Source: an alpha proteobacterium SCGC AAA288-N07
Lineage (GTDB): Bacteria; Pseudomonadota; Alphaproteobacteria; Pelagibacterales; Pelagibacteraceae
NCBI GenBank assembly: GCA_000513055.1
Contig: AZYB01000004.1
Span: forward strand, 1-54,660
Length of the DNA stretch: 54,660 nt
Reading direction: 5' to 3'
A program made the position numbers and the translations under genes. Position 1 is the stretch's first letter; each line of letters starts with the position of its first letter. Shown in pieces: positions 1-54,660 of this stretch. The notes under the pieces were generated by a model, which searched no databases, had not been told where the DNA came from, and was given only the letters and a program-made list of their open reading frames with translations.

Positions 1-5
1 GATAA

Positions 6-1451
6 ATGACAATAAATATTAGTATGCCAGAAATTAAAGAATTACATCCAAGAATATTAGTTCTCGGAGTTGGTGGAGCAGGAGGCAATGCAATAAATGG
101 AATGATAGAGGCTGGGTTAGAAGGTGTAGAATTTGTTGCTGTTAACACAGATACACAAGATTTAAATTTGAATAAGGCTAAAGCTAAAATTCAAATAGGA
201 ACGAATTTAACTAAAGGTTTGGGCACGGGCGCAAGAATAGATATTGGCCAAGCTGCAGCAGATGAATCTTTAAATGATATTATAAATTTTCTTCAAGGAG
301 CCAACATGGTTTTCATAACAGCCGGTATGGGAGGTGGCACAGGAACAGGCGCGGCACATGTCATTGCTAGAGCAGCTAAAGAATTAAATATTTTGACTGT
401 AGGAGTTATTACATTGCCATTTCTATATGAAGGTCCTAGTAGAATGCGTAGGGCAAATCAAGGTTTAGAAGAATTAAGAAAAAATGTTGATACAATCATC
501 GTTGTACCTAATCAAAATTTATTTAAGGTAGCAAATGAAAACACCACATTAGAAGAATCTTTTGTTTTATCAAACAATGTTTTGAAACATGGAGTTCAAA
601 GCATAACAGACTTAATGGTCAAACCCGGACTTATCAATTTAGATTTTGCCGACGTCGAAAGTATTATGAAGAGTATGGGCAAAGCAATGATGGGAACCGG
701 AGAGGCCGAGGGAGAAAAAAGAGCTCTTCAGTCGGCAGAATTAGCTTTAAATAATCCATTGATCGATGAATATTCTTTGCAAGGTGCAAAAGGACTTTTA
801 GTAAATATTACAGGTGGAAAAGATTTAAAGCTTTTTGAAGTAGAAGAAGCCGTAAATAAGGTAAGAGCAGAAGTTGACTCAGAAGCCGAGCTAATAATTG
901 GTTCAATTACCGATAATTCATTGGAAGGTAAAATGAGAGTATCAATTGTTGTAACCGCTTTAGACGGAATATCAGCAGAAGAAAAATCTGTTGTTAGCAT
1001 GGTTCACAGAATTCATAGTAGAAATTCTGATTATTTGAATCCAGCAATAAATACAAATGCCAATAATATTGTAAACAATGATGGTGGTATGAATTCAACA
1101 GCTGTTTATGGAGCCAATGCTCTGAAAATAGATCAAGGTTTAGAGAAAGAAAATGTTTCAGTTGAAAAAAATAATATAACTAAACAGGACGATTCATTAA
1201 ATGAAATTTCTTTAGACAGCCTAGGCTACATAGAAAATGCTGAACAAAAACAGCAACAGGTGGATATTATTAAAAGTGAAGACAATGAAGAAAAGCAAGA
1301 AAATATGCCACAGTTATTTTCTCAAGAAGAAGGCAATGAATCCTTTAAACAACAAGAAGTAGTTTCTGAAGGAAAATCGGAGAGCTTAATTAGTGAGGAT
1401 GAAGAAGAAGATTTTGAAATTCCTGCATTTTTAAGAAAGCAAAAAAATTAA
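6..1451 (+). CDS. ftsZ: Cell division protein FtsZ (tubulin-like GTPase)
   Basis: FtsZ polymerises at mid-cell into the Z-ring that recruits the divisome. The N-terminal GTPase domain shows GVGGAGGNAIN near residue 22 and the tubulin signature GGGTGTG near residue 110. The T7-loop region NLDFADVES lies near residue 210. A long acidic, Asn/Gln-rich linker follows from about residue 340. It ends in a conserved C-terminal peptide (EDFEIPAFLRKQ), the usual docking site for FtsA and other partners. At 481 residues it is complete and typical for an alphaproteobacterium with a linker. The gene starts five bases into the window, so its promoter is not visible. It is odd in lying upstream of rsmH rather than between ftsA and lpxC. 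Confidence 0.97.
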   Translation: MTINISMPEIKELHPRILVLGVGGAGGNAINGMIEAGLEGVEFVAVNTDTQDLNLNKAKAKIQIGTNLTKGLGTGARIDIGQAAADESLNDIINFLQGANMVFITAGMGGGTGTGAAHVIARAAKELNILTVGVITLPFLYEGPSRMRRANQGLEELRKNVDTIIVVPNQNLFKVANENTTLEESFVLSNNVLKHGVQSITDLMVKPGLINLDFADVESIMKSMGKAMMGTGEAEGEKRALQSAELALNNPLIDEYSLQGAKGLLVNITGGKDLKLFEVEEAVNKVRAEVDSEAELIIGSITDNSLEGKMRVSIVVTALDGISAEEKSVVSMVHRIHSRNSDYLNPAINTNANNIVNNDGGMNSTAVYGANALKIDQGLEKENVSVEKNNITKQDDSLNEISLDSLGYIENAEQKQQQVDIIKSEDNEEKQENMPQLFSQEEGNESFKQQEVVSEGKSESLISEDEEEDFEIPAFLRKQKN

Positions 1452-1475
1452 TGAATGAAGAATTGAATAATAAAA

Positions 1476-2498
1476 ATGAATGCCACCATGTTACTGAAAA
1501 AAATAGACCATTTTTCAGTGATGATAAATCAAATCTTAAGCATTATTACCCCTCAACATGGTGGCACGTTTATTGATTGTACTTTTGGTGCTGGAGGATA
1601 TTCAAAAGCAATATTAAAATATCCTAACACCAAAGTAATTGCTTTTGATAGAGATCAGTCAGTCAACTATTTTTCTAAAATTTTAGAAGAAAAATATAAA
1701 AATAGATTTAAATTTTATACTGAAAAATTCAGTAATCTAAATTTATTTATAAAAAAAGACATAAATATCAAAGCAATTATTTTTGATCTCGGATTTTCAT
1801 TAATGCAAATTAAAAATTTAGATAGAGGTTTCTCATTTAATTCAAAAAGCCCACTAGATATGAAAATGGGCATTAACAAGTTTAGTGCATACGACGTTTT
1901 AAATAAATTAAATCAAAATCAAATCTCAACTATTCTGAAATATTTTGGGGATGAAAAAGATCACAAAAAAATAGCATTTCAAGTGGCAAAGCTAAGAAAA
2001 AACGAAAATATATTAAATACCAACGATTTTGTAAGAATCATAAAAAAAGTTAAAAAAAATAATAAATTTACAAAAAAGAATGTAGCTACAAAATCTCTTC
2101 AAGCGATCAGAATTTTTGTAAATAATGAAGTAAGTGAATTAATCAAAGGACTTATTGAAGCAACTAAATTATTAAATCCCGGTGCAATATTAATTGTAGT
2201 AAGTTTCCATTCATTGGAAGATAAAATAGTAAAATATTTTTTTAGAACTTACTCTGAAATAAGTAAAAATCCTTCAAGATATTTTCCAAAGTTAGATGAA
2301 GAAGACAAAAGACTTTTTGATTGTCCATTAAAAAAATCAATATGTCCTTCCGAGAAAGAAATTTTACTAAATCCTCCATCAAGATCTGCAAAATTACGTT
2401 ATGGCATAAGAAATAATAAAAAATATTTTTTCCCTACCGAATTAACAGAAAAGTTCAAGAATTATCTTGAGATAGAAAAAATGGATTTGAATTTATGA
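1476..2498 (+). CDS. rsmH: 16S rRNA (cytosine-1402-N4) methyltransferase RsmH (MraW)
   Basis: RsmH methylates N4 of C1402 in 16S rRNA, using S-adenosylmethionine, and is a standard member of the dcw cluster. The SAM-binding start is visible as FIDCTFGAGGYSKAIL near residue 32, with the acidic AFDRD segment after it. The family motifs DLGFS, the RGFSF region, VVSFHSLEDKIVK and a C-terminal PSRSAKLR segment are all present. The length of 340 residues is normal. Its stop overlaps the ftsL start as ATGA, so the two are probably translationally coupled. No mraZ lies in front of it; ftsZ occupies that place instead. A start a few codons further downstream (MLLKK) is possible. Confidence 0.95.
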   Translation: MNATMLLKKIDHFSVMINQILSIITPQHGGTFIDCTFGAGGYSKAILKYPNTKVIAFDRDQSVNYFSKILEEKYKNRFKFYTEKFSNLNLFIKKDINIKAIIFDLGFSLMQIKNLDRGFSFNSKSPLDMKMGINKFSAYDVLNKLNQNQISTILKYFGDEKDHKKIAFQVAKLRKNENILNTNDFVRIIKKVKKNNKFTKKNVATKSLQAIRIFVNNEVSELIKGLIEATKLLNPGAILIVVSFHSLEDKIVKYFFRTYSEISKNPSRYFPKLDEEDKRLFDCPLKKSICPSEKEILLNPPSRSAKLRYGIRNNKKYFFPTELTEKFKNYLEIEKMDLNL

Positions 2499-3010
2499 GA
2501 AACACTTTTATACTAATCACTCTAATATCAGGATTGATTTTTACGTCTTTGATAAAAAACAAAACAAGGTTGTTAGAGAAAGAGTTACTTTATTTAGATA
2601 ATGAAATTAATATTCTAAGCTCTAACTTGAGTGAGGCTAGTCTAGATTTTCAATATTTAACAACCCCGAAAAATATTTCACTTTTGGCCAAAAATTTTTT
2701 AGATGAAAATTTTATATATTATAATGAATCTCAAATAATAAAATCAATTAACCAAGAAAAAGATTTAGTTATTTTGAAAAAATTGACAAATGAAAAAACT
2801 TTCAGACAATTAAGTATAGAGGGATCTGTAAAAAAAAAATCAAATTCTATAAAAGAAATTGATAGCACACAATTATTTTTTGTAAAAGGAACTGATAACA
2901 GAAATCCACAAAGTACAAAAAATACAGTGGTTTCAAAAAAAGTTAAAAGGTGGGCTGGTTTTCAAATTATAAAAGCATTTATAGGCATTCCAACTTTACC
3001 AGTTAAATAA
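2495..3010 (+). CDS. ftsL: Cell division protein FtsL-like (bitopic membrane protein)
   Basis: The identification rests mainly on position, between rsmH and ftsI, where ftsL is found in nearly all dcw clusters. The protein is 171 residues. It begins with one hydrophobic segment (residues 4-18), followed by a region rich in Leu and charged residues that could form the coiled coil by which FtsL pairs with FtsB and FtsI at the septum. The C-terminal half is basic and low in complexity. FtsL proteins diverge strongly, so sequence alone would not settle the name. It overlaps rsmH by four bases and is followed by ftsI after six bases. Confidence 0.75.
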   Translation: MRNTFILITLISGLIFTSLIKNKTRLLEKELLYLDNEINILSSNLSEASLDFQYLTTPKNISLLAKNFLDENFIYYNESQIIKSINQEKDLVILKKLTNEKTFRQLSIEGSVKKKSNSIKEIDSTQLFFVKGTDNRNPQSTKNTVVSKKVKRWAGFQIIKAFIGIPTLPVK

Positions 3011-3016
3011 TTTTTC

Positions 3017-4763
3017 ATGAGTAATAAAAATGAAAAAAATTATAATTTAGGAGATCATACCCTTTTGAGAAACCGAGGTTTTTACTTTGAAGATTATGAA
3101 ACAAGCAGATATAAATATAAAGATAAGTCAAAATTTTCTGGAATCAAATTATCCTTAAACAGAGTATCATTTATTTTTTTTATCTTTCTAGTTGTAGCTT
3201 TTGTATTTGGATCTAAAATTATTTATTTGGCTTTAACTAAAAAAGACAATCATTATACAAATAAATCAATCTCAACAAATTTTTTTAACAGACAAGATAT
3301 CCTAGATAGAAATAATAATTTACTTGCAAGAAACGTAAAATTGTATTCAGCAGCAATTAATCCTGAGTTTATTGCAGATGAGAAAAAACTACTAATTAAT
3401 TTAAGATTAATTTTCCCAAATATGAATATGGATAGAATAAAAAAAAAAATAAAAGCAGGAAAATACTTTTATATAAAAAAAAGATTAAATGAATCAGAAC
3501 GGAGAAGGCTCTGGCTTTTGAGCGATACTTCTGTAGTTCTAAATGAAAAGCAATTTAGGGTTTATCCCCAAGAATCACTTTTTAGCCATGTTCTGGGACA
3601 GATAGACGATGATAATCTAGGTATATCCGGATTGGAAAAATCATTTAATAAAAAATTAACAAAGTCTAAAAACCCATTAATATTATCATTGGATGCTAAC
3701 TTACAACACATTATTAGAGAAGAATTAATATCTGGAAACAATATATTTCAAACGTTAGGAAGTGCCGCGATACTTATGGAAATAGATAGTGGTGAAATTT
3801 TATCTTTAGTTTCTCTTCCAGATTTTGACTTAAATAAGAGAAAGAATATAGAGGATCCAATTTATTTAAATAAGATCACAAAAGGCGTTTATGAGCTAGG
3901 TTCAGTTTTTAAAACATTCACACTAGCAGCAGGCATAGAATCTGAATTAATAAAAGCAAATACATTGTTTAAAGATTTAAAAAGCCAAATAATTTGTGGT
4001 GGAATGCCAATCTCAGAACATGATAAATTACCAAAAGATTTAACAGCGGAAGAAATATTAGTTAGATCATCCAATATTGGCGCAGTTCGAATAGCACAAA
4101 AAGTGGGAGTTGAAAATTATAGAGAATTTTTAAATTCTTTAGAACTTTTTGAAAAAATTAATTTTGAGTTAGAAGAAGTGGGCACACCGCTTCCATTTAA
4201 ATGGGGAAAATGTACACTTGAAACTGCATCATTTGGACATGGAATAACCACTACACTTTTGCAACTTGCAAAAGCCTATGCAATCATTGGTAATGGTGGT
4301 TATAAAATTAATCCAACTATTTTGTTAAATAAAAATATTACATCAGAAAATAAAAAGCAGATTATATCATTAAAAACGAGCGATATAATTAACTCAATGT
4401 TGAGAAAGGTAGTTTCAAACAAAAAAGGAACTGCATCTTTTGCAGATAAAAAGGGATATGATGTAGGGGGCAAAACAGGAACAGCCCGCAAGGCAATCAA
4501 CGGAATTTATAGTAAAGAAAAAAAAAATAAATACTTTTGTCTCTTTGTTTCCAATCACTAAACCCAAATATTTATTACTTGTGATGTTGGATGAACCAAA
4601 ATCTGCGCCAAATTTTATTTATGAATTTTCTAGTGGGTACAAGCTCACGGGAGAAACACGCAATACCGCGGGATGGAATACAGTTATTGTTGCAGGTAAT
4701 ATTATTGAAAAAATTGGTCCAATTTTAGCCACAAATAATTTACAAGCTTCCAATAAATTTTAA
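3017..4763 (+). CDS. ftsI: Septal peptidoglycan transpeptidase FtsI (PBP3), frameshifted in this sequence
   Basis: FtsI cross-links septal peptidoglycan in the periplasm. A cytoplasmic N-terminus and one membrane segment (about residues 49-71) precede the PBP dimerisation domain. The transpeptidase domain follows with the SxxK motif in GSVFKT (near residue 297), SSN in RSSNIGAV, and KTGTA near residue 488. The reading frame breaks at a run of ten A at 4518-4527. Removing one A joins it in frame to the segment from 4545 (FPITKPKYLLLVMLDEPK), the expected C-terminal end of the transpeptidase domain, which stops at 4763 just before murE. I therefore annotate one gene with a +1 homopolymer frameshift, real or a sequencing error. 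Both active-site halves lie upstream of the break. Confidence 0.9.
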
Positions 4764-6210
4764 ATGTACTTACCCGAACTACTTAAGTCTGTAGGTAAAA
4801 AATATCAAAAAGTTTGTGTAAAAGGTATTTGTTTTGATAGCAGAAAAGCAAAAAGAGATGATGTTTTTTTTGCAATTAGAGGAAGCAATATATCTGGAAC
4901 AAAATTTATTCAGAAAGCAATCTTAAAAAAAGTATCCGCTATAGTTGTTGATTCAATAATCAAATTTAAACATTCAAAAATTCCACTATTAAGAGTGCGC
5001 GATGCAAGAAAAAGTTTATCGGAAGCTTGTTCAAATTTTTATAAAAAAAAACCTTATTATATTGTTGCTGTAACAGGTACTAATGGAAAAACTTCAGTTG
5101 CTAGTTTTTTTTTCCAATTATTTAAATTAAATAAAATACGTGCCGCTTCCATAGGCACTTTAGGTATAACATCAGATTTATTTAAAAAAACGAACAACCT
5201 TACATCTCCAGACCCATTGTTATTACATAAAAACCTTTCTGAATTTAAAAAAAAGGGAATCAATATTGTAATATTAGAGGCATCGAGTCATGGTCTTGAT
5301 CAAAAAAGATTGGATCATGTTAATTTTAAAGCAGCTGCTTTTACAAATTTAAGCAGAGATCATTTGGATTACCACAAAAGTATGAAAAATTATTTAAATT
5401 CAAAACTTTATTTATTTAACAATTTATTAAACAAAAAAAACATCTTGTATTACAGATAAAGGTAATTTTTTTTTTAAAAAATTAGAAAAAATAAGCAAAA
5501 GAAGAAGAATCAATATTAATTCTATCGGATATGGTTGTGGAAACTTAAAAATATTGGGTCAAAAATATAAGAAAGATTTTCAAGAGATTGACTTTTTATA
5601 TAACAACAAAACATATAAATTAAAAACCTCTCTCTTTGGACAATACCAAATAAAAAATTTGCTCTTTGCCATTCTCTTAGCTGAAAAGTGTGGCCTTAGT
5701 ATTCAAAAATCTTTAAAGAAAATAAAATATATTAAACCTGCAAAAGGAAGATTGGAATGTATAAAAAAATTAAAAAATAATTCAATAATATTTGTAGATT
5801 TTGCACATACTCCAGATGCATTAGAAAGGGTTCTAAAAAATTTAAAGTTTAAGTTTAATAAAAATATTTTGATTGTTTTTGGATGTGGAGGGGATCGTGA
5901 TAAAGGTAAAAGATCTATCATGGGCTACGTGGCGAGCAAATATTGTAAAAAAATTTATTTAACAGATGATAATCCTAGATTTGAAAATCCAACAAAAATA
6001 AGGCAGTCAATCAAAAAAGGAATTAAGATAGATTTTGTAGAAATAAATAATAGAAAACTTGCCATTCAGTTAGCCATTAAAGAACTTGGTTATAACGAAA
6101 TCTTACTTATAGCTGGTAAGGGTCATGAACAATATCAAGATTTGGGTTCAAAAAAAATCTATTTTTCTGATGAAAATGAAATAAAAAAATTTTTTACATA
6201 CCACAAAAAA
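4764..6210 (+). CDS. murE: UDP-MurNAc-tripeptide synthetase MurE (meso-DAP adding), N-terminal half of a MurE-MurF fusion
   Basis: MurE adds the third amino acid, here probably meso-diaminopimelate, to UDP-MurNAc-L-Ala-D-Glu. The Mur ligase P-loop TGTNGKTS lies near residue 105, and ASSHGLDQKR and LSRDHLDYH follow. The DAP-recognition motif appears as DNPRFENP, and the C-terminal domain carries GKGHEQYQ. The frame is broken at eight A (5433-5440). Deleting one A continues as TSCITDKGNFFF and runs in frame into the rest of MurE from 5441. No stop separates MurE from MurF; the boundary given here, near the stretch KKQTPNYFW, is my estimate. The start at 4764 directly follows the ftsI stop. Confidence 0.9.
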
Positions 6211-7599
6211 CAAACTCCTAATTATTTTTGGAACTCAAGCATCACATCTGATGTGTTTTCAAATTATAAACGCTTTAATTTTGAAAATGTTTCCATAAAT
6301 TCAAAACAAATAAATTCTAAATCATTATTTTTTGCAATTAAAGGAAAAAGAAAAGATGGACATAATTTTGTTAAAGAAGCTATTGCACAAGGAGCACAGA
6401 GAGCTGTTGTAAATAGATCAATAGGAGGAGTGAATTCAAAAAAATTAATTAAGGTTCCAAATACTTTAGTTGCCCTTAATGATCTTGCCAAAGCTACTAG
6501 GCGACATACCAAAGCAAAAATTATTGGAATTACAGGAAGTTCTGGAAAAACGACTCTAAAATATATGACAAGTTTCGTTTTGGAAAATTTTGACAAGACT
6601 TCCTCTTCAAAATTTTCATTTAATAATAAATATGGAGTTCCTCTAAGTTTATCTAATCTACAAGAAAAAGATGTTTTTGGTGTATTTGAACTGGGTATGG
6701 ATAAAAAAGATGAAATAAACTCGCTTTCAAAAATATTAAATCCCGATATAGCAGTTATAACAAACATTTCTTCGGCACACTTAAAAAATTTTAAAAACAT
6801 AAAAGAAATTGCAAAGGCCAAGTCAGAAATTATTAATAATTTAGTTGCACAGGGAACTTTAATACTGAACAGAGATGATAAATTTTTTGATTATATAGCC
6901 CAAAAGGCTAGAAAAAAAAACATTCGGGTAAAGTCTTTTGGCTTAAATAGAAATGCAGATCTATATTTAAAAGATATAAGAAAAAATAAAAACATTTATC
7001 AAGCTTCTATTTCATATAATAAATCAGTTTACCTGTTTAATATCACTTATAATAACAGTGCCTATATTCAAAATGTTCTTTCAGCATGTCTAATTATGTT
7101 TAATTTGGATTTAAATATAGCAGATAAAAAAAATATTTTTTTAAATTTTAAAATACCTGAAGGACGAGGCGATATGCACAAAGTTCAAATTTTTAAGAAA
7201 AAATTTTATTTACTAGACGAAAGCTATAATGCCAATCCACATTCAATGAGTTTAGCTATAGATAATTTTAGTAGTATCGATAAAAAAAAGAATCAAAAGA
7301 TTCTTTTATTAGGAGATATGCTAGAGTTAGGAAAAAAAACTAAGTTTTTTCACAGAAACTTAGCAAAATCTATTAATGATAGTAACGTTGATAAAGTTTT
7401 TGTGATTGGTGAACATATATTGGAGACTTACAAATTCTTAAAAAAAAATAAAAAAGGAGCTATGTTAAATACAATAAATGATATTGGAGGTTTAATTAGA
7501 AATTATATAAATGATGACGATTATATAATGATAAAAGGTTCAAATTTAACTGGTTTAAACAATTTTAGTAAAAAATTAAAAAAAGGAAAAATTAATTAA
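6211..7599 (+). CDS. murF: UDP-MurNAc-tripeptide:D-Ala-D-Ala ligase MurF, C-terminal half of a MurE-MurF fusion
   Basis: MurF joins D-Ala-D-Ala to UDP-MurNAc-tripeptide, the last cytoplasmic peptide addition. The MurF N-terminal domain is recognisable from SINSKQINSKSLFFAIKGK, which resembles the UDP-substrate domain of Mur ligases. It is followed by the P-loop GITGSSGKTT, then VITNISSAHLKNF, and LDESYNANPHSM in the C-terminal domain. It shares a reading frame with MurE through a linker of about ten residues, with no internal stop and no clear ribosome binding site at the junction. The product is thus predicted as one bifunctional protein of about 944 residues once the murE frameshift is repaired. 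The stop overlaps the mraY start (TAATG). Confidence 0.93.
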   Translation, partial: QTPNYFWNSSITSDVFSNYKRFNFENVSINSKQINSKSLFFAIKGKRKDGHNFVKEAIAQGAQRAVVNRSIGGVNSKKLIKVPNTLVALNDLAKATRRHTKAKIIGITGSSGKTTLKYMTSFVLENFDKTSSSKFSFNNKYGVPLSLSNLQEKDVFGVFELGMDKKDEINSLSKILNPDIAVITNISSAHLKNFKNIKEIAKAKSEIINNLVAQGTLILNRDDKFFDYIAQKARKKNIRVKSFGLNRNADLYLKDIRKNKNIYQASISYNKSVYLFNITYNNSAYIQNVLSACLIMFNLDLNIADKKNIFLNFKIPEGRGDMHKVQIFKKKFYLLDESYNANPHSMSLAIDNFSSIDKKKNQKILLLGDMLELGKKTKFFHRNLAKSINDSNVDKVFVIGEHILETYKFLKKNKKGAMLNTINDIGGLIRNYINDDDYIMIKGSNLTGLNNFSKKLKKGKIN

Positions 7600-8684
7600 T
7601 GCTTTATAGTTTATTAACATCTTTTATAAACGAATTTTCTTTTTTAAATGTATTTAGGTATTTAACATTTAGGACTGGGTTGTCATTAATATCTTCGTTA
7701 ATTATTGTATTTCTTCTTGGGGGTCCATTTATAAAATTTTTTGCACAAAAAAAAATTACAGGACCAATTAGAGAAGATGGACCGATTGATCACATATTTA
7801 AAAAAATTGGAACCCCAACAATGGGAGGAGTGGTGATTTTAATAGGAATGTTATTAAGCACTTTACTTTGGGCAGATCTAACTAATATTTATATTTGGTT
7901 TTTAATATTTGTAGCTAGTAGTTTTGGAGTTTTGGGAGCAATTGATGATTTCATGAAAATAAAAAATCATAATTCATCTGGTCTTTCTCCAAAATTAAAG
8001 CTTGTTCTTCAAATATTGCTGGCTTTTATAGCTATATTTTTCTTATATAAATTTGGAGACCATTTACACTTGAAAAATTTATATTTTCCATTTTTTAAAA
8101 ATTTAATTTTAAATATGGGAATATTTTTTATTCCTTTTTATATATTTATAATTATTGCATCTTCAAATGCAGTCAATTTAACTGATGGGTTAGATGGTTT
8201 AGCAACTGTTCCTGTAATATTGGTAGCGGCCTCTTTCGCTTTTATTTGCTATGTTACTGGAAGTACAGTTTTCTCAAATTATCTTCAAATACCATATATT
8301 GAAGAACTTGGAGAAGTTTCAATATTCTGCGGTTCTATATGTGGAGCGTGTCTTGGTTTTTTGTGGTACAACGCGCCGCCAGCAAAAATTTTTATGGGGG
8401 ATACTGGATCACTATCTCTTGGAGGTTCGCTCGGAGCCATAAGCATTGTCTCAAAGCATGAAATTGTATTAGCAATTATCGGTGGCTTGTTTGTATTGGA
8501 AACAGTTTCTGTAATAATTCAGGTAGTGTCTTTTAAATTAACTGGAAAAAGAATTTTTCAAATGGCGCCTCTACACCACCATTTCGAAAAAAAAGGCTGG
8601 GCAGAATCAACAGTTGTAATCAGATTTTGGATTATTTCAATAATATTAGCTTTGATCGGATTGGCAACATTAAAATTGAGATAA
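7599..8684 (+). CDS. mraY: Phospho-MurNAc-pentapeptide transferase MraY
   Basis: MraY transfers phospho-MurNAc-pentapeptide to undecaprenyl phosphate, forming lipid I at the inner face of the membrane. The protein is a 361-residue polytopic membrane protein with about ten hydrophobic segments. Diagnostic motifs are TPTMGGV near residue 72, AIDDFMKI near 115, NLTDGLDGLA near 195, FMGDTGSL near 265, and the histidine-rich APLHHHFEKKGW near 325. All catalytic Asp and His positions that I can recognise are present. It overlaps murF by one base and murD by one base. Confidence 0.97.
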   Translation: MLYSLLTSFINEFSFLNVFRYLTFRTGLSLISSLIIVFLLGGPFIKFFAQKKITGPIREDGPIDHIFKKIGTPTMGGVVILIGMLLSTLLWADLTNIYIWFLIFVASSFGVLGAIDDFMKIKNHNSSGLSPKLKLVLQILLAFIAIFFLYKFGDHLHLKNLYFPFFKNLILNMGIFFIPFYIFIIIASSNAVNLTDGLDGLATVPVILVAASFAFICYVTGSTVFSNYLQIPYIEELGEVSIFCGSICGACLGFLWYNAPPAKIFMGDTGSLSLGGSLGAISIVSKHEIVLAIIGGLFVLETVSVIIQVVSFKLTGKRIFQMAPLHHHFEKKGWAESTVVIRFWIISIILALIGLATLKLR

Positions 8685-10021
8685 TGCGAAATTTAAAATT
8701 AAAATTTGCAAAAAAAAAAATTCTCATTTATGGATTTGCAAAAAGTGGATTAGCAACTCTAAAATTTTTAAAAAAAATTAAGTCAGAAATTTATTGCTGG
8801 GATGATAATTTTTTAGTCCGAAAAAATATTAAAAAAAAATATTTATTGAATTCAAAAAAAAAAATAATAAATAATTTTTTTGATTTTATTGTAATCAGTC
8901 CAGGAATAAATATTAGACAATGTTATCTAAAAGATTTATTAGCAAAAAATAAAGCTAAAATAATTACAGACCTAGATATTTTTTATAATTTCAACAAAAA
9001 TAGTCAAATTATCTCTATTACTGGCACAAATGGTAAATCAACAACTTGCAAATTGCTAGAATTGGTTTTTAAAAATGCTGGGTACAATACTCATCTCGTG
9101 GGAAACATAGGTAAGCCAATATTATCTCTTAAAAAGTTAAATAAAAAAACAGTTATTATCGTTGAGGTTTCGTCTTATCAACTTGAGTATACACGGCATT
9201 TTAAATCTAATCATGCAGCAATACTTAATATTTCTCCTGATCATATAGAAAGGCATAAGACTATGGCAAATTATATTAATGCGAAAAAAAAAATTCTAAA
9301 ACTCCAGTCATTTAAGGACCATTCGTATTTAAATTTAAACAATAAATTTACGAAAAAAATAATAGACAATTTCAAGAAAAAACAATTTTTTTCCAAATTA
9401 CATAAAGTTAATAGATATAAAGTAAAAAAAACTTTAAAAAAAATTAAAAATAAATATTTGTTATCTCAAGGCAATTTAGAAAATATTTCTTTTGTACTTA
9501 GAATAGCAAGCAATTATAAAATAAGATTAGATATTATATTGCAAGCCCTAAATAAATTTAAGGGATTGCCGCACAGACAAGAAAGATTATCACTAAATAA
9601 TAAAATAATTTGTATAAATGATTCGAAAGCAACCAATTTTGAGTCATCTTTACAATCGTTGAAAAGTTACAAAAATATTTTATGGATTGTGGGAGGAATT
9701 CCTAAAAAAGGTGATAAATTTTTTCTAAGTAAATTTAAGAAAAATATTATTAAAGCTTATATAATCGGAAAAAGTACACTTTTCTTCAAAAAGCAATTAA
9801 GAAAGAAAATAAATTTTGTTGTAGTAAATAACTTAAAGAATGCAGTTCTAAAAGTTATTAAAGACTCGAGGCAAATAAATAGCATAAATAATTCAACAAA
9901 AAATAAATATACAATTTTATTTAGCCCTGCGGCCGCATCTTTCGATCAGTTTTTAAATTTCGAAGATAGAGGAAAAAAATTTAAGGAACTTATTTATAGA
10001 GCAAAATCAAATATTTATTAA
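8684..10021 (+). CDS. murD: UDP-MurNAc-L-alanine:D-glutamate ligase MurD
   Basis: MurD adds D-glutamate to UDP-MurNAc-L-Ala. The Mur ligase P-loop TGTNGKSTTCKL lies near residue 114. VSSYQLE, ISPDHIERH, the LPHRQE segment and NDSKATN follow in the family order. I place the start at ATG 8684, which overlaps the mraY stop (TAATG); this gives 445 residues, a normal length. The frame stays open upstream to 8627 but would then overlap mraY by 58 bases. The protein is very lysine- and asparagine-rich, as expected from the base composition. Confidence 0.94.
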   Translation: MRNLKLKFAKKKILIYGFAKSGLATLKFLKKIKSEIYCWDDNFLVRKNIKKKYLLNSKKKIINNFFDFIVISPGINIRQCYLKDLLAKNKAKIITDLDIFYNFNKNSQIISITGTNGKSTTCKLLELVFKNAGYNTHLVGNIGKPILSLKKLNKKTVIIVEVSSYQLEYTRHFKSNHAAILNISPDHIERHKTMANYINAKKKILKLQSFKDHSYLNLNNKFTKKIIDNFKKKQFFSKLHKVNRYKVKKTLKKIKNKYLLSQGNLENISFVLRIASNYKIRLDIILQALNKFKGLPHRQERLSLNNKIICINDSKATNFESSLQSLKSYKNILWIVGGIPKKGDKFFLSKFKKNIIKAYIIGKSTLFFKKQLRKKINFVVVNNLKNAVLKVIKDSRQINSINNSTKNKYTILFSPAAASFDQFLNFEDRGKKFKELIYRAKSNIY

Positions 10022-10024
10022 TAC

Positions 10025-11167
10025 ATGTTTGACTTTAGTAGAGAAAATAGAAGTTTACTGGCTAATTGGTGGAGAAATATAGATAAGACTATATTGTCGC
10101 TAATCTTATTACTTTTTTTCTTGGGTTTATTTTTTTCATTTTCTTCTACATCATCCGTTATTGGTGAAAAATTAAATAAGGAAAGCTATTTTTTCTTTTT
10201 AAAACATTTAGTATTTGTCAGTATCGCGCTAATAATTATCTTTTTCATTTCCATTCAAAAAAGGGAAATAATTAAAAAATATCTGCCCTATTTCTTTTTG
10301 CTATCTCTTTTATTATTATTTTTAGTTCCCTTTATAGGAATCGAAGTTAAAGGTGCAAGGAGATGGATGGAAATACCCTTTTTACCTAGATTTCAACCGA
10401 TTGAAATATTGAAACCTTTTTTTATTCTTATATTAGCTCAAATTATCTCCTCACAATTAATTCATAATTTATATAAAAAATATTTTTATACATTAATTTT
10501 ATTATCAGTTGTTTTGCTTTTTTTAATTGTTCAGCCAGATTTAGGTCAATCTGTTCTGCTATTTTCCTCTTGGTTAGTTATGGTTTTTTCATCAGGAATA
10601 AATTTCATAATTTTGGGTATATTTTTTTTAATTTGTGTTTTTATTTTTGCTTTAGTTCTATTTTTTTTTCCAAATAAATTTGGATATATTTTATTTAGAT
10701 TAAAATCATTTATTGACCCAACGAAGGGAGAAAACTATCAGTCGGAAAAAGCTCTAGAGGCAATAAAGAGTGGTGGTTTTACAGGTAGAGGATTAGGGGA
10801 AGGAATATTAAAAGATAAAGTGCCCGAAGCTCATACAGATTATATGCTTGCTATAATCGCAGAAGAATTTGGAGTTATATTAATTTTGCTATTAATAATA
10901 GTTTTCTTATTTTTTTCTTATAAAGTATTAAGCAAATTATTAGAAGAGAGGGATGAATATACGAAACTTGTCTTAGTAGGTCTAATTTCATTACTATTAA
11001 TTCAAACTTTCATTCATATTGGTGTAAATATAAGACTTTTGCCAACAACAGGTATAACCCTTCCATTTTTAAGTTATGGAGGTTCATCAATTGTAGGAAA
11101 TGCAATAGCAGGTGGTTTTATTTTAAATTTAACAAAAAAAATTCCATTAAATCGAGATAATTTATGA
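10025..11167 (+). CDS. ftsW: Lipid II polymerase / cell division protein FtsW (SEDS family)
   Basis: FtsW is the SEDS glycosyltransferase that polymerises lipid II at the septum together with FtsI. The protein is 380 residues with about ten hydrophobic segments. It carries family motifs such as KGARRWMEIP, FQPIEILKPF, QPDLGQSVL and the C-terminal LPTTGITLPFLSYGGSS. Its position between murD and murG is the classic one for ftsW. A second SEDS gene, rodA, is found truncated near 43 kb. The stop overlaps the murG start by four bases (ATGA type). Confidence 0.96.
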   Translation: MFDFSRENRSLLANWWRNIDKTILSLILLLFFLGLFFSFSSTSSVIGEKLNKESYFFFLKHLVFVSIALIIIFFISIQKREIIKKYLPYFFLLSLLLLFLVPFIGIEVKGARRWMEIPFLPRFQPIEILKPFFILILAQIISSQLIHNLYKKYFYTLILLSVVLLFLIVQPDLGQSVLLFSSWLVMVFSSGINFIILGIFFLICVFIFALVLFFFPNKFGYILFRLKSFIDPTKGENYQSEKALEAIKSGGFTGRGLGEGILKDKVPEAHTDYMLAIIAEEFGVILILLLIIVFLFFSYKVLSKLLEERDEYTKLVLVGLISLLLIQTFIHIGVNIRLLPTTGITLPFLSYGGSSIVGNAIAGGFILNLTKKIPLNRDNL

Positions 11168-12237
11168 AAAAAAAAATTCTTTTTTGTAGCGGTGGAACAG
11201 GGGGGCACGTTTTCCCCTCTGCTAGTTTAATTAATTTTTTTAAAAAAAAAGAATATGAGACAGTACTTTTTATTGATAAAAGGGGAGCAAAATATCTAGA
11301 AAAAGATTTTTTTTTACACAAAACATTTAAAGTCAGTTTTCCATCACGCACAGGTCTTATAAGTAGAATATTTTTTTATTTAAAACTAATTCTAGTTTTA
11401 TTTAATTCCTTTTTAATTTTAAGAAAAGAAAAACCAAATTTTGTATTTGGTCTTGGAGGATATGTCTCTCTTCCCATATGTTTAGCTGCAAAATTACTTA
11501 ATATTCAAATCTTGTTATATGAACCCAATCTTGTATTGGGTAGGGTAAATAAATTTTTTGTACGTTATTGTAGGAAGCTCTTCATAAATTCTGACAATAT
11601 TATCAATCTTCCTAACAAATATTTGACCAAATGTGTTGAGGTTGGCAGCATTCTTAGAGAAGAAATTATGAAACATAAATTATCAGAAAAAAATAATTTA
11701 AATTCAAAAAAAACTATTTTAGTTTTAGGTGGTAGCCAAGGTGCTGAAATCTTTGGAGAAGTGATACCGCAGGTTATTCTAGATCTGAGTAAAAATTATA
11801 AGATAAACATTATTCAACAATCCTTACCTAAACAAGTAAATGAAATTCAAAATTTATATAATAATAATAATATTGAAAATTACATTTTTAGCTTTCATGA
11901 GAATATTGCTGAATTAATATCAAGAGCCGACCTTGCAATATCAAGATGCGGGTCATCAACTATCGGAGAACTTGAATTTTTAGGAGTACCATTTGTTGCG
12001 ATTCCTTATCCATTCGCCAAAGATAATCATCAATATCAAAATGCAATTTATTATGAAAAAAAAGGATGTTGTTGGATATTAGAGCAAAAAAATTTATCCT
12101 TTAAAAGTTTGAAAGAAATGTTGATCAAAATTTTAGATAATAATGTTGAATTAAGTTTAAAAAGAGAAAATATGCTTAAAAATGATAGTAAAAACACCCT
12201 TTTAAAAATAGAAAGAGAAATAAAAAAATTGATTTAA
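11164..12237 (+). CDS. murG: Lipid II synthase MurG (UDP-GlcNAc transferase)
   Basis: MurG transfers GlcNAc from UDP-GlcNAc to lipid I at the cytoplasmic membrane face, giving lipid II. The first glycine-rich loop is visible as CSGGTGGHVFPS at residues 7-18. The GLGGYVSLP segment lies near residue 97, and LGGSQGAE near residue 188. The C-terminal nucleotide-binding helix region SRCGSSTIGELEFLGVPFVAIPYP lies near residue 260. The length, 357 residues, is standard. It overlaps ftsW by four bases and murC by one. Confidence 0.96.
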   Translation: MKKKILFCSGGTGGHVFPSASLINFFKKKEYETVLFIDKRGAKYLEKDFFLHKTFKVSFPSRTGLISRIFFYLKLILVLFNSFLILRKEKPNFVFGLGGYVSLPICLAAKLLNIQILLYEPNLVLGRVNKFFVRYCRKLFINSDNIINLPNKYLTKCVEVGSILREEIMKHKLSEKNNLNSKKTILVLGGSQGAEIFGEVIPQVILDLSKNYKINIIQQSLPKQVNEIQNLYNNNNIENYIFSFHENIAELISRADLAISRCGSSTIGELEFLGVPFVAIPYPFAKDNHQYQNAIYYEKKGCCWILEQKNLSFKSLKEMLIKILDNNVELSLKRENMLKNDSKNTLLKIEREIKKLI

Positions 12238-13631
12238 TGGAAATTAAAACAGCAAGCAATAAAGTAATCCACTTTGTTGGTATTGGCGGAATGGGCATGA
12301 GTGGATTAGCACAAATAATGCACAATATGGGCTTCATGATACAGGGTAGTGATTTAATTCAAAGCAAAAATACAAATCAATTAAGAAAATTTGGGATTAA
12401 AGTTTTTATAGGACATAAAAGAAAAAATATTAAAAAGGCTACTATGCTTGTTATTTCTTCTGCAATTAAAAAAACTAATGTTGAATATTTACTAGCTAAA
12501 AAAAAAAAAATACCTATTCACAAACGTGGTGTAATGCTTGCTAACATTATTTCATTAAAAAAAAATATTGTTATTACAGGATCACACGGAAAAACGACCA
12601 CCACTTCCTTGATATCTACCATTTTATTTGCTGCAAAATTAGATCCAACAATAATTAATGGAGGAGTCATAAATTTTTTGAAAAATTCAGCCAAGCTAGG
12701 AAAAAGTGACTGGTGTGTAGTAGAATCTGACGAATCCGATGGTAGTTTTTTGAAAATACCTTTAACTTACTCCGTAGTTACAAATATTGATAAAGAACAT
12801 TTAGATTTTTATAAAAAATTTACCTTTTTGCAAAAATCTTTTCAGTTATTTGTTGAAAAAACACCTCCTTTGGGTAAGGCAATTATTTGTGGAGATGATT
12901 ATAATAATAAAGCGTTAATTAAAAATTTAAAAATAAAAAATTATTTAACGTATGGTTTTGATAAAAATTCAAATTTTCAAATAAATAATGTTAGAAAAAA
13001 ACCAAATAATTCATACTTTAATATAAAATTAAATTTAGTAGGGAAAAGTAAAAAAAACTTAAAAAATTTTAAAATACCTTTACTTGGGGACCATAATATA
13101 AGAAATGCTACAGCCGCAGTTGTTCTGGCATTAAATATAGGTATCAAAAAAAATATAATCAAAAGTACCTTAAAAAATTTTAGAGGAGTTCAGCGTCGAT
13201 ATAACAAAATATTTTCTTATAATAAAATTGATTTTTACGATGATTATGCTCATCATCCAACCGAAATACAGGCTTTACTTGATGGTATTAGATCAGTACA
13301 TCGTTCTAGAAAAATAATTTCTGTTTTTCAGCCTCACAGATTTTCTCGAGTTAAGTTATTAAAAAAAGAATTTACTAGGGCATTTAAATTTTGTAATGAA
13401 GTTGTTTTATGTCCCATTTATCCTGCCGGTGAAAAGGTTAATAAATATTTTGATTACTATTCATTTGGGAAATTAATTGCAAAAAAATCTAATGTAAGGG
13501 TAATAATATTAAAATCGGAAAATGATTTGTTAAATTATTTTAAAAAAAACCTTTTCAACAACGAATTAGTAGTATGCATGGGGGCTGGAAGCATATCTTC
13601 GTGGATTAGAAATATATCAAAAAAATTATGA
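12237..13631 (+). CDS. murC: UDP-MurNAc:L-alanine ligase MurC
   Basis: MurC attaches the first L-alanine to UDP-MurNAc. The N-terminal Rossmann motif IHFVGIGGMGMSGLA at residues 11-25 is characteristic of MurC. The P-loop ITGSHGKTTTTS lies near residue 119, ESDESDGSF near 163, and the C-terminal YDDYAHHPTE near 340. The length is 464 residues. A run of about 12 A inside the gene leaves the frame intact, which shows that not every long A run in this sequence causes a break. It overlaps murG by one base and murB by four. Confidence 0.97.
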   Translation: MEIKTASNKVIHFVGIGGMGMSGLAQIMHNMGFMIQGSDLIQSKNTNQLRKFGIKVFIGHKRKNIKKATMLVISSAIKKTNVEYLLAKKKKIPIHKRGVMLANIISLKKNIVITGSHGKTTTTSLISTILFAAKLDPTIINGGVINFLKNSAKLGKSDWCVVESDESDGSFLKIPLTYSVVTNIDKEHLDFYKKFTFLQKSFQLFVEKTPPLGKAIICGDDYNNKALIKNLKIKNYLTYGFDKNSNFQINNVRKKPNNSYFNIKLNLVGKSKKNLKNFKIPLLGDHNIRNATAAVVLALNIGIKKNIIKSTLKNFRGVQRRYNKIFSYNKIDFYDDYAHHPTEIQALLDGIRSVHRSRKIISVFQPHRFSRVKLLKKEFTRAFKFCNEVVLCPIYPAGEKVNKYFDYYSFGKLIAKKSNVRVIILKSENDLLNYFKKNLFNNELVVCMGAGSISSWIRNISKKL

Positions 13632-14548
13632 ATATACCAAAGCTAGTTCAAGATTTATCAAAAAAATTATCAGGAAAAATTTATCATCAATATGATATGA
13701 AGCTTTTAAATTGGTTTAATCTAGGAGGACCAGCTAAAGTCTTTTTTAAACCGAATACATTAGAAGATTTAATTTTTTTTTTAAAAAATTTTTCAAATAA
13801 TTTACCAATCATAGTTCTTGGAGTAGGTTCTAACACATTAATTAGAGATGGAGGGTATAATGGCGTTATTATTAAACTTGGAAAATATTTTTCACGTTTG
13901 TCTAAGCTTGATAATAATACCATAATCGCAGGCGCTGCTGTATTGGATAAGCAGTTATCAAATTTTGCAAAAGAAAACTCTATCGCTGGATTAGAATTTC
14001 TCTCTTGTATCCCCGGTTCTATAGGTGGAGCTATAAGAATGAACTCAGGGTGTTATGGTTTTGATATTTCAAAATGCATTGTTTCAATACAGACCTTAGA
14101 TCATAATGGAATTGTCAGAACGATTAGGTCTGAAAAAATTAATTTTTTTTATCGCGGTTCTGATTTATCTAATGATCAGATTTTATTAAGTGGAACTTTT
14201 AAAGGCGAAAAAAAAAATAAAAAAAAAATTAAAGAAAAAATGGAAGAACTTTCAGCATATAAAAAAAAATCTCAACCAACAAGAATTAAAACTTGTGGAA
14301 GTACTTTTGAAAATCCAATTCATCAGACACAAAAAAAAGCATGGGAACTTATCAAAGAAGCCCAATGTGAAAATATGAAAATCGGAGGCGCTGCAATTTC
14401 TGAAAAACATAGCAATTTTTTTGTTAATCAAGGCTCTGCAACTTCAAGTGATATGGAAAATCTGATTAATCTTGTAAGAGAGAGGGTTTTTAATACCAGT
14501 GGGATAAAACTTGAATTGGAATTACAGATTATTGGTGAAAAAAAATGA
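13628..14548 (+). CDS. murB: UDP-N-acetylenolpyruvoylglucosamine reductase MurB
   Basis: MurB is an FAD-dependent reductase that converts UDP-GlcNAc-enolpyruvate to UDP-MurNAc. The FAD-binding segment appears as VLGVGSNTLIRDGGY near residue 64. SCIPGSIGGAIRMNSGCYG lies near residue 126, the catalytic region FFYRGSDLS near residue 175, and GSTFENP near 226. A C-terminal SEKHSNFFVNQGSATSSD carries the conserved residues of type I MurB. At 306 residues it is a normal short-type enzyme. It overlaps murC and ddl by four bases each. Confidence 0.96.
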   Translation: MNIPKLVQDLSKKLSGKIYHQYDMKLLNWFNLGGPAKVFFKPNTLEDLIFFLKNFSNNLPIIVLGVGSNTLIRDGGYNGVIIKLGKYFSRLSKLDNNTIIAGAAVLDKQLSNFAKENSIAGLEFLSCIPGSIGGAIRMNSGCYGFDISKCIVSIQTLDHNGIVRTIRSEKINFFYRGSDLSNDQILLSGTFKGEKKNKKKIKEKMEELSAYKKKSQPTRIKTCGSTFENPIHQTQKKAWELIKEAQCENMKIGGAAISEKHSNFFVNQGSATSSDMENLINLVRERVFNTSGIKLELELQIIGEKK

Positions 14549-15459
14549 AAAAAACGATTTTAGTTTTAATGGGAGGTATTTCAGTGGAAAAGAAAATAAG
14601 CCTTTTATCCGGAAAGGCATGTGTAAGAGCATTAAAAAAAAAAAAATATAAAGTTAAAATCTTGAATCCAAAAGGAAATTTTGTTGACGAAATTAGAAAA
14701 ATAAAACCAAAAATCGTGTTTAATGCGTTACACGGTCGTTTCGGTGAAGATGGATATATTCAAAGTATTTTAGAAGCAGAAAAAATAAAATATACGCATT
14801 CAGGAATTCTTGCCTCAAGTATTGCCATTGATAAAGTAGTTTCTAAAAAAATATTTGTTAAAAATAAAATTAATACTCCCAAATTTTTTGTATATAATTA
14901 TAATAACGGGTTAAATATTCGTAGTTTGATAAAAAAATCAAAAATAAATTTCCCCATTGTTATTAAGCCAATCAACGAAGGTTCAAGTATAGGGGTTTAT
15001 ATTTGTACAAAAAAAAATCTAAACCAAAATTTAAAAAAACTAAAAAAGTATAAAGAAATATTAATCGAACAATATATTCCCGGGAGAGAAATACAAGTAG
15101 CTGTGATGAATAACAAGGCTTTAGGTGCTATTGAACTTAAACCTAAAAGAAAATTTTATGATTACTATGCCAAATATTCAAGTAAAGCAAAAACCAAACA
15201 TATTATGCCGGCTCCCTTGCAATCAAAAAAATACAAAGAAGTTCTAAAGATTGCAAGAAGAGCCCACCTTTCATTAGGATGCAAAGGAATTACCAGAAGT
15301 GATTTTAGATTCTATAAAAATAAATTTTTTTTACTAGAGATTAATACACAACCCGGTATGACAAGTCTTTCTTTAGTGCCTGAAATAGCAGCTTATAAGG
15401 GAATAAAATTTGAAAACCTTGTTGAGTGGATGGTTAAAGATGCTGGCTATAACAGATAA
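14545..15459 (+). CDS. ddl: D-alanine:D-alanine ligase
   Basis: Ddl makes the D-Ala-D-Ala dipeptide used by MurF; it has an ATP-grasp fold. Visible motifs are MGGISVEKKISLLSG at the N-terminus, NALHGRFGEDGYIQ near residue 67, and FPIVIKPINEGSSIGVY in the ATP-binding domain. REIQVAVM and the C-terminal LLEINTQPGMTSLSLVPE complete the substrate and metal site. The length is 304 residues. A run of about 13 A near its 5' end does not disturb the frame. The 3' end overlaps the start of ftsQ. Confidence 0.96.
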   Translation: MKKTILVLMGGISVEKKISLLSGKACVRALKKKKYKVKILNPKGNFVDEIRKIKPKIVFNALHGRFGEDGYIQSILEAEKIKYTHSGILASSIAIDKVVSKKIFVKNKINTPKFFVYNYNNGLNIRSLIKKSKINFPIVIKPINEGSSIGVYICTKKNLNQNLKKLKKYKEILIEQYIPGREIQVAVMNNKALGAIELKPKRKFYDYYAKYSSKAKTKHIMPAPLQSKKYKEVLKIARRAHLSLGCKGITRSDFRFYKNKFFLLEINTQPGMTSLSLVPEIAAYKGIKFENLVEWMVKDAGYNR

Positions 15460-16135
15460 TAAAAGAAATAAAATATTATTTTACATTTTAGTATTTATTT
15501 TTTTGTCGACAATAAATTTTTTTGAAAAAACAAATATTTTTGGCAATAAAGTTTTCTTTCAACTAAATGAGATTGAAATATCAGGTTATAAAAAAATTGA
15601 TCATACAGCCATACAAAGTAAATTAAATAATTTAATAGGGAGAAATTTACTTTTAATAAAGATTAAAGATATTGAAGATATTATAAGTGAAAATAAATTA
15701 ATCAGCCAATATGCAATTAAAAAACATTATCCAAATAAAATTCATGTTAAATTAAAGGAAACAATTTTGCTTGCAAAGTTAATAAAAGACAAAAAAAAAT
15801 ATTTTTTGGCAGAAAATAATAATCTTATTCCTTTTATGGATGATTTAAATGATCAAAATTTACCAAATGTTTATGGAAAAGATGCCGAGTATTATTTCAA
15901 CGATTTTCAAAAAATACTTAAGTTAAATAATTTTAATTTAGATATTGTATACAGTTATTATTTTTTTCAAATTAACAGATGGGATTTAGTTACAAATGAC
16001 AAAAAAACAATAAAATTTCCTTCAAAAGGTTTAACTGAAGCTATAAAAGTAGTTAATAAACTTCTGAAAAATAAATATTTTGACAAATATTCTGTTATAG
16101 ATTTAAGGATTAGCAATAAAATTATCACTCAGTAG
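15440..16135 (+). CDS. ftsQ: Cell division protein FtsQ
   Basis: FtsQ is a bitopic membrane protein linking cytoplasmic and periplasmic divisome parts. After a short charged N-terminus there is one hydrophobic segment (IKNKILFYILVFIFLSTI region), then a POTRA-like domain starting FFQLNEIEISGYKKIDHTAI. Position between ddl and ftsA is canonical. I choose ATG 15440 (MLAITDNKRNK), which overlaps ddl by 20 bases; an ATG at 15410 in the same frame would overlap it by 50. The stop overlaps the GTG start of ftsA (TAGTG). Confidence 0.88.
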   Translation: MLAITDNKRNKILFYILVFIFLSTINFFEKTNIFGNKVFFQLNEIEISGYKKIDHTAIQSKLNNLIGRNLLLIKIKDIEDIISENKLISQYAIKKHYPNKIHVKLKETILLAKLIKDKKKYFLAENNNLIPFMDDLNDQNLPNVYGKDAEYYFNDFQKILKLNNFNLDIVYSYYFFQINRWDLVTNDKKTIKFPSKGLTEAIKVVNKLLKNKYFDKYSVIDLRISNKIITQ

Positions 16136-17361
16136 TGGAAAACAAAAAAATTATCGCTGTAATTGATTTAGGAACTTCTGATCTTAAATGTGCTGTTTTT
16201 TCATTTGACAGTGATGGATTATCAAAACTTCTTGGTTGTTCTAAAAAAAAAACAAAAGGCATACATAATTCAATTATTGTTAATACAAATGATGCAATTA
16301 ACTCAGTTCGTTCATGTTTGGTTGAAGTGGAAAAAAAATTAAAAATTACACTAAATAAAATCAATGTATTAATTGATCCTACCGAAATCATTACCACCAG
16401 ATTGACCAAGTTTAAAAAAATTAACGGATCTAAAATAGAAAAAACTGATCTAGATTTTCTTCTTAAAGAGGCAAAAAAACAAGTGGAATTAAATAATTCT
16501 AGATTATCAAATATTCATATATTCAATTATAGGTATTTAGTTGACAATAAACCTTTTAAAGATTTACCTTTAAATATTTATGTAGATCAATTTAGCCAAG
16601 AAAATGTTTTTATTAGTGTTCCAAAAAATATTTTAAAAAATATCTCACAAGTTTTTAATTCTTGTGATATTGAAATTGATAAATTTATTTCTTGTTCTTA
16701 TGCATTGGGTATTTGCTGTTTTAATCAAGATCAAATTGAATATGGATGTGGTATTGTTGATATAGGTTATGAAAAAACTTCGTTAGCTATATTTAAAGAT
16801 TCATCCTTAGTACATGCCACTTCTTTTCCAATAGGATCAAATCATATTACCAAAGATATTTCTCGCGGTTGTTATTTATCTAAAATTGAGTCAGAATTAA
16901 TTAAAAAAAACATATCTATAATTGATGATTTAGATGAAGAATCAGGTAAAAATGGATTTTTATCTGAAAAATATTTTCTTGAAACAAAATTTAGAAAAAT
17001 TTCAACTAAGTTTGTTAGAGATATTATTTCAGCAAGATTAGATGAAATTCTAAATAAAATTTTTAAAGAAATAAATTTTTTGCAAACCGAGAGTATTAAG
17101 CATAATCTAACTATTGTGGGAGAAGGATCAAAATTAAATGGTTTAAAAAAAATAATTAATATCAAGTTGTTAAATAATATTTTCGTTGCTAACCCAGATA
17201 ATTTTAAACCATTAGAAAATATTGATAAGGAATTATTGGCTTGTTATGGTGCTGTAAAAATTTTAACTGAAGGTTTTGTTTCTGAAGCAATAGCTATACC
17301 AAATAAAAGTAAAAAGGATGAAAATGGCTTTTTTACTAGGGTTTTCAATATTTTTAATTAG
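16135..17361 (+). CDS. ftsA: Cell division protein FtsA (actin-like membrane tether of FtsZ)
   Basis: FtsA is an actin-fold ATPase that anchors FtsZ filaments to the membrane. The phosphate-1 motif appears as IAVIDLGTSDLKCAVF at residues 7-22, the SHS2 (1C) domain occupies roughly residues 85-165, and phosphate 2 is GIVDIGYEKTSLAIF near 204. The segment LTIVGEGSKLNGL near 325 is the adenosine motif. The C-terminal end FFTRVFNIF is a plausible amphipathic membrane helix. It starts with GTG overlapping the ftsQ stop. Unusually, no ftsZ follows; the next gene, after 69 bases, is lpxC. Confidence 0.95.
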   Translation: MENKKIIAVIDLGTSDLKCAVFSFDSDGLSKLLGCSKKKTKGIHNSIIVNTNDAINSVRSCLVEVEKKLKITLNKINVLIDPTEIITTRLTKFKKINGSKIEKTDLDFLLKEAKKQVELNNSRLSNIHIFNYRYLVDNKPFKDLPLNIYVDQFSQENVFISVPKNILKNISQVFNSCDIEIDKFISCSYALGICCFNQDQIEYGCGIVDIGYEKTSLAIFKDSSLVHATSFPIGSNHITKDISRGCYLSKIESELIKKNISIIDDLDEESGKNGFLSEKYFLETKFRKISTKFVRDIISARLDEILNKIFKEINFLQTESIKHNLTIVGEGSKLNGLKKIINIKLLNNIFVANPDNFKPLENIDKELLACYGAVKILTEGFVSEAIAIPNKSKKDENGFFTRVFNIFN

Positions 17362-17430
17362 TTTTTTTTTGTATTTTTTTGAAATAATTGTTGTTTTTAT
17401 TGTCTTACTTTTGATCATTATAAATATTTT

Positions 17431-18351
17431 ATGATTGGTTTTTATCAAAAGACAATTAAACAAGAGATTCAATTCAGAGGTGTTGGCCTACATAATGGCA
17501 AAAAAGTTGATATGAAACTTGTCCCTGCTGCACCAAATCACGGAATAGTTTTTAAAAGAACTGATTTAAAAACCAAAAATTTAATTCCTGCGGTTTTTAG
17601 CAACGTAAGCAAAGCTGTACTCTGCACAAATATAGAAAATGAGTTTGGAGTTTCTGTTTCAACAATAGAACATTTAATGGGGGCGTTGTATGGAGAGGAA
17701 ATAGACAATTTATTGGTCCAGATTAATTCGAGCGAAGTTCCCGCAATGGATGGTTCAGCTAAAGAATTTGTTTCTAAAATTAGAAAAACAGGTACTAAAA
17801 ATTACGATACCCTAAGAAGATTTATTAAAGTATTAAAAAAATGTGAACTGGTAAAAGATAAAAAATTTATTACGATCGAGCCTTACGAAAACGATTTAAA
17901 AGTTGATTTTGAAATTATATACAATAATCCACTTATTGGTAAGCAAAGAAAGTCAGTTAGTTTATATAAAGATGATCTTAATTCCATTTATAATTCTAGA
18001 ACTTTTTGTTTGTTTGAAGATATAGACAAAATTAAACAGCAGGGACTTGGAAAAGGTGGATCTCTCGAGAATGCTGTTGTTGTCAAAGGTAATAAAATTG
18101 TTAACGAGAGTGGGTTGAGATATAGAAATGAATTTGTAATGCATAAAATTCTAGATTGCATGGGAGATTTAATGTTGGCTGATCATCGAATATTAGGCAA
18201 AGTTAGATGTAGCCAGGGTGGTCATCAGTTAACTAATGATTTACTAAGAAAATTTTTATCGGATAGTAAATACTTTTCAGTTGTAGAGTTTAGAGAGAGC
18301 AAATTACCAAAAAGTACATTATATAACGGACCTGTAGCTGTAAGCGCATAA
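17431..18351 (+). CDS. lpxC: UDP-3-O-acyl-N-acetylglucosamine deacetylase LpxC
   Basis: LpxC is the zinc enzyme that performs the committed step of lipid A synthesis, so this organism probably makes an LPS-type outer membrane. Visible are the N-terminal GVGLHNGKKVDMKLVPA, the zinc ligand region TIEHLMGALYG near residue 76, the substrate segment SEVPAMDGSA near residue 105, and the zinc ligands in MHKILDCMGDL near 235. A C-terminal GGHQLTNDLL carries the catalytic histidine. At 306 residues it is normal. It follows ftsA in the place usually held by ftsZ-lpxC. Confidence 0.96.
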   Translation: MIGFYQKTIKQEIQFRGVGLHNGKKVDMKLVPAAPNHGIVFKRTDLKTKNLIPAVFSNVSKAVLCTNIENEFGVSVSTIEHLMGALYGEEIDNLLVQINSSEVPAMDGSAKEFVSKIRKTGTKNYDTLRRFIKVLKKCELVKDKKFITIEPYENDLKVDFEIIYNNPLIGKQRKSVSLYKDDLNSIYNSRTFCLFEDIDKIKQQGLGKGGSLENAVVVKGNKIVNESGLRYRNEFVMHKILDCMGDLMLADHRILGKVRCSQGGHQLTNDLLRKFLSDSKYFSVVEFRESKLPKSTLYNGPVAVSA

Positions 18352-18400
18352 ATATCATTCTATTTTAAATTTAGAAAAAATTTGGTAATCTCTATTATCA

Positions 18401-19231
18401 ATGTCCAAATCTATTATATTTTTGTTTATATATTTAATTTTCTTTGTTTCATGTTCAAAAAATAAGGTTGATCAAGTTTTACTTGATCAAGATGTAGAAA
18501 CGGAAATGGTAAAAGCATATAAAGAAGGAATTAGGCAATTAGAAAGTGGAGATGCACTTTTTGCATCAAAAAAATTTGATGAAGCAGAAATTTTGCTTCC
18601 CCAATCTATCTGGGCAGCCAAAGCATCATTAATGTCTGCTTATGCACTATATTCTCAAAATTATTATGTAGATGCTATCTTTAACTTAGAACGTCATATC
18701 AAAAGATATCCTAAAGATAAAAATATAGTTTATGCTCACTACTTAATTGCAATATGTTATTTTGAACAATTATATGATGAAAAAAAAGACTTAAAACCTT
18801 TGGTAGAGGCACGCCAAAGATTTGAATATATTTTAAAAATATATCCCAATACAGATTACGCAATTGATGCTAAATGGAAAATGGGATTAATTGTAGATCA
18901 AATGGCCTCAAAAGAAATGTATATTGGACGTTATTACATGAAGAAAGAAAAATGGATAGCTGCAATTAATCGTTTTCAATTTGTTGTAAAATATTATGAT
19001 ACCACAATTTATATTGAAGAAGCATTACATCGTTTGGTTGAAATTTATTACAAAATTGGTTTAGTTGAAGAAGCAAAAAAAGTTGCAGCAGTATTAGGAT
19101 ATAACCATGGATCTGGAGAATGGTATAAAAACTCTTATAGAGTATTTAATAAATCTTACAAAACTAAAAAAGTTACTGAAAAAAAGAAGGATTCATTTAT
19201 TAAAAAAAAATTCAAAAAATTGCTTGAATAA
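18401..19231 (+). CDS. bamD: Outer-membrane assembly lipoprotein BamD (ComL/YfiO family)
   Basis: BamD is a TPR lipoprotein of the BAM complex that inserts beta-barrel proteins into the outer membrane. The N-terminus is a lipoprotein signal with lipobox-like VSCSKN at about residues 15-20. Tetratricopeptide-like helices follow: YKEGIRQLESGDALFASKKFDEAE, then LEARQRFEYILKIYPNTDYA further on, which suits the family. The length of 276 residues fits. It lies between lpxC and ligA, where other alphaproteobacteria commonly have bamD; the recN gene often found next to it is absent. ligA follows after three bases. Confidence 0.9.
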   Translation: MSKSIIFLFIYLIFFVSCSKNKVDQVLLDQDVETEMVKAYKEGIRQLESGDALFASKKFDEAEILLPQSIWAAKASLMSAYALYSQNYYVDAIFNLERHIKRYPKDKNIVYAHYLIAICYFEQLYDEKKDLKPLVEARQRFEYILKIYPNTDYAIDAKWKMGLIVDQMASKEMYIGRYYMKKEKWIAAINRFQFVVKYYDTTIYIEEALHRLVEIYYKIGLVEEAKKVAAVLGYNHGSGEWYKNSYRVFNKSYKTKKVTEKKKDSFIKKKFKKLLE

Positions 19232-19234
19232 TTA

Positions 19235-21280
19235 ATGGAAAAAGAAAAAATCAAAGCCTTATATTTTGATAAAATTACTAAATTGAATGAGTACAACAAG
19301 GCATATTATGATCAAGATAATCCAGTTATTTCGGACTATAAATATGACGGATTAAAAATCGAAATATTAAACCTAGAAAAAAAATACAAATTTTTAAAAA
19401 GTAAATTATCTCCTATCAAAACTATTGGCTACAAACCTTCAGGCAAGTTTAAAAAAATTAAGCACAAGATACCTATGCTGTCACTTTCAAATGCTTTTTC
19501 AGAAAAAAATGTTGTTGATTTTTTAAAAAAAATTAAAAATTTTTTAAAACTAAACAATGACCATGAAATAGAAATTATTGCTGAACCCAAAATTGATGGA
19601 ATATCAGCTTCGCTTCACTATATTAATGGACAATTAAAATTAGGATTATCAAGAGGTGATGGTATTACAGGAGAAGATATTACATCAAATCTCAAAACTA
19701 TTCGAAATATACCGATAAAATTAAAAGGCACAAAATTTCCCGCATATATAGAATTAAGAGGTGAAGTATACATATCAACAAAAGATTTTAAAAATATTAG
19801 CCATAAATTTGCTAACCCAAGAAATGCTGCTGGTGGCTCTTTAAGACAAAAAGATTCACTTGAAACAAAAAAAATTCCTCTTCAATTTGTTCCTTATGGT
19901 TTTGGATTTGTTAAGGAAAAATTATTTAAAACTCAATCAGAATTTTTAGAACTTTTAAAAAAGTGGGGCTTTAAGGTCGGTCAACATATCAATGTTTTTA
20001 ACAATATTGAAGATTTAATAAAAAATTATATTGACCTTGAAAACAAACGATCATCATTAGAATATGACGTTGATGGAATTGTTTATAAAATTAATGACTT
20101 AAATTTTCAAAAGAGACTTGGATATATTTCAAATTCTCCTAGGTGGGCGATTGCACATAAATTTTCATCAACAAAAGCTATATCCAAAATATTAAACATT
20201 GAGATTAAGGTTGGAAGAACAGGAGCATTAACTCCCGTAGCAAAACTACAACCCGTCAACGTTGGAGGTGTAATAATTTCTAATGCTACATTGCATAATG
20301 AAGACGAGATCATAAGGAAAGATATTAGAGAGGGTGATATTGCTACTATTCAAAGAGCCGGAGATGTTATTCCGCAGATAATCTCAGTTAACATAAACAA
20401 AAGAACATCCAAATCAAAAAAATTTGTTTTTCCACATAAATGTCCTTCGTGTAATTCAAAAGTAGTTAAAGAATTTAATAGCAACACTAAAAAAAAAGAT
20501 GCAGTAACAAGATGCCCCGATCCAAATTATAGCTGCCATGCTATTTTAAAAGAAAAATTAAAGCATTTTGCATCAAAAGATGCCCTTAATATAGAGGGAC
20601 TTGGAAAAAAGGTTGTAGATAATTTTTGGAACAAAAAATTAATTAAATATTCATATGACATTTTTAATTTAGATCTAAGTATATTAAAAAAATTTGATGG
20701 ATGGGGTGAAAAGTCTATTATTAACTTAAAAAACTCAATAAATAAAAGTAAAAAGATTTCATTAGATCGTTTCATTTTTTCTATAGGTATTCGCCATATA
20801 GGACAAGAAAATGCTAAAGTTTTGGCAAAATATTTTTTAAACGTACAAAAATTTTTTGAAATTTGTAAAAAAATAAATACAGATAATCAAAATCATATAA
20901 ATGAACTTTATACTATTGATGGTATTGGTTTTTCACAAATTGATTCATTAAAAAAATTTTTTTTAAATAAACAAAATATAATTGTCGTTTCAAATTTAAT
21001 TAACTTACTTGATATTGAAAATTATAAATCTTTAGTTAAAAAAACTCCGTTAAGTGGAAAATCAATTATGTTTACAGGTACTTTTGAAAACAATAGTAGG
21101 TCAGAATTGAAAGTGATCGCTGAAAATCTTGGGGCAAAAATTCTCAGTAGTATCAGTAAAAAAACAAATTTTTTAGCAGTGGGATCACAAAAATCCACAA
21201 CAAAAAAAATTAATGAGGCAAAAAGCTTAAATATAAAAATATTAACTGAAAAAGATTGGAATAAAATTATCAATAAATAA
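19235..21280 (+). CDS. ligA: NAD-dependent DNA ligase LigA
   Basis: LigA seals nicks between Okazaki fragments and in repair. The adenylation motif KxDG is visible as AEPKIDGISAS near residue 120. The N-terminal Ia domain (YYDQDNPVISDYKYD), RGDGITGED, the OB-fold region KVGRTGALTPVA and the four-cysteine zinc finger (CPSC then CPDPNYSC) follow in order. The helix-hairpin-helix segments and a C-terminal BRCT domain (GKSIMFTGTF onward) complete the enzyme. It is full length at 681 residues. Its 3' end overlaps the converging pepP gene by 11 bases. Confidence 0.97.
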   Translation: MEKEKIKALYFDKITKLNEYNKAYYDQDNPVISDYKYDGLKIEILNLEKKYKFLKSKLSPIKTIGYKPSGKFKKIKHKIPMLSLSNAFSEKNVVDFLKKIKNFLKLNNDHEIEIIAEPKIDGISASLHYINGQLKLGLSRGDGITGEDITSNLKTIRNIPIKLKGTKFPAYIELRGEVYISTKDFKNISHKFANPRNAAGGSLRQKDSLETKKIPLQFVPYGFGFVKEKLFKTQSEFLELLKKWGFKVGQHINVFNNIEDLIKNYIDLENKRSSLEYDVDGIVYKINDLNFQKRLGYISNSPRWAIAHKFSSTKAISKILNIEIKVGRTGALTPVAKLQPVNVGGVIISNATLHNEDEIIRKDIREGDIATIQRAGDVIPQIISVNINKRTSKSKKFVFPHKCPSCNSKVVKEFNSNTKKKDAVTRCPDPNYSCHAILKEKLKHFASKDALNIEGLGKKVVDNFWNKKLIKYSYDIFNLDLSILKKFDGWGEKSIINLKNSINKSKKISLDRFIFSIGIRHIGQENAKVLAKYFLNVQKFFEICKKINTDNQNHINELYTIDGIGFSQIDSLKKFFLNKQNIIVVSNLINLLDIENYKSLVKKTPLSGKSIMFTGTFENNSRSELKVIAENLGAKILSSISKKTNFLAVGSQKSTTKKINEAKSLNIKILTEKDWNKIINK

Positions 21281-23000
21281 ACGATTTCAACCAGTTTTTT
21301 TCATCTTTGTTAAGATATGGATTCAAAATAAAATATATTTTTTTGCTATATTCATTCAAATATCTTTTTTCTTTTTGACTTAGTAATTTAAAGTTAATTA
21401 AATCTTTTTCAATGGGTACAAGTGTTAAATTTTGAAATCTCAATTTATTATTGCTTTTTTTTATAAAAACTAAGTTTTCAATTCTAATTCCAAACTTATT
21501 AGCTTCATAATATCCAGGTTCATTAGAAAGAATCATTCCCTCTTTTAATTGTATATTATTAATTTTTGAGATTGCTTGTGGACCCTCATGTACATTTAAA
21601 AAATATCCTACTCCATGGCCAGTTCCATGAGCATAATCTAGGCCAGATTTTTTCAAGGCGGATCTAGCAACAATGTCTAATTCTTTTCCAGTAGTATTCT
21701 TTTTAAGTTTATAGGTAGCCACTGCTACATGTCCTTTTAGAACTTTTGTAAAAATATTTTTTATTCTCCGAGGCTGTTTGCAAAAACAAATTGTTCTTGT
21801 AACATCTGTTGTTCCATAATGATATTGACCTCCAGAATCGCAAAGATAAATATCATTTATTTTTATTTTTCTATTTGTCTTATTGTTTGCTCTATAATGG
21901 GTAATTGCCCCATTGGGGCCGGAACCGGAGATGGTATTAAAACTGGGATATATATAATTTCTATTTTTTTTTCGCAATTGTTCTAGTTTTTTTTGAGCAC
22001 TTAATTCCGTAATTTTAAGTTTGTTTATGTTATTTTTTATCCAATAAATAAATTTTGTTAGCGCAACTCCATCTAATATATGAGATTTTATTGTATTTTT
22101 AATTTCAACACTATTTTTTTTTGATTTTAAAAAAAATATTGGGTCTATTTTTTCAACATATTTAAATTTTTTTTCTATTTTTTCTTTGTAAGAAAGAGAA
22201 CAAGTTATTTTATCAATTAAAAAATTTTCCTTATTATCTAAACTATTTAGGTATTGATTAATATTCGATGGATTTATGTATTTTAAACTTTTTCCAAATT
22301 GTGATTTAAAATTTTTACTAATTTTCTTATTTTCAACAATAAGAGTTATTTTTTTTTTATAATTAATTATAGCATTACAGTTAGGTATCGGAGAATAGAA
22401 GCTATCTTTACCCCTTATATTTAGTAACCAAGCCACATTTTCAGGCGCAGTAATTAATAAATTTTTTAAATTTATTTTTTTTAATATATTGCAAATTAAG
22501 TTTATTTTATGTTTATAACTTTTTCCAACGTCTTGAGTTTTTAATATAAAAAATTTGTTAAATTTAAGTTTAGGTTTATTTAGCCATATTTTATCAATTA
22601 AATTTATTTTTATTGGTATTAATTTGACGTTTTTAGATACAAATAAATTTGTTAATATAGTTTGTGTGTATAATTTTGGATCAAATCCTACAATTAATTT
22701 ATTTTTATTTTTTCTTAATATTTTCTTAGGTCTAGTTTTGTGAATTTCTACTACTTTAATGCCTCTTTTTATTTCTTTTTGCGCTTGCAGAGTGTAACGA
22801 CCATCTACAAACAAAAATGCTTTCTTCTTTAAAATTAATGCCTGGCCTGCAGAACCAGAAAACCCTGTTAAGTATTTTAATCTTTCATTGCTGGGATCAA
22901 CATATTCACCAAAAAATTCATCATTTTTTGGAATTATATATCCATCAATATTGTAAATTCTGAATTCCTTTCTCAATATTTGTAATTTATTTTTTTTCAT
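21270..23000 (-). CDS. pepP: Xaa-Pro aminopeptidase (M24B family)
   Basis: This cytoplasmic metallopeptidase removes N-terminal residues that precede proline. The protein is 576 residues and follows the long three-domain architecture of eukaryote-like aminopeptidase P. Two creatinase-like N-terminal domains (starting YNIDGYIIPKNDEFFGEYV) precede a C-terminal pita-bread domain. Metal-site motifs are YLCDSGGQYHYGTTDVTRT, GTGHGVGYFLNVHEGPQ, LSNEPGYYE and IRIENL. It overlaps the uvrD stop region by 14 bases on the same strand and converges on ligA. Confidence 0.93.
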   Translation of the reverse strand: MKKNKLQILRKEFRIYNIDGYIIPKNDEFFGEYVDPSNERLKYLTGFSGSAGQALILKKKAFLFVDGRYTLQAQKEIKRGIKVVEIHKTRPKKILRKNKNKLIVGFDPKLYTQTILTNLFVSKNVKLIPIKINLIDKIWLNKPKLKFNKFFILKTQDVGKSYKHKINLICNILKKINLKNLLITAPENVAWLLNIRGKDSFYSPIPNCNAIINYKKKITLIVENKKISKNFKSQFGKSLKYINPSNINQYLNSLDNKENFLIDKITCSLSYKEKIEKKFKYVEKIDPIFFLKSKKNSVEIKNTIKSHILDGVALTKFIYWIKNNINKLKITELSAQKKLEQLRKKNRNYIYPSFNTISGSGPNGAITHYRANNKTNRKIKINDIYLCDSGGQYHYGTTDVTRTICFCKQPRRIKNIFTKVLKGHVAVATYKLKKNTTGKELDIVARSALKKSGLDYAHGTGHGVGYFLNVHEGPQAISKINNIQLKEGMILSNEPGYYEANKFGIRIENLVFIKKSNNKLRFQNLTLVPIEKDLINFKLLSQKEKRYLNEYSKKIYFILNPYLNKDEKNWLKSFIY

Positions 23001-25030
23001 TTGACTTTTTTTGCAATCTTAACCATCCGGGGCTTTTAATTCCTCTTTTATAAGAATAAGGAATATCTTGGTCGAATTCAAAATCATCAAAACGTTTTTC
23101 GGTTACACTATCTTTTTCAACATTTTCTTTTGGTAGCTCTTCAATAAAACGTGAAGCCAAACTATCCATCCAGCTACCTTGATAAAATCTATTCATAGAA
23201 AAAGAAATATAAACCTGTTTTTTTGCACGAGTAATACCTACATATGCCAGCCGTCTTTCTTCTTCTAAAGCGGCGTCCCCTCCTTCTTCTAAAGATTTTT
23301 GATGTGGAAACAATCCTTCTTCCCAACCCGGTAGAAACACAACATCAAATTCTAAACCCTTGGCACCATGCATTGTCATTAAATTTATTTTTTCACCTTT
23401 CCAATCTTCATCAATTGAAGTTGCTAAAGCAACGTGTTCTAGAAAGCTTTCTAGATTTTCAAATTCTTTCATAGCTCTTAAAAATTCTTTAATATTTTCT
23501 AAACGACCCTCGCTTTCTATATCCTTTCTATTTTTTAACGTTTCAGAATATCCAGATTCATCTAATATAATTTGCATTAATTCGACGTGTTTTTTTGATA
23601 ATAAATTTTTTCTCCATTTTGCTATAAGGTTAAGTATTCTGAGCAAACCTATTTTTGTTTTAGGTTTTAGTTTATTCATTTCTATCATTTTTAAAGAGGC
23701 ATCTTCTAAACAAAGCTTATATTTTCTCGCATATTCACTGATTTGTTTTATTGTTGTTTCACCTACAGATCTCCTGGGAGTATTTACAATTCTTTCAAAA
23801 GCAAGATCATCTTTTTTTTGAAAAACGATTCTTAAATATGCAACTGAATCTTTTATTTCGGCTCTTTCATAAAACTTAGTACCTCCTACAATTCGATATC
23901 CAAGTCCAATTTTTAAAAATCTTTCCTCAAATTCTCTTGTTTGAAATATAGCCCTAACTAATATTGTAATATTATTATAAGAAAATTTTTTTTTTAATTT
24001 TTTTTCAATTATATCTGAGATATTAATTGCTTCATCCTTGCCATTTTTGTAGTGACTTAACTTAATTAACTCTCCACTTTCTCCTTCGGTCCATAATTTT
24101 TTTTCATGACGATTGAAATTTTTTGATATTAGTCCTGAGGCGGTTGATAAAATATTTTGAGTTGACCTGTAATTTTGTTCTAACTTAATTTTTTTTAGAT
24201 TTTTATAGATCTGGCCAAAATTTAAAAAATTTTTTATTTCTGCACCTCGCCAACTATAAATTGATTGATCATCGTCTCCTACACAGCAAATATTTTTGTG
24301 TTTCTTTGCTAATAAATTAAGCCATTTGCTTTGAATAAAATTTGTATCTTGATACTCATCGACTAAAATATATTTAAAATTATTTGAATAAATATTTAAA
24401 ATATCTTGTTTTTTTTTCAAAAATGGAAACGCAATGCAAAATCAGGTCACCAAAATCACATGCATTGATAGCTAAAATTTTTTCTTGATATATTTTATAT
24501 ACATTTAAAATTCCTTTTTCCCATATTTCTCCTTTTTTAGTTACCACATTATTGGGAAATAGACCTTTATTTTTCCATTTATCAATAATGGCAATTATAA
24601 ATCGAGGAGATAATTTTTTAATATCAATATTTTCTGCTTTGCAGATATTTTTTATTAATCTTAACTGGTCATCTCGATCAATAATTGTAAAATTTGAATT
24701 TAAGTTTACAGCAGCCGCATGTTTTCTAAGTATCTTTGCGCTAATCGAGTGAAAAGTTCCAAGCCATGGAATTGCGGTAGCTTGTTTATAAAGCAATTTA
24801 CTTACTCGATTTTCCATTTCTCGAGCAGCTTTATTTGTAAATGTTACGCATAAAATTTGATTAGGCCATGCTTTTCTTTCTTTGATTATGTGGGCAACCC
24901 TAGTTGTTAATACTCTTGTCTTACCTGATCCAGCTCCAGCAATGATTAAACAAGGTCCATCTAAATTAATTACGGATTTTATTTGATTTTCATTTAAATT
25001 TTTTAAATAATTTAAGTTGCTGTATTTCAT
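22987..25030 (-). CDS. uvrD: UvrD/PcrA-type superfamily 1 DNA helicase, frameshifted in this sequence
   Basis: This ATP-driven 3'-5' helicase acts in nucleotide excision and mismatch repair. The first piece (25030 down to 24380) begins LNENQIKSVINLDGPCLIIAGAGSGKTRVLTTR, holding motif I, then VTFTNKAAREME and GTFHSISAKIL. The second piece (from 24420) holds ILVDEYQDTN (motif II), CVGDDDQSIYSWRGA (III), LEQNYRST (IV), LMTMHGAKGLEFDVVF (V) and EERRLAYVGITRAK (VI). The frames join if one of nine A (24409-24417, minus strand) is removed, reading IFEKKQDIL across the join. The C-terminal tail is short compared with E. coli UvrD. Confidence 0.92.
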
Positions 25031-25088
25031 TTAAAGTTTATTTTATACTTTTTTTAATGTTAGTAAATTATACCTATCAATTTTATAC

Positions 25089-26531
25089 ATGATCTTATTA
25101 AATCAGCCTGGACTTAAAAGTTTTATTATTTATGTATTTAGTTTTATATTTTTAACACTTTTTATATATTTAGGAATACCTTTTTTTTTTGATTATAAAA
25201 ATAATAAATCATTTTTAGAAAAAAAGATATTTGAAAATTTTGGTTTAATTATAAATTTAAGTAGTAATGTAAAATATAATATTTTTCCAAGTCCAAGATT
25301 AAACTTAAAAAATGTCGAAATATTAAATTTTTCAGAAACTTCTATGAATATTGGTTCTGCTAAAAAAATTATTTTAAAGATTCCATTTAATAAATTAATA
25401 AGTTTAAAGACACTGGATTTTGATTCTGCAGAAATAATTAATGCGGTTATCAATATTAAAACTTCGGAAATTAATGATTTCAAAAAATATTTAAATAACT
25501 TGCAACATAAAAAGGCAATTCAATTAAAAAAAAGTAGAATTAATCTATTGGATAAAAAAAAATTACTTTTTAATGTTGATTTAAAAAAAATACGTATTTC
25601 AAATAATAGCTTGTTTAGCAAGTTAGATCTCAAAGGCCAAATATTCAATACAAAAATTAAAATAAATTATAGAAAGAAGAATTCGAATAAAAATTCTGGA
25701 GGAAATGTTGTAGTTAGTCTTCCAGAAATTGGTCTAAATATAAAACTAAGTATAAACTCTGGTAAAGAAAATAATGAAAATGTGCATGGTAGAGCTAGCG
25801 TTCTTTTTCCTAACAATAAAATTTACTTAGATTATGTATTAAATAATAAAGTTCTAAATATTTCGAGTTCAAGATTAATAAATAATTACTTTAAAGGTGA
25901 ATTATTTGGTGATTTATTCTTGTTTCCATTTTCAACCTTTGATGCAAAACTAGATATTAGTCTTCTAAAATTTAAAAGCATATTAAGTAGTAGATTCATA
26001 AAAAATAATAAATTGTTAAGTCAATTAGTGCCATTTAATAACAAAATTAACGGAAAAATGAATATTAATTTTGATAAAATAACATCTTCAACAAATATAA
26101 TAAATTCAGGCAATGCTAATTTAGAATTTAGAAATGGAATTTTGATAGTTAAAGAAATTAAATTAAATATGAATAGAATCGGAAATATTAAACTTATGGG
26201 TAAAATCTTGCAACAAAAGAAAAACAAACTATTTATTTTTAATACCAAGATTAATTTGAAAAATTCTAAAATTTTTTATTCACGTTTTTTAATACCAGAA
26301 AAAAATAGAATAGATCTAGTACCTATCGTTCTTCTTGGAAAAATTAATCTAGAGTCTTATAAAATTAATTTAAACAAAGTTTACTTTGATAATGAAAAAG
26401 ATCAAAAAGAGTTAGATGGAAATGAATTATTATTGTTGCAAAAAAAAATTAACGAAATTTTTTCACAAAACTTATTGAACGATGTATTAAAGTATTCAAA
26501 TTTAAGGAAAATTATTAATTCTTTCTTTTAA
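25089..26531 (+). CDS. AsmA-family protein
   Basis: The protein is 480 residues. One N-terminal membrane segment (about residues 12-33) is followed by a short loop and the opening of an AsmA domain (IFENFGLIINLSSNVKYNIFPSPRLNLKNVEI). The rest alternates short hydrophobic and polar strands and contains a second AsmA-like segment near the C-terminus (GNANLEFRNGILIVKEIKLNM). AsmA-like proteins are envelope proteins connected with phospholipid transport or outer-membrane biogenesis. The specific role here cannot be told. It lies alone on the + strand, divergent from uvrD and convergent with fumC. Confidence 0.8.
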   Translation: MILLNQPGLKSFIIYVFSFIFLTLFIYLGIPFFFDYKNNKSFLEKKIFENFGLIINLSSNVKYNIFPSPRLNLKNVEILNFSETSMNIGSAKKIILKIPFNKLISLKTLDFDSAEIINAVINIKTSEINDFKKYLNNLQHKKAIQLKKSRINLLDKKKLLFNVDLKKIRISNNSLFSKLDLKGQIFNTKIKINYRKKNSNKNSGGNVVVSLPEIGLNIKLSINSGKENNENVHGRASVLFPNNKIYLDYVLNNKVLNISSSRLINNYFKGELFGDLFLFPFSTFDAKLDISLLKFKSILSSRFIKNNKLLSQLVPFNNKINGKMNINFDKITSSTNIINSGNANLEFRNGILIVKEIKLNMNRIGNIKLMGKILQQKKNKLFIFNTKINLKNSKIFYSRFLIPEKNRIDLVPIVLLGKINLESYKINLNKVYFDNEKDQKELDGNELLLLQKKINEIFSQNLLNDVLKYSNLRKIINSFF

Positions 26532-26554
26532 CTAAATTAATTTAATTCATTAAA

Positions 26555-27943
26555 TTATTGAGGTCCAATCATTTTTTTGGGGTTTACAATTTTATGAAAT
26601 TCCTTTTCAGTGAGTAGACCTGATTTGATTGCTTCTTCTCGTAACGTGGTGTTATTTTTCAATGCTTTTTTAGCAATCTTGGATGCATTATCGTAACCAA
26701 TTGTAGGAGTAAGAGCAGTTACTAGCATTAAAGAATTTTCAAGTAATTGACTTATTCTTTTTTTGTCTGCCTTTAACCCTTTAATACAATATTTTGCAAA
26801 ATTTCTTGAAGCGTCTGACATAAAGTTAATTGATTGTATGCTGTTAAGGTGTAACAGGGGTTTGAATACATTTAGTTCAAAATGTCCATGAGAGCCTGCC
26901 ATTGTAATTGCGTTATGATCACCTATTATTTTTACGCAGACCATTGTTACTGCTTCACATTGTGTAGGGTTAATTTTTCCAGGCATTATTGAGGATCCAG
27001 GCTCGTTTTCTGGAAGGATAAGTTCTCCATATCCCGCTCTTGGGCCCGATCCAAGAAACCTAATATCATTTGCAATTTTCATTAAACAAACCGCTGTAGT
27101 ATTCATGGTTCCGGAAAAATTAACAATTGCATCATGGGCAGCTAAAGCAGCAAATTTATTAATTGCTGGTTTCAATGGAAGTTTTGTTATTTTTCTTAGT
27201 TCTAAGATTATTTTTTTATCAAAATTTTTTCTGGTGTTCAAACCAGTTCCAACTGCTGTTCCACCTTGAGCTAAAAAATATATTTCTTCAAGAGCATTTT
27301 CAATTCTCTCAATACATTTTTCTAATTGTGCATGATAACCGGAAAATTCCTGGCCTAATGTTAAAGGTGTTGCATCTTGTAGATGGGTTCGTCCTACTTT
27401 AACTATTTTACTGAATTGTTTTACTTTTTTCTTAAGTTCTGATTCAAGCAATTTTAAAGCAGGCAATAATCTACCTCTTGTTCTAGTAGCAATAGCAATG
27501 TGCATTGCAGTAGGAAATACATCATTGGTTGATTGGCTTTTATTTACGTGGTCATTGGGATGCACTGGCTTTTTGGTTCCCATTTTTCCACCAAGTATTT
27601 GAATTGCTCTATTAGAAATTACTTCATTTACATTCATGTTTGTTTGTGTTCCAGAACCAGTTTGGAAAACTTTAAGAGGAAAATGGTTATTCAGCTTTCC
27701 GGCGATAATCTCATTTGCTGCCCTTATAATGGTCTTTCCAATTTTTGGATCAAGATCTTTATTTTTAGTGTTTACTATAGCCGCGGCCTTTTTTATCATA
27801 GCGATCGATTTGATAATCATTGGTCCTACAAAAATATCACCGATATCAAAATATTTATGCGATCTTTGAGTGGAAGCGCCCCAATACTTATCCGATGGCA
27901 CTCTTACTGAACCTAAGCTGTCAAATTCTTTTCTAAATTTCAT
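26555..27943 (-). CDS. fumC: Class II fumarate hydratase FumC
   Basis: FumC interconverts fumarate and malate in the TCA cycle; class II enzymes are iron-independent tetramers. Motifs are [17 protein letters not shown] near residue 97, [17 protein letters not shown] near residue 185, and the family signature [13 protein letters not shown] near 317. The protein is full length at 462 residues. It is the last clearly core gene before the accessory stretch on its left flank in transcription terms, and a decayed glycosyltransferase fragment lies just upstream of it. Confidence 0.96.
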
Positions 27944-28000
27944 TTAAATATATTTTAGTATAAAATCATTTAATTGATATCTTAAATTATCTAATAATAA

Positions 28001-28258
28001 AATGGTAAAAAATTTATTTCAAAATGCGGTGAAAGCATAAACCATAATCTTGGAATGAGTGATTGAGTAGCAAAAAATGAAGAAGATTTTATATTCAAGG
28101 CAGTTAATATTTGTTCTGATTATAAAAAGTTATCATATTTAAGGGCCAATTTGAGACACAAAGCTTTAAATTCACCGTTATTTGATACAAAAAAATTTGC
28201 AAACAATATTCACGAAGCCTTGTGGAAAATGTTAAAAATCTTTTTGAACAAAAATTAA
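28001..28258 (+). pseudogene. Relic of the C-terminal end of a SPINDLY/OGT-like TPR glycosyltransferase
   Basis: There is no intact ORF between fumC and the MazG-like gene, but one frame from 28001 reads GKKFISKCGESINHNLGMSD, then a TGA, then VAKNEEDFIFKAVNI, and continues through LRANLRHKALNSPLFDTKKF to NNIHEALWKML. This resembles the end of bacterial O-GlcNAc transferase-like proteins, where a tryptophan is expected at the TGA position (SDW). No start codon or upstream domain is seen. I read this as the decayed 3' end of a once longer gene. The match is from memory of the family, not an alignment. Confidence 0.65.
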
Positions 28259-28294
28259 TTTTGTTTTAATTTAAAAAATATTAAAAAGATTAAA

Positions 28295-28666
28295 ATGAGC
28301 AATTTTGATGATGTTAAAACTTTTATGCAAACTTTTGGTCAGGAAATAAAAATTAAAGCAGGATTTCCAAAGAAAAAAATTGCTAAATTACGCTATGATT
28401 TGATCAAAGAGGAATTGGACGAGCTTAAGAATGCAATGAAGAAAAAAAACTTAAAAGAGATTGCAGATGCTCTAACAGATATTCTTTACGTTACTTATGG
28501 CGCAGGTCATGCCTATGGTATAAATTTGGACAAATGTTTTTTCGAAGTCCAACGATCAAATATGAGTAAATTGGATGAAAATGGAAAACCTATTTATAAC
28601 AAAAAAGGTAAAGTTATGAAGGGTCCTAAATATTTCAAACCTAATTTAAAGCAATTTATTAAATAG
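28295..28666 (+). CDS. MazG-like nucleotide pyrophosphohydrolase
   Basis: This small 123-residue protein has the all-alpha NTP-PPase pattern. EELDEL near residue 45 supplies the first acidic pair, and ADALTDILYVTYG near residue 62 supplies the second acidic motif. Proteins of this kind hydrolyse (d)NTPs to the monophosphate and pyrophosphate, often as house-cleaning enzymes. The substrate cannot be predicted. The C-terminal KLDENGKPIYNKKGKVMKG segment is typical of the MazG-like/PRA-PH-like group found in marine bacteria and phages. It stands alone between a relic and a lipoprotein gene. Confidence 0.82.
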   Translation: MSNFDDVKTFMQTFGQEIKIKAGFPKKKIAKLRYDLIKEELDELKNAMKKKNLKEIADALTDILYVTYGAGHAYGINLDKCFFEVQRSNMSKLDENGKPIYNKKGKVMKGPKYFKPNLKQFIK

Positions 28667-28728
28667 ATATTTGCTAATTTTAAATTTATTAAATTTATCA
28701 AATTTTTCTTCGTAATATTAAGCTCTAA

Positions 28729-29145
28729 CTAATTTTTTGAAACGTAATCTAGTGCTTCATAATGGCCCTTTACCCAGGTTTCTAAAGTGCCATTTCCATG
28801 CAAACATTCGCTACCGCCACCAAATAAGGACTTAGCCTTGTGTGAAGGTATTGTTACATTTTCTAAAATGTAAAAAACTGGCTCGAGGTCACTTTGAATT
28901 TTTGTAAGCAAATGTTTTCCTGAAATAATTTCCCTTCCTTTTAAAGGATAATATTCATGAAAACATTTGGTCCTAAAAGGATTATGTGCTGTAAGCATAC
29001 TGAAATGGAGTGCTTCGGCCATATCTTTTCTACTCATACCCTTGCGTAGTTTTTCTTCTTCAAAAACAACCGTAGTGGGTGCTTTACAGCTATTTATTAA
29101 CAAAATTAATTGAATTAAAATTATAATAGAAATTTTTTTGATCAT
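28729..29145 (-). CDS. Small lipoprotein of unknown function
   Basis: The 138-residue product has an N-terminal lipoprotein signal: KK, a hydrophobic stretch (ISIIILIQLILLI) and the lipobox NSCKAP, with Cys near residue 20. The segment LRKGMSRKDMAEALHF recalls the turn-helix of BamE/SmpA-type lipoproteins, but the rest does not allow a family call. Two further cysteines (in RTKCFHEYY and SECLHG) could form a disulfide in the periplasm. It is transcribed divergently from the MORN genes. Function is unknown. Confidence 0.65.
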   Translation of the reverse strand: MIKKISIIILIQLILLINSCKAPTTVVFEEEKLRKGMSRKDMAEALHFSMLTAHNPFRTKCFHEYYPLKGREIISGKHLLTKIQSDLEPVFYILENVTIPSHKAKSLFGGGSECLHGNGTLETWVKGHYEALDYVSKN

Positions 29146-29182
29146 AAATAATAATATATATTATAAAATAATTTTTTAAAAA

Positions 29183-29899
29183 ATGTATAAAAAAATCGAT
29201 TTTGACCATAGTCTTATTGATAAATTTGCATTTATACTATTATTGAATTTATTTTTTTTTGACATGACGAAGGCAGAAAGCCTACTATCCGCATGCCAGG
29301 GAGGTAATTTTCCTACTTGGACTAATTGTTATGGAAAAGTTGGGCCTCTTCCAATATCTGGCGATATTTACGAAGGAGAATGGAAAAACGGTAAATACAG
29401 TGGAGAAGGAATTATCGAATATTCAGATGGAACAAAATATGTTGGACAGTGGAAAAATGGTTTACCGAATGGACAAGGGACTTTAACGGATTCTAATGGA
29501 AATAAATATATTGGAGAATTTGAAGATGGCAAGAGGCAAGGTATCGGCACCCATATTTCTGCTAATGGAGGCAAATATCAAGGAGAATGGAAAGGCGATG
29601 AATACCATGGACAAGGAACCAATATTTCAGTTGATGGAAGAAAATATGTTGGAAAATGGGAAAATGGTTTGCCAAATGGACAGGGAACTTTAACGGATTC
29701 TAATGGAAATATATACAAAGGAGAATGGAAAGATGGAAATAGACACGGAAAGGGAATTTATACAATGTCAGATGGGTCAAAATATGTAGGTGAGTGGGAA
29801 GATAGTGTGCCAAATGGAGAAGGCACTTATACTTTTGCTGATGGAAAAATTGATAAAGGTATTTGGAAAAAAGGTGTATTAATAAAACGGAAAAAATAA
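29183..29899 (+). CDS. Secreted MORN-repeat protein (1)
   Basis: The 238-residue protein begins with an N-terminal hydrophobic stretch ending near DMTKAES, a probable signal peptide. A short region containing PTWTNCYGK follows, then about eight MORN repeats of 23 residues (pattern YxGEWKxGxxxGxGxxxxxDG). MORN repeats form beta-hairpin arrays that bind lipids or proteins; in bacteria the function is mostly unknown. One block, GLPNGQGTLTDSNGN, occurs twice, exactly three repeats (69 residues) apart, which indicates a recent internal duplication. The next gene starts one base after its stop. Confidence 0.85.
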   Translation: MYKKIDFDHSLIDKFAFILLLNLFFFDMTKAESLLSACQGGNFPTWTNCYGKVGPLPISGDIYEGEWKNGKYSGEGIIEYSDGTKYVGQWKNGLPNGQGTLTDSNGNKYIGEFEDGKRQGIGTHISANGGKYQGEWKGDEYHGQGTNISVDGRKYVGKWENGLPNGQGTLTDSNGNIYKGEWKDGNRHGKGIYTMSDGSKYVGEWEDSVPNGEGTYTFADGKIDKGIWKKGVLIKRKK

Positions 29900-30499
29900 A
29901 TGAAAAAATTTTACCTCTTATTCTTTTTAGTGATATTTTTTTGCAACATAGGTTGGACACAAAGTTCATTGCCTGAATGTGAAGGTAATGATGAAAATAT
30001 TTCAAAATATACGAAGAAACATTTTAGAAAAATGAGAAAATGGACCAATTGTCATGGTACAGCGATGGGCCCAGATGAACAAAAATATGTTGGTGAATTT
30101 TATAAGGGAGAATTTCATGGGAATGGAATATTCAGGCATGAAGGCAGAGAATATGTTGGGCAGTATAAGCATCATAAAAGGTACGGACAGGGCACTTATA
30201 CCTATGCAAATGGAGACATGTATGTTGGAAACTGGAAAGAACACAAATATTATGGAGAAGGAACCTATATATATTCTAATGGAGATAAATACATCGGTGA
30301 ATGGAAAAAAGATAAATATTTTAAACCAGACAATTCATCCGAGCGTAGCGGCAAAGGAACACATATATATATCAACGGAGATAAATACATTGGCGAATGG
30401 AAAAAAGGTAAACAGCACGGACAAGGAACTCTTACATATGCAGATGGAAGGGTTGAAAAAGGTGTTTGGAAAAAAGGTAAATTAATTGAATCAAAATAA
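29900..30499 (+). CDS. Secreted MORN-repeat protein (2)
   Basis: A tandem paralogue of the preceding gene, 199 residues. It has a clear signal peptide (KKFYLLFFLVIFFCNIGWTQ), then a region with RKWTNCHGT matching the PTWTNCYGK box of the first protein, then about six MORN repeats. An insertion of about 14 residues (KPDNSSERSGKG region) interrupts the regular 23-residue spacing near residue 140. Both proteins end in VxKGxWKKGxLI. Start at ATG 29900, immediately after the TAA of the first gene, so they are probably co-transcribed. Confidence 0.85.
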   Translation: MKKFYLLFFLVIFFCNIGWTQSSLPECEGNDENISKYTKKHFRKMRKWTNCHGTAMGPDEQKYVGEFYKGEFHGNGIFRHEGREYVGQYKHHKRYGQGTYTYANGDMYVGNWKEHKYYGEGTYIYSNGDKYIGEWKKDKYFKPDNSSERSGKGTHIYINGDKYIGEWKKGKQHGQGTLTYADGRVEKGVWKKGKLIESK

Positions 30500-30589
30500 A
30501 ATAAAATTTTTTTTATTTTTTCAAAACAGATAATTAATATAAAAAATAGCAAGTAGAGAAATTCTTAAAGTCCAAATTAGTCAAATCAA

Positions 30590-31261
30590 ATGTCAAAAAT
30601 AATTAAAATATTTATTTTATTAATTGTTGTAGCTTTAGTTTTTAACAAGCAATTAGTGACATATTATTATTCATACAAGTTTTCGAAATGGATTGAACGA
30701 CAATTTGTTTTTGATCAATTTTATATTGATTATCCAAACTCAGTAGTAGTTAGTGGAATAAAAATAATAAATCCAAAACCACATTATTATGATTATATTT
30801 TAGAGGCAAAAAAAATATATTTAAGTTTTGATTTAAAATCACTATTATTTAACAATCCTATTATTATCAATAATTTGATATTTGAAAATCCAAAGTTTTT
30901 TCTTGAACTTATTGAAAATCCAACGAAAAGTGAAAATTCACCAGTAACCTATGAAGATAACATTGGACTAGCTAAAAAAATTACTGAAAATACTCCTGAC
31001 AAGATTTGGCCAGAAAAAAAGAAAGATGTTAATTTTTTGATATTAAAAGCCACTATAAAAGGAGCTAAAACTTTTATAAAAATTTCTTCTCAGCCAACAC
31101 CTGCCGAAATTATTCTTTCTGATATGTATTTTAATAAAATTGGTAATGAAAAAAATTATCAACATTATAAGGATGTTTTAAATCTTATCTTTTTTGATAT
31201 GATTGCAAGAACTCAAGATTTAGAGACAAAAAGACTATTAAAGAAAATATATAATAAATAA
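30590..31261 (+). CDS. Membrane-anchored protein with AsmA-like N-terminus, function unknown
   Basis: The 223-residue protein has one N-terminal membrane segment (IIKIFILLIVVALVF). A stretch follows of the type IDYPNSVVVSGIKIINPKP and LSFDLKSLLFNNPIIINNLIFENP, reminiscent of the start of AsmA/DUF748 envelope proteins. The C-terminal part (MIARTQDLETKRLLKKIYNK) is helical. It is much shorter than canonical AsmA proteins. hspQ follows after four bases, so the two may be co-transcribed, though no functional link is evident. Confidence 0.6.
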   Translation: MSKIIKIFILLIVVALVFNKQLVTYYYSYKFSKWIERQFVFDQFYIDYPNSVVVSGIKIINPKPHYYDYILEAKKIYLSFDLKSLLFNNPIIINNLIFENPKFFLELIENPTKSENSPVTYEDNIGLAKKITENTPDKIWPEKKKDVNFLILKATIKGAKTFIKISSQPTPAEIILSDMYFNKIGNEKNYQHYKDVLNLIFFDMIARTQDLETKRLLKKIYNK

Positions 31262-31265
31262 AGGA

Positions 31266-31583
31266 ATGTATAATAATAAAGCTAAATTTCGAATAGGACA
31301 AATTATACATCACAAATTATTTGATTATACAGGAGTGGTTTTTGATATTGATCCTGTTTTTCAAAGTTCAGATGAGTGGTATGAACAAGTAGCTCTGTCG
31401 CATCCCCCAAAGAATAAACCTTGGTATCATATTTTAGTACATGAAGCTGAACACACTACATACGTTGCTGAACAGAATCTTGATTTAGAAGAAAATCCTA
31501 AAGTAATTCAACATCCGCTCATTAATTCTCTTTTTAATAAATTTGATGGTTTACAATATCATTTAAAATCTAAAGTTAATTAG
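31266..31583 (+). CDS. hspQ: Heat-shock protein HspQ (YccV-like, hemimethylated-DNA-binding family)
   Basis: The 105-residue protein matches the HspQ/YccV fold: KFRIGQIIHHKLFDYTGVVFDIDP at the N-terminus, then PWYHILVHEAEHTTYVAEQNL. HspQ is a small protein that in enterobacteria acts as a specificity factor and substrate of the Lon protease; the related YccV domain was described as binding hemimethylated DNA. A good AAGGA ribosome binding site sits just before the ATG. It is commonly found as a single-copy gene in alphaproteobacteria. Confidence 0.88.
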   Translation: MYNNKAKFRIGQIIHHKLFDYTGVVFDIDPVFQSSDEWYEQVALSHPPKNKPWYHILVHEAEHTTYVAEQNLDLEENPKVIQHPLINSLFNKFDGLQYHLKSKVN

Positions 31584-31615
31584 CAAACACTTATTATGAA
31601 TAATTCATTAGATAT

Positions 31616-32098
31616 TTAAAATCTTTCTAAAACCACTGAATTTTTAATTTGTTTCGATGTTATTTTCCAATATTTTTTAAGCAACAAAGTCGATTGCTCT
31701 TTTGCGTGAAGAATGAAATTAAATTTTTCATAAAATCGAATTGCCCATGTGGCATTCCGCCAAGTGCCCACTAATAAACGAGAATTCTGATTTTTTTTTA
31801 ATAGATATTTAAGCAATGTACTTCCCGTTCCTCTACCCTGGTAGGAAGTCAAAGTATAAGCGTGTCTTATAAGGATAACATCTTTTACTTCCTGAATCCC
31901 TATTACTCCGATCAATGTATTATTATGATGATAACCATACATACGAACTCCATCACTAAATTCATCAATCAATTCCTGTTCTGACATGTATGGTTCGTGC
32001 CAACAATCATCGGGGATAACACCTTTATATCTTAAGGAAGCGTCATTAATAATATCTAGAATTTTAGAAATATCAGTTTTCTTATATTCGTTTATCAT
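31616..32098 (-). CDS. GNAT-family N-acetyltransferase
   Basis: The 160-residue protein shows the acetyl-CoA binding motif A as YTLTSYQGRGTGSTLLKYLL (Q-x-x-G-x-G type) near residue 84. VGTWRNATWAIRFYEKFNF, the typical GNAT motif B region, lies near residue 115. The substrate is unknown. The gene starts only 17 bases from repeat copy R1, so it marks, or lies just outside, the left edge of the ssrA-derived repeat region. It is transcribed away from that region. Confidence 0.88.
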   Translation of the reverse strand: MINEYKKTDISKILDIINDASLRYKGVIPDDCWHEPYMSEQELIDEFSDGVRMYGYHHNNTLIGVIGIQEVKDVILIRHAYTLTSYQGRGTGSTLLKYLLKKNQNSRLLVGTWRNATWAIRFYEKFNFILHAKEQSTLLLKKYWKITSKQIKNSVVLERF

Positions 32099-32114
32099 TC
32101 AACACATTGAAAGA

Positions 32115-32140
32115 GACGCTCTGCTGCGCGGTGCCTTGGA
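32115..32140 (+). repeat. ssrA-core repeat R1 (degenerate)
   Basis: This is the leftmost and most divergent copy of the core that also forms the 3' end of the tmRNA coding piece. It shares GGTGCCTTGGA exactly with R2 and R6. The GGGC/GCCC inverted arms seen in the other copies are lost here (GACGCTCTGCTGCGC). The bases after it (TTACTTCCGGAGGCC) align with those after R2 (TTACTTCTAGAAACC), so the similarity extends beyond the core. Confidence 0.6.
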
Positions 32141-32177
32141 TGTTACTTCCGGAGGCCACTTTCCGCAGAAGAACATC

Positions 32178-32348
32178 TTAACGTTTTAACTGACTAATTT
32201 TATCTTTCACTCTCAACTTCAACTTTTTTAAATCTCTTAAATTTACCCAAGAGTCGGAGGTGCGATCGTTTAATCTTTTCTTCGTGGTGCTTTTGGTAAT
32301 GGCTTCAAGCTTTTTGTGCTCTTTTCTAAGAACTTTTATCTCCGACAT
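32178..32348 (-). CDS. DUF465 (YdcH-like) small protein
   Basis: A 56-residue ORF starts at ATG 32348: MSEIKVLRKEHKKLEAITKS and ends LKKLKLRVKDKISQLKR. DUF465 proteins are short, highly charged two-helix coiled-coil proteins widespread in proteobacteria, with the C-terminal pattern LKKxKLxLKDxI as here. Function is unknown. This seems to be a resident chromosomal gene trapped between repeat copies R1 and R2, or the remnant of a short insertion. Confidence 0.75.
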   Translation of the reverse strand: MSEIKVLRKEHKKLEAITKSTTKKRLNDRTSDSWVNLRDLKKLKLRVKDKISQLKR

Positions 32349-32443
32349 TCATTTTAATGTTAATAAATCAATATGGCAAAAGTGAGGATAGTGTGTCCAC
32401 TTTTTAAAAATATTTATTTGATACGAGTTATAGTTGATATGAA

Positions 32444-32473
32444 GGGGCGTTCTGTAGCCCGGTGCCTTGGACC
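32444..32473 (+). repeat. ssrA-core repeat R2
   Basis: The core reads GGGGCGTTCTGTAGCCCGGT followed by GCCTTGGACC. It differs from the tmRNA copy at 38180-38209 by one base in the first 20 and by the CCTTGGACC/CCCCAGACC variant. The inverted arms GGGC and GCCC around an eight-base spacer are intact. It is followed directly by the ~130 bp module that leads to the FkbM gene. Confidence 0.85.
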
Positions 32474-32593
32474 TTACTTCTAGAAACCAGATTCTGCAAT
32501 AATAAATATACAACCTGAAGCCTAAAGCGATTATTCAGTGCAGCGTATGTGCAGCGACTAGTGTGGCGAAACAACCTAGTGTAAGATTGGTCC
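32474..32593 (+). repeat. Post-core module A (shared with 36863-36983), tandem heptamers
   Basis: This non-coding stretch aligns end to end with 36863-36983, differing in length by about one base, and ends in the same TTGGTCCATGAAAAA. It contains two tandem GTGCAGCG (32538-32545, 32549-32556) and a direct repeat CTAGTGT (32558-32564, 32576-32582). At the corresponding positions of the other copy the heptamers read TGCACCA. The start codon of the FkbM gene is the ATG at its end. It could hold recombinase arm sites, a promoter or a small RNA; the sequence does not decide. Confidence 0.6.
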
Positions 32594-33421
32594 ATGAAAA
32601 AGTTTTTATTAAATTTTGGGATAAATACGTTTTTTGTATTAGGTGTAATTAATTATATTATTTTATTATTTAATTTTATTTTAAGGATTAAAAAAATTAT
32701 TCAACAAAAAAAATTAACTCCTATAGACAATACATTTAAAAGAATTTCATTAAAATTTTACAATAATAGATTTTTTATAAATATCGAAAAATTAAATTAT
32801 TTGTGTCAAGAAAAAGATACATTTGGATTAATTAGAGAAATTTTTTTCAGAAATGTATATTTAAAAAATTTAAATCTTAAAAATTTTAATAAATTTATAT
32901 GTTTTGATCTAGGATGTAATAGAGGTATTTTCTCTGTTATAGCATCTAAAATTTTTAAATTTGTTATATGTATTGATTTACAAACAAAATATAACAAATG
33001 TATTGATGAAATAATGTCTAGCAATAATCAAAAAAATTATGAGATAATTAATGGTATAATAGGAAGTTTAAAACTTTTAGAATTTAAGAATAAATTAGGT
33101 GCGAATCAAAGAATAATTAATATAAATGAACTTATAAAAAATAAAAGCAATGGAGAAAAAATATTTCTTAAAATTGATATTGAAGGAGGTGAATTTAGAT
33201 TATTTGATGAAATTGATTTAAACCTAGTGAATATAATTGTTATGGAAGTACATAATGATGAAGATATTCAAGGAGCCTTAAAAGGCAAAGGAAGTTTAAA
33301 AAAAATTTTAGATAAATTAAATGACAATAATTTCAAATTTCTTTGTTTTGATGAACGATTAAATAAAATAAGTTATCCTGATACAAACATTTCTTTTGTT
33401 AGAGCAATAAAAAGTAATTAA
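32594..33421 (+). CDS. FkbM-family SAM-dependent methyltransferase
   Basis: The 275-residue protein has an N-terminal hydrophobic segment (FLLNFGINTFFVLGVINYIILLF), suggesting membrane association. A SAM-binding FDLGCNRGIFSVIASKIF lies near residue 104, and the FkbM signature KIFLKIDIEGGEFRLFDEI near 194. FkbM enzymes O-methylate sugars of surface polysaccharides or secondary metabolites. Its first codons (MKKF) fall inside the conserved end of module A, like MKKL in the other module. The gene is extremely AT-rich. It is the only gene between R2 and R3, so it looks like the cargo of one insertion. Confidence 0.85.
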   Translation: MKKFLLNFGINTFFVLGVINYIILLFNFILRIKKIIQQKKLTPIDNTFKRISLKFYNNRFFINIEKLNYLCQEKDTFGLIREIFFRNVYLKNLNLKNFNKFICFDLGCNRGIFSVIASKIFKFVICIDLQTKYNKCIDEIMSSNNQKNYEIINGIIGSLKLLEFKNKLGANQRIININELIKNKSNGEKIFLKIDIEGGEFRLFDEIDLNLVNIIVMEVHNDEDIQGALKGKGSLKKILDKLNDNNFKFLCFDERLNKISYPDTNISFVRAIKSN

Positions 33422-33440
33422 TTATAAAGCTTATCTGAGG

Positions 33441-33470
33441 GGGGCGTTCTGTTGCCCGGTGCCTTGGATC
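33441..33470 (+). repeat. ssrA-core repeat R3
   Basis: The core GGGGCGTTCTGTTGCCCGGT is identical over 20 bases to the tmRNA 3' end (38180-38199). It continues GCCTTGGATC, the CCTTGG variant shared with R1, R2 and R6. It lies 20 bases after the FkbM stop. The ~160 bases after it, up to the dioxygenase gene, do not obviously match the module found after R2 and R6. Confidence 0.9.
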
Positions 33471-33631
33471 TTTTGTGGAAATTCTACAAAAAATAAAGAT
33501 ATAAGACTTGCTGGCAATTTTTTTTACACACTGATCAATGCAATTAACAAATGATTTTCTTTTTAAACAAGTTAAAGAATTAATGAATTTATGATATATA
33601 AACTTCAAGGTTTAATGCATGAGTGTTGAGT

Positions 33632-34513
33632 ATGAGTGAAAGTACAATAGATTACATATTTTCAAGATTTAAATTCATTAGAGTTATTAGCAAGCATTTA
33701 AAAATCATAATGAAAAAAATATCAAAAAATAAAATAACAAACGAAAAAATTGAAAAAACAGGTGTAATGTTAAGAAGATATAATCCTAGCCCTTCTAGTG
33801 AAAGTTATACTGAATTAAATGCAAATAAAGAAGAAATTTTAGAACAATTAAATCAAAAAGGTTTATATTTAGGTTTAAAACTTAAACAAAATACTCTTAA
33901 TTCATTATTAACATTATCGAATAATTCAAAACTTATACATAATAGAACTAAGCAAACTTTTAATAATTTGCAGGAAGTCAATCTTTATAATAAAGGAAAT
34001 AAAAAACCATGTTGTATAGTTAACCTTGTAGATCCTAGTTTAAAAAATTTATCAGATTTAGATCATCTAATAGATAAAATTGCTAGAGATAAAAATATTT
34101 TGCAATTAGCAAATAGTTATCTAGGCAAAGTAAAAGCAATTACTAATATATTAACATGGACTACTGTTTGTGAATCTGAAAAAATATGGAGAGAAAAAGA
34201 ACATACTGTTTTTTTTCATTATGACATACATGATTTTAATTTTATGTTTGTTTTTTTTTACCTTACAGATTGCGATAAAATGTCAGGAGCGCACGAACTA
34301 ATTCAAGGTTCTCATAATAAAAAAAAAATTCGTCATTTAATAGGGCCGGTCAGTTACAGTGAAAAACAATTAAAAAAAGATTATAATTTAAATGATTTTA
34401 AGATTATTGAAGGCAATGCTGGATTTGGATTTGCTGAGGATACCTCATGTTACCATAGAGCTCTAATACCAACAACAAAACCTAGATTGGCATTACAGAT
34501 TAGATATCATTAA
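33632..34513 (+). CDS. Phytanoyl-CoA dioxygenase (PhyH)-family oxygenase
   Basis: The protein is about 293 residues from ATG 33632 (a GTG at 33623 would add three). The iron-binding 2-His-1-carboxylate pattern is plausible: FHYDIHDFNF supplies His and Asp near residue 204, and CYHRALIPTTKPRLALQIRY supplies the distal His and the 2-oxoglutarate-binding Arg. PhyH-family enzymes hydroxylate diverse small molecules using iron and 2-oxoglutarate. The first 60 residues are basic and do not belong to the catalytic domain. Its stop lies seven bases before repeat R4, so the cargo fills the segment between R3 and R4. Substrate unknown. Confidence 0.82.
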   Translation: MSESTIDYIFSRFKFIRVISKHLKIIMKKISKNKITNEKIEKTGVMLRRYNPSPSSESYTELNANKEEILEQLNQKGLYLGLKLKQNTLNSLLTLSNNSKLIHNRTKQTFNNLQEVNLYNKGNKKPCCIVNLVDPSLKNLSDLDHLIDKIARDKNILQLANSYLGKVKAITNILTWTTVCESEKIWREKEHTVFFHYDIHDFNFMFVFFYLTDCDKMSGAHELIQGSHNKKKIRHLIGPVSYSEKQLKKDYNLNDFKIIEGNAGFGFAEDTSCYHRALIPTTKPRLALQIRYH

Positions 34514-34519
34514 TTTAGT

Positions 34520-34549
34520 GGGGCGTTTTGTTGCCCGGTTCCCCAGACT
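34520..34549 (+). repeat. ssrA-core repeat R4
   Basis: The core reads GGGGCGTTTTGTTGCCCGGT then TCCCCAGACT. It is the only copy besides the tmRNA itself with the CCCCAGAC variant. The GGGC/GCCC arms are intact with a GTTTTGTT spacer. It lies directly between the stops of the converging dioxygenase and methyltransferase genes. Confidence 0.85.
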
Positions 34550-34558
34550 TTTCTTTTG

Positions 34559-35278
34559 TTATTTAATACCCAATAAGGCGATATGGCTTGCAGTTTTGAA
34601 AAGGTTAATGTCAGCGTCTTTTGTATTAATAATATGTACACTCTTACAAGATGATTTAATTTGCCGATAGTTTGTAAAAACAGAATAAGAATAAGCCAAA
34701 CCATCGCCTTCGGACAAAGTATAACCTTTCCCTTTGGTTTTAATAAAATCTGCTAATTTCCATAATCGTAAGGCATATAAAATTTGTTTTATAGATCTCA
34801 TAACCTTAGATCCTGTACCAAGGTTGTTACAATCAGATATAAATATTGCCTTTTTTGAAACTCTTAACATTTCGTCAACGACTAATTTATTATTTCTTAA
34901 ATGATGAAGAGTTGCAAACTCACAAACTAAGTCAAATTCTGAATTTCTAAAATTTAATTTTGTTGCATCTCCATCAATCAATTCTTCTTTGGGTACTCCT
35001 TGTGAATAACCTACTTCTCTTAACTCTTTAACAGGTTCAATTCCAATTATCTTTATTTTTGGACATAATTTTTTTAAATATTTAAGACCCCTCCCAGTGC
35101 CGGATCCTACATCTAAAATAGACTCAATTTTAAGATAGTTTGTTAAACCCGCTAGGCAAGCTAGTGCAAAATACTGTTCATCGGCTTCATCTTCATTATG
35201 CATTTTTTCATACTGGTCAGAAGTTTTTTTGTAATAGTTTCTTTGAAGATTGATTTCATCAATATTTACGTTTTTCAT
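34559..35278 (-). CDS. Class I SAM-dependent methyltransferase (Methyltransf_11 type)
   Basis: The 239-residue protein has the SAM-binding motif SILDVGSGTGRGLKYL near residue 54, the acidic IIGIEPVKEL after it, and EFDLVCEFATLHHL near residue 115. This suits the UbiE/Methyltransf_11 class. A probable C-terminal substrate region includes GDGLAYSYSVFTNYRQI. The target is unknown. It is transcribed toward repeat R4, ending nine bases from it. It may be co-transcribed with the next methyltransferase gene, 158 bases upstream of its start. Confidence 0.85.
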   Translation of the reverse strand: MKNVNIDEINLQRNYYKKTSDQYEKMHNEDEADEQYFALACLAGLTNYLKIESILDVGSGTGRGLKYLKKLCPKIKIIGIEPVKELREVGYSQGVPKEELIDGDATKLNFRNSEFDLVCEFATLHHLRNNKLVVDEMLRVSKKAIFISDCNNLGTGSKVMRSIKQILYALRLWKLADFIKTKGKGYTLSEGDGLAYSYSVFTNYRQIKSSCKSVHIINTKDADINLFKTASHIALLGIK

Positions 35279-35436
35279 CCGTTTAAAATTAACATAATTT
35301 AATGCATATCGACAATTATTTTTATGCTTTAGATGTGTTAAATTATCAAGATTGTATCTTGTGTCTGATAAATAGATAAAGAAATCATTTAGTCTAAATT
35401 GATTAATAAAATCTAACTAGCCAACCTAAATAAATT

Positions 35437-36195
35437 TTAAACTATGATTTTCTCTGCGATGATGGCAATTGTTGCATTATTTTTATTATTTTTAAAAAAT
35501 AATTCATCTAAAAAATTAAATATTAAACTGATTGGAATATAAAAAAATTTTAAAATCAGGAAAGGACAAAGTCTTTGAAAAGAGACTAATTTTCTTGATA
35601 ACGGTCCGGTTATATAACTTGTTGAAATTATATGTAAATTATATTTTTCCAACATTACCTTTAATTTTTCTTTTGAATAACCTCGAACAACATGCCCACC
35701 GTCTTCAATAGGATTTCGTTTTATTAAAGAATCTTTATATAATTTGCTATAAAGAATATTTGGGGTTGTTAAATAAAGCAAACCACTATCATTAAGTAAA
35801 AATGAAATATCTTTTATAAGTTTTTCAGCATTAATTATATGCTCAATATTCTCAGTGTTAATAATGACATCAAATTTTTTTTTAAAAGAGATTATATCTA
35901 ATTTTCGAGCATCACCTACTTCAAGATTAATGCTTTTATTTAAAATATTCGCTCTCCTTTTAATTCTAGTAATTTCATCTTCGTTCCAACTAAGACCTGT
36001 TACTTCTTTATATTTTTTTGATTTCGCCAAAAATAATGACCAACCATTTCCACAACCAAGATCAAGGAGCGTTCCGTCTTCTTTGGGAGGAATAAGATTT
36101 TTATTTAACCATTTATATCTATCATAAATTGAGCAATCACCATTAAAAACTACTCCAAAAAATTTGATAAATATATATTCCGCAATTTTTTTCAT
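35437..36195 (-). CDS. Class I SAM-dependent methyltransferase with C-terminal hydrophobic segment
   Basis: The 252-residue protein carries LLDLGCGNGWSLFLAKS near residue 43, the SAM site, with VIINTENIEHI near residue 110. A C-terminal hydrophobic stretch (CPFLILKFFYIPISLIFNFLDELFF, near residue 210) suggests membrane attachment. Such enzymes are often found in O-antigen or glycolipid loci. It precedes the other methyltransferase on the same strand. The substrate cannot be told from sequence. Confidence 0.83.
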   Translation of the reverse strand: MKKIAEYIFIKFFGVVFNGDCSIYDRYKWLNKNLIPPKEDGTLLDLGCGNGWSLFLAKSKKYKEVTGLSWNEDEITRIKRRANILNKSINLEVGDARKLDIISFKKKFDVIINTENIEHIINAEKLIKDISFLLNDSGLLYLTTPNILYSKLYKDSLIKRNPIEDGGHVVRGYSKEKLKVMLEKYNLHIISTSYITGPLSRKLVSFQRLCPFLILKFFYIPISLIFNFLDELFFKNNKNNATIAIIAEKIIV

Positions 36196-36218
36196 TAAAG
36201 AATAAATTTTGACAATTG

Positions 36219-36386
36219 TTATTTCATTTCTTTTGTTCTTGGATTACCAAATATTCCTTCTTTATCAAGAAAATTAATGCACGGAGTAGAAGCATTTATA
36301 TTAGCTCTTTGTTTTGGAGCTATAGCTTTATTATTAGTAGAAGGTAGTTTGAAATTTGGTGCTTTAATATTATTTTTTAACTTCAT
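36219..36386 (-). other. Possible small ORF with peroxiredoxin-like N-terminus (doubtful)
   Basis: The minus-strand frame reads MKLKNNIKAPNFKLPSTNN, which resembles the opening of Bcp/AhpC-type peroxiredoxins, but the rest (ending NFLDKEGIFGNPRTKEMK) does not continue the fold. The plus strand at 36277-36495 is open as a hydrophobic ORF (GVEAFILALCFGAIALLLVEG), so either or neither may be real. The stretch may be debris between the methyltransferase and the tautomerase. Confidence 0.2.
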
Positions 36387-36424
36387 TTTTTTTATAGTTA
36401 TATACTTGAAAAGGCGTATTATTT

Positions 36425-36807
36425 TCAAGGGGCGTATTGTGCTTCACCATTGCCGAAGGACCAATTTTCCTTATCAACTTCAACTAAACCAATAAATACA
36501 TCTTCTTTTCTAATATGTAGTTTGGTATGTAATTCTTCAGCAATTTTTTTGTAAAGTTTTTTTTTAATTCAACTGATCTTCCACCATTCAATGTTATTTG
36601 AATAATAATAATTCCTGGCGTGTATTTTATGCCTAGATAACTATCAGGGATATTAATTTCCGAAGCATCATGTCTAGTTATGATTTGAAATTTATCATCT
36701 TTAGGAACATTAATTTCTTGTTCCATAGCAGCGTAAACTATATCTCCTATCTTTTTTGATATATCTGAAGAGTAGGATTTGTTTAAATCTATACGAACTA
36801 ATGGCAT
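36425..36807 (-). CDS. Tautomerase-family (4-OT/MIF-like) protein, frameshifted in this sequence
   Basis: The ORF from 36807 begins MPLVRIDL, placing a proline after Met as the usual catalytic base of the tautomerase superfamily. It continues through DSYLGIKYTPGIIIIQITL to NGGRSVELKK. After nine A (36557-36565, minus strand) the original frame degenerates, but another frame reads KKLYKKIAEELHTKLHIRKE, then VFIGLVEVDKENWSFGNGEA and QYAP with a stop at 36425. This is the expected C-terminus of the family. One more A, or two fewer, restores a protein of about 127 residues. It is either a homopolymer error or a decaying gene. Substrate unknown. Confidence 0.8.
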
Positions 36808-36832
36808 TTTATTATTTATATTCCTTTATCAA

Positions 36833-36862
36833 GGGGCGTTCCGTTGCCCGGTGCCTTGGACC
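36833..36862 (+). repeat. ssrA-core repeat R6
   Basis: The core reads GGGGCGTTCCGTTGCCCGGT then GCCTTGGACC. It differs from the tmRNA end by one base in the first 20 and carries the CCTTGGACC variant. The GGGC/GCCC arms are intact. It lies between the tautomerase start and the module before the MetE-like gene. (R5 is deliberately not used; see the rejected items.). Confidence 0.88.
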
Positions 36863-36983
36863 TGGCTTCGTGAAACAGTATTTAGTCAGCATTTTAATGC
36901 AACCCAAAGCTAAAAAGACGTTCCTGACCGCACCAAAATTGCACCAGCTAGTACACCAAGAAAATCTGGTGTACCATTGGTCC
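36863..36983 (+). repeat. Post-core module B (shared with 32474-32593), tandem heptamers and palindrome
   Basis: This copy aligns with module A over its whole length. It contains GCACCA at 36930-36935 and TGCACCA at 36940-36946, plus a perfect inverted pair GTACACCA (36951-36958) and TGGTGTAC (36967-36974) around an eight-base spacer. It ends TTGGTCC directly before the ATG of the 19-codon ORF. Tandem and inverted binding-site-like elements beside a putative att core are what one would expect of recombinase arm sites, but a promoter or structured RNA is equally possible. Confidence 0.62.
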
Positions 36984-37043
36984 ATGAAAAAACTTTTAGG
37001 GATCGTGGTTCTGGGTTTGTTGTGGAGCAATATTGTTAAATGA
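36984..37043 (+). CDS. 19-residue hydrophobic leader ORF (signal-peptide-like)
   Basis: The ORF reads MKKLLGIVVLGLLWSNIVK and stops at TGA, which overlaps the ATG of the MetE-like gene (AATGAA). It has the composition of a signal-peptide N-terminus (KK, then a hydrophobic core) but no cleavage site or mature part. It might be a translated leader that couples to the next gene, or the leftover 5' end of an earlier cargo gene. It begins at the same place in the module as the FkbM gene does in module A. Confidence 0.45.
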   Translation: MKKLLGIVVLGLLWSNIVK

Positions 37044-38074
37044 AAACAACCACAATAGGAGCATACCCAAGGCCATCTTACCTTAAAATACCTGATTGGT
37101 TTCAAAATATAGATAATACACCCATAGATTGGGATAGGGCTTGGAAGTTACTTGGAAATCAAAAAGACAAATTGATAAAAAAAGCTTGTCGAGAAGTGAT
37201 TAAGGAACAAGAAACAGTTGGTATAGACATTATAACAGATGGAGAAGTTCGAAGGGAAAATTATGTCCTTTATCACTGCAGACATTTAAAAGGAATTAAT
37301 TTTTCTAAACTAACAAAAAAAACTGTTCGGTTAGGTAGCTATGTATCTTGGTTTCCCACAATTACTTCAAAAGTAACTGCAGGAGAAAGTTTTCTGCCCA
37401 AAGAGTGGAAAATGTCCCAATCATTCACTAAACTTCCGATAAAAATCACTATACCTGGCCCAATGACGATTAGTGATAATACATCTAATGAATATTATAC
37501 AGATTCAATAACGATGGGTATTGATTTGGGAAACGCCATCAACACCGAAATTAAAAGACTTGTGGACGCAGGATGCAAATACATACAAGTAGACGAACCT
37601 CTTTTTGCCAGAAAGTCATCCGAAGCTATTGATTATGGTATCGACAATCTAGAGAGATGTTTTCATGGATGTCCAAAAGAAATTGTAAAAATTGTACATA
37701 TGTGTTGTGGCTACCCAGATAAACTTGATGCAGTCGAATATCCTAAAGCTCCACTTGAATCTTACTGGAAAATTTCCGAAGCACTTAACAATTCCACAAT
37801 AGATGAGATATCATTAGAAGATGCTCATCGAAATAATAATTTGAGTTTATTAGAAAAGTTTGATTCTAAGACGATTATTTTAGGTGTAGTTAAAATTGCA
37901 AGTAGCGAAATGGAATCAGAAGAAAAAATTAATCAAAGAGTACGGCAAGCACTCGAACATATTGATAGAGAAAGACTAATATTAGCTCCTGACTGTGGAC
38001 TTAGTTTTTTACCAAAAGAACTTTGTCTTCGAAAACTGAAAATTATGACAAAAGTAGCTAAGAGTTTTTCATGA
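37040..38074 (+). CDS. Cobalamin-independent methionine synthase (MetE C-terminal domain)-like protein
   Basis: The 344-residue protein corresponds to a stand-alone MetE catalytic domain. It opens with TTIGAYPRPSYL, contains TIPGPMTISDN and IQVDEPLFA, the zinc-site segment VHMCCGYPDK (His-x-Cys), and near the C-terminus ILGVVKIASSEMESEE and LAPDCGLSFLP. Full MetE has two such barrels (about 750 residues); single-barrel forms act as methyltransferases for other donors or acceptors, or in methionine salvage. It sits between R6 and the tmRNA, as the cargo nearest the insertion site. The ATG overlaps the stop of the short leader ORF. Confidence 0.85.
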   Translation: MKTTTIGAYPRPSYLKIPDWFQNIDNTPIDWDRAWKLLGNQKDKLIKKACREVIKEQETVGIDIITDGEVRRENYVLYHCRHLKGINFSKLTKKTVRLGSYVSWFPTITSKVTAGESFLPKEWKMSQSFTKLPIKITIPGPMTISDNTSNEYYTDSITMGIDLGNAINTEIKRLVDAGCKYIQVDEPLFARKSSEAIDYGIDNLERCFHGCPKEIVKIVHMCCGYPDKLDAVEYPKAPLESYWKISEALNNSTIDEISLEDAHRNNNLSLLEKFDSKTIILGVVKIASSEMESEEKINQRVRQALEHIDRERLILAPDCGLSFLPKELCLRKLKIMTKVAKSFS

Positions 38075-38084
38075 TTTAAACTGG

Positions 38085-38140
38085 CAGTAGAAACCAGAGG
38101 CAAAATCTTTTCTCAGTGCACCACCAGTGCACCAAGGAAT
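38085..38140 (+). repeat. Partial post-core module (no core), tandem GTGCACCA
   Basis: Just after the MetE-like gene the sequence TAGAAACCAGAGGCAAAAT resembles the start of module A (TAGAAACCAGATTCTGCAAT). It is followed by two GTGCACCA (38116-38123 and 38127-38134), the same heptamers as in module B. No core precedes it. It looks like a truncated copy of the module, or sites belonging to the tmRNA-proximal boundary. Confidence 0.5.
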
Positions 38141-38179
38141 TAAAAAACATTAATTGATGAGAGTTTTAGTCGTTACGAA

Positions 38180-38209
38180 GGGGCGTTCTGTTGCCCGGTG
38201 CCCCAGACC
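38180..38209 (+). repeat. ssrA-core repeat R7 (within the tmRNA coding-piece 3' end)
   Basis: The plus-strand core GGGGCGTTCTGTTGCCCGGT followed by GCCCCAGACC is the complement of the last ~30 bases of the tmRNA coding piece, which lie just after the tag stop codons. It is the presumed parental site (attB-like) of copies R1-R6. Here the minus strand could form GGGGC...GCCCC, which the CCTTGG-type copies cannot fully form. Confidence 0.88.
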
Positions 38210-38400
38210 GCGCTTTCTTAATTATTATTAAGCAGCGAGAGCAAATTTATCATTTGCAATTATAATTTAGCCCGTTACGGCGGAACAATACCGAACGAAA
38301 GAATAGCCTTTAGACACCCGTCGATCCTAGTTCACCCCCATAAGTTGAAATGGTGGAGGTGGTGGGTACTGCCCCCACGTCCGTAATGTTTATTACGAAA
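38180..38400 (-). ncRNA. ssrA: Two-piece (circularly permuted) tmRNA
   Basis: tmRNA with SmpB rescues stalled ribosomes and adds a degradation tag. On the minus strand the acceptor piece comes first: a CGTAAT/ATTACG hairpin, GGACGTGGG, and CACCTCCACCA ending at 38351. An 11-base spacer follows, then the coding piece starting GGGGGTGAACTAGG at 38339 and continuing GATCGACGGG. GGGGGTG pairs with CACCTCC as the acceptor stem. The tag frame (38257 to 38231) reads ANDKFALAA, then TAATAATAAT stops. The permuted order is the alphaproteobacterial arrangement. The T-arm loop reads GGCAGTA rather than the usual TTCRA type. The 5' boundary near 38400 and the 3' end near 38180 are estimates. Confidence 0.9.
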
Positions 38401-38487
38401 TTCGTTTATCGTCATAGTTGGAAATCCAACACTATTAATATAAAACTTGATAATTAATATTCAATAACTTTTGAACTTTTATTAGGT

Positions 38488-39435
38488 ATGGAATTAACAA
38501 ATCAACAGAAAAAAGAGATAACAGAACAACAATCTCAAAAAAATACGACTAAAAGAGTAACATCTCCTGAACTTGAAAAAATACTTTATGAGGTATTACC
38601 CGTATTAGACCATGGTTTTGTAAGAGTTGTAGACTATATGGGCGATGATACTTCCATAGTTCAATCAGCTAGAGTTTCGTACGGCAAAGGAACCAAAAAG
38701 GTGTCTACAGATAGCGGACTAATAAAATATTTAATGCGTCACAGACATAGCACACCCTTTGAAATGTGTGAAATAAAATATCATGTGAAATTACCAATTT
38801 TTGTTGCTAGACAATGGATTAGACATAGAACTGCAAATGTAAATGAATATTCCGCAAGATATTCAATTTTAGATAAGGAATTTTATCTTCCCGCTAAGGA
38901 AAATCTAGCTTCGCAGTCAAAAAATAACAGACAAGGAAGAGGTGATTTAATTAATGGCAAACAAGCGGATGATGTTCTCAAAATGTTAAAAGAAGATGCC
39001 GAAAAAAGTTATAGTGATTACGAAACAATGCTTAACGAGCGCTATGATGGAACAATAATAAATGAAAACAAAAAAGGACTTGCAAGAGAGCTTGCAAGAA
39101 TGAATTTAACTCTCAATACTTATACACAATGGTATTGGAAAACAGATTTATTAAACTTGTTAAATTTTTTATCTTTAAGGACTGATGATCATGCTCAATA
39201 TGAGATTAGAGCTTACGCTAATGTAATGACGGACAGTTTGAAAAGATGGGTGCCCATAACCTATGAAGCTTTCATGGATTATCGGATGGGTGGAATGGAA
39301 TTATCTTCTAAAGGAAAATCTGTAATCTTAAAAATGATTAAAGGGGAAGGTTGTGATTTTGAAAATTCAAAATTATCCAAAAGAGAATGGAATGAATTAA
39401 TGCAGTCTTTTGGTTTTAAAGAAAAGATAATTTAA
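38488..39435 (+). CDS. thyX: Flavin-dependent thymidylate synthase ThyX
   Basis: ThyX makes dTMP from dUMP using FAD, NADPH and methylene-tetrahydrofolate, replacing ThyA. The ThyX motif appears as [15 protein letters not shown] near residue 112. Other conserved pieces are [32 protein letters not shown] and [22 protein letters not shown]. The length is 315 residues, slightly long because of an N-terminal extension rich in Gln and Lys. It diverges from ssrA, and its last 20 bases overlap the converging mrp gene. Confidence 0.96.
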
Positions 39436-40240
39436 TTTTTTTTGCCAATTCTAAATATACTTTTGAAATTTTATGTTCAGGATTTTCTTCAACTAGCGGT
39501 TTTCCGTTATCAGCAGCTTTCCCAACATCTGGGTCAATAGGAATTTTTCCTAGAAAATTTTTATTAAATTCTTTTGCCACTCTTTCAACTCCACCTTCAC
39601 CAAAAATATTATATTTTTTTCCATCATCGCCCTCAAAGTGGCTCATGTTATCTATAAGACCTACTATTTTAACTTTAAGTTTATCAAACATTTTAATTCC
39701 TCTTTTAACATCCAGGAGAGCAATTTCTTGAGGAGTTGAAATAATGATTGCGCCGTCAACTTTAATTTCTTGTGAAAATGTCAATTGAGTATCTCCAGTT
39801 CCCGGCGGCATATCGATGATAAGGAAATCCAAATTATTCCAAAGAACTTTTTGAGTGAAAGTTTTAATTGCACTGATTACCATGGGCCCCCTCCAGATCA
39901 TCGGTGTTTCTTCATCCACTAATAAACCAATGGATATGCATTGCACACCATATTTTTCAATTGGAGTTAAACTTTTTCCATCACTTTCAGGTTTTTTATT
40001 AATGTCCATCATTTTAGGTAAAGAAGGCCCATAAATATCAGCATCAAGGATGCCTACCTTTGATCCAAGATTTTTCAAAGCCATCGCCAAATTAATAGCA
40101 AAAGTTGATTTACCCACTCCCCCCTTAGCACTTGAGATAGCTATAGTGAATTTTGTTCCTTGGATTGGGTTTTTTGTAAAGCTTTTTGGAGCTATTTTTT
40201 TTTTCATTGCTTCACTTAGATCTGCAGTTTTATTCTCCAT
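39416..40240 (-). CDS. mrp: Mrp/ApbC-family iron-sulfur cluster carrier ATPase
   Basis: The 274-residue protein has the deviant Walker [20 protein letters not shown] near residue 37, [17 protein letters not shown] near 62, and [17 protein letters not shown] near 140. These mark the Mrp/NBP35 group, which carries Fe-S clusters. [21 protein letters not shown] segment occupies the place of the usual CxxC motif; I see no CxxC pair there, so cluster binding by this member is uncertain. The N-terminal DUF59 domain found in some members is missing, making this a short form. It diverges from hflK with a gap of about 50 bases. Confidence 0.9.
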
Positions 40241-40289
40241 AGTAGTATCTTAACTTGTTTTTCAATTTAAAAACATTATATACATTGGC

Positions 40290-41393
40290 ATGGCCGATAA
40301 AGATGATTTTGGAAAAGGAGGAAGTCCTTGGGGATCCCCGGGAGGTGGGGGAAATGGCTCGGGAAGAGGAGGACCAACACCGCCAAACATTGACGAAATC
40401 ATAAATAAAATTCAAGACATAATAAAAAAATTTACACCAGGAAATGGTTCCAGTAGAAAACCTATAATTCTGGGTTTAGTTATTTTAATTGCAATTTGGG
40501 CATTTAGTGGTTTGTACAGAGTACTTCCTGATGAACAAGGGGTCGTTCTAAGATTTGGAAAATTTACTTCTACAACCCAACCAGGTTTAAATTATCATAT
40601 ACCTTATCCAGTAGAAACTGCTCTTACTCCCAAAGTTACAAAAGTAAACAGAATTGATATCGGTTTCAGATCTGCAAGTGATTCAGGGAGAACTTCTGGC
40701 ACAGGTGATGTCGCGGAAGAAAGTTTAATGCTTACAGGTGATGAAAATATTGTAAACATTGATTTTTCAGTTTTTTGGGTAATCAAGGATGCCGGTAAGT
40801 TTTTATTTAAAATACAAAGCCCTGTTGTAACAGTTAAAGCTGCAGCAGAAACAGCCATGAGAGAAGTGATAGCAAGAAGTAAAATTCAATCAATATTAAC
40901 TGAAGGCAGATCCAAAATTGAAATTGAAACACAAGAAATTATCCAGAGTCTTTTGGATGAATATGAGTCAGGAATACAGATCACTCAAGTACAAACCCAA
41001 AAAGCTGACCCACCCGATGAAGTAATTGATGCTTTTAGAGATGTTCAAGCAGCAAGAGCAGATATGGAGCGTTCAAAGAATGAAGCCGAAGCTTATCAAA
41101 ATGATGTCATACCAAGGGCGAGGGGTGATGCTGCAAAAATCTTACAGGAAGCTGAGGCATACAAAAAACAAGTTGTTGCGCTAGCAGAAGGAGAAGCAAG
41201 CAGATTTTTAGCAATTTATAATGAGTACAAACTTGCTAAACGAGTAACTCAGGAAAGAATGTATCTTGAGACCATGGAAAAAGTTTTAGCAGATATAGAT
41301 AAAGTCATTATAGATAAAAATGCAGGAGGCGTGGTTCCTTACTTACCTTTACCAGAGTTAACGAAGAAATCGAAAGGAACTGACACACAATGA
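40290..41393 (+). CDS. hflK: HflK, membrane protease modulator (SPFH/band-7 family)
   Basis: HflK and HflC form a large membrane complex around the FtsH protease. The N-terminus is glycine- and proline-rich (GKGGSPWGSPGGGGNGSGRG), typical of HflK. A membrane segment follows near residue 62 (PIILGLVILIAIWAFSGLY), then the SPFH domain starting VLPDEQGVVLRFGKF. A long charged helix (VQAARADMERSKNEAEAYQ onward) follows. The length, 367 residues, is normal. It overlaps hflC by four bases. Confidence 0.95.
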   Translation: MADKDDFGKGGSPWGSPGGGGNGSGRGGPTPPNIDEIINKIQDIIKKFTPGNGSSRKPIILGLVILIAIWAFSGLYRVLPDEQGVVLRFGKFTSTTQPGLNYHIPYPVETALTPKVTKVNRIDIGFRSASDSGRTSGTGDVAEESLMLTGDENIVNIDFSVFWVIKDAGKFLFKIQSPVVTVKAAAETAMREVIARSKIQSILTEGRSKIEIETQEIIQSLLDEYESGIQITQVQTQKADPPDEVIDAFRDVQAARADMERSKNEAEAYQNDVIPRARGDAAKILQEAEAYKKQVVALAEGEASRFLAIYNEYKLAKRVTQERMYLETMEKVLADIDKVIIDKNAGGVVPYLPLPELTKKSKGTDTQ

Positions 41394-42256
41394 AATTAGG
41401 TAAATTTATACTTCCTATTATAATTGCTCTTGGAGTCGTAGCTTATTTATCCTTTTTTACAGTAAAAGAAATTAATCAAGCGATAGTGTTACAATTTGGT
41501 GATCCAAAAAGAGTACTTTCCGAACCTGGACTTAAAGTAAAAATTCCTTTTATTCAGAATGTTGTGTACTTAGATCGTAGAATTTTAAGTTTAGATCCTC
41601 AACCAGAAGAAGTCATTGCATCAGATCAAAAAAGATTAATTGTGGACGCTTATGCACGATTTGTAATTATTGATCCGTTAAAATTTTATATTTCAGTGGG
41701 CAATGAAGCGGTAGCAAGATCAAGATTAGCTACGATTATTAATTCTAGAATAAGAAATGTTTTAGGTAAACAAAGTCTCGCAACATTATTATCTGAAGAG
41801 AGATCAAAACAAATGGCAATTATTCAAGAGGGCGTTAACACTGAAGCAGAAAAATTTGGTATAAAAATTATTGATATTAGAATTAAAAGGGCCGATCTTC
41901 CGCAAGCAAACAGTGAAGCAATATATAAAAGAATGCAAACTGAAAGAGAAAGAGAAGCAAAACAATTTAGAGCAAGAGGAGCCGAAATGGCAGTTACCAT
42001 TACTTCAACGGCAGATAAAGAAGTTACTGTTATTTTAGCAAATGCAAAAAAACAATCCGAAATTATGAAAGGTGAAGGAGATGGTTTAAGAAATAAAATA
42101 TTTGCGGATGCCTTTGGGCAAGATCCACAATTTTTTTCTTTTTATAGGGCTATGCAAGCTTATGAAAATGCTTTAATTGGAGGAGAAACATCGTTAATTT
42201 TATCTCCTGATAGCGACTTCTTTAAATTTTTTGGAAATACAGGAGTAATTAAATAA
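41390..42256 (+). CDS. hflC: HflC, membrane protease modulator (SPFH/band-7 family)
   Basis: The partner of HflK, 288 residues. One N-terminal membrane segment (LPIIIALGVVAYLSFFTV) is followed by the SPFH domain (EINQAIVLQFGDPKRVL). A helical region, DIRIKRADLPQANSEAIYKR, is then followed by QTEREREAKQFRARGAE. No protease active site is present, as expected. The start overlaps the hflK stop (ATGA), so they are translationally coupled. Confidence 0.95.
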   Translation: MKLGKFILPIIIALGVVAYLSFFTVKEINQAIVLQFGDPKRVLSEPGLKVKIPFIQNVVYLDRRILSLDPQPEEVIASDQKRLIVDAYARFVIIDPLKFYISVGNEAVARSRLATIINSRIRNVLGKQSLATLLSEERSKQMAIIQEGVNTEAEKFGIKIIDIRIKRADLPQANSEAIYKRMQTEREREAKQFRARGAEMAVTITSTADKEVTVILANAKKQSEIMKGEGDGLRNKIFADAFGQDPQFFSFYRAMQAYENALIGGETSLILSPDSDFFKFFGNTGVIK

Positions 42257-42272
42257 CTAAATAATTGATTTA

Positions 42273-42458
42273 ATGAAAGAGCTAATAATTGCTTTCGGTT
42301 TATTACTCTTTATAGAAGGCATTTTGTATGCCTTATTTCCATCAAAAATGAAAAATATGCTAAAAACCATTGAAAAAATGGAAATCAATCAATTAAGAAC
42401 TGGTGGTTTGATTTTTGCTTTAATGGGTTTTGTAATTGTTTGGTATTTTAAAAGTTAA
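42273..42458 (+). CDS. DUF2065 (YjeT-like) small membrane protein
   Basis: A 61-residue protein with two hydrophobic helices: ELIIAFGLLLFIEGILYALFP and TGGLIFALMGFVIVWYF. The pattern EG...LFP...MP/MK...LR..G is that of DUF2065, which is often found between hflC and degP in proteobacteria. No function is known. It lies 16 bases after hflC and overlaps nothing except the possible earlier start of degP. Confidence 0.85.
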   Translation: MKELIIAFGLLLFIEGILYALFPSKMKNMLKTIEKMEINQLRTGGLIFALMGFVIVWYFKS

Positions 42459-42459
42459 T

Positions 42460-43074
42460 ATGAATTCAAAGAAAATAAAATTTCATTTTATAAATTTTAT
42501 CCTAGTAATTATTTTTGCTACTTCAGCAAATGCAAAAAAAGTACCAATTTCATTTGCTGATTTAGCAGAAAAACTGATGCCGTCGGTTGTGAATATTTCA
42601 ACGACCCAAACAATCAAAGGTACAACTAACCCTTTTCCATTTGAATTTCCTCCAGGCTCACCTTTTGAAGATTTATTTAAAGAATTTAATAATCAAACCG
42701 AAAGACAAATTAATTCTTTGGGATCAGGATTCATTATTGATGCAAAAGGTATAGTGATTACCAATAACCATGTAATTCAAGATGCAGAAGAAATTATTGT
42801 TAAAGTTAGTAGCAAAAAAGAATATAAAGCCAAAGTTTTAGGAAACGACCCTCTCTCTGATGTTGCGGTCATAGAAATTATTTCTGATGATACCTTTAGT
42901 CCAGTAAAATTTGGAGATTCTGATAAAGCAAGAATTGGTGATTGGGTTATAGCAATTGGTAACCCTTTTGGTTTTGGTGGAACCGTTACTTCTGGAATAA
43001 TATCAGCCCGCAATAGAGAAATTGGTCTTTCTCGTTATGAAGATTATATTCAAACTGATGCTTCAATTAATCAA
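42460..43074 (+). CDS. degP: DegP/HtrA-type periplasmic serine protease, 3'-truncated by a junction
   Basis: Start at ATG 42460, giving a signal peptide MNSKKIKFHFINFILVIIFA ending ...ATSANA. The trypsin-like domain shows the catalytic His in ITNNHVIQDAEE and the catalytic Asp in DPLSDVAVIEI. DegP then reads [19 protein letters not shown] and IQTDASINQ. At 43074 the expected GNSGGP with the catalytic serine is replaced by unrelated sequence belonging to rodA on the other strand. An open frame continues to 43131 but is not degP. The missing part is found inverted at the end of the window. The gene is probably intact in the real genome. Confidence 0.93.
42980..43074. repeat. 95 bp exact inverted copy (with 54566-54660), chimera junction
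   Basis: Compared base by base, 42980-43074 and the reverse complement of 54566-54660 are identical over 95 bases. They diverge at the next base: T at 43075 versus G, which would give the degP codon for glycine. The six bases AATCAA at 43069-43074 fit both degP and the expected complement of rodA, so the join has short microhomology. This is not a natural repeat family; it marks an inverted join. Confidence 0.92.
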
Positions 43075-43396
43075 TCCAACGCTGAGAACCTTTGGCCGAA
43101 ACTCCAAACCACAATACATAAACAAGCATAACTAGTACCAGAAAATAAAATAAGTAAGCTGACCTGTGCCAAAAAGTTATTCTTATAAAAGAAAATATTA
43201 TGAACAAAATAAAAAATATCGAAAATTTTAAAATATGGCTATTGGTATGATATTTAAATTGACCTCCATCAGTTGAATACATTGCAAAACAACTAATGAT
43301 ACCAATTAACAAAATAATCGTTACAAGAACATAATCAATCGATTTAATTTTTTCTAAAAATGTTTTTTTTCCAGAAAACCTATTTAATGTTATCAT
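43069..43396 (-). CDS. rodA: Rod-shape SEDS glycosyltransferase RodA, 3'-truncated by the junction
   Basis: The N-terminal 109 residues of a SEDS protein are present: membrane segments VLVTIILLIGIISCFAMYS, ILKFSIFFILFIIFSF and SAYLFYFLVLVMLVYVLW, ending GVSAKGSQRWID. RodA continues this motif with LG or similar. Here the sequence runs into inverted degP, so about 260 residues are missing. RodA polymerises lipid II during cell elongation with PBP2. It starts two bases after the mrdA stop, the usual operon arrangement. Confidence 0.9.
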
Positions 43397-43398
43397 TT

Positions 43399-45375
43399 TT
43401 AAATCTCTAACATTCTTTCTTTTCTAATTTTTTCTCTTAGTTCGTGTCGATCGATAACCAATTTAATAACCTTTTGAGCTAGTGGCGCTGCCACTTTGCT
43501 TCCAGAACCTCCATGCTCAATTAAAACACTAATTGCATATCGAGGATTTTCATATGGTGCAAAAGCAATAAATACAGAATGGTCTCGGTCTTCATAAGGT
43601 ATGTCTTTGGTCAGTAGTTCTAATTCACGTTGTTCCTCTGTAATTCTTTTAACCTGTGCAGTTCCTGTCTTGCCTGCATACTGATATTTCTTTTTTTCAT
43701 ATCTTGAGGAATAAGCGGTACCCCTAGATTCATTGCTTACTGCAAACATTGCCTCTTTTATGAATTTAACATTTTCAGGATTTCTGAATAAAGATATTAA
43801 TTTTACATTTTCAGTTGGCATTAAAACAAGATCTTGCTCTGCAATTATGACTTCTTTTTTCTTTAATTTTTTTTCAAATTTTTTCATTTGACTATCAATA
43901 CTTGATTTAACATTTTCATAAATTACTGTGCCATCGTCTATAATTCGCGGTTTAATTTTAAACCCTCCATTGGCTATCTGAGCTGTCGATAAACAAAGTT
44001 CTAATGGAGTACATTGTATATAGCCCTGTCCAATTCCAGTAAGTAAGGTTTCACCTAATACCCATCCTTTACCTATATTTTTAATTTTCCATTTTGTAGA
44101 AGGAATAACTCCAGATTTTTCTTCAAGAAAATAGTTACTTAATACTTTGTTTCCAAGTCCATATTTTTTTGCTGTAACAGATAGACGGTCCACTCCTAAT
44201 TTTCTTGCCACTTCATAAAAATAGATATCACAAGATTGCTTAATCGCGTTTCTTAAATTCATATACCCATGACCTTTTTTTGCCCAGCAATGATATTTAT
44301 GATCATATAGCACCATACTTCCTTCGCATTTATGAACAAACTTAGGACTAATAACATGGTTTTCTAGTGCAGACAGAGCAACTAAAGGTTTCAGAGTTGA
44401 TCCTGGAGAATATAAACTAGAAACCGATTTATTTATTAGTGGTTTCATTGGGTTTTCGTTAATTTTGTTCCATTCTTTAATATTTATTCCATGAACAAAT
44501 TGATTTGGGTCAAAACTTGGAGATGATCCCATTGCAATCATATCCCCTGTATAAATATCCATCACACTGATAGAGCCACTCTTTCCAAGCAATAACTTCT
44601 GAACATAATTTTGCACTTCCTTATCGATGGTAATTCTAAAATTTTTACCTTGAGTCCCTTCGATGCGATTAATCTGGTTAATTTTTTTTCCATGAGCATT
44701 AACTTCGTAGCGTTGTACTCCGGAAATTCCAATAAGTTCTTTTTCTAAAGATTTCTCTAATCCAGTTTTACCAACACGGAGACCTGGAACATAATTTTCC
44801 TTAATAAATGAATAATTATCGATATCTTGTGCGCTAGCTTCTGCAACATATCCTAAAACATGAGTAAAATTTTCTCCATGTGGATATTTTCTTGCAACCG
44901 AAAATACCGGTTTTGCCCCTCCTAGTTCATGTAAAAAAAGATTAAGTTTAGAAAATTCCTCCCAAGAAAGATTTTCTGAAATAATTAATGTTTGCCAAGG
45001 TAATTGTTTTTCTTTTTTCTTATAGATTCTCTTTATGTCTTTATTTTCTATTTTAATTATATTTTTCAACCTAACCATCAGATAATTAAAATTCTCAACT
45101 TCTTCAGGCACGACATGTAGTTGAAAAACCTGATCATTGTCTGCTATTACATTTCCAAAATAATCTTTGAAAATTCCCCTTTTGGGCGGCAGTTTCCACT
45201 CTTTCAATCTATTTTTATCAGATAGAAATGAATATTTTTTATTTTCAGAAATTTGCAATGTAAATAATCGACCTAAAATACCAGTAAAAAAAACCATTTT
45301 TGCAACAGACAAAATAAACATTCGTCTTGTAATTAATTTGTTTTTATTTATCGCAATATTATCTCGATTAAACAT
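43399..45375 (-). CDS. mrdA: Elongation-specific transpeptidase PBP2 (MrdA)
   Basis: PBP2 cross-links peptidoglycan during elongation, in complex with RodA and MreBCD. One N-terminal membrane segment (MFILSVAKMVFFTGILGRL) is followed by the PBP dimerisation region (PPKRGIFKDYFGNVIADND) and LRVGKTGLEKSLE. The transpeptidase motifs are SPGSTLKP (SxxK), KQSCDIYF (SxD/SxN) and AGKTGTAQ. I choose ATG 45375 (MFNRDN), which overlaps the mreD stop by eight bases; an ATG at 45390 would add five residues. About 658 residues. Confidence 0.95.
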   Translation of the reverse strand: MFNRDNIAINKNKLITRRMFILSVAKMVFFTGILGRLFTLQISENKKYSFLSDKNRLKEWKLPPKRGIFKDYFGNVIADNDQVFQLHVVPEEVENFNYLMVRLKNIIKIENKDIKRIYKKKEKQLPWQTLIISENLSWEEFSKLNLFLHELGGAKPVFSVARKYPHGENFTHVLGYVAEASAQDIDNYSFIKENYVPGLRVGKTGLEKSLEKELIGISGVQRYEVNAHGKKINQINRIEGTQGKNFRITIDKEVQNYVQKLLLGKSGSISVMDIYTGDMIAMGSSPSFDPNQFVHGINIKEWNKINENPMKPLINKSVSSLYSPGSTLKPLVALSALENHVISPKFVHKCEGSMVLYDHKYHCWAKKGHGYMNLRNAIKQSCDIYFYEVARKLGVDRLSVTAKKYGLGNKVLSNYFLEEKSGVIPSTKWKIKNIGKGWVLGETLLTGIGQGYIQCTPLELCLSTAQIANGGFKIKPRIIDDGTVIYENVKSSIDSQMKKFEKKLKKKEVIIAEQDLVLMPTENVKLISLFRNPENVKFIKEAMFAVSNESRGTAYSSRYEKKKYQYAGKTGTAQVKRITEEQRELELLTKDIPYEDRDHSVFIAFAPYENPRYAISVLIEHGGSGSKVAAPLAQKVIKLVIDRHELREKIRKERMLEI

Positions 45376-45883
45376 TTCTTTTTGTAGCAATTATTTTACT
45401 TAGAAAATTAAATAAAATCCCGAATATAGGATAAAAAAGAATCGTAATGCCTGAATTTATTACTAAAGCAATATAATTAATATTAATATCAAAAAATATT
45501 CTTAAAATATAATAATAAACTGAATTTGTAACTGCAATTGATGGTACAAAAACAATCCAATCATAAATGAGGGAAGGCTGTACCGTTAAATACCTTATAT
45601 ATGCAGCAAAACCTGATAAAATTAAATAAGTAATTGGGCTTACTCCAATAGGTAATCCAATAACTACATCATTAACTATTCCTGCTAAAAAAATAAAACC
45701 ATAACCTAAAATATCAGGATTCTTTAAAATCCAATAAAATATGAGAATATATATTAAATTAAAAGATAAAAAATTTAGATTTTCAAAACTAAAATCTGTT
45801 TCGCTAAAAACTAAAAAAAACATTATCAAAGCTGGAATTAAACTAAGAAAGCGACTAATAGAATAATTTTTTAATAAACTCAT
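45368..45883 (-). CDS. mreD: Rod-shape protein MreD
   Basis: A 171-residue polytopic membrane protein with about five hydrophobic segments, including FIFLAGIVNDVVIGLPIGVSPITYLILSGF, which matches the most conserved MreD segment (F..G...D...G.P.G). MreD works with MreB and MreC in the elongasome. The start follows the mreC stop directly and the end overlaps the mrdA start. Identification relies on both the motif and the mreBCD-mrdA order. Confidence 0.88.
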   Translation of the reverse strand: MSLLKNYSISRFLSLIPALIMFFLVFSETDFSFENLNFLSFNLIYILIFYWILKNPDILGYGFIFLAGIVNDVVIGLPIGVSPITYLILSGFAAYIRYLTVQPSLIYDWIVFVPSIAVTNSVYYYILRIFFDININYIALVINSGITILFYPIFGILFNFLSKIIATKRNV

Positions 45884-46736
45884 TTATTGTTTATCTGTCG
45901 TTGGTTCTGAAGTAATGACATTTGTAAAATACAATTGATTTAAATCGGTAAAAAATATTACGCTTAATTTTTCTTCAACTAACTCAACTCTTCCAATCGG
46001 AATACCCGGAAAAAATATACCTCCTCTTCCAGAAGTGTAAACTAGATTACCAACTTCTAATTGGTGATTTTTTGGTAAAAAATCTAATAGAGCAAATTCT
46101 TTCCCAGTGCCACTCATAATTGCTTGATAACCCATTGGTTCAACGATGACTGGGATTTTGCTATTTAAATCACTGATTAATAATACTCTTGAAGACAAAT
46201 AATTTACTTCCGTTATTCGGCCAACAAAATAAGAACCTTTTAAAACTGGCATTCCTTTTTTAAGTCCTGAGCTAAATCCTTTATTTAAAATAACTGACTT
46301 TAAAAAAGGACTTTCTTTATCCACCAAAACTTTGGAAGTAATAGTTTCATAACTATGGACACTGTTGTCATCTATAACTTTTTTTAATTTATTATTCTCT
46401 ATTTTTAGATAATTAATTTGATTTTGTTGATCATTTAATTGTTGCAGTTCCAATTTTACCATTTCATATTTTTCGTAAAGTTCAAAATGGCCTTGAATGT
46501 TAGAAAACATAGGACTAATGATATTTCCCGGAATAGAGGTGATAAAAGAAGTTCTATAAATCACATCCTTAATTGCCGAACGAACAAAATTAAGAGATTT
46601 TGAATTGATTGATTCTAAAGAAAGTAAAACAACCGATATAATAATAAGGGCTAATAATGAAAATTTTTGTTTAACACTTTTTTTTAAGAAAGGCTGATCG
46701 TATTGCTATTGAAAAATCATCTCGACTTGTTACCAT
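45884..46736 (-). CDS. mreC: Rod-shape protein MreC, frameshifted in this sequence
   Basis: The ORF from 46564 lacks the N-terminal part, but upstream the frame from ATG 46736 reads MVTSRDDFSIAIRSAFLKKK, the typical start of MreC. It is broken at eight A (46678-46685, minus strand). Deleting one A continues VKQKFSLLALIIISVVLLSL, the membrane segment, and then joins the periplasmic coiled coil (YEKYEMVKLELQQLNDQQNQ). The C-terminal beta domains follow (TEVNYLSSRVLLISDLNSK, LVYTSGRGGIFFPGIPIG). The gene lies 13 bases after mreB. Single-gene annotation with a +1 homopolymer frameshift, real or error. Confidence 0.9.
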
Positions 46737-46749
46737 GGCATGTCATCAA

Positions 46750-47793
<1,044 letters not shown>

Positions 47794-47798
47794 TTATT

Positions 47799-49373
47799 TT
47801 ATATCCCTTTCATTTTTTGCTGTTCATATTCTTCTTCTTCTGGAGCTGTTCTTTTTCTTTTTATAATCATTTTGTTTAATGCATTTAAATATGCATTGGC
47901 TGAAGCCACTAGGGTATCAGTATCAGCTGCTTGGCCAACTGTGGTCTTGCCATTTTCCTCAATTCTTACACTTACCGTAGCTTGAGCATCGGTTCCTTCG
48001 GTTACTGCATGAACTTGGTACAACTTAAGAATTACATCGTGAGGATATAATTTTTTTACACATTTAAAAATAGCATCTACCGGACCGTCGCCAGTTTCGG
48101 TTGCCTTTTTAATTTCTCCATAAACTTCTAGCGTCATATCTGCTCTTTGTGGCTCTCCAGTTCCAGCGAATACTCTAAGAGATTTTAAATTAATAACATT
48201 ATCTTCTTTAATTAAACTATCATCTACTAGAGCCGCAATATCTTCATCATAAACGTGTTTCTTTTTGTCGGCAAGAACTTTGAACTTTCCAAAAGCAATT
48301 TGGATGATATCATCAGTAATTCCCATATAACCAAGATCATTTAATTTTTCTTTAAATGCATGTCTTCCAGAATGTTTTCCCATAACCAATGAAGTTTGTT
48401 TTACACCCACACTTTCAGGAGTCATAATCTCATAGGTGTTTCTATTTTTTAACATTCCATCCTGATGGATGCCTGCCTCATGAGCAAATGCATTCTTTCC
48501 AACAATAGCTTTATTAAATTGAACAGGAAAACCAGTTGCATTTGAAACAACTTTTGAAGCTTTGCTTAACAATTCTGTTTTTATTCCTGTTTTAAATGGC
48601 ATTAAATCATTTCGAGTTTTCATTGCCATTACAATTTCTTCAAGTGCAGCATTACCAGCTCTTTCACCAATACCATTGATGGTACATTCAATTTGTCTAG
48701 CACCCGCAGAAACGCCAGCTAAAGAATTTGCCACCGCTAAACCTAGATCATTGTGACAATGCGTTGACAGAATAGCTTTATCTATATTGGGTACTTTATT
48801 TATGAGTGTTTCAATTATTTTTTTAAATTCTGCAGGAACCGAATATCCAACTGTATCGGGTATGTTTATTGTTTTTGCTCCACAATTGATTGCAAGTTCA
48901 ACCGTTTTACATATAAAATCCATATCAGTTCTTGTTCCATCCTCGCATGACCATTCCACATCATCAGTAAATTTTCTTGCGTAAGTTACATTTTCTTTTA
49001 TTGCTTCAACTACTTCTTCTGGTGATTTATTTAGCTTATGCTTCATATGAAGCGAACTTGTTGAAATAAAAGTATGAATTCTAAATCTTGGCGCTGCTTT
49101 TAAAGCTTCATAACATGCATCAATATCTTTTTTATTGTGTCTCGATAATCCACAAGGGATAGATTTTTTCAAAATTTTACTTACCTCTGTTACTGCTTCA
49201 AAATCCCCTGGAGAAGCTATCGGAAATCCTGCTTCAATAACATCAATTCCTAATTCATCAAAAACTCTCGAAATTTGTTTTTTTTCTTCTAAACTCATAG
49301 ACGCGCCCGGTGACTGTTCACCATCACGCATTGTGGTATCGAATATTACTACTCTATTTTTATCGCTGGTCAT
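47799..49373 (-). CDS. leuA: 2-isopropylmalate synthase LeuA
   Basis: LeuA condenses acetyl-CoA with 2-oxoisovalerate, the first step of leucine synthesis. The catalytic barrel begins VVIFDTTMRDGEQSPGASM, and includes THCHNDLGLAVANSLAGVSAGARQIECTINGIGERAGNAALEEI. A C-terminal regulatory domain (SLRVFAGTGEPQRADMTL onward) is present, so leucine feedback is possible. I choose ATG 49373 (MTSDKNR); an ATG at 49403 would add ten residues. About 524 residues. It follows ilvC by about 99 bases on the same strand. Confidence 0.95.
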   Translation of the reverse strand: MTSDKNRVVIFDTTMRDGEQSPGASMSLEEKKQISRVFDELGIDVIEAGFPIASPGDFEAVTEVSKILKKSIPCGLSRHNKKDIDACYEALKAAPRFRIHTFISTSSLHMKHKLNKSPEEVVEAIKENVTYARKFTDDVEWSCEDGTRTDMDFICKTVELAINCGAKTINIPDTVGYSVPAEFKKIIETLINKVPNIDKAILSTHCHNDLGLAVANSLAGVSAGARQIECTINGIGERAGNAALEEIVMAMKTRNDLMPFKTGIKTELLSKASKVVSNATGFPVQFNKAIVGKNAFAHEAGIHQDGMLKNRNTYEIMTPESVGVKQTSLVMGKHSGRHAFKEKLNDLGYMGITDDIIQIAFGKFKVLADKKKHVYDEDIAALVDDSLIKEDNVINLKSLRVFAGTGEPQRADMTLEVYGEIKKATETGDGPVDAIFKCVKKLYPHDVILKLYQVHAVTEGTDAQATVSVRIEENGKTTVGQAADTDTLVASANAYLNALNKMIIKRKRTAPEEEEYEQQKMKGI

Positions 49374-49472
49374 TTGTAAGCATTTTTGCTTTTTTTTTAT
49401 CAACCAATATTACAATCTCTAGGCGAGATTGCAAAATAATTGTTTAAATATTAGCAAGAATTTAAAAGATTG

Positions 49473-51040
<1,568 letters not shown>

Positions 51041-52801
51041 TTATACTAATACTTTCCCTTCTTCTGAAATTTCTTCCTCATCTTGCGGTCCAAGCAACAT
51101 CTGATTGTGTGGTTTTCCTGATGGTATCATTGGAAAACAATTTTCCTCTTTATCAACTACACAGTCAAAAATAACTGGTTTATCAACCTCAATCATTTCC
51201 TTGATTTTTTGATCTAATTCATCAGGAGTTTTTGCACGAATTCCTACACAACCATAAGCTTCTGCTAATTTTACAAAATCGGGAAGTGCTGCGGTATAAC
51301 TTTCTGCATAATTTTTTCCATGTAACAATTCCTGCCATTGACGAACCATTCCCATGTATTCATTGTTTAAAATAAAAATTTTAATTGGTAATTTGTGTTG
51401 AACCGCAGTGGACATCTCTTGCATTGTCATTAACACGGATGCTTCTCCAGCAATATCAATAACTAATTTTCCAGGATTAGCAACTTGAACCCCAACTGCT
51501 GCAGGCAAACCATAACCCATTGTACCAAGTCCACCTGAGGTCATCCATCTATTAGGTTTATTAAATTTATAATGTTGGGCTGCCCACATTTGATGTTGGC
51601 CTACTTCAGTAGTAACAAATACATCTTTATGTTTGGTTAATTCATATAACCTTTGAACTGCATGTTGTGGTTTAATAATTGTTGTGCTGTTTATAAAATT
51701 TAATGATTTTTTTTCTCTCCATTTGCCAATTTGTTCCCACCACTTTGAAATCTTTTGTTTATTTGATCTCCCAAAATTGGGATTTTTTTTCTTAAAGTTT
51801 TTAATGAAAGACTTTAAAACTTTACTCACATCTCCTACTATTGGTAAATCAACTTTTACATTTTTATTAATAGAAGATGGATCAATATCTATATGTATTT
51901 TTTTTGATTTTGGAGAAAACTCATCAACCTTTCCTGTGATTCGATCATCAAATCTGGCTCCAATATTGATTAACAAATCACAATCATGCATCGCATTGTT
52001 TGCTTCAAAAGTTCCGTGCATACCTAACATTCCAATAAATTGATTGTCTTCACCTGGGTAACATCCTAATCCTTGAAGTGTTGAAGTAATCGGAAAACCC
52101 GTTATTGCAACCAACTCCCTAAGCAAGGTGCTTGCCTTAGGTCCTGAGTTTGTAACACCGCCCCCCGTATATATTATGGGCTTAGAAGATTTTTTAAAAT
52201 ATTCAATCGCCGTCTCAATGTCTTTTTGAGTAAAAAGATTATTTTTTTTGTTATTTAATTGTTTCTTATTTTTATAAGAAATATATTTTGTCTTATTAAA
52301 CTGAATATCTTTTGGAATATCCACTAAAACAGGGCCTGGCCTACCCGAAGTTGCTACTTCGAAAGCTTTGTGCATGACTTTAGACAACTCTTTTACATCT
52401 TTAACCAACCAATTATGCTTTGTACATGGTCGTGTAATTCCTGTGGCATCACATTCTTGAAATGCATCTGTTCCAATCAAATGGGTAGGTACTTGACCTG
52501 TAATACATACTATTGGAATTGAATCCATATATGCATCGGTTAAAGCTGTTACCGTATTAGTAACTCCTGGACCAGATGTAACCAAAACGACTCCCGGTTT
52601 ACCAGAAGATCTTGCATAACCTTCTGCTGCGTGACCAGCGCCTTGTTCATGACGAACTAAAAAATGTCTAATTTTTTTATGATTTTTTAGTTCGTCATAG
52701 ATAGGCAAAACTGCTCCACCAGGATAACCAAAAATAGTATCCACTCCCTGTTCTTCAAGAGTCTTGAAAACAATTTCTGCTCCCGTCATTAAATTTCCCA
52801 T
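51041..52801 (-). CDS. ilvB: Acetolactate synthase large subunit (thiamine-diphosphate dependent)
   Basis: This catalytic subunit condenses pyruvate (or pyruvate and 2-oxobutyrate) in valine, leucine and isoleucine synthesis. It shows the N-terminal TPP-binding region (FGYPGGAVLPIYDEL with the catalytic Glu in RHEQGAGHAAEGYAR). FAD-related segments sit in the middle, and the C-terminal TPP motif is IDIAGEASVLMTMQEMSTA with NNEYMGMVRQWQ. The GDG of the canonical TPP motif appears as AGEAS, a small deviation seen in some IlvB. 586 residues; MTGAEIV at 52789 is an alternative start. Confidence 0.94.
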   Translation of the reverse strand: MGNLMTGAEIVFKTLEEQGVDTIFGYPGGAVLPIYDELKNHKKIRHFLVRHEQGAGHAAEGYARSSGKPGVVLVTSGPGVTNTVTALTDAYMDSIPIVCITGQVPTHLIGTDAFQECDATGITRPCTKHNWLVKDVKELSKVMHKAFEVATSGRPGPVLVDIPKDIQFNKTKYISYKNKKQLNNKKNNLFTQKDIETAIEYFKKSSKPIIYTGGGVTNSGPKASTLLRELVAITGFPITSTLQGLGCYPGEDNQFIGMLGMHGTFEANNAMHDCDLLINIGARFDDRITGKVDEFSPKSKKIHIDIDPSSINKNVKVDLPIVGDVSKVLKSFIKNFKKKNPNFGRSNKQKISKWWEQIGKWREKKSLNFINSTTIIKPQHAVQRLYELTKHKDVFVTTEVGQHQMWAAQHYKFNKPNRWMTSGGLGTMGYGLPAAVGVQVANPGKLVIDIAGEASVLMTMQEMSTAVQHKLPIKIFILNNEYMGMVRQWQELLHGKNYAESYTAALPDFVKLAEAYGCVGIRAKTPDELDQKIKEMIEVDKPVIFDCVVDKEENCFPMIPSGKPHNQMLLGPQDEEEISEEGKVLV

Positions 52802-52847
52802 TAGAACAATCTAACGGAGTTTAGTTTTTGGTCAAGTTTAAGAACAA

Positions 52848-53762
52848 TTAATTGGCAAGTGTATATAGAATATCTTTATAATTTTTAGGATTAATTATCT
52901 TCCAAGAACTCATTTTTCCTCTAGCCCACGTAAACTGGCGTTTTACATATTGACGAGTTCTAATTTGGATTAAATTTTTAACCTCAGTTAATGTTAATTT
53001 TTTTACTAAATGATCCTTAATTTCTTGTATGCCGATCACTTTATTAGCGGTCAAATCAGGACTAATTTTTAGTTTTAAAAATTCTTTAACTTCTTGCTTT
53101 ACTCCTTGTTTAAACATTTTATCTGTACGTATATTTATTTGTTGCAATAAAAATTCTTTGGAAGGATGAAGAAAAAATTTTTTAAAAAGATTTGGATCAA
53201 ACATTGGCTTAGTATTTTTAATCCAATCATATAAAGATTTTTTCGTAAACTTTTTAACTTCATAAGCTCTAATAGATCTTTGATTATCATTTTCAAGAAT
53301 GAAATTCTTGATTTTTGGGTCCAATTTTAATAATTTTTTATAAAATTTTTCCTGACCAATTGTTTTGTGATATTTTCTTATTTTTTTTCTTAGTAATATT
53401 GGAATATTAGGAATAGTAACTAAACCATCAACTAATGCTTTAAAATAAAGACCCGTCCCACCAACTAAAATGGGAACTTTATTTTCTTTCAGAATTGATT
53501 TAATTTTTTTATTTACAATATTTAACCAGGCACCAGTTGAAAAACTTTTTTTTACAGAAATAAAACCATAAAGGTGGTGTTTAATCATTTTTAAGTCTGA
53601 AGCAGAAGGCCTGGATGTTAAAATTTTTAACTCCTTGTAAACTTGCATGCTATCTGCATTAATAATCTCTCCATTAAGAATTTTTGATAATTTAATTGCA
53701 AGCTTAGATTTTCCTGATGCTGATGGACCAGCTAATAAAACTATTATGGGTTCTCGCTCCAT
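52848..53762 (-). CDS. miaA: tRNA dimethylallyltransferase MiaA
   Basis: MiaA prenylates A37 of tRNAs that read codons starting with U. The P-loop is VLLAGPSASGKSKLAIKL at residues 7-24. It is followed by EIINADSMQVYKELKILTSRP, the prenyl-acceptor region, and PILVGGTGLYFKALVDGL. Near the C-terminus are the tRNA-binding residues IQIRTRQYVKRQFTWARGK. The length is 304 residues. It lies 11 bases after degP on the same strand, a gene neighbour often found with hfq/hflKC. Confidence 0.95.
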   Translation of the reverse strand: MEREPIIVLLAGPSASGKSKLAIKLSKILNGEIINADSMQVYKELKILTSRPSASDLKMIKHHLYGFISVKKSFSTGAWLNIVNKKIKSILKENKVPILVGGTGLYFKALVDGLVTIPNIPILLRKKIRKYHKTIGQEKFYKKLLKLDPKIKNFILENDNQRSIRAYEVKKFTKKSLYDWIKNTKPMFDPNLFKKFFLHPSKEFLLQQINIRTDKMFKQGVKQEVKEFLKLKISPDLTANKVIGIQEIKDHLVKKLTLTEVKNLIQIRTRQYVKRQFTWARGKMSSWKIINPKNYKDILYTLAN

Positions 53763-53773
53763 GGAATGGAAAA

Positions 53774-54660
53774 TTAATTTAATTTAATCCCTAGATAGCG
53801 TCTAATGTTTTGATTGTTATAAGTTGCAAACAATAAAATTTTTTCGCCCTTGTCGACGTTTTTTTTTATTATATCGTTTAATTGTATTGAATTATTGATT
53901 TTTGTTTTTTGAAGTTCAACAATAATATCATTTACTTGTAATTGATTATAAACGGGACTATTGGAAGCAATTTCAGTAATTACAACCCCGGTCGTATCTT
54001 TGGGTAATTGTCTTTTATTAATGTCTTCTTCTGATAACAATCTTACTGTAATTCCAAGATTTTCAATTTCAGTTGGTTTTTCATTTTCTCTAAGTGACGC
54101 AAACTCTTTGGAACTTTCAAGTTGCCCTAGCAAAACTTTTTTTGAAATTATTTTTTTATTTCTCCAAACTTTAACAACTACATTCTTGCCTACATCTGTC
54201 AATGCAACAATTTTTGGTAAAGTTCTCATTGTATCAATATTTTTGCCATCAAATTCCAAAATAATATCTCCGGGCTTGATACCTGCTTTATCTGCTGGAC
54301 TATTATCACCTACACTAGCAACTAAAGCTCCGTTTGGAGAATCTAGTTGCTCCACTTCTGCGATTTCTTTTGTAACTTCTTGGATTCTAACTCCCAACCA
54401 ACCTCTTTTGGTCTCTCCAAACTTTATCAATTGATTGGCAACTAGAGATGCTGAATTTGAAGGGATTGCAAATCCAATTCCGATTGATCCTGATCGACCT
54501 AAAATAGCAGTATTAATTCCAATAACATCCCCATCCAAATTGAAAAGTGGTCCTCCAGAATTTCCTTGATTAATTGAAGCATCAGTTTGAATATAATCTT
54601 CATAACGAGAAAGACCAATTTCTCTATTGCGGGCTGATATTATTCCAGAAGTAACGGTTC
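53774..54660 (-). CDS. degP: DegP/HtrA-type serine protease, 5'-truncated by the window end
   Basis: Reading inward from the end of the window, the frame is [20 protein letters not shown], then [20 protein letters not shown] with the catalytic serine, and LDGDVIGIN. Two PDZ domains follow ([16 protein letters not shown] and [13 protein letters not shown] regions). The first codons duplicate the plus-strand degP fragment at 42980-43074. Joined, the two pieces give one complete protease of about 500 residues. DegP degrades misfolded envelope proteins. This is thus not a second paralogue but the missing half of the gene at 42460. Confidence 0.93.

Follow-up and report, generated by a model that had tools for sequence, protein, structure and literature searches.

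Candidate integrase arm words at both ends of one-gene cassettes stacked behind the tmRNA gene of a SAR11-type bacterium

Few cell types in seawater are as abundant as SAR11-type bacteria, and although mobile elements are seldom visible in them, they differ in gene content. The locus described here lies in the Pelagibacteraceae genome SCGC AAA288-N07 (contig AZYB01000004.1; the window is the whole stretch of 54,660 nucleotides that was analysed) and raises the question of what short tandem words do behind displaced copies of a tmRNA gene end. Based on comparison of sequences, we consider it likely that the words are arm sites of phage-type integrases, carried by small one-gene elements that are stacked at the tmRNA gene and would be moved in trans.

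Displaced tmRNA gene ends and the modules behind them

The tmRNA gene of the window is of the permuted, alphaproteobacterial type according to both Rfam and ARAGORN. The gene and the cores that repeat its 3' end are:

38177-38468, minus strand: ssrA, the permuted (two-piece) tmRNA gene that serves as integration target (Rfam RF01849, 238 bits; ARAGORN, tag ANDKFALAA)
38180-38202: intact core R7, the ssrA 3' end, by its position within ssrA
32113-32135, plus strand: degenerate core R1, a displaced ssrA 3' end with 5 mismatches to the core
32444-32466, plus strand: core R2 (core pattern search)
33441-33463, plus strand: core R3 (core pattern search)
34520-34542, plus strand: core R4 (core pattern search)
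36833-36855, plus strand: core R6, left boundary of an intact-looking cassette (core pattern search)

The core pattern gave five matches, against none expected from shuffles. R1-R4 and R6 are displaced copies of the ssrA 3' end that point in the same direction and all lie downstream of ssrA. With this gene end at R2, R3, R4, R6 and R7, the elements are bounded on either side by direct repeats of the end of their target gene. The exact 23-base core was present in 59 genome stretches, many of which add degenerate copies (up to eight per 8 kb stretch). Among 60 sampled genomes of the order, of which up to 15 kb downstream of ssrA was searched in each, further cores (≤6 mismatches) occurred in 18 of the 60 flanks and no tyrosine integrase was detectable in these downstream stretches. 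The cores are what is left of the att sites of small islands that were stacked up behind ssrA. Each core interval of the window holds one to few ordinary genes:

32538-32568, plus strand: putative left arm sites of element R2-R3, GTGCAGCG, GTGCAGCG and GTGTGGCG (11 and 12 bp spacing)
32594-33421, plus strand: cargo of R2-R3, an FkbM-type methyltransferase (PF05050, E=1.6e-7)
33623-34513, plus strand: cargo of R3-R4, a frame without Pfam match
34559-36807, minus strand: cargo of the R4-R6 interval, encoding two methyltransferases and one tautomerase-like protein
36833-38179, plus strand: cassette R6-R7, 1.35 kb, without recombinase (core, three arms, metE-like gene, two arms)
36929-36958, plus strand: putative left arm sites of R6-R7, CGCACCA, TGCACCA and TACACCA (11 and 12 bp spacing)
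37040-38074, plus strand: cargo of R6-R7, cobalamin-independent methionine synthase-like (metE-like; PF01717, E=2.6e-39)
38116-38134, plus strand: putative right arm sites of R6-R7, two copies of GTGCACCA at 11 bp spacing, with core R7 46 bp away

The cassette between R6 and R7 has words on the inner side of both its cores, three at the left and two at the right, and is the only element of the window that keeps both sets; R2-R3 has no recognisable right arm and several window elements have no arms. No integrase is encoded in the window and the genome gave no match to PF00589, although at 66% completeness the assembly may hide one. The window cassettes thus differ from tyrosine-recombinase elements that carry their own integrase; they have what is expected of an integrase-less mobilizable element or satellite, namely att boundaries, cargo and no recombinase. 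The metE-like gene was missing from all four same-genus genomes examined, and its closest relatives, at 55-60% identity, are in a sister family, a distribution as expected for horizontal acquisition.

The first-pass annotation had described the sequences after R2 and R6 as modules that align with about one base difference in length and share the same end. This was borne out: module A, after R2, has 165 nt (32444-32608) and module B, after R6, has 166 nt (36833-36998), both measured from the start of the core to the end of similarity. They are collinear and 68% identical, both contain TTGGTCCATGAAAAA, and with one as the query against the whole genome the other was matched at E = 9.6e-10. Module B has the words CGCACCA (36929), TGCACCA (36940) and TACACCA (36952), and its perfect inverted pair, GTACACCA at 36951-36958 and TGGTGTAC at 36967-36974, was present as described. 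In module A both tandem copies read GTGCAGCG (32538 and 32549), so that they have indeed changed together, and a third copy, GTGTGGCG, follows at 32561. The third copy of each left module had been overlooked; with it, the spacing in A and B is alike, 11 and then 12 bp. The partial module that had been placed at 38085-38140 carries two copies of GTGCACCA at 38116 and 38127, 11 bp apart.

From the joint change the first-pass annotation had proposed selection for pairing with an RNA or for binding by a protein, for example at recombinase arm sites. That the words pair with RNA or form an RNA structure is extremely unlikely. Module B, with its perfect GTACACCA/TGGTGTAC pair, folds slightly better than shuffles (z-score -1.7), but module A folds worse (+1.7), and the consensus structure of four sequences, at -1.1 kcal/mol, lies outside the words; no conserved structure was found. 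The proposal of protein binding fared better, since it is supported by the covariation of words from end to end of an element, by words that track integrases and by words that stand before integrase genes.

Word sharing between the two ends of an element

For comparison, a set of 64 non-redundant ssrA elements was taken from marine alphaproteobacteria, with cores called at ≤6 mismatches. Of the 64 left ends, 32 had a tandem word at 11-12 bp, and of the 64 right ends, 19 did; dinucleotide shuffles gave 0.76 and 0.60, and element interiors gave 2 of 43. The words themselves vary widely among elements and include TTACGACGA, GTGTGAAT, ACGGCACA, ATCCCGTA, TTCCGAA, TGTGCCA and CTTCGTG. About half of the elements had no clear tandem word, in some cases perhaps as a result of core calling at ≤6 mismatches.

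The two ends of one element have similar words. Mean left-right similarity over the 64 elements was 7.55, against 5.51 ± 0.135 for permuted pairings, and none of 20,000 permutations was as high as the observed value (permutation maximum 6.21). An earlier permutation test with 69 elements was inflated by very short elements with overlapping windows, which were removed for the test with 64. In 18 elements the match between the end words was above the 99th percentile of unpaired comparisons. In one array (L062), three adjacent cassettes have three different words, each at both of its own ends.

Slippage or gene conversion can keep neighbouring repeats alike without selection, and such concerted copying would make adjacent copies change together. 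It is nevertheless very unlikely as the explanation here: ends that lie about 0.5-1.5 kb apart share a word, the spacing stays at 11-12 bp while the bases between the copies differ, and diverse integrases have the same layout at their genes. With arm sites, the words of one element would change together because all copies must fit one integrase.

A second, independent case of covariation was seen at tRNA-Arg genes. Three modules with near-identical flanks, two on contig C20 of the window's own genome and one in G004, contain the pairs CTACTAGT, GGTCATGT and GTTCAAGT, and each time both copies had changed together. Covariation of the heptamers, which the first-pass annotation had named as a check, is thus present both between the ends of the ssrA elements and in the three tRNA-Arg modules.

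Tandem words at integrase genes and in viral contigs

Searches in the order and the class gave 47 related integrases, mostly located at tRNA genes, and the 125 bases before each gene were scanned. Thirty-three of the 47 integrases, and 15 of the 17 within the order, had their own tandem word just before the gene (e.g. TGTCACA, TGGTCGCA, TGCTCCA, TGACGTCC and GTGTCCCAA), while shuffles of the upstream regions gave a mean of 1.4 and at most 6 with a pair. Inspection by eye from tRNA end to integrase start showed a pair, in some cases imperfect, for all seven tRNA-located integrases of the first family search. Word similarity and protein similarity were correlated among 38 integrases (Mantel r 0.22 for residues 1-62, p 6e-4; r 0.32 for residues 150-330, p 1e-4), so that the words track recombinase type, as the first-pass annotation had suggested checking. 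Some mechanically extracted words are doubtful (e.g. that of L221), and their noise is expected to weaken the correlation, not to create it. The correlation does not point to the N-terminal domain as the sole carrier of word specificity, since the words follow the catalytic part no less closely than residues 1-62.

Integrases directly at ssrA were found in two genomes, L027 and G247/L228. In G247/L228 a thymidylate synthase ThyX and an Mrp-like protein are encoded on the other side of ssrA, as in the window. The word of the G247 integrase, TGGCGTCATGGTGGCGTCA, is the exact reverse complement, at 19 of 19 positions, of the left arm of the L156 cassette in another genome (score 16.2, against a maximum of 7.4 for shuffled ends), and pairs of TGGCGTCA are predicted to be preferred sites of G247-type integrases. 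The word of the L027 integrase fitted best to the L022 cassette (12.0, against 8.0 for shuffled ends), and L022 and L027 have the same tmRNA tag. None of the 30 highest-ranking Pfam integrase matches in the family was at ssrA; most were a single protein of about 320 residues per genome, and the rest were at tRNA genes.

At the level of the order, an integrase at ssrA was detected in only one of 397 genomes. This rarity, together with the window elements that have no arms, could imply a defunct array, in which the arm words are real and the elements moved long ago and are now relics without mobility. We regard this as rather doubtful, though with a real chance of being right, as it sits poorly with the 18 elements whose end words still match above the 99th percentile, with the absence of the metE-like gene from same-genus genomes and with G004, which has a different cassette at the same place.

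The window's own word was found near viral integrases. In the direction from core to element interior, the right arm of R6-R7 follows the pattern TGGTGCACNNNTGGTGCAC, which occurred in 38 viral contigs; 11 of these encode an integrase of this family, in 10 of the 11 within 300 bp of the word. The reversed control pattern occurred in three viral contigs, none with an integrase. In viral contig L251 an attP-like region has two copies of GTGCACCA, a presumed core and then GTGCACCA, TGCACCA and TGCACCA, followed by the integrase start; word and orientation are those of the window, in the order two words, core, three words. The left arm of R6-R7 and the L251 arm beside the integrase are identical over the 17 bases of GCACCAAAATTGCACCA (17/17). 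Circularised on paper, R6-R7 would have the word order, direction and number of L251, but with its metE-like gene where L251 has the integrase. L251, the core of which is only presumed, is evidence for the use of the word, not for a helper at ssrA.

Candidate helpers with matching arm sites are the G247 integrase, by its word match to the L156 cassette, and for the window's word only viral integrases. In the family search no integrase had the window's word; the pattern occurred only in the window and as near-matches inside one coding sequence in two genomes. The missing helper for this word would be expected to combine an integrase, TGGTGCAC words and an ssrA core. A helper for module A has little support, with GTGCAGCG pairs in 56 viral contigs of which two were near integrases. 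The phage records searched with module or core had no attP at ssrA, and peptide patterns did not find the L027 integrase in viral contigs. As candidates for an ssrA attP, the viral contigs with a 20-base core were discarded as phage-borne permuted tmRNA genes, and additional viral contigs with 16 core bases look like chance matches in GC-rich phages.

Proposed mechanism and related systems

We propose that small integrative elements were inserted serially at the ssrA 3' end and that modules A and B are their arm regions on the attL side. The core would be cut and joined by a tyrosine integrase, while a separate DNA-binding domain of the same integrase would hold the arm words of 7-8 bp; in known members this domain is N-terminal. 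In the excised circle, two arm words would precede the core and three would follow it, or the reverse, depending on the direction of reading. Cassettes with a metabolic gene in the place of the integrase would need an integrase of the same arm preference in trans, from a phage or a larger element, and we infer that such a helper visits only occasionally. The incoming integrase would bind the arm words and either excise the cassette or join it to the ssrA end, and on integration the core copy would restore the ssrA gene.

Arm-type sites and integrase-less elements with att boundaries are already known kinds; those described here are one-gene cassettes that share one target and have element-specific arm words. 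In lambda and Tn916, tandem arm-type words lie on both sides of the core. The att sites of the KplE1/HK620 type are alike in that tandem short words, about one helical turn apart and near the integrase start, flank a core that lies at the end of a gene for tRNA or tmRNA (PMC2951348). Unlike lambda, Tn916 and KplE1, the window elements carry metabolic cargo in the absence of an integrase, and within one array elements with different words are lined up on a single core type.

The nearest published case that we found are the ssrA islands of Dehalococcoides. According to the available text of two reports (PMC2764846, PMC3146451), these islands have tandem direct repeats of the ssrA 3' end with cargo between them, 15 have no integration module, and the recombinase-less units were suggested to be cis-mobilizable. 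Tandem ssrA ends and recombinase-less units are thus in common, whereas the recombinase there is a serine recombinase (DsiB) and the available text does not report element-specific arm words. The window's genome (66% complete) had no PF00239 match that would indicate a serine recombinase of the DsiB/DsiA type, and the ssrA integrase L027 matches PF00589 instead.

Tycheposons and VEIMEs are likewise small integrative elements with cargo, from streamlined marine microbes and from phages; to our knowledge, they have been described from cyanobacterial tRNA genes or as marine phage parasites and not from SAR11 ssrA arrays. Both are listed as satellite families (PMC11389934). Integron cassette arrays and CALINs similarly have tandem one-gene cassettes at one site and a recombinase in trans (PMC11389934), but the repeated site of the window is a tmRNA gene end with arm words, and no integron integrase was found, the genome at 66% completeness having no PF00589 match. 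Our search of mainly open-access literature, which does not establish priority, gave no description from SAR11 of cassette arrays at ssrA or of arm words specific to an element.

A cassette with its own word at both ends and no integrase suggests how streamlined cells exchange genes: att-bounded one-gene cassettes at ssrA with an integrase-matching word offer a concrete and testable route. The words let sequence predict which integrase could move which gene, and together the paired arm words and integrases form a natural set for learning how arm-binding specificity changes.

Words and the start of the cargo gene

The words of the left modules lie upstream of the cargo start, and a TAnnnT box 5-9 nt before an ATG was present in 23 of 33 left modules, compared with 10 of 37 control frames. 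This could mean that a transcription factor for the cargo gene uses the words as operators, and that they were carried along with the promoter and are unrelated to recombination. However, the opposite end of the element has the same words too, about equally far from the next core, and such pairs precede integrase genes at tRNA genes, so that the operator explanation is unlikely. The two roles can also coexist: in prophage KplE1 the attL arm-type sites overlap the promoter of intS, which is negatively autoregulated (PMC2951348). By analogy, arm words upstream of cargo genes may have an effect on cargo expression. Tentatively, the arrays may possibly form an addressed cassette system with one landing site, in which the arm word decides which visiting integrase moves a cassette, so that different phages or helpers mobilise different subsets of the array, and in which words in promoter regions could gate cargo expression.

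The 3' end of the modules is probably a separate feature, with a promoter-like box and a signal-peptide-like start. Beside module B it includes:

36985-37043, plus strand: short frame MKKLLGIVVLGLLWSNIVK with a signal-peptide-like start, overlapping the start of the metE-like gene

Similar starts occur elsewhere in the genome, and the shared end TTGGTCCATGAAAAA, which the first-pass annotation had included in the modules, is probably not part of a recombination site and seems to belong to this recurring promoter-like stretch and frame start.

Another kind of array, at tRNA-Arg(TCT)

Besides the ssrA arrays there is a second type, located at tRNA-Arg(TCT): on contig C20 of the window's own genome (stretch L356, reverse complement, 9283 and 14245) and in another stretch, L349. 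About 5 kb separate the intact tRNA from the displaced 3' end, and the tandem word (short repeat, putative integrase arm-type site) following the former differs from that following the latter, within near-identical flanks. An ssrA core (copy of the ssrA 3' end) with one mismatch lies inside the L356 island at position 11983.

A recurring gene start

The start ATGAAAAAACTTTTAGGGAT (MKKLLGIVVLGLLW) recurs in the window (36985-37043) and in stretches L352, L354 and L349. Unrelated genes share it, including conserved sequence upstream, and in module B (the stretch after core R6) and L014 it persists as a very short frame ahead of the cargo gene.

Further words, viral tmRNA genes and a direct repeat

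Words of a distinct class, ACTTCGTTG / CTTCGTGTA, occur in L147 (8962-14772), L035, L156 (13843), L170 and L072. Their spacing is 12 bp, and the core lies about 60 bp away; no integrase bearing such a word was seen. Viral contigs L107-L114 encode their own permuted tmRNA genes, with mostly ADENLALAA as the tag. Lastly, a 59-nt direct repeat in four imperfect copies lies within a reading frame at window 30189-30481.
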